From: a virus
Strand: one strand, 5' to 3'
Virus record (IMG/VR): IMGVR_UViG_3300047550_004624
Coordinates: 1-22,218 of that record
DNA length: 22,218 nucleotides
Shown in pieces: positions 1 through 22,218 of this stretch. Each line of letters opens with the position of its first letter. Position 1 is the stretch's first letter. The notes below the pieces were generated by a model. That model was not told where the DNA came from and did no database searches. It saw only the letters and a program-made list of their open reading frames with translations. Made by a program: the position numbers and the translations under genes.

Positions 1-275
1 AGCTTACGATCAATTTCTATATCTTCCTGATGCATAGATGATTCACGCATCGAGAGAAATTTATTAGGGATCTTTTCTCTAGACTTTACAGATATTTTTT
101 TAGAATTAGTTTTAATTGATGAGACTTTTACTGGCTGATTATCAAAATCTTCCTCAGCACCATTGTCCGCTACTTCTTGATTTGTTGATTCATTATCTTG
201 TGCTGGTTCGGATTTTTCTACTAATTTTTGTAACAAAGTTAATAGTTGTTTAAAATCATTAGGATCAATTTCCAT
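1..275 (-). CDS. Acidic hypothetical protein, 3' part outside window
   Basis: This is an open frame of 91 codons without a stop that runs off the left edge, so the C-terminus is missing. It starts at an ATG (complement 273-275) preceded by AAGGTG at good spacing. The first 11 bases overlap the end of the preceding gene, as elsewhere in this operon. The visible protein begins MEIDPNDFKQLLTLLQKL, a short amphipathic helix. A low-complexity acidic stretch rich in Glu, Asp, Asn and Gln follows (about residues 22-50), then a Lys/Ser-rich part. I do not recognise the family. It is the last visible member of the recombinase operon, so a role in DNA metabolism or early virion assembly is possible, but nothing in the sequence shows it. 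Confidence 0.8.
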   Translation of the reverse strand, partial: MEIDPNDFKQLLTLLQKLVEKSEPAQDNESTNQEVADNGAEEDFDNQPVKVSSIKTNSKKISVKSREKIPNKFLSMRESSMHQEDIEIDRK

Positions 276-753
276 TTTTCACCTTATTTTTTTGTATGGA
301 TAATATAATATCTGATAGGTTTTTTATTCCATTAGCAAGATAATTTAATCTATCGCTTCTTTGTTTAGCATATTTTTTTATGTTGTTTAGAGCATTAGCC
401 TTTTCATTATGCTTAATAGCCTGATATGCTTTTTCCACATATCCATATCCTTTATAATTATTGATATCATCAGCTATGCACTCTTTAATATTTTCGTCGG
501 CCCAGTTGTATCTGGCAACTTCTCTATTTACAGTTCTTTGTAAATGAAAAGCAAATTGGCCAAGTCTGTATGCTATTTGACCGCAATCTTCTGGAGTTAA
601 TTTTTCCAATTCATCACGACTCATTACTAAATATTTATTCAATTCTTCAGAGTTTAAAGCATCAGACACATAACCAGATAATCCTGAATTATTTTCGTAT
701 TCATCTAAAATGGTATCCCAATGATTCAACTCGTCTTTGGCTGACTTATTCAT
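265..753 (-). CDS. Hypothetical helical protein downstream of RecA and nuclease
   Basis: This is a 162-residue protein that I cannot assign to a family. It is hydrophilic and looks almost entirely alpha-helical: acidic N-terminal half, basic C-terminus ending in KNKVKNGN, no Cys and no membrane segment. The middle (about residues 58-90, GQIAYRLGQFAFHLQRTVN and following) has regular hydrophobic spacing suggesting helix packing or oligomerisation. The ATG at 753 lies 8 bases inside the end of the upstream nuclease-like gene, so translation is probably coupled. It sits in one transcription unit with RecA and a nuclease. An accessory recombination factor (a mediator, by analogy with UvsY in T4) is conceivable, but that is context only. 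Confidence 0.85.
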   Translation of the reverse strand: MNKSAKDELNHWDTILDEYENNSGLSGYVSDALNSEELNKYLVMSRDELEKLTPEDCGQIAYRLGQFAFHLQRTVNREVARYNWADENIKECIADDINNYKGYGYVEKAYQAIKHNEKANALNNIKKYAKQRSDRLNYLANGIKNLSDIILSIQKNKVKNGN

Positions 754-1153
754 TAATTAACCTTTCTTCCCATTCTGTTGTTTTTTCATCATAAGGCAAC
801 ACCACATATCTAATACCATTATTACTGCACCATTCAGCTTTTTCTCTATCTCTTTTCTGAGATTTTAAAAATCCTAATATATTATTATGATAAAATTGCA
901 CAAACTTATAGTGTTGTTCTCCATGAACTTCAACACACATTTTTTTCAGAGGTAGATAAAAATCTAAATATAATGTTTCTGATTTCCTTAATGGTATTGG
1001 AACTTCTTCAAGTAATTGTAGGGTTGGAAATACTGTGCTTAATAATTCTCTAGCCTGTAGATGCAGACTTGATCTATTATTAATTTTACCCTTCGCCATA
1101 TTACCTGTTAAATGCCAATTATGACTATTCCCATCAAGATCTTTTATTTGCAT
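746..1153 (-). CDS. Putative PD-(D/E)XK-like (Vsr/DUF559-type) nuclease
   Basis: This 135-residue protein has the layout of small Vsr/DUF559-type endonucleases of the PD-(D/E)XK fold. There is an early helix (residues 32-42) followed by Glu49/Glu50. Next is a beta hairpin with Asp64 (LYLDFYLP), then a strand ending in Glu75-Val-His77 (CVEVHGEQHY), a helix with Asp102 and Lys105, and a last strand NGIRYVVLPY. In this superfamily the Asp and the E-x-H/K residues hold the metal and cut DNA. I see those residues; the activity is inferred. It overlaps the RecA gene upstream by 10 bases and the next gene by 8. Its place directly after a recombinase suggests processing of recombination intermediates or host DNA. 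A small homing-type nuclease is an alternative. Confidence 0.75.
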   Translation of the reverse strand: MQIKDLDGNSHNWHLTGNMAKGKINNRSSLHLQARELLSTVFPTLQLLEEVPIPLRKSETLYLDFYLPLKKMCVEVHGEQHYKFVQFYHNNILGFLKSQKRDREKAEWCSNNGIRYVVLPYDEKTTEWEERLINE

Positions 1154-2163
1154 TTGATTCCCATAGTCTCCTTAATAGAAGACACTAAATCCTCATAAGC
1201 TTTTGGATTTTCAAGTAGATACTGTCGTACTTTTTCTGTGCCTTGAAATTTTGGCTTATCTTCAATAGCGGTAAGAGTATACCAAGCACCACCTTTATGA
1301 ATTAAACCTATATCAGAGGCTAAACAAATAGCTTCCATATATTTATCAATACCTTGACCATATCTAATATAACTAGTAATTTGTCCACCAGGAGGGCCAA
1401 GAGACGAACAAACAACTTGCCATTCAATTTCTTGACCTATCTGATTACTATCAGCACTTAAAACCCACGGCTTAAAAGTTTTTGCCCTTATCTTAATATC
1501 TGTTTGATAAGCAATTGCTTGTCCGCTTTTTTCTTTAAATTCTGCACCATATCCCGTGGGGTTACCCATTAAATGCGTAATACCAATCACTATGTTTTTG
1601 TTAACGGGAATAACATTAGCAACTTTTCTACAAAATTTTGCCAACAATTTAGCCCCATCTGCTCTTTGCATTTTATCCATATCGCTTGTTATTTCAGCTT
1701 CTGTACATAGTGCAGAATACGAATCGATAATCATCACACTTCCTGGAACTTCATTAATAATTTTTTCAGCAATCTGTAGATATTCTTCTGCATGTAATAT
1801 TTTCCCTTGTTGACTACCTATTACATGAAAACGAGACAGATCAAGTCCTGGTATTCCTTCTAAGTCTCTTTTTTTCAATCTACCTTCGATGTTTAGGTAA
1901 TACACTTCTCGTGGTGACTTTAATGCCCCCTGATATTCTGGTCGTTGTGCAGTTGCCGCAAAATCCAAAGATGTTGTGGTTTTGCCGCATTTGGGCTGAC
2001 CAGTTAGTACAACAAAACTACCTTCTGGAACACCACCATTTAAAACAATATCTAGTGATGGACTAAGCGGTATTGTTAAAACCTTTTTATCCACAATAGA
2101 ATTTCCGGATAATATTATGTCTTCTCCGAATGTTTTGGCCACATCTTCTTTAATGCTACTCAT
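1144..2163 (-). CDS. RecA/UvsX-like recombinase
   Basis: This 339-residue protein is a RecA-family strand-exchange ATPase that would coat single-stranded DNA and pair it with homologous duplex during phage replication and repair. Walker A is GQPKCGKT (residues 55-62) and Walker B is VMIID (143-147). The Glu of YLNIEG (93) sits where RecA has its catalytic Glu. The C-terminal part has the RecA-like GGAWY (291-295) followed by a short helical tail. Length is close to bacterial RecA (about 350) and a little below T4 UvsX (about 390). The loop after THLM (about 196-216, with NPTGYG) corresponds to DNA-binding loop L2. It lacks the usual RecA Gln, so the protein is divergent. It starts at ATG 2163, overlapping the upstream gene by 8 bases. 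Confidence 0.95.
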   Translation of the reverse strand: MSSIKEDVAKTFGEDIILSGNSIVDKKVLTIPLSPSLDIVLNGGVPEGSFVVLTGQPKCGKTTTSLDFAATAQRPEYQGALKSPREVYYLNIEGRLKKRDLEGIPGLDLSRFHVIGSQQGKILHAEEYLQIAEKIINEVPGSVMIIDSYSALCTEAEITSDMDKMQRADGAKLLAKFCRKVANVIPVNKNIVIGITHLMGNPTGYGAEFKEKSGQAIAYQTDIKIRAKTFKPWVLSADSNQIGQEIEWQVVCSSLGPPGGQITSYIRYGQGIDKYMEAICLASDIGLIHKGGAWYTLTAIEDKPKFQGTEKVRQYLLENPKAYEDLVSSIKETMGIKCK

Positions 2164-2575
2164 TATCTAATTCCTTTAATTTTGATAGAATGCTTTTTTT
2201 GGTTTGTGTATTGGAAAATGTTTTTTCAACTTTTCTGTCTGGATTAAGAGAAAAATTAGTATTCTGTGATTCCAAAATTTTCGCCTGTTCCTCTATAATA
2301 GCTATTAGGTGAGGCGCTCGTAAGGAATAGATTTTTTTGGCTTTATCGCTTTTGAGAGCTTTTACAATAGCTTCTGGATCATATTGCTTAACAAGCTTAT
2401 TAGCAGATGCTATCTGATTTCTGTAATAAGAAGCCCACTTTTTACTTACCCAAAATCTATAATGTAAATCTTCTTTCTGTTGTTTCGCTTTATTTTCACA
2501 GATAATTTCTGTTATATATTGAGCAGCAGAAACAGATTTTCCATTAGAATACCTGGATGGATATTTATCAGCCAT
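2156..2575 (-). CDS. Hypothetical protein upstream of RecA
   Basis: This is a 139-residue basic protein of unknown function. The N-terminal part carries an aromatic-rich segment (residues 38-53, around HYRFWVSKKWASYYRNQ). Helical stretches follow, with SLRAPHLIAIIEEQ at about 84-97, and then a polar, Lys/Ser/Thr-rich tail. There is no Cys motif, signal peptide or membrane segment. The Trp/Tyr/Arg-rich block followed by IASANKLVKQY resembles a nucleic-acid-binding or replication-accessory helical domain, but I cannot name the family. The start is ATG at 2575, with a 7-base overlap to the HTH gene upstream and an 8-base overlap into RecA downstream. This makes it a tightly coupled member of the recombination operon. 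Confidence 0.85.
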   Translation of the reverse strand: MADKYPSRYSNGKSVSAAQYITEIICENKAKQQKEDLHYRFWVSKKWASYYRNQIASANKLVKQYDPEAIVKALKSDKAKKIYSLRAPHLIAIIEEQAKILESQNTNFSLNPDRKVEKTFSNTQTKKSILSKLKELDNE

Positions 2576-2909
2576 TTGGTCTATAGATATTTTTATTATT
2601 GTTTCGTGTTGAAATGCGTTTACGAGCCTCGTCCACTTGTTGTGATGCGGCCTCTGTCATTATAGCAACAGAATTAGTTTTTTTAACTGCTGTTTCGTTG
2701 ATTAATAAACTTTTTGGTTTTTTCTTTGTGCCAACTGGTTCAGAACCACTAGGAACAATATTGTCTTTGTTTATGTGCTGGTTTTTCTCTAAAATATTCT
2801 GAATACTGTTTTCTGGTAGTTTTAATTCTTTAGATATTGATGCAATATCAAACCCTTGATATGATAACCATTGTATTGCGTATTTTTCAACTTTGGAAGT
2901 TCTAGGCAT
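2568..2909 (-). CDS. Small helix-turn-helix protein
   Basis: This 113-residue protein has an N-terminal helix-turn-helix of the kind seen in small terminase-like or sigma-type DNA-binding proteins. YAIQWLSYQGFDIASISKEL gives a first helix, a turn at Gly-Phe-Asp, and a second helix. LPENSIQNILEK gives the recognition helix. The rest is basic and low in hydrophobic residues, probably flexible. I chose the ATG at 2909 over the GTG one codon upstream. The ATG forms a TGATG junction with the stop of the previous gene and has GAGGGTG five to eight bases before it. A transcriptional regulator or DNA-packaging accessory are both possible; the sequence only supports DNA binding. Confidence 0.8.
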   Translation of the reverse strand: MPRTSKVEKYAIQWLSYQGFDIASISKELKLPENSIQNILEKNQHINKDNIVPSGSEPVGTKKKPKSLLINETAVKKTNSVAIMTEAASQQVDEARKRISTRNNNKNIYRPNG

Positions 2910-3289
2910 CACTCACCCTCTCTTTCTGCATTATGTAGCCATGCTGTATTTTTAGTCTTAAGAAAATTTGTATATAGCTCAAATACTTGTGGATTTACAT
3001 TCTTAAATCTATTTTCACTTCTAACAGTATTATCTAAAAAGCTCTTTGTTTTGTCTAGACCGTATACTGATGTTGGATCATATAATTTATTACTTAATGA
3101 TAATCTTATACAATATCTTACAGTATTATCATCTCTAATAATCTTTTTAGCATAGACCTTATCTGATTCTTGATTTAATCGTGGTAGTTGATTATCATCA
3201 AAAAAATCTTCACTACCTGATATAGTATAATATTCAGTTGATCCTACGGCCTTAACATTGGTTGGTTTGGAAAAAATAAAATCATTCAT
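2909..3289 (-). CDS. Hypothetical protein
   Basis: This is a 126-residue protein of unknown family. It begins MNDFIFSKPTNVKAVGS and contains short beta-prone segments (EYYTISGSED near 19-28, TVRYCIRLSLSNKLYD near 56-71). A helical C-terminal half follows, ending in NTAWLHNAEREGE. There is one Cys and no membrane segment or recognisable catalytic motif. The C-terminal part, with a phrase like FELYTNFLKTKN, looks like a small structural or adaptor domain. The gene starts in an ATGA overlap with the stop of the upstream zinc-ribbon gene and ends in a TGATG junction with the HTH gene. These three small proteins are therefore translated as one coupled set. Confidence 0.82.
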   Translation of the reverse strand: MNDFIFSKPTNVKAVGSTEYYTISGSEDFFDDNQLPRLNQESDKVYAKKIIRDDNTVRYCIRLSLSNKLYDPTSVYGLDKTKSFLDNTVRSENRFKNVNPQVFELYTNFLKTKNTAWLHNAEREGE

Positions 3290-3669
3290 TTTAATCCTCT
3301 TCTTTTCTTTTTGGTTTTACCATCAGTCCAAACTGGTTTTGGTGGTTTCTTTTTATATGACATACCCTTTGGTAATTCTTTAGTTTCTAGTTTATCGTCT
3401 TTGTAAGAATTATGCTTAATATATAATTCTTGTTTTTGGTCGGTACTCATGCGTTCAGTGTTTCTCATTGCCAAGTCGCCCAGTGTTTTCAGTTCGCTAT
3501 CAGCTTTTTTAACAGAAGGGCATATGCTGATTAAGTCTGTTTCATAATCTCTTTCGGTTTTTGACGATTTGCAATGAATGCATTGTGGATTAGATTCATA
3601 GCTAGAGATATTGAAAAATAGTTCAAATCTCTGATCGCAACGACCGCAATAGTAAGAATAAGTTGGCAT
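3286..3669 (-). CDS. FmdB-type zinc-ribbon protein
   Basis: This 127-residue protein begins MPTYSYYCGRCDQRFE and carries two CxxC pairs (Cys8/Cys11 and Cys30/Cys33) about 19 residues apart. This is the classical layout of the FmdB/CxxC_CxxC_SSSS zinc ribbon: MPxYxYxCxxCxxxFE at the extreme N-terminus, then a CxxC knuckle. The zinc binding is strongly supported. The role is not: family members are usually annotated as putative regulators, with little direct evidence. The remaining 90 residues are hydrophilic and end in a very basic tail (KTKKKRRGLK), suitable for nucleic-acid binding. The start codon overlaps the stop of the HNH gene by one base (TAATG). Confidence 0.9.
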   Translation of the reverse strand: MPTYSYYCGRCDQRFELFFNISSYESNPQCIHCKSSKTERDYETDLISICPSVKKADSELKTLGDLAMRNTERMSTDQKQELYIKHNSYKDDKLETKELPKGMSYKKKPPKPVWTDGKTKKKRRGLK

Positions 3670-4265
3670 TATTTAAAATATGATTGTGGAAGATATGTTA
3701 TCCATTCATTGGGTATATCTTCTTTCATTTTAGATATAAGATGAGCTATTGGCAAGTATTTATTATTTTTAGTAGGCGCTATTGGCAAATTTTTTAATGG
3801 CATATTAGCTTGCTTTGGCGTTCTGTTGCCCTTTTTTCTATTGCACTTGATACAAGCCGTTACTATATTGGTCCAAGTGGTTGCTGATTGCTTATCATGT
3901 TTCAATGAAGATTTGGGAACAACATGATCATAAGTTAATTCATTATGAATAAATTTTGATCCACAATATTGACAAGTATAATCGTCTCTAATAAATATGT
4001 TTTTTCTAGAGAATATTATTTTATTAATGCTTTGTTGATGGAAAAATCTTTTAGTTTTAGCAATAACTGGTATTGGTATTTTTCTGTCACCAGAACATTG
4101 TATAAAATCATCTTTATAAAAATCAAGAATTTCTATGCCATACTTTTTATTATTAGCATATTTTATATTCCATACAATAGCTTTCTTCCAATCAATAATA
4201 TGTAATGGAGTATAATCAGCATTTAATAATAAGCATTTATTATTTCTGGTCTCTATGATCTTCAT
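3669..4265 (-). CDS. HNH endonuclease
   Basis: This 198-residue protein has a C-terminal HNH nuclease domain. A CxxC pair (Cys98, Cys101 in YTCQYCG) comes first, then the catalytic DH of TYDHVVP (Asp113, His114), then Asn133 in the helix TWTNIVTAC, and a second CxxC (Cys138, Cys141). The two CxxC pairs bind structural zinc; His and Asn belong to the beta-beta-alpha-metal site that cleaves DNA. The N-terminal half (LLLNADYTPLHIIDWKKAI) is the extension seen in many stand-alone phage and bacterial HNH proteins. It overlaps the 3' end of phoH by 26 bases and has a poor ribosome site, so its expression probably depends on coupling. It could be a free-standing homing nuclease or a host-DNA or packaging nuclease. 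Confidence 0.92.
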   Translation of the reverse strand: MKIIETRNNKCLLLNADYTPLHIIDWKKAIVWNIKYANNKKYGIEILDFYKDDFIQCSGDRKIPIPVIAKTKRFFHQQSINKIIFSRKNIFIRDDYTCQYCGSKFIHNELTYDHVVPKSSLKHDKQSATTWTNIVTACIKCNRKKGNRTPKQANMPLKNLPIAPTKNNKYLPIAHLISKMKEDIPNEWITYLPQSYFK

Positions 4266-4977
4266 AAGATTCTAATCTTGATATTATCTTTCCAATGATT
4301 GGATGTCTAACTATATCTTCATTTGTTAATTTAGAAATTCCTATACCCTCTATGCCATTCAAAGCCTCCATCATAGCAAAAAATCCACCCTGTAAATGTC
4401 TGGCTAAGTCTGACTGAGATGTGTCTCCTGTTAATACCATTTTACTATTATTGCCGATACGTGTTAATAACATTTTTAATTGATCATATGATGCATTTTG
4501 ACATTCATCAGCAACAATAAAACAATTATGGAAATTACGCCCTCTCATAAAACCTAGTGGCACAATTTCTATCTTATTATTCAGCTTTAAACTAGCATTT
4601 TGGGCTGGTGAAACGAAATGATTAATTTCATCTTCTATTGGTAATAGATATGGAAATAATTTTTCTTCATACTTACCGGGCAAATACCCGATTTTTTCAC
4701 CCGCTTCAACTACTGGTCGTGTTATAATAATTTTTCTAACTTTTTCATCAAATAAATATTCTAAAGCTAACCCTACCGCACAGTGAGTTTTACCACTACC
4801 AGCAGATCCTTGACAAAAAGTTATTACGTTTTCAGCAATAGATCTAATGTATTCTTTTTGATTGTCGCTCCTTGGCTTTAAGCTATTTCTAATTCCTGTT
4901 AAATTTTCAGTTGTTTTAATGCTGTTCGTTAAATCTATAGATTCTCTTTTCTTTTTTGCATTTTTATTTTTTCTCAA
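4240..4977 (-). CDS. phoH: PhoH-like ATPase
   Basis: This 245-residue protein of the PhoH family has a P-loop ATPase domain related to the helicase core. Walker A is GSAGSGKT (57-64), Walker B is FIVADE (153-158) followed by CQNA, and GDTSQ (184-188) is the downstream sensor typical of the family. PhoH proteins are common in marine and freshwater phages. Their role is not settled; an RNA-related ATPase or helicase function is suspected. The only sensible start is the TTG at 4977. No in-frame ATG precedes the ATPase core, and AGAGAGGG lies at the right distance upstream. The N-terminus is a short basic tail (RKNKNAKKKRES). A 72-base gap with a candidate promoter precedes it, so phoH probably begins its own transcript. 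Confidence 0.93.
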   Translation of the reverse strand: MRKNKNAKKKRESIDLTNSIKTTENLTGIRNSLKPRSDNQKEYIRSIAENVITFCQGSAGSGKTHCAVGLALEYLFDEKVRKIIITRPVVEAGEKIGYLPGKYEEKLFPYLLPIEDEINHFVSPAQNASLKLNNKIEIVPLGFMRGRNFHNCFIVADECQNASYDQLKMLLTRIGNNSKMVLTGDTSQSDLARHLQGGFFAMMEALNGIEGIGISKLTNEDIVRHPIIGKIISRLESYEDHRDQK

Positions 4978-4997
4978 TGGTGTCCCTCTCTATTTTG

Positions 4998-5025
4998 GGG
5001 TGAAAAACTATATTATAATACACCC
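4998..5025 (-). promoter_or_regulatory. Candidate promoter/operator before phoH
   Basis: This lies in the 72-base gap between the reductase gene and phoH. On the minus strand it holds TATAAT (complement 5012-5017), 34 bases before the TTG start. It is enclosed by a 5-base inverted repeat: GGGTG (complement 5021-5025) and CACCC (complement 4998-5002). No good -35 is found at 16-18 bases; the match there is AATAAA. The inverted repeat around the -10 could be an operator. Equally, this may be chance in AT-rich DNA. Confidence 0.35.
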
Positions 5026-5049
5026 TATAAAGTTTTTATTGAGATTTGT

Positions 5050-7242
5050 TTATAGTAGACAGGCTCCACCAGCGCAACTAATTTCTTCTATTCCTACAGT
5101 ATTGTCTTCCTGTTCTAAGAGTTGAGTGTAATCTACCTTTTTAAAACTACTAAATAGATCACAATAAATTTTCCAATTGTAAACATCTTTCATGCAGTAT
5201 GTTAATCGTCTAATATCGCCGTCAAAATATTTGCCAGCAAAATTTTTCATTTTAGTTACGAACAACAATTTATCTTGACTATCATCAGACTTTGCTTGAT
5301 TCATACTAACATAATCACACGCTGCCCATAAATTATTATTAAATGCATTAAGGCCAAGCTCTATTAATCCAGAACACCACAATGCCGCATCTCCATATTC
5401 TTTAACAATTTCTCTGCTAGTATAAACTGTTGTAAATGGTGCTTGAGGATAATCTTTATCTCCACTTTGAGGTATTAAACTAATACCAGCAAAATATTTT
5501 CTGTTGTCATAAATAAACTTGGTAACTTCTTTCCACTCGTCTGGTTTCACTGTTACTGTATTGCTAACATTATGACTTAAATATTCTTGTGTACATAATC
5601 CTTTATTCTTTCCGGATTGTACCCAGTGTTTTTGAGTATCTTTAACAATACTTAACATTTCTACTGCTGGTAATTGATTCTTTAGTTTGGCTCCGTCAGG
5701 AACTTCTATTGGAAATTTAATCACCTCGTCTGTATTGTTGGCCGACCAACTGGATTTTTCACAGGCTTGTGGGTTTAGTTTTTTAAAGTGCTGATATGGT
5801 GCTTCTAAAATATTGGCCTGTACGTGTCTTATATATCGTTTAGCGTGATGAGGATGAATGCCAGAACTGGTTCCAAGCATACTACTACTGGTTCCTTCTG
5901 GTTTTAAACAGGTTACTCTTGCCGCTTGATTAATTTGAATTTTTTTGGCCAATTCTTTATTGGTTTCTACCGCAATTTTAGCACCCTTGGTTAAGACTTT
6001 TTCTGTTAATACCAAATCGTGCTTTTCCATGGTGCCAGTTAAGGATACGCCTAATAAGGCTTCTCTATCAAAAATTCTCTCACTAATCTCCCCCAAATAA
6101 TCCAATTCAGTAAAACCAGCTTGCAAAGTACCAATAATAGCAGCCGCTTTGCATCTTTCATAAAAATCATCCTCGTCTGTTACACTAGAACAATTAATTG
6201 TAGATAGATTACACCCTTGCCAGCCACTTTTACCACTTTGTTCATCAATGGGCCACATGCCAATTTCAACACAAGGATTAAAAATCATTTCTGTTGATTC
6301 GCTCCAAATAAATCCTGGCTCACCAAATTCTTTGACACTCTCCATTAAAGCTTCAAATTGTTCAAATGATGTATCGTTTTTTAATAATAGAGCCGAATTA
6401 TTGCTTCGTGCTCTTTGTGGATTATCAATAAACCAATTACCTGTTTTGGCTTTGGCCATTTCTTCATCATCGGCACTAAATAGTGCCAAACTTGCTGATC
6501 GTCTTACGCCACCACTCAATACAGCATCACTACTATGCATAACAATATCATAAGCATCAACTGGTCGTAGTTTCTTTTGTCCATTGGCTATACAACGATC
6601 CAACAATGCTCTTATTTTTTCAAGACCGTTGGCTAATGGTTCATAGCCAGGAGCCTTACCAACTCCACTAGCTAAAGATGAACCCTTTGGTCTAATATTA
6701 GAATAATCAAAAGCGATACGACAGTTTTTATATTGTTTGAATTCTTCTACTGGCTTACTAAAATAGCTACTTAATAAAACCCCTAAAGCATCTGCCCAAC
6801 CCTCAATACTATCATCAATAACATATTTGGTGCATAGGTCATTTTCTGGATTATGCTCTAAGTTTGGTAATTTAGCAACGTGGTGTTTTTGTACGCTGAA
6901 TCCTGTGCCACTACCACACAATAGTAGCCAGAAACACTCTTGGAAAAATCTTAATCTGTCACAATAAGAACTTGTGCAATTATAAATTTTAGCGTGTCTT
7001 TTAAGAATGGGTTCTCCACCAAATTGTAGTGCTCTTTGACTACCGAGAACTTTCTTTTTATACATCATATCATATGCCCAATCAACATCTTCTGCTACGC
7101 CATATTGATCGTATCTGGTATGCATCATATTACGCACTCTTTCAACAGCTTCCTTCCAAGTTTCACGACGTTGTTTATCCTCTAACCAACGAGCGTATTT
7201 GCTAACGAAAGTATAATTTTGAAGCTCTTGAAGTGCAGACAT
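5050..7242 (-). CDS. nrdJ: Adenosylcobalamin-dependent ribonucleoside-triphosphate reductase (class II)
   Basis: This 730-residue monomeric class II ribonucleotide reductase resembles the Lactobacillus leichmannii RTPR type (about 739 residues). It converts ribonucleoside triphosphates to deoxy forms using a cobalamin-generated thiyl radical, and needs no oxygen. The active-site loop FNPCVEIG gives Asn322, Cys324 (radical Cys) and Glu326. Partner Cys candidates are Cys89 (IYNCTSS) and Cys344 (GCNLSTINC). The C-terminal re-reduction pair is Cys723-x4-Cys728 (SCAGGACLL), with family spacing. CGSGTGFSVQ (109-118) and SGGVRRSAS (243-251) are conserved nucleotide/cobalamin-domain motifs. ATG 7242 follows GGAGATAAT, a good ribosome site that lies inside the small upstream gene. 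It would supply dNTPs for phage replication; no intein or intron interrupts it. Confidence 0.97.
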   Translation of the reverse strand: MSALQELQNYTFVSKYARWLEDKQRRETWKEAVERVRNMMHTRYDQYGVAEDVDWAYDMMYKKKVLGSQRALQFGGEPILKRHAKIYNCTSSYCDRLRFFQECFWLLLCGSGTGFSVQKHHVAKLPNLEHNPENDLCTKYVIDDSIEGWADALGVLLSSYFSKPVEEFKQYKNCRIAFDYSNIRPKGSSLASGVGKAPGYEPLANGLEKIRALLDRCIANGQKKLRPVDAYDIVMHSSDAVLSGGVRRSASLALFSADDEEMAKAKTGNWFIDNPQRARSNNSALLLKNDTSFEQFEALMESVKEFGEPGFIWSESTEMIFNPCVEIGMWPIDEQSGKSGWQGCNLSTINCSSVTDEDDFYERCKAAAIIGTLQAGFTELDYLGEISERIFDREALLGVSLTGTMEKHDLVLTEKVLTKGAKIAVETNKELAKKIQINQAARVTCLKPEGTSSSMLGTSSGIHPHHAKRYIRHVQANILEAPYQHFKKLNPQACEKSSWSANNTDEVIKFPIEVPDGAKLKNQLPAVEMLSIVKDTQKHWVQSGKNKGLCTQEYLSHNVSNTVTVKPDEWKEVTKFIYDNRKYFAGISLIPQSGDKDYPQAPFTTVYTSREIVKEYGDAALWCSGLIELGLNAFNNNLWAACDYVSMNQAKSDDSQDKLLFVTKMKNFAGKYFDGDIRRLTYCMKDVYNWKIYCDLFSSFKKVDYTQLLEQEDNTVGIEEISCAGGACLL

Positions 7243-7243
7243 A

Positions 7244-7384
7244 TTATCTCCTATACAAAATTGAAAGTAAACCTAGAATTACTAATGTTTTAAAAGTGAT
7301 CTCTTGCATTTTTGAATCTTGTGTGCAAAAAACATGTAGTAAAAAGAATAAAAGTGCTATATAAAATCCGGTTTTATAACTCAT
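7244..7384 (-). CDS. 46-residue membrane protein between nrdJ and dCMP deaminase
   Basis: This is a short gene that a length-limited ORF search would miss. The ATG (complement 7382-7384) overlaps the stop of the dCMP deaminase by one base (TAATG). The stop (complement 7244-7246) is one base before the nrdJ ATG, so the three genes are exactly abutted. The protein begins MSYKTGFYIALLFFLLHVFC, a basic start and then a hydrophobic helix. A short polar loop (TQDSKMQEI) follows, then a second hydrophobic segment ITFKTLVILGLLSIL and a basic end. Two membrane helices in 46 residues is not expected by chance, though AT-rich DNA favours hydrophobic codons. The Cys after the first helix does not form a good lipobox. 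There is no strong ribosome site; coupling is likely. Function unknown. Confidence 0.7.
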   Translation of the reverse strand: MSYKTGFYIALLFFLLHVFCTQDSKMQEITFKTLVILGLLSILYRR

Positions 7385-7848
7385 TATACACCAGTTAATT
7401 GTTTCAGCCAAGTAAGATCAGGATCAACATAAATAATTTTTATTCCACTCATAGACACGAAAGTATCAAATCTTTTTTTAGCATCAGTGTCAAATAAATG
7501 AGTACCATGATCTTGTGACATTATAACTGTTTTTATACCTTCTTGCCATAAGGCCATAATACAATCATTACAACTTTGGCCCGTAACATATGCTATTCCA
7601 TCGTCAGGACGAACAACACAATTAGATAATGCATTTCTTTCAGCATGAATCATCCACGGATATTTTTCTGGTCTTGTATTAGGTAATAATTGATCGTCTA
7701 ATCCGTGAGGAAAACCATTATACCCAACACCTAATATTCTATGATTTTTATCCGTAATTACACAGCCGTGCTGTGTTTGAATATCATGGCTGCGTTGAGA
7801 AACAACCTTTGCCAAGCCTAGAAAATAATTCGTCCACGATGGTCTCAT
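7384..7848 (-). CDS. dCMP deaminase (cytidine/deoxycytidylate deaminase family)
   Basis: This 154-residue zinc deaminase would convert dCMP to dUMP, the precursor of dTMP. The start RPSWTNYFLGLAKVVSQRS matches the N-terminus of dCMP deaminases. The catalytic motif is His68-Ala-Glu70 (IHAERNA), and the zinc pair is Cys93-x2-Cys96 (SCNDC, with Ser where Pro is usual). GVGYNGFPHG (40-49) contributes to nucleotide binding. The ATG at 7848 is the first usable start: an in-frame stop lies upstream, and no Shine-Dalgarno site is present. A promoter -10 ends six bases before it, so translation probably begins on a leaderless mRNA. It stands at the head of the nucleotide block with nrdJ, so pyrimidine supply is the shared task. 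Confidence 0.95.
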   Translation of the reverse strand: MRPSWTNYFLGLAKVVSQRSHDIQTQHGCVITDKNHRILGVGYNGFPHGLDDQLLPNTRPEKYPWMIHAERNALSNCVVRPDDGIAYVTGQSCNDCIMALWQEGIKTVIMSQDHGTHLFDTDAKKRFDTFVSMSGIKIIYVDPDLTWLKQLTGV

Positions 7849-7854
7849 GGATCT

Positions 7855-7882
7855 ATTATAACGAAAAGATGGGTGTGGTCAA
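7855..7882 (-). promoter_or_regulatory. Sigma70-type promoter giving a leaderless dCMP deaminase mRNA
   Basis: On the minus strand TTGACC (complement 7877-7882) is followed by a 16-base spacer and TATAAT (complement 7855-7860). These are five of six and six of six matches to the bacterial housekeeping consensus. Only six bases (AGATCC) separate the -10 from the dCMP deaminase ATG, so the expected transcription start falls on or next to the A of that ATG. It lies in a 37-base gap, one of the few real intergenic spaces here, between the membrane-protein cassette and the nucleotide metabolism genes. Confidence 0.75.
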
Positions 7883-7885
7883 GAA

Positions 7886-8134
7886 TTATTTTGTTGTGAG
7901 CTTATTATACAGAACTAGCGATAATACGCTACCAGCAACACCCATAAGGACTCCTGCTGGAGAAACAGCATCATAGGTGCCTAATAAATACAGTACGGCG
8001 CCGCCCATGTATGAGCCAGCAACACCTAGTGCTACTGTTTTAACAAACCCAAAATTTTCTTCACCAGGAACTATGCTTTTAGCAATAGATCCAACGAATA
8101 GGCCGTATACACACCACACTAAAATATTAAACAT
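7886..8134 (-). CDS. GlsB/YeaQ/YmgE-like small membrane protein
   Basis: This 82-residue protein has three membrane segments (about residues 2-20, 29-51 and 59-76) and the glycine-rich pattern of the transglycosylase-associated (GlsB/YeaQ/YmgE) family. GLFVGSIAKSIVPGEE matches the family's G-x-x-x-G-x-x-A-x-x-x-x-x-P-G signature, and VALGVAGSYMGGAVLYLLG the second helix. Members in bacteria are small stress-related membrane proteins. The old transglycosylase link is not a demonstrated enzymatic activity. In a phage, next to other small membrane proteins and a peptidase, it may act on the membrane or as a holin-like pore, but that is inference. It is the last gene of the cassette, overlaps the upstream gene by 8 bases, and is followed by the dCMP deaminase promoter. 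Confidence 0.85.
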   Translation of the reverse strand: MFNILVWCVYGLFVGSIAKSIVPGEENFGFVKTVALGVAGSYMGGAVLYLLGTYDAVSPAGVLMGVAGSVLSLVLYNKLTTK

Positions 8135-8522
8135 TTGATGCCTCCACTAGAGTAACAACTTCATCATCCGTGAGATTAGCTCCTGTATCTAAAATACCAT
8201 TAAGTAATTGTAGACCATATTTTTCATAGTCTGCTTTTGGTAATTCTCTTCTTAAGATTCGTTTTATTCTGAGTTTAGTAAACATTCCGCGACGAGTACT
8301 ATACTCTTTAATTTCTGAACCATAAAGATTATATTTGTCTTGAGTGGTATAATTTCCGGTTAATTTATTTTTATTGCATTCTTGTAATACTCTGATGACT
8401 GTTAATATAATACTAATCATCATTAAAATAGCAATAACACTACCAAATTTTTCTTCTTCTGGCACACCGGCCTTGCTTAAAACTTTTGAAGCTATTGCTT
8501 TTAATTGTTCTTCATTATTCAT
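8127..8522 (-). CDS. Single-pass membrane protein
   Basis: This is a 131-residue protein with a soluble N-terminal part of about 26 residues (acidic PEEEKFG at 21-27). One clear membrane helix follows (about 28-45, SVIAILMMISIILTVIRV), then a basic domain (TKLRIKRILRRELPKAD, about 82-98) and an acidic C-terminal end (NLTDDEVVTLVEASNV). The positive charge after the helix suggests that the C-terminal domain stays in the cytoplasm. I do not recognise the family. It starts in an ATGA overlap with the stop of the exported Cys-rich protein gene and overlaps the GlsB-like gene by 8 bases. Its operon position suggests a part in lysis or envelope modification, but the sequence shows only a membrane anchor with a basic cytoplasmic tail. 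Confidence 0.85.
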   Translation of the reverse strand: MNNEEQLKAIASKVLSKAGVPEEEKFGSVIAILMMISIILTVIRVLQECNKNKLTGNYTTQDKYNLYGSEIKEYSTRRGMFTKLRIKRILRRELPKADYEKYGLQLLNGILDTGANLTDDEVVTLVEASNV

Positions 8523-8842
8523 TTTTTAATTACTCTACATCCATTAGGGCCGCACATTATTGATGTTGGGCCACTTTTAATTACACCAACAGATGACGGT
8601 TTACCTTGTTCTGGTTCGCAATATCCACAGTCTACCATTTTTATACCATCACCACTTAAATATTTACCAGTACCTTTACATACTGGACAATTTTTTCTTT
8701 CATATTTTTTATCAGGCATTTCTATATGAGTAGATTTTATAATGCCTCCAGATAATACTACAGCTGCTGTTGTTGATCCTTTATATGGAGACGATCCAAA
8801 GATTATCGTAGCAATTAGTAATAAACCAAATACCTTATTCAT
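8519..8842 (-). CDS. Exported protein with a DnaJ-like Cys-rich zinc motif
   Basis: This is a 107-residue protein. It starts MNKVFGLLLIATIIFGSS, a signal peptide or signal anchor (basic start, hydrophobic core at about 4-16). A Cys-rich segment follows: CPVCKGTG at 52-59, then CGYC at 72-75, and finally Cys97 and Cys102. The CxxCxGxG...CxxC arrangement is that of one zinc site of the DnaJ Cys-rich domain, though DnaJ has four such motifs and this protein only two half-motifs. Zinc binding or disulfide formation outside the membrane are both possible. I cannot name a function. The start overlaps the stop of the 53-residue gene upstream (ATGA). Confidence 0.85.
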   Translation of the reverse strand: MNKVFGLLLIATIIFGSSPYKGSTTAAVVLSGGIIKSTHIEMPDKKYERKNCPVCKGTGKYLSGDGIKMVDCGYCEPEQGKPSSVGVIKSGPTSIMCGPNGCRVIKK

Positions 8843-9000
8843 TTGTTTACCCTTGGAAAAATTCTTTTTCTTTTTGGTTTGGGTTTAGGATCATCATCAG
8901 CTTCTGTATTAGATGGCATAAGTAATTTCAGTACCGCTAATATAAAAGTTAACAACATACTGATCAATCGTTGCAATGCAATCTTATCTAATATTCTCAT
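8839..9000 (-). CDS. 53-residue membrane protein with charged C-terminal tail
   Basis: This is a short gene below common length limits. The ATG (complement 8998-9000) is preceded by AAGGTG, a good ribosome site. The stop overlaps the next ATG as ATGA. The protein begins with an amphipathic basic stretch (MRILDKIALQRLISM) and continues with a hydrophobic helix (LLTFILAVLKLLM, about 16-28). A short acidic patch (EADDD) follows, then a Pro/Lys/Arg-rich tail (PKPKPKRKRIFPRV). A single helix with a short basic tail is compatible with a small lysis-associated protein or inner-membrane anchor, but no family is recognised. Gene starts and overlaps fit the neighbouring pattern perfectly, which is the main evidence that it is real. 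Confidence 0.75.
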   Translation of the reverse strand: MRILDKIALQRLISMLLTFILAVLKLLMPSNTEADDDPKPKPKRKRIFPRVNK

Positions 9001-9008
9001 AATACACC

Positions 9009-9932
9009 TTATAAGTAATCAAAGCCGTAATCTGGTAATTTTTGTACAGGAAATCCGTTAAAATTACTAAAGGCATATGTTCCATTTTGTTTAATCATGC
9101 CTTCCGCAACATCGCTATGAATTAAGAAAGAGCCGTCGGGGATCGGTCCCCAGGCTGGATGACCACCATCATTCCATTTGCCCCAGCTATTCTGCACTAA
9201 GAATGATGTGTCTCCATTAGTATCGTCACAAGCTATCCAAGCCATACAATGAGCCCAGCTACCGCTAGTTCTAGCAAATCCTTTACTATCTCTTTTATTA
9301 CTAAAACCATAATTAGAACATACTGCTATTCCATAACCATTCGCTAAGGCATCTCGCGCTTCTTCAACAGTTTTAATTAATGATACTGTTTTAATTTGAT
9401 GGTCGTTAGCAAGATCTAAAACTTTGTCCGGTACGCCTCTGCCACCCCACCCTGCACCAAGCATTCCATCATATTTACTTAGGTCAACAACTCCCTTATA
9501 GTTTTTGCGAACCAGAATTCCACCAATCTTGTTAACAAATTCAGCCGCCTTACTACCTGTCATACCCTGACCACTCCAGCCACGAGCACCATAAATAGCT
9601 TCTGTAGCGCCCCTAGCTATCCAACTTTCTTTTTCACCCAGTATATCGATCTCTACTGCTCTACTAACATCACAAGCATTTCTTGTTCCATGGCTTACGC
9701 AATCACCAGTAATTTGTCGTTCTTCATAAGGCTTCTTATCAAACTTTAATACGCTTTTGTATGGCGTTGATAATTTACCTTTGCCACTATCTGTAATTCT
9801 AGAACTAGCATCACCAAAGAGTGGATATTTTAAAATTTCCATCAAGTGATCAAATTCTAGCTGATTCCATATGGCTCCTTGAAAGCCTTGTCTATAATTG
9901 TTATAAAGATCTGCTGGTGATAAACGAGCCAT
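9009..9932 (-). CDS. Papain-like (C1 family) cysteine peptidase
   Basis: This is a 307-residue protein with a complete papain-type catalytic set. Gln73 (oxyanion hole) and Cys78 sit in RQITGDCVSHGTRNACD, His228 in GSWAHCMAWIACD, and Asn248 in VQNSWGKWNDGG. The order Gln-Cys-His-Asn and the NSWG signature are those of clan CA, family C1. It has no signal peptide. About 65 residues precede the peptidase domain, and about 45 follow the Asn region. It could cleave peptide cross-links of the host wall as an unusual endolysin, process virion proteins, or act in the host cytoplasm. It lies in a run of membrane-protein genes with a holin-like member upstream, which favours a lysis role, but that is inference. 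It abuts the upstream gene with no gap. Confidence 0.92.
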   Translation of the reverse strand: MARLSPADLYNNYRQGFQGAIWNQLEFDHLMEILKYPLFGDASSRITDSGKGKLSTPYKSVLKFDKKPYEERQITGDCVSHGTRNACDVSRAVEIDILGEKESWIARGATEAIYGARGWSGQGMTGSKAAEFVNKIGGILVRKNYKGVVDLSKYDGMLGAGWGGRGVPDKVLDLANDHQIKTVSLIKTVEEARDALANGYGIAVCSNYGFSNKRDSKGFARTSGSWAHCMAWIACDDTNGDTSFLVQNSWGKWNDGGHPAWGPIPDGSFLIHSDVAEGMIKQNGTYAFSNFNGFPVQKLPDYGFDYL

Positions 9933-10430
9933 TTATTTTGCTCCTTGTAAACAAGCCCATGCTAATGCTTTAAAACCTTCTGATGCTTGAACTCGTGATT
10001 CTTTATTTAGTGCAACACTATCATCGCCAACAGCTTCAACCATAACAGCCTTGCAAGCTTCTGCTAATTTAGGATATTTATTTTTCATATCTAACTTTAG
10101 CATAGTACCCGCTAGCTTGTTTGCTTGTCTAATTTCTTCTGTATTTTTAATAACCTCGTCCTCACCATCTAAGGATACAAGAGTTGCCAAATCTACATAT
10201 AAACTAGCTAATCTTTTACCATCAATTTTACGATCAACATCACCATCTTTTAAAACCTCAACCACCTCATCGGCTTTGGCTCTTAATCCTTCTCTGGTTG
10301 GTGCTGATAACTCTTCAATCTCAATCACAACAGGTTTTGGACGATTGACCAATAATCCAAGATCTGGCTTAAAGAATCCAATCACAATTAATAATCCACC
10401 TAGTGATAGTAATAATGTTTTAGTATTCAT
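9933..10430 (-). CDS. N-terminally anchored exported protein, function unknown
   Basis: This 165-residue protein has a basic start and one hydrophobic helix (about residues 5-21, TLLLSLGGLLIVIGFF). A Pro-rich linker (NRPKPVVIEI) follows, and then a soluble helical domain of about 125 residues ending in WACLQGAK. The domain is charged, with regularly spaced hydrophobic residues (EGLRAKADEVVEVLKDGD, LASLYVDLATLVS), indicating a helical bundle. There is no lipobox. The topology is that of an inner-membrane-anchored periplasmic or cell-surface protein. An anchored i-spanin is a formal alternative, but the long globular domain is unlike the usual coiled coil. It begins in an ATGA overlap with the upstream gene and directly abuts the peptidase gene. 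Confidence 0.87.
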   Translation of the reverse strand: MNTKTLLLSLGGLLIVIGFFKPDLGLLVNRPKPVVIEIEELSAPTREGLRAKADEVVEVLKDGDVDRKIDGKRLASLYVDLATLVSLDGEDEVIKNTEEIRQANKLAGTMLKLDMKNKYPKLAEACKAVMVEAVGDDSVALNKESRVQASEGFKALAWACLQGAK

Positions 10431-10804
10431 TTTGTCTCCTTATCTCCACAAACCACAGGACTTAAATATGGAAACATTTGATCTGCAACTTCTACAGCTT
10501 TACTGCATCCACATTCGGCAGCCAAATCTCTCGTTTGTTTCCAGCTCACAATGAGTTTGAAAAATATATCTTCCTTAGTTGTAACCACAGGTTTTACTGA
10601 TGGAACAACAACAGCAACTGGAGTTACTGGCTTTAGTGGAGATACATTCTTAAATTTTTCTATTAATCCACCCAAAAATGTTTGAACAGGGCTTAGTTTA
10701 TCCTTAAATAATACCCATAGCACTAAGCCGACACCGGCATATAGGGCCAAATCCATTGGTCCAACTTTGCTAGCAAATTCTTCAAAAGTCTCTGTGTAAT
10801 TCAT
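10427..10804 (-). CDS. Small membrane protein with Pro/Val-rich linker
   Basis: This 125-residue protein has a short polar N-terminus (MNYTETFEEFASKVG), one membrane helix (about 18-33, DLALYAGVGLVLWVLF) and an amphipathic stretch. A low-complexity Pro/Val linker follows (about 56-75, PLKPVTPVAVVVPSVKPVV), then a C-terminal helical domain with Cys98, Cys100 and Cys118. The design (anchor, flexible spacer, small Cys-containing head) resembles a tethered periplasmic protein such as a spanin component or wall-spanning anchor. The family is not recognised. Both ends overlap neighbours as ATGA. It shares its general architecture (anchor, linker, helical domain) with the next gene downstream, so the two may work together in the envelope. 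Confidence 0.86.
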   Translation of the reverse strand: MNYTETFEEFASKVGPMDLALYAGVGLVLWVLFKDKLSPVQTFLGGLIEKFKNVSPLKPVTPVAVVVPSVKPVVTTKEDIFFKLIVSWKQTRDLAAECGCSKAVEVADQMFPYLSPVVCGDKETK

Positions 10805-11187
10805 AGTCCAGCCTCTCTTTTAATAAAAACGCCCGTATTTCTGAAAATTGTAACCGTAGCATCAATAGTAGCGCTCACCATGATCATGAGGATATTTTTG
10901 ATGTACTTATGTATTATAGGCTCAACAAGGTTAGGAACAAAAGGAACATCGATTATTAAAAATACTTTATCATAAAAACTATTTAATAATTCTAACGCTA
11001 AAGCTTTTTTATCTGGATTGCTTAGATCGTTACCTATAGCCTCTATAATCTGTACGACACTAGCTGTTGTTAATTGTAAAAGTTTCCACGCTTCGCCAAG
11101 AGCAAAACGCTTAACTTCATTTACTCTTTCTTTTGTGCTGACTATTAGTTTTTCTACTTCTGCTCTTATTAGTTCTTGGCTTGACAT
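10801..11187 (-). CDS. Hypothetical protein with hydrophobic C-terminal half
   Basis: This is a 128-residue protein with a charged helical N-terminal half (about 1-70). A conspicuous segment follows, rich in Val, Ile, Phe and Pro (LIIDVPFVPNLVEPIIHKYI, about 77-96). A second hydrophobic stretch (ILMIMVSATIDATVTIF, about 98-114) and a short basic end (KREAGL) complete it. The long hydrophobic part could lie on or in the membrane as an amphipathic hairpin, but not as an obvious two-helix holin. Its ATG at 11187 follows AGAGGT at usable spacing, and its first 71 bases lie inside the 3' end of the holin-like gene in another frame. That overlap is unusually long for this genome. I do not recognise the family. 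Confidence 0.83.
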   Translation of the reverse strand: MSSQELIRAEVEKLIVSTKERVNEVKRFALGEAWKLLQLTTASVVQIIEAIGNDLSNPDKKALALELLNSFYDKVFLIIDVPFVPNLVEPIIHKYIKNILMIMVSATIDATVTIFRNTGVFIKREAGL

Positions 11188-11476
11188 CTTTTTTTACCTC
11201 TTTTTCTATAACAGCTGGTTGCTCTATCAATTTATTTGACTCAGTTTGATTACTCCACCAAATTTTCTTAATTTCATTACGACCCTTAACATATCTAAAT
11301 AATACAGTTAATTGACCAATAATTAGTATTAAGGCTTCTAGTCCTCGACTAGTTTCTTGAATCAGATCTTCTTTCTGAGAATTTTCACTAATTAATCCTA
11401 ATAAGTATGCGCCACTAAATAAGAAACTTACTAGGGTAAACCAAAATTCACTAGTTTTGTATCCTGGTTTAATCAT
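11117..11476 (-). CDS. Two-helix membrane protein, holin candidate
   Basis: This 119-residue protein starts at the ATG complement to 11474-11476. It has two membrane helices (about 10-29, EFWFTLVSFLFSGAYLLGLI, and 43-62, GLEALILIIGQLTVLFRYV) joined by a polar loop. A long strongly basic C-terminal tail follows (ending KSRSRKTNSQHKRKSK). Two helices with both ends on the cytoplasmic side and a basic tail is the topology of class II holins, which open the membrane at lysis. The open frame extends 50 codons further upstream, to 11626. That part lies within the metzincin gene and lacks its own ribosome site, so I start after that gene's stop, where an AAGAAAG site is placed. Holin function is inferred from topology and cassette position. 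Confidence 0.75.
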   Translation of the reverse strand: MIKPGYKTSEFWFTLVSFLFSGAYLLGLISENSQKEDLIQETSRGLEALILIIGQLTVLFRYVKGRNEIKKIWWSNQTESNKLIEQPAVIEKEVKKDVKPRTNKSRSRKTNSQHKRKSK

Positions 11477-11494
11477 ATTTATATACACTTTCTT

Positions 11495-11521
11495 ATTATA
11501 AAATATTGATTTTGCCAACAA
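11495..11521 (-). promoter_or_regulatory. Weak candidate promoter before the membrane-protein cassette
   Basis: On the minus strand TTGTTG (complement 11516-11521) is followed after 15 bases by TATAAT (complement 11495-11500), 18 bases before the holin-like ATG. The spacer is shorter than the optimum, and the -35 matches only four of six. It overlaps the last codons of the metzincin gene. It could drive the cassette, but AT-rich sequence yields such matches easily. Confidence 0.3.
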
Positions 11522-14321
11522 GCTGAGATTTTGATTGATTTTCGTCGAAACCACAACCAAGATGAATATTCGGAGTATTATTGGCAATATCAGTCTGTTG
11601 CGTGTTCGTTTGTTGAATACTAACAATATTAAAATTAGTGTCGAGTGTTGGAATTCCTTCGCTTTCGCCAGGATTTATTTCTTCATACCCAAAATCTACT
11701 AAATTTTTTAAAGTTAATTGGCTTAGTACTCTAGTTTCTCCAGGATTTGGAGCTGAACCAACCATTAATTCATTTAATACGCCAGGATAATTGGGTTTTT
11801 CTGTTGATGGTGAGAAATATCTAGATTGATTTTCCCAATGAGAGTTAACAGTGCCTGATCCTCCAGTTATTTCTAATGGTATATTAATTGGTTGATATAA
11901 ATAGCTAGATAATCCTGTGATACTATTATATGCCATTTGTGTTTGCTCATATGCTGTTCCATTTAAAAATCCACAGGATGTATTATAAGTATTTTGTGGA
12001 CATATTGTTGGCGATGGTGGATATATATTCCAAAACACCCCAACTCCTAAAGCGTGTAATAACTCATGACTAATAATATCTATCCAATTAGAAATATTAT
12101 ATCTATTTAGATAAAATAAATTAATATATACTGAATAACTAATAGTATTAATTTTTATAGGATTAGAATTACTAAGACTTACATAAGAATTTGGTGCTGC
12201 TTTAGCAACGTATAACGCAGATTCTGCATACTCAAAATTAATAGAGTCAGCAATAGCTCCTTGAAATTGTTCGTAGCCACTAATTCCTCTTATTCCGCTT
12301 ATAACATCATCTTTATATTTAATAAATTTACTTAATCTATTAACTGCTGAGAATATATATTCTTCCCAAGGAGACATTGACAATATTTGATTATTATTTA
12401 GTGCAGTGTTGAGCGCGCTACTAATGCTGTCAACATCAAATAAATATGTCAAAGACTCTGGTGGCGGTCCTTCTGGCATAATCATACCGCTTAGTGTTCC
12501 GGGACTTGTACCAATAGCATTAATAGCGTAAACTTTGAATCTATAATTGTTACCATTGATTAGACCAGATACATGAATAGAATTTGTCGTTGCTGCTACA
12601 GTCGTAAGTTCTGTCCAATCACCTAAAGGAAATCCTGTGGAAGCGATCTCAATTTTATATGAAGTTATTGGAGAGCCGTTATCATTAGCTGGTGGAGTCC
12701 AATATACTATAGCTGCTGCATTTAAAGCTTGTGCTGATACAGAGACTGGTTGTTCAGGAGCTGTTGGTTGTGGAATAATTGTGCTGCTTGGTAAGCTGTA
12801 TGGTCCTACACCAATAATATTTGTGGCAGCTACTCTAAATTTATAAGAAGAGCCATTAACTAGTCCAGATATTAGCGTAGAGGTTCCAGACACAGGAACG
12901 CCATAGTTTGTCCATGTTGTTCCATTATTTGATGATATTTGTATTCTATAATCAACAATAGGTAATCCCCCAGTATTAGTAGGAGTACTCCACGATAAAT
13001 TTACCGATTGATTTAGTGGGGTTCCTTGAATATTTGTTGGAGGCGCAGGTGGCGTAGATCCAGGAGTTACAGATACTGATAGCTTACTAAATTGTCCAGC
13101 ACCAACAATATTTACAGCAGCAACTCTAAAAGAATAAGATTGTCCTGGTGTTAAATTACTGATGGTGGCCGTGGTATTAGTATTATATCCATCATTATAC
13201 TGTATCCAACTAGTTCCGTCGTAATATTGAATAATATAATCTAGTAACAATACATTTAAACCGCCAGTATTTGTTGGTGGTGTCCAAGCTATTGTAACAG
13301 AACCTTCACCCAAGCCCGTAATTGCCGGTTGGGACGGAACATCTGGCGGAGATATTGGTCTTGCTAGAGCTTTATTACTCCATACACTACTACCTCCCGG
13401 AACATTATATGTAGTAGATCCCATAACATTATAAGCTCTAATTGTAAAGGCATAAAATAAACCATCTTTTAAGTTTGTTACTCTATATAAATTAGTATTA
13501 TTAGTATTGGCAACCCTTCTGGTTGTAAGATCAAAAGGAACAGAATTTTGTGGTGTTGGAATATATGCCTGGGCTTCTGCTAAGGTTTTAAATCCTGCGC
13601 ATCTTATGCCATATTCGACAATTGCTTTTCCGCCATTGTTTGTTGGAGGAATCCATGACAAATCTACCGATTGATTGTTTCCTAAACGAATTGCTCTAAG
13701 ATTCGTTGGAGCAGATGGTGGGGCAAATACTAATACTGTCTGTGGTGCGCTTGATTCTCCCCAACCACTTCCATTTTTTGCAGATACTCTACAAAGATAT
13801 GTAGTTCCATTAACTAAACCTGTCAATATGTAAGAAAATGTTGTTGAAGTTATATCTGGTGTTGTTGTCCATGATGTTCCGCCATTAGACGAATATTCTA
13901 TCCTGTATGCTGAAATATTAGTAGATCCAACGTGGGTTGGCGCCGACCATTTTATGTTGATACTTCCGATATTGTTTGCTGCAACAATATTGATTGGTGC
14001 CGCTGGTGTTGCTGAAAGAGTTTTAACTTGAAGAGTTTTTGAGCTATATGGCCCTATTCCTCTGGTTGGATGAGCAGCTCGTATTCTGAAAGTATAAAAA
14101 AGAGATGGATTTAAGAGTTGTGCTGGATTGCCAACCGCAGTAAAAAAAGCGGTTGTTACTGACATACCATACAATCCGGCAAGTTGCCAAGAAACACCAT
14201 TATTGGTGCTGTATTGTAATTCATAATATCCTTTAGTTCCGGGATCTGCTCTTGTCCACGTTAAAGAGAAAGATAGTATACCAGGTAGTACTGAAGTAAT
14301 AGTGGTGACTGGAACGGCCAT
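11496..14321 (-). CDS. FN3-repeat protein with C-terminal metzincin-like zinc protease domain
   Basis: This 941-residue protein of two parts is probably a virion surface component. Residues 1-616 are six fibronectin type III-like units. They are recognised by repeated ends such as GLVNGTTYLCRVSAKN and VNIVGAGQFS and by the W-x-P-P-T-N-x-G turns (for example WTPPTNTGG at 346). Residues about 625-885 hold HELLHALG (His752, Glu753, His756), a third His in SHWEN (828), and a Met-turn-like NELMVG (850-855). A C-terminal LKNLVDFGYEE follows. That order, including H-W and E-L-M, resembles leishmanolysin-like (M8) metzincins rather than a chance HExxH. A protease carried on the particle could cut host surface proteins. 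No signal peptide is seen. The ATG at 14321 follows AAAGGA. Confidence 0.88.
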   Translation of the reverse strand: MAVPVTTITSVLPGILSFSLTWTRADPGTKGYYELQYSTNNGVSWQLAGLYGMSVTTAFFTAVGNPAQLLNPSLFYTFRIRAAHPTRGIGPYSSKTLQVKTLSATPAAPINIVAANNIGSINIKWSAPTHVGSTNISAYRIEYSSNGGTSWTTTPDITSTTFSYILTGLVNGTTYLCRVSAKNGSGWGESSAPQTVLVFAPPSAPTNLRAIRLGNNQSVDLSWIPPTNNGGKAIVEYGIRCAGFKTLAEAQAYIPTPQNSVPFDLTTRRVANTNNTNLYRVTNLKDGLFYAFTIRAYNVMGSTTYNVPGGSSVWSNKALARPISPPDVPSQPAITGLGEGSVTIAWTPPTNTGGLNVLLLDYIIQYYDGTSWIQYNDGYNTNTTATISNLTPGQSYSFRVAAVNIVGAGQFSKLSVSVTPGSTPPAPPTNIQGTPLNQSVNLSWSTPTNTGGLPIVDYRIQISSNNGTTWTNYGVPVSGTSTLISGLVNGSSYKFRVAATNIIGVGPYSLPSSTIIPQPTAPEQPVSVSAQALNAAAIVYWTPPANDNGSPITSYKIEIASTGFPLGDWTELTTVAATTNSIHVSGLINGNNYRFKVYAINAIGTSPGTLSGMIMPEGPPPESLTYLFDVDSISSALNTALNNNQILSMSPWEEYIFSAVNRLSKFIKYKDDVISGIRGISGYEQFQGAIADSINFEYAESALYVAKAAPNSYVSLSNSNPIKINTISYSVYINLFYLNRYNISNWIDIISHELLHALGVGVFWNIYPPSPTICPQNTYNTSCGFLNGTAYEQTQMAYNSITGLSSYLYQPINIPLEITGGSGTVNSHWENQSRYFSPSTEKPNYPGVLNELMVGSAPNPGETRVLSQLTLKNLVDFGYEEINPGESEGIPTLDTNFNIVSIQQTNTQQTDIANNTPNIHLGCGFDENQSKSQLVGKINIL

Positions 14322-14475
14322 AGTTATCCTTTCAATAATATAACGCGTATATATAAATTATTATTTTATATATACACTAATTATATTTTATTAAATTTTT
14401 TTCTATTAATAGACAGGGTGTGCGACATTGCGCCAATTATTAAATCAATCCTAGAATAGAGGAACTGTTGGTAAC
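14322..14475 (-). other. AT-rich intergenic spacer between FN3-metzincin gene and GC-rich insert
   Basis: This 154-base stretch has no credible gene; the longest minus-strand reading frame from an ATG is about a dozen codons. It contains, in transcription order, a mixed-composition part (about 14400-14475) and then an almost pure A/T part with the inverted repeat at 14347-14375. The Shine-Dalgarno AAAGGA of the downstream gene comes last. No rho-independent terminator is visible: there is no GC-rich stem followed by a T-run on the minus strand. It may carry a promoter for the downstream gene, but no convincing -35/-10 pair was found. Confidence 0.6.
14347..14375. repeat. Perfect 11-base inverted repeat in AT-rich spacer
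   Basis: The left arm GTATATATAAA (14347-14357) and right arm TTTATATATAC (14365-14375) are perfect reverse complements around a 7-base centre TTATTAT. Stems of almost only A and T are weak as terminators but suit a protein-binding site or cruciform. Each arm also contains TATAAA-like sequence close to a phage late-promoter box, in both directions. It sits upstream of the FN3-metzincin gene and beside the edge of the GC-rich insert. Confidence 0.8.
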
Positions 14476-14787
14476 TCATGTCGGTGTCGGCACCGGCCTA
14501 ACAAACAACGCCTCCAGACCAGCCTTGAGATCACTACCCAGCACCTCAAGCACGCGGGCCTCCACCTGATCCTGTGTGTAGTCACCAGCCGTGTCGTAGG
14601 CATCGCCTTGCCAGAGGGTCACAGGGCGTGGACAGGGAAGGAGCCGCGCCTCCGCGATCCGACGCTTGGCGTTGTCGATGATGGTGATGTCCAGTTCGGT
14701 CAGCGTGAGCGGTCGTGGGGTCTTGACCTCGCCGTTGATGCCGGTGTACGGTGGACGCTGGATGGTAACAGGAATTGGAAGATTCAT
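14476..14787 (-). CDS. Hypothetical protein in GC-rich insert
   Basis: This is a 103-residue protein of unknown function. It begins MNLPIPVTIQRPPYTG, followed by a Thr/Pro-rich turn region and helical stretches (LDITIIDNAKRRIAEARLL at about 32-50, and LGSDLKAGLEALFV at about 83-96). It ends in a Pro/Thr tail. There is no Cys pair or membrane segment. The gene is visibly GC-richer than most of the window; for example, bases 14521-14580 have 35 G/C of 60. It also uses GC-ending codons that its neighbours avoid. The ATG at 14787 is preceded by TTAGGAG, two bases after the stop of the next gene upstream. The pair therefore forms one small unit, probably imported together. Tail-associated context suggests a minor tail or fibre partner. 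Confidence 0.8.
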   Translation of the reverse strand: MNLPIPVTIQRPPYTGINGEVKTPRPLTLTELDITIIDNAKRRIAEARLLPCPRPVTLWQGDAYDTAGDYTQDQVEARVLEVLGSDLKAGLEALFVRPVPTPT

Positions 14788-14789
14788 GG

Positions 14790-15470
14790 TTAGATTACTC
14801 CTAAAATTGAGGATCCGTTGATGCCGCGAGGAATCGGATACGGGGTACGGTTGGCGTAGGTTTCGGTGCCGGCAATCACACCGTTTGCCGTGCAGTACGA
14901 ACTGTCGTTGAATGTGGCGTCGCCGTCTACTGGGCCGTCGCAGTACGAACTGTCGTTGAATGTGGCGTCGTAATTTACGCTCATGTATGTCCCGCTGCGA
15001 GAGTTGTGATTGAATGTTCCGTTTCCCATAAGATAATCACCAAAAGATGACGTATCGTTGAAAACAGCATCGCAACCGATGAACTGCTGAATAACAGTTC
15101 CGCCATTGACAGTAAGATGTCCGGTGATTGTTAAAGCACCATTTTGTCCATAAGAGTTGCATCCGTCCGCTATTACTTCTCCTCCGGCCACCCCGCACTC
15201 CATGCTGCTTGCCGGGCCAAAATAGGCAACCCCCGGGACTGTGATGGTTTGACTGCTTATTGCAAAATTCCCGCCCAACACCGTCAGGTTTGCGACGGTT
15301 GGTGCCGATCCGGCGTTTGTCCAGACATCGGCTGCGACCACCACATCGTCACTGCTTGTCGGCAAACTAGTGGCAGGAACGCGAGTGCCGGTGAAGTTGT
15401 CCAGCCGCCAGTTGCCTAGCGTGGCCCAATCGTAATCGCCAGTGTCGTTGTCGTAGTAGAGTGTTGCCAT
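14790..15470 (-). CDS. Repeat-rich fibre-like protein in GC-rich insert
   Basis: This 226-residue protein is predicted to be mostly beta-strand. It begins MATLYYDNDTGDYDWATLG, a Trp/Asp-rich start. A regular series of short strands and turns follows, like a right-handed beta-helix or related solenoid (ANLTVLGGNFAISSQTI, GALTITGHLTVNGGTVI). Near the end DATFNDSSYC occurs twice, 16 residues apart, and related FNDTSSF and FNHNSRSG earlier suggest more diverged copies. It contains Cys at several turns. The gene is GC-rich compared with its surroundings. It lies among tail-fibre genes, so a receptor-binding or fibre-tip role is likely but not shown. The ATG at 15470 follows GAGGAAATAAT. Confidence 0.82.
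   Translation of the reverse strand: MATLYYDNDTGDYDWATLGNWRLDNFTGTRVPATSLPTSSDDVVVAADVWTNAGSAPTVANLTVLGGNFAISSQTITVPGVAYFGPASSMECGVAGGEVIADGCNSYGQNGALTITGHLTVNGGTVIQQFIGCDAVFNDTSSFGDYLMGNGTFNHNSRSGTYMSVNYDATFNDSSYCDGPVDGDATFNDSSYCTANGVIAGTETYANRTPYPIPRGINGSSILGVI
14892..14970 (-). repeat. 31-base exact direct repeat inside the fibre-like gene
   Basis: Two identical 31-base copies, at 14892-14922 and 14940-14970, are offset by 48 bases. That is exactly 16 codons, so the repeat is in frame and encodes DATFNDSSYC twice. Exact identity over 31 bases in a third-position-variable gene suggests a recent duplication, or one kept identical by recombination or slippage. Confidence 0.9.
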
Positions 15471-15493
15471 ATTATTTCCTCAGTTTCTTCTAG

Positions 15494-16366
15494 TTAATAA
15501 CCCGGTACGAATGCGATAATATCCCATTTATTTCTATCAAGATCATAAGTGGCTGCTAATAAATCCATAGTTCCGCTTGTGCTACTAAATGGTAATGGAC
15601 TAGTTGCGGTAGATGGAATATTAAAACCGCTACCTAAGACTATTGGAATGCTATTAGCTTGGTGCGTTATTCTCCAACGTAAACTTTGACCATCTGTTGG
15701 ATTGGTAGGATTAGCCAATGTTCCGCTAGCCATAAGATTAATATCAAAAATATCTCCTAATGATGCATCTGTATTGATAGTACCGCTAGCATCGCCAAGT
15801 TGAACTACTGTGGGATGTTTGGATATCAAGCGAGAACCATCTGAAAATGTAATACCACTAGGATTAATTTCTATATTATTAATTCCTGTGCCTGACGGAA
15901 ACACTAACGCTCCGGTAGAGCTAAAAGACCAATTGTTATTGTTTGACCTAATGCTTATAGTAGGATCTTGTCCAGCACCAACACTAACAAAACTATTTTC
16001 TCCGCCCAAAAATAATTCACTATTACTATTATCTATTGTTCCACCAGCTCGTATATGAATATGATTTGGTCCTGTTGGATCTATTATTAGATACTGATGA
16101 CTACCATTATTGTATGCTTCAATATCGGGTATTAATTTTATGGTGTCGTATCCATTACCATCTCCGCTGTCGGCATTGTGACCATAAAACTTACCCTTGC
16201 CCAATACTTTATTAAGATTAGTACTATTTACTCCATCGTGGATAACAAGATCAAATCCACCATTGTCATCATTATATAGGGCCATCTCTCCATTCGGACG
16301 CTTATCACTATCGTCAGAATAGCCGCCTTCAACTTGACTAGTATTTATTCTATTTACTTTTACCAT
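15494..16366 (-). CDS. Tail-fibre-like structural protein
   Basis: This is a 290-residue protein of phage fibre type. The N-terminus MVKVNRINTSQVEGGYSDDS and the block NGEMALYNDDNGGFDLVIHD (about 26-45) resemble the phage-attached start of many fibres. The middle is polar beta-solenoid-like sequence (TISIRSNNNNWSFSSTGALV). It includes GITFSDGSRL, a motif also found as GITFADGTVL in the neighbouring 569-residue protein. The C-terminal 100 residues form a compact domain (DGQSLRWRITHQANS near 226-240, ending NKWDIIAFVPGY) of the kind found at the end of many phage fibres. ATG 16366 follows GAGGGCAA. It is most likely an adhesin or a spacer between baseplate and adhesin. I cannot name a specific homologue. 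Confidence 0.83.
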   Translation of the reverse strand: MVKVNRINTSQVEGGYSDDSDKRPNGEMALYNDDNGGFDLVIHDGVNSTNLNKVLGKGKFYGHNADSGDGNGYDTIKLIPDIEAYNNGSHQYLIIDPTGPNHIHIRAGGTIDNSNSELFLGGENSFVSVGAGQDPTISIRSNNNNWSFSSTGALVFPSGTGINNIEINPSGITFSDGSRLISKHPTVVQLGDASGTINTDASLGDIFDINLMASGTLANPTNPTDGQSLRWRITHQANSIPIVLGSGFNIPSTATSPLPFSSTSGTMDLLAATYDLDRNKWDIIAFVPGY

Positions 16367-16383
16367 TAGATTGCCCTCGTTAT

Positions 16384-18093
16384 TTAGTCGTATAGTTCAG
16401 AGCCATAGAATACTTTCGCGCTCCACTGAATTTTTAGTGTTTTACCCTCACCATCCATGCGGCGATAGCTTATGGTTCCTTCGTTTTGCACAAACCATAA
16501 ATCATCATTCTCACTATCTGTACTGCCACTGCTAACTTCTGTGTGTGTAATATTTGCTTCGCCATCATCATCAACAATATGAATAGTGCCTATAAATGTT
16601 CCTTCGCCTGTAAAACCATGATAATCTATTACTGCTCCTCTAAAGTTTGATGAACCATTTGGAAGATTACTTTTATCCCACCATACTTGAGGAACACCAC
16701 CCGTATTATATCTAAAATAAATGGTGTCGCCAACATTATATGATACTGAGCTGTAAAGACTATATCCTCTTTCGTTTCCGTTAGAACTTGTTCCAAAACC
16801 CCATTTATACCAAGTATTATTATCTAATGAAAACTCTATAGATGAACTATCAGTAATATTATATGCTGATAGGTTATTTAAGATTTCATCAATAGTTGTG
16901 GTTGTACTATCTATCCATATAACATTTTCACCACTAGCTGATCGTGATGCTGTTGTTGTTAGATTTACGGTTTCAACAGGAGTAACTGTTACTGTTGAAT
17001 TGCCATAAACTTCTTCTATTCTTCTGTTTCCACTAGTTGTGGATTTTATTGGACCAACACCGGCCGCACTCTTTAAAACTGTTCCATCAGCAAAAGTTAT
17101 ACCCTCTTCGATTTCGTTAAGATTAATAGCATATTTTACATAACTAAAACCACCACCATTTCCACCCTGTGTCCAGCTTAAAAACTTAATAGCATAATAA
17201 ATATTTGTTCCAATAATATGCATTATTAGATTTGCGCCAACAATATTATTTCCAAGTTGACCACCAATAGCATCATAAAAATTAGTATAAGTTCTACTTT
17301 CTATATCTGATAAATCATTCCATCCGTCCATATTCCATTCTGTTCCAACAGGACTGTTATTTTGATTCCAGTCTGCTTCTTGATATGGATTATATATGCC
17401 TTGATTTTCTCCTCTTGTTATTCCAACGCCGGATCCTTCAGGAACATCAGCAACAAAAGTATCTATTTCGCTACCATAATCAGTTTTTTCAAAATAGTTT
17501 GGATTATCGACAATTAGTGTTCTTGTATAAGCAAAAGACCCACCATTGTTTTGTCCCCAATCGCTAAAAATAAACTTATAATATTGATTGTTAATAGTAT
17601 CATGCATTATTAATTCAGTACCCACTATATTCTCACCAATAGCATTATTCAAAGCTGATCGTAGTGTGGTATATGATCTTGATGATAAATCTAATAAATC
17701 ACCCCATCCATCACTGTTCCACTCTGCTCCGTCTATAGCGTGTGTTATTGAATCGTATCCCTCTTGAGTTTCAGTATTATACAATGCCTGATTAGAATCT
17801 CTAGCCAGAGTTAGTCCTGTATCTATTGGATCTTGCTCGTTTCCTTCTGCTGATCGTGTAAATTGTACTGGTTCGCCCAAAACTACTGGCAAAACAATGA
17901 ATGCGTCATTTGTTAATTGAATATACGGAAATATGTTTCCCCCCGAAGATACTCCAATAACACTTGCTATTTCGCTAAGAGATATTTTTTTGGTAACCCC
18001 AGAAGTTGCTGGATTATCCATAAATAAGAAAATATCATCATTGCTTAATGAGCCGCTACCTTCTGGAAATTCATTTATGCGCTGAATGGGCAT
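16384..18093 (-). CDS. Tail fibre with duplicated internal domain
   Basis: This is a 569-residue protein. The start MPIQRINEFPEGSGSLSNDD and following IFLFMDNPATSGVTKKISLS is a common fibre anchor (RINELP-type, ending in TKKI-S). Two homologous domains follow, about residues 92-195 and 222-325. They share ARDSNQALYN versus TRGENQGIYN, EWNSDGW versus EWNMDGW, IGENIVGTELIMH versus LGNNIVGANLIMH, and an aromatic GGSFAYTR versus GGGFSYVK end. After GITFADGTVL (331-340) comes a longer, Gly/Ser/Thr-rich C-terminal part with many aromatic residues, ending GSELYD. It is a probable receptor-binding fibre with an internal duplication. ATG 18093 follows GGAGGCTAAAG, which overlaps the stop of the preceding small gene. 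Confidence 0.86.
   Translation of the reverse strand: MPIQRINEFPEGSGSLSNDDIFLFMDNPATSGVTKKISLSEIASVIGVSSGGNIFPYIQLTNDAFIVLPVVLGEPVQFTRSAEGNEQDPIDTGLTLARDSNQALYNTETQEGYDSITHAIDGAEWNSDGWGDLLDLSSRSYTTLRSALNNAIGENIVGTELIMHDTINNQYYKFIFSDWGQNNGGSFAYTRTLIVDNPNYFEKTDYGSEIDTFVADVPEGSGVGITRGENQGIYNPYQEADWNQNNSPVGTEWNMDGWNDLSDIESRTYTNFYDAIGGQLGNNIVGANLIMHIIGTNIYYAIKFLSWTQGGNGGGFSYVKYAINLNEIEEGITFADGTVLKSAAGVGPIKSTTSGNRRIEEVYGNSTVTVTPVETVNLTTTASRSASGENVIWIDSTTTTIDEILNNLSAYNITDSSSIEFSLDNNTWYKWGFGTSSNGNERGYSLYSSVSYNVGDTIYFRYNTGGVPQVWWDKSNLPNGSSNFRGAVIDYHGFTGEGTFIGTIHIVDDDGEANITHTEVSSGSTDSENDDLWFVQNEGTISYRRMDGEGKTLKIQWSAKVFYGSELYD
17119..17820 (-). repeat. Duplicated domain inside the 569-residue fibre
   Basis: Two copies of a domain of about 104 residues lie at about 17509-17820 and 17119-17430, separated by about 26 codons. 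Shared blocks (EWN-DGW, NIVG, LIMH, GG-F-Y) are in the same order with similar spacing. Identity is partial, so the duplication is old. Ends are approximate because the boundaries were set by eye from the protein. Confidence 0.75.
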
Positions 18094-18095
18094 CT

Positions 18096-18308
18096 TTAGC
18101 CTCCTACTACTGTTTCGTTACCAATACCATAGTAATATGATGGATCATCAAATCTTGTGTCATATTTAGCTTCTATATCACTAATAGTTGGGGTATTTTT
18201 AACATAATTATTTGATAAACCATATTCTCCTGTTGGAGTATATGATACTATTAAAGTACCATTTTTTATAGGATTACTTGAGATCGCTTTAGTTATATCA
18301 TTGGCCAT
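18096..18308 (-). CDS. Small hypothetical protein
   Basis: This is a 70-residue protein of unknown function. It begins MANDITKAISSNPIKNGTLI, with short beta-prone segments, a central NNYVKNTPTISDIEAKYDTR, and an aromatic end DDPSYYYGIGNETVVGG. There is no Cys, membrane segment or signal peptide. The ATG at 18308 follows AAGGAGAA, the best ribosome site in the fibre region, so it is probably well expressed. The stop lies inside the ribosome site of the next fibre gene. Small proteins in this position are often fibre-associated chaperones or capping proteins, but the sequence does not say which. Confidence 0.75.
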   Translation of the reverse strand: MANDITKAISSNPIKNGTLIVSYTPTGEYGLSNNYVKNTPTISDIEAKYDTRFDDPSYYYGIGNETVVGG

Positions 18309-18349
18309 AATATTCTCCTTTTTGTGGTAATATTAAATACACCAAAACT

Positions 18350-19462
18350 TTATGGAGCTAAACCACCATCTGTTATAGTCCAACCATAAGCTATTAATGC
18401 GGCTCGTGCTGATGCTGCGGCAGATGAATATTTACTTCCACCAAAGTTTGGACTCAAATCGGTTCTATAAGATGCTTTGTTAGCATTCCAGCCTATTAAT
18501 AAAGCATCATAATTTGCGGTTGATAATCCTGTAGCATTTAGCATAAAATAGTATAATCCATTATTAGTTGTAATACCAGATATATTCCACGATGATAGAT
18601 TTTGATTAAAACTATCAGCATTATAAAACATACTATTAAAAGTGGTAACTTTATTAACATTCCAATTGTTTAATGGTTGATTAAAAGATGATGAGTTACT
18701 AAACATATAATTCATATTAATAGATGGAGTAGCAACATTAGCTCCAATACTCCAACTGGATAAACTTTGATTAAAAGCTACAGCTTGATTAAACATATAA
18801 GCAAAATTAGTAACTTTACTAACATTCCAATTATTTAAAGGTTGATTAAACATTAAAGCTTGATCAAATACACTACTCATATTAGTAATATTACTAGTAT
18901 TCCAATTATTTAAAGACTGATTAAATATTGAACAACCACGAAACATTTGAGACATTGTTGTAACACTAGAAACATTCCAATCATTTATAGATTGATTAAA
19001 GTTTGAACAAAACAAGAAAGCACTTGATAAATTAATAATAGTACTATTTGATGGTAAATTTTGTGGAACTATGGTTAAATTAGAACATCCACTAAAAGCT
19101 CCATTTAATGATGTTAAACCTATAATACCAAAACTTAAGCATTGTATAAGTTTTTCTTTTGATCCAGCAACAGGAATTGTAGCACTATGAGATAACGTTG
19201 TCATTTTTCCTGAAACTTGAACAGTATAAATTCCACCAGTAGAATAGGTGTGGCTTTTATAGCCAGTTGTTGTATAAACATCTGAGAATCCATCACCCCA
19301 ATCAACAGTTACACTATAAAGCGGCGTACCAACAGGAAAATATATAGTATTGCTACCATTACCTAATGATGTATTATAAACTAAAACTAGTTTATTTGGA
19401 TCATAGGGAAGATTAATTTGTTTAAAAATTAATAGATTATTATTTTTTACAAAAGTATTCAT
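18350..19462 (-). CDS. BspA-like (DUF285) repeat surface protein
   Basis: This is a 370-residue protein. Residues about 40-90 look like a PKD-type immunoglobulin fold (VDWGDGFSD, HTYSTGGIYTVQVSG). Residues about 105-300 are BspA-like DUF285 leucine-rich-type repeats with the unit FNQSINDWNVSSVTTM-SQMF, seen at about 155, 180, 205, 230, 260 and 285. The C-terminus (NYDALLIGWNANKASY and ALIAYGWTITDGG) is a conserved end of this protein type. Such repeats are common in bacterial surface proteins and in some phage fibres, where they mediate binding. The gene begins in an ATGA overlap with the stop of the upstream gene. It is probably an adhesive fibre component. The repeat array is a likely source of length variation. 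Confidence 0.9.
   Translation of the reverse strand: MNTFVKNNNLLIFKQINLPYDPNKLVLVYNTSLGNGSNTIYFPVGTPLYSVTVDWGDGFSDVYTTTGYKSHTYSTGGIYTVQVSGKMTTLSHSATIPVAGSKEKLIQCLSFGIIGLTSLNGAFSGCSNLTIVPQNLPSNSTIINLSSAFLFCSNFNQSINDWNVSSVTTMSQMFRGCSIFNQSLNNWNTSNITNMSSVFDQALMFNQPLNNWNVSKVTNFAYMFNQAVAFNQSLSSWSIGANVATPSINMNYMFSNSSSFNQPLNNWNVNKVTTFNSMFYNADSFNQNLSSWNISGITTNNGLYYFMLNATGLSTANYDALLIGWNANKASYRTDLSPNFGGSKYSSAAASARAALIAYGWTITDGGLAP
18593..19000 (-). repeat. Six DUF285-type tandem repeats (about 25 residues each)
   Basis: Six in-frame copies of a unit of about 25-30 codons, keyed by FNQ-(S/P/N)-L-(N/S)-(N/S)-W. The nucleotide copies share strings such as ATTCCAATTATTTAAAG on the plus strand but differ at many positions. 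The array is therefore diverged rather than freshly amplified. Ends are by eye. Confidence 0.8.
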
Positions 19463-19953
19463 AGTTGACTTGCTATTATAAATCCTTCATCAATTTGTTC
19501 TGGAGACAACCCTAAGTATTGAGCAAGGCTTTCTATTAATGGATGATTTCTTTCAATATAAGGAGCATACTCCCATTCGACTCTTGTTTTTTCTCTTAGT
19601 TTCTCATTGACAATAGTATCAATAGCGGCCTCAACACTACTTAAACTAATATCATTATCAATCAACCATAAACGAACTTGTCGTGCGCTAATATTTTCTG
19701 GTACATGTACTGTTATTGGAATCCATGTTCGCACTATATCAACATAGGGCTTATCAATATTGACTACTCTTTGAGAAACATCTTCAATAGTATTTGCTGG
19801 TTGAGGTGGACTATCACTACGAATAAAATAATATCCACCTTCTGCTAATATATTATTATCTAAATTTTCTCCAGTAATTACTGTGCCATTGTCTAGCGTA
19901 ACACTATTTGGAGAACTGTAAATTAATTCTTGATTATTAATATTATAGTACAT
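19459..19953 (-). CDS. Phage tail-fibre-associated protein
   Basis: This is a 164-residue protein in two parts. The N-terminal part (about 1-80) is a small beta-rich domain beginning MYYNINNQELIYSSPNSV. It is clearly similar to the whole of the next upstream gene. The C-terminal part (about 88-164) is a helical domain with ARQVRLWLIDNDISLSSVEA, a central TRVEWEYAPYIERNHPLIES, and the end LGLSPEQIDEGFIIASQL. This pattern (helix, W-E-Y, R-x-x-P-L-I, I-D-x-x-F) is frequent in small phage tail proteins. Its exact role is unknown; fibre attachment or chaperone function are possible. ATG 19953 follows AAAGGAATAAAG. Its stop overlaps the ATG of the BspA-like gene. Confidence 0.85.
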   Translation of the reverse strand: MYYNINNQELIYSSPNSVTLDNGTVITGENLDNNILAEGGYYFIRSDSPPQPANTIEDVSQRVVNIDKPYVDIVRTWIPITVHVPENISARQVRLWLIDNDISLSSVEAAIDTIVNEKLREKTRVEWEYAPYIERNHPLIESLAQYLGLSPEQIDEGFIIASQL

Positions 19954-19983
19954 CTTTATTCCTTTATTGTTTATTTATGGAGT

Positions 19984-20247
19984 TTAAGTATCTTCAGAGT
20001 TTTTCAAAACCCATATTCTATTAATATCAGCGTATGGTTTATCAAACAATATTTCTCTTTTTTTTATATCTTCAATATACTCTGGTGTTGGAGCTAAATT
20101 ATTGTCATTTCTTATCGTATAAAAGCCATAATCTGCTAAAGTATGAGCATCACTAATATTGAAATTAATAAATAATGTGCCATCAAATTTTAGTAAATTT
20201 TTTGGTAATCTTGAGACAATAATATTATCATTATAATTATAAAACAT
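19984..20247 (-). CDS. Truncated paralogue of the adjacent tail protein
   Basis: This 87-residue protein aligns along nearly its whole length with residues 1-82 of the gene just downstream. MFYNYNDNIIVS corresponds to MYYNINNQELIYS, YGFYTIRND to GGYYFIRSD, FDKPYADINRIWV to IDKPYVDIVRTWI. It lacks the C-terminal helical domain of that gene. The stop follows shortly after the shared part, and only 30 bases separate the two genes. No remnant of the missing domain is visible in the gap, so the domain was deleted rather than frameshifted. It may be a functional single-domain version. The ATG is preceded only by a weak ATGGAAAT ribosome site. Confidence 0.8.
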   Translation of the reverse strand: MFYNYNDNIIVSRLPKNLLKFDGTLFINFNISDAHTLADYGFYTIRNDNNLAPTPEYIEDIKKREILFDKPYADINRIWVLKNSEDT

Positions 20248-20266
20248 TTGATATTTCCATATGTTT

Positions 20267-22218
20267 TTAAGATTTACATCTAGACGTATAAATTATACTA
20301 TCTTGAACAACAGCAATTAATTTACTCGCATCACTAGAACCAGCAATACCTCTCCAATTACGAGAAACATCTTTAGATGACCATGTTACTCCATTATCAT
20401 ACGATATATAAATTTGATCTCCATATGCCATAGCAACTATTATACCGTTATCAAATACTTTAATATTAAGCCAATCTTTAGAAACTCCACGAGCTATCCA
20501 AGTAACGCCACTGTCTGTTGAAACATATATTAAACCAGGATTAAGACCAACACCAGCAGCCAATATTGTTCCAGCACTATTGGAGGATACACATCTCCAA
20601 TTTCTAGTAGTTTCTCTTGCTGTCCACGACACACCGCCATTGGTGCTTGTATAAATTTGACCAGAATTGACTACTGCTACCAAACGAGTACCGTCGCTAG
20701 AACTAGCAATTTGTTGCCAGTTTCTATTGGACTCTCTAGCTGTCCAAGAAATACCACTATCAGTACTTGTATAAATTTGACCATTATTCACTACAGCCGC
20801 TAAGTTGTTACCACTTGATGAGCTAGTAACCCACAGCCAATCTCTAGCACTATCTGTTAATCTTGGTGTCCAAGTTACCCCGCTATTAGTACTAGTATAT
20901 AAATATTCGCCATGTACACAGCTTAGTAATTTTGTTCCATCACTAGAACTCGTAATACTAACCCATTTTTTTAGCGATTCTCTTGCTGTCCATGTAACAC
21001 CACCATCAAAAGATGTATATATATATCCTGGTGTGTCTCCGGCACCTGGGGGTAATCCAGCACTAACTGCTAATATTTGACCATCACTAGAACTTGTAGC
21101 TCCTCGATATGGTTGTGGACTAGATGTTAATGGTATCCAAGTATCTCCAGGATTGCATATAGATTGTTCTCCAAGGTAATATCCAGTAATTAATGATGAA
21201 CCCATGCTACGTAATAATACTAAATGTTTTCCTATAGACAATGTTGGAATCTTAGTATACCATTCATCAACTATATCCCACAATATTGTTGTTGCTGTAT
21301 TAATTGTTAACTCTAATACAACATCAACACTTTTATCTATTGGCCAATCAGAACCTAGAATAAAATTAGTTATACTACCATTTAGGGAAGCTGTTTGTAT
21401 CTGTCTATCAAATCCATAATTAATAGATATATTACCACTAATAGATCCAAGACTATATATTGGTGTTGGAGCAGACAAGCCCCTGTCGATATTGACAAAT
21501 CCGTTGTAATATAATTCACCATCACTATATAAATATAATAAATTATCATTTTGTAATGGGCCGCTGGACGTTGCTAAACGTATTCTTGATGGAGTATAAA
21601 TATTTGATCCGCCAACAATGCCATCGGCACTGTACAACAAACCGGCTGTACTTCTAACAACACCACTAATATCTGGAGTGTAACTTACTAAATGCAATAA
21701 TGTTGCATCAATTGGTACTCCAGACGGGGATAATGATGAGCCACCATAAGTATAACAGAGAATTCTAGGGGCTGGTGATGTGGTATTATCTCCTGTAGCA
21801 TAAGAATATAGTCTAATTAATCCGCTTCCTGGAACTCCAGAGCCACCCATAATAATAGTATCATTTAGATTTAATAATTCTCCATTAAAAGATAAAATAC
21901 TTTCAGCATTAATACCAGCAGATGTTCCATCACTAGTTAATATTCTATTGTCTCCATAATTTGTTATTGTCGTTCCTCCTCCACCACCAGTACCATTAGA
22001 CGATACTGTATAAGTAGTTCCTGATATTGATACTGTTACATTACTACCAGCGACTATGTTGGTGATTGGTAGTAATCCGCTCACACTGCTGTTGAAGTCT
22101 GTGATGTTACTGCTGGTGTGGGTATGGCCAACTGTGCTGTAGTTGCCACTAGGCTGTAATCCAGTAACGCTAACAGTATAATTGCCAGAAGATGAGCTAA
22201 CACTAACATATCCGCTAC
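20267..22218 (-). CDS. Asp-box (BNR) propeller tail fibre, 5' end outside window
   Basis: A GTG at 22084 is often taken as the start, but the frame stays open for 44 further codons to the right edge. They read as normal fibre sequence, including GHTHTSSNITDFNSSVSGLL, a widespread fibre motif. The gene is therefore truncated at its 5' end. The visible 649 residues hold a Gly-rich linker (about 74-81) and then a fibre shaft region. The final roughly 290 residues carry at least six Asp-box-like repeats (YTSTDSGISWTARES and variants, S-x-D/N-x-G-x-T/S-W), typical of BNR propellers as in sialidases. The repeats occur in a binding or glycan-cleaving fold. No catalytic residues can be assigned, so glycan binding is the safer guess. 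It is the first gene of the fibre block. Confidence 0.88.
   Translation of the reverse strand, partial: SGYVSVSSSSGNYTVSVTGLQPSGNYSTVGHTHTSSNITDFNSSVSGLLPITNIVAGSNVTVSISGTTYTVSSNGTGGGGGTTITNYGDNRILTSDGTSAGINAESILSFNGELLNLNDTIIMGGSGVPGSGLIRLYSYATGDNTTSPAPRILCYTYGGSSLSPSGVPIDATLLHLVSYTPDISGVVRSTAGLLYSADGIVGGSNIYTPSRIRLATSSGPLQNDNLLYLYSDGELYYNGFVNIDRGLSAPTPIYSLGSISGNISINYGFDRQIQTASLNGSITNFILGSDWPIDKSVDVVLELTINTATTILWDIVDEWYTKIPTLSIGKHLVLLRSMGSSLITGYYLGEQSICNPGDTWIPLTSSPQPYRGATSSSDGQILAVSAGLPPGAGDTPGYIYTSFDGGVTWTARESLKKWVSITSSSDGTKLLSCVHGEYLYTSTNSGVTWTPRLTDSARDWLWVTSSSSGNNLAAVVNNGQIYTSTDSGISWTARESNRNWQQIASSSDGTRLVAVVNSGQIYTSTNGGVSWTARETTRNWRCVSSNSAGTILAAGVGLNPGLIYVSTDSGVTWIARGVSKDWLNIKVFDNGIIVAMAYGDQIYISYDNGVTWSSKDVSRNWRGIAGSSDASKLIAVVQDSIIYTSRCKS
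20270..21142 (-). repeat. Asp-box repeat array in fibre C-terminus
   Basis: Tandem units of about 40-48 codons, six of them with a recognisable Asp box (YTS-x-D/N-x-G-V-T/S-W) and a preceding NNGQIYTS-like strand. Neighbouring copies at about 20600-20860 are the most alike. The last copy, at the stop, is degenerate (IIYTSRCKS), consistent with a propeller closing its last blade with an N-terminal strand. Confidence 0.75.

Follow-up and report, generated by a model that had tools for sequence, protein, structure and literature searches.

What kind of domain closes a fibronectin type III (FN3) array beside the tail-fibre genes of a virus, and what would such a protein do? The question arises from a window of 22,218 nucleotides, the whole stretch of DNA analysed here (IMG/VR record IMGVR_UViG_3300047550_004624), for which a preliminary description had proposed six FN3-like domains fused to a leishmanolysin-like (M8) zinc protease. 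The ORF list and the translation place one long reading frame on the minus strand, read from 14321 to 11496, and its product divides as follows.

11496..14321, minus strand: FN3-array and M8-type metzincin protein, 941 aa (ORF and translation; Pfam fn3)
12476..14321, minus strand: array of six FN3-like repeats spanning residues about 1-615, of which the first is divergent (Pfam fn3 and repeat HMM)
11496..12488, minus strand: leishmanolysin-like (M8) protease domain and Cys-containing C-terminal tail, residues 612-941 (homologue alignment A2, structure model, Foldseek and hhalign)

Pfam fn3 matches the protein in five stretches (2.5e-62), and an HMM made from four of the protein's own repeats matches at residues 32-97, 104-199, 200-309, 323-420, 422-516 and 519-615. 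The first of these, at about residues 32-97, is the divergent one, reaching i-E 4e-4 when scored with a model of the remaining repeats; five are strong, such that the proposed six FN3-like domains are five clear and one divergent. The array does lie beside fibre genes: the gene stands between tail-fibre-like proteins and a holin-like membrane gene, and its FN3 part alone accounts for the matches to PHROG tail families (minor tail at 2.2e-36, central tail fiber J at 1.4e-31). Named phages matching the whole reading frame, Microbacterium phages and others, were rejected as relatives because similarity is confined to FN3. By eye, the protein shows neither an obvious Sec signal peptide nor space for a pro-domain behind the array.

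The residues that suggest a zinc protease are found in three places.

12045..12068, minus strand: predicted zinc-binding and catalytic motif HELLHALG, residues 752-759 (H, E, H and G invariant in 25 homologues)
11838..11840, minus strand: putative third zinc-ligand His, H828 in SHWEN (invariant; aligned with the third His of 1LML)
11763..11765, minus strand: Met-turn methionine, M853 in NELMVG (invariant in the alignment)

H752, E753, H756, G759, H828, W829, M853 and G878 were all checked in the sequence, and the positions first reported for the motif, the third His and the Met-turn proved exact: H828 lies 72 residues past H756, M853 25 past H828, and the domain closes with DFGYEE. Detection needed this reading of motifs, as sequence searches with the window domain named no protease family. 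The domain alone matched nothing in Pfam, NCBIfam or PDB sequences, even at E 10, and retrieved from PHROGs just a weak membrane-protein match (0.071); the window protein alone did not match Pfam PF01457.

An alignment-based search found relatives in 36 viral contigs, and the phage M8 family in IMG/VR comprises 29 distinct proteins. Twenty-five aligned phage homologues (alignment A2), 23-38% identical to the window domain, share twelve invariant columns: A48, G77, A95, H141, E142, H145, G148, G150, H217, W218, M242 and G267 in domain numbering, to which 611 is added for the whole protein. Invariance of three His, the Glu and the Met at such low identity indicates strong constraint on these residues, and the claim that the motif is more than a chance HExxH holds, with H, E, H, G, G, H, W, M and four further columns fixed. 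The second and third His are about 52-88 residues apart in the homologues (the automatic value for L011 is a mis-pick, its HW lying further on). Almost all homologues have HELGH where the window has HELLH. This unusual motif might point to an adhesin, a binding module that descends from a protease and has little or no catalytic activity. Decay of that kind does happen, since one paralogue (L006, 10924-20112) reads HALGH and has lost the Glu. However, all A2 members, the window included, keep the full ligand set, and we consider such an adhesin very unlikely.

Profiles and structure carry the family assignment further. Homologue L004, 37% identical to the window domain, scores 21.3 bits against a Pfam M8 cut-off of 21, and 10 of the 25 alignment members match PF01457 at E<=1. 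Against a profile of three bacterial proteins above the Pfam M8 cut-off, hhalign gave 99.4% (E 1.3e-21) for the A2 profile and 96.6% (E 5.6e-10) for the window sequence alone. An AlphaFold model of the protease domain (pLDDT 82.4, pTM 0.87) has leishmanolysin, 1LML, as its sole PDB match below 1e-3 in Foldseek (E 1.1e-4, probability 1.00), with agreement that is local (TM 0.39, rmsd 8.5); a search of a viral structure library gave matches to the phage relative and to four giant-virus proteins, at probability 1.0. The M8-type reading is thus borne out, and profile comparison and the predicted model together support an M8 (leishmanolysin) fold for the C-terminal domain. Membership of M10, suggested by MMP-7 matches in a PDB profile search, was rejected because coverage was limited to the HExxH helix region. 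Matrixins (M10) and other compact HExxHxxGxxH metzincins were also set aside, as HELLHALG is followed by VGVFW, which has no His.

Leishmanolysin (GP63; M8, 1LML) and the window domain share the HExxH helix, a third His past a long insertion, GG.G..H, an (D/N)ELM Met-turn and a D-(L/F)-G-(F/Y) end. Unlike GP63, the window protein is without a pro-domain or GPI anchor and is joined to an FN3 array, and its His-to-Met insertion is 25 residues versus 11 in the 1LML alignment. The bacterial M8 proteins of the reference profile (Planctomycetota, L039 and L041; Myxococcota, L040) are alike in motif order, as in the profile match, but are cellular genes with short His-to-Met spacing.

M8 peptidases occur in kinetoplastids, animals and bacteria and, by fold, in giant viruses. 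The giant-virus proteins matched by predicted structure, among them E3T5D0 of Cafeteria roenbergensis virus and a 'putative metallopeptidase' of an Aureococcus virus, differ from the window protein in belonging to viruses of eukaryotes and in their architectures. Closer at hand, relatives were met in one annotated phage, AP013547 (E 4e-9); BAQ94410 of the uncultured phage MedDCM-OCT-S31-C1 (Nohivirus S31C1), annotated as hypothetical, has a homologous domain (E 4e-9) and its gene adjoins a terminase and a 'cell wall/surface repeat protein', but it has a proline-Asp linker where the window has FN3. A survey of 224 jumbo phages names zincins that include SprT-like, ArdC-like and vWA-linked metallopeptidases (PMC7824862). 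Searches for phage together with leishmanolysin, Peptidase_M8 or virion-associated metalloprotease, with subscription papers largely outside their scope, found no report, and phage M8 proteases appear previously unreported as far as the literature was searched.

Across the family the M8 domain is fused to FN3, PT/S-rich, RCC1, BNR and FGE-sulfatase modules. The FN3-M8 fusion recurs, by Pfam fn3, in L009 (a 187-kb record with two tandem copies) and L020 as well as in the window, and one FN3-like repeat each was seen in L021, L032 and L036 with the window-repeat model only (L032 has no Pfam FN3 at 1e-4). The domain is joined to RCC1 and FGE-sulfatase modules in L004, to RCC1 in L005 and to a Sortilin/BNR-type region in L006; a trypsin-like N-terminal region in L031 and a PA-like insertion in L020 were recognized by eye only, and L007 is a nearly free-standing M8 protein of 291 aa. 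Two or three tandem M8 copies occur in L009, L021 and L024, which fits a diversifying host-interaction gene. The C-terminal Cys tail was also sought on proteins that are not proteases, with no convincing carrier.

Additional oddities were met within the family. One reading frame (L022:9140-10858) encodes a circularly permuted M8 domain, the HWEN/NELM/DFGY half preceding the LFNKNSW/HELGHALG half, on a single contig where an assembly artefact is possible. The degenerate L006 copy is the C-terminal M8 domain of a 3062-aa protein and adjoins an intact copy. A contig titled as a Bifidobacterium breve MAG (L038, CALPIE020000194.1) encodes a phage-type M8 protein and a PT-rich repeat protein; it is probably mis-binned phage DNA and was left out as a bacterial reference.

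A poorly resolved tree, with cellular sampling of three sequences only, places L032, alone of the phage rows, on the bacterial side; support for the split between phage and bacterial M8 is modest (86/92). The M8 sequences of the window's own lineage, lineage A, do not form one group (three changes; zero bootstrap trees with one), a scatter that would fit repeated exchange as far as so poorly resolved a tree can be read.

Lineage A comprises the window, L020, L021, L027 and L036, and in it the M8 gene lies between fibre genes and a lysis-like cassette, in the order protease, small membrane protein, more small proteins, papain-like protein, dCMP deaminase and ribonucleotide reductase. The borders of the slot that holds the gene can be placed in the window.

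14476..14787, minus strand: conserved 103-aa protein on the upstream side, which bounds the accessory slot on the left (homologues in L002, L004 and L023; 104-aa homologue in L044-L050)
11117..11476, minus strand: 119-aa small membrane protein, downstream, holin-like by position, which bounds the slot on the right (relatives without the protease align again from its start codon onward)

Elsewhere, the M8 gene is near HNH, nuclease-like, terminase and portal genes in lineage C (L002, L004, L023) and, in lineage B (L016, L024, L031), among genes common to the three contigs and upstream of a tape-measure protein. Thus, M8 genes mostly sit in virion-gene regions where the context is readable; L009 is less clear.

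Presence of the gene varies sharply among close relatives. Eighty lineage loci were fetched through the papain-like neighbour, and the protease is upstream of the membrane gene in just 3 of the 76 that have that gene: L042, a near-identical copy of the window, and L117 and L121, which hold the L036 protein. Seven loci with 96% identity in the papain-like protein (L044-L050) run from the 104-aa gene directly to the membrane gene with no protease, and their nucleotide similarity to the window restarts at 11477, the start of the membrane gene. Six-frame searches covered whole records: nine picked as carriers gave 1-3 M8 matches, and six others, 66-233 kb in size, gave none, although some of the records are possibly incomplete. 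M8-free records of the lineage include ones of 197-233 kb. Searching lineage B by its downstream gene returned only the already known contig. The M8 gene is therefore optional in the window's lineage, and the nearest relatives are cleanly without it.

These observations bear on whether the enzyme could work in maturation or self-processing, cutting the fibre protein itself or other proteins of the virion while the particle is assembled. Phages do use proteases in head maturation, and jumbo-phage zincins have been proposed for it (PMC7824862). However, conservation in close relatives, as looked for in an assembly or maturation protease, was not what we found: the gene is absent from L044-L050 and from the six 66-233 kb records, the nearest relatives have similar fibre and lysis regions without it, and M8 copy number per record ranges from 0 to 3. 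A dispensable gene of variable copy number, fused to display-type modules, argues against maturation, which we regard as improbable, and for contact with something outside the cell. The two functional guesses of the preliminary description thus part ways: action on host-surface proteins fits better, and self-cleavage or maturation is weakened by the close relatives without the gene.

Contact outside the cell could also follow from release at lysis, as a soluble late M8 protease that is not particle-borne. Such an enzyme would attack envelope proteins, extracellular matrix or debris, and in this way promote lysis or spread or clear away decoy receptors. The gene directly precedes a holin-like, lysis-like cassette, so that its position is equally compatible with such release and with particle display; additionally, some homologues are nearly free-standing (L007), and there is a precedent in Listeria Mtz, a metzincin derived from a phage, which makes cells more prone to lyse (PMC8235301). 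That protein resembles ours in being a phage-linked metzincin, but has a compact HExxHxxGxxH motif, a signal peptide and a TIMP-like lipoprotein partner, and neither FN3 nor a fibre locus. The window protein, by contrast, has no obvious signal peptide, FN3 arrays, like the other modules of display type, are characteristic of structural proteins, and lineages B and C have the gene with head and tail genes, apart from any lysis cassette observed. We consider release as a soluble protease the main rival, though an unlikely one, and note that FN3 and gene position alone do not prove particle attachment.

The explanation that we favour, with confidence about evenly balanced, is a particle-borne accessory M8 enzyme, carried on FN3, that acts outside the cell and clips a host-surface protein layer. 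On this view the gene belongs to the late region of a large uncultured tailed phage and encodes an accessory protein, whose six FN3 modules bear a predicted C-terminal zinc endopeptidase of leishmanolysin fold. The enzyme, presumably active, would either be displayed by the particle or reach the outside of the cell in some other way, with the FN3 array as a spacer or adhesin, and may open the particle's path to its receptor by trimming a layer of protein or glycoprotein on the host surface. Its target is probably a host-surface protein. Such an enzyme would be a protein-directed analogue of the polysaccharide depolymerases borne on phage fibres, which share the proposed role of opening a host surface layer but cut polysaccharide, where the window enzyme is a predicted peptidase. 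More tentatively, and with less than even probability, phages of this and other large lineages may arm the particle from a swappable fibre/lysis slot with M8 enzymes on FN3 or PT-rich stalks, a proteolytic equivalent of capsule depolymerases that sets which protein-coated hosts can be infected.

The existence of about 30 phage relatives suggests that infection by some phages involves an enzyme that cuts surface proteins. Should the particle carry the enzyme, this would offer a testable route past surface layers made of protein, as well as a source of virion-borne proteases. The optional slot provides a natural with/without comparison among otherwise similar phages.

Host assignment was attempted from neighbouring genes. 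The phage collection contained no match to the papain-like neighbour, and ribonucleotide reductase matches were all below 60% identity (best about 46%), and thus no host is assigned. That neighbour (9009-9932, minus strand) is a 307-aa lineage core protein that adjoins the holin-like genes and has invariant GDCVSHG, H228 and QNSWG; this papain-like Cys-His-Asn pattern makes it a candidate endolysin. It had no Pfam match, and structure prediction gave no usable model (pLDDT 41).

Two further observations concern the neighbouring genes of the lineage. The product of 14790-15470 (minus strand) and lineage loci L044, L054, L074 and L120 are of very unequal lengths and have a common C-terminus, GINGSSILG(V/I), that resembles a shared tail tag. 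Proteins of about 70 aa, which start MANDI and end near RFDDPSYYYG, recur between lineage fibre genes (window 18096-18308, minus strand; L036:9017-9238).
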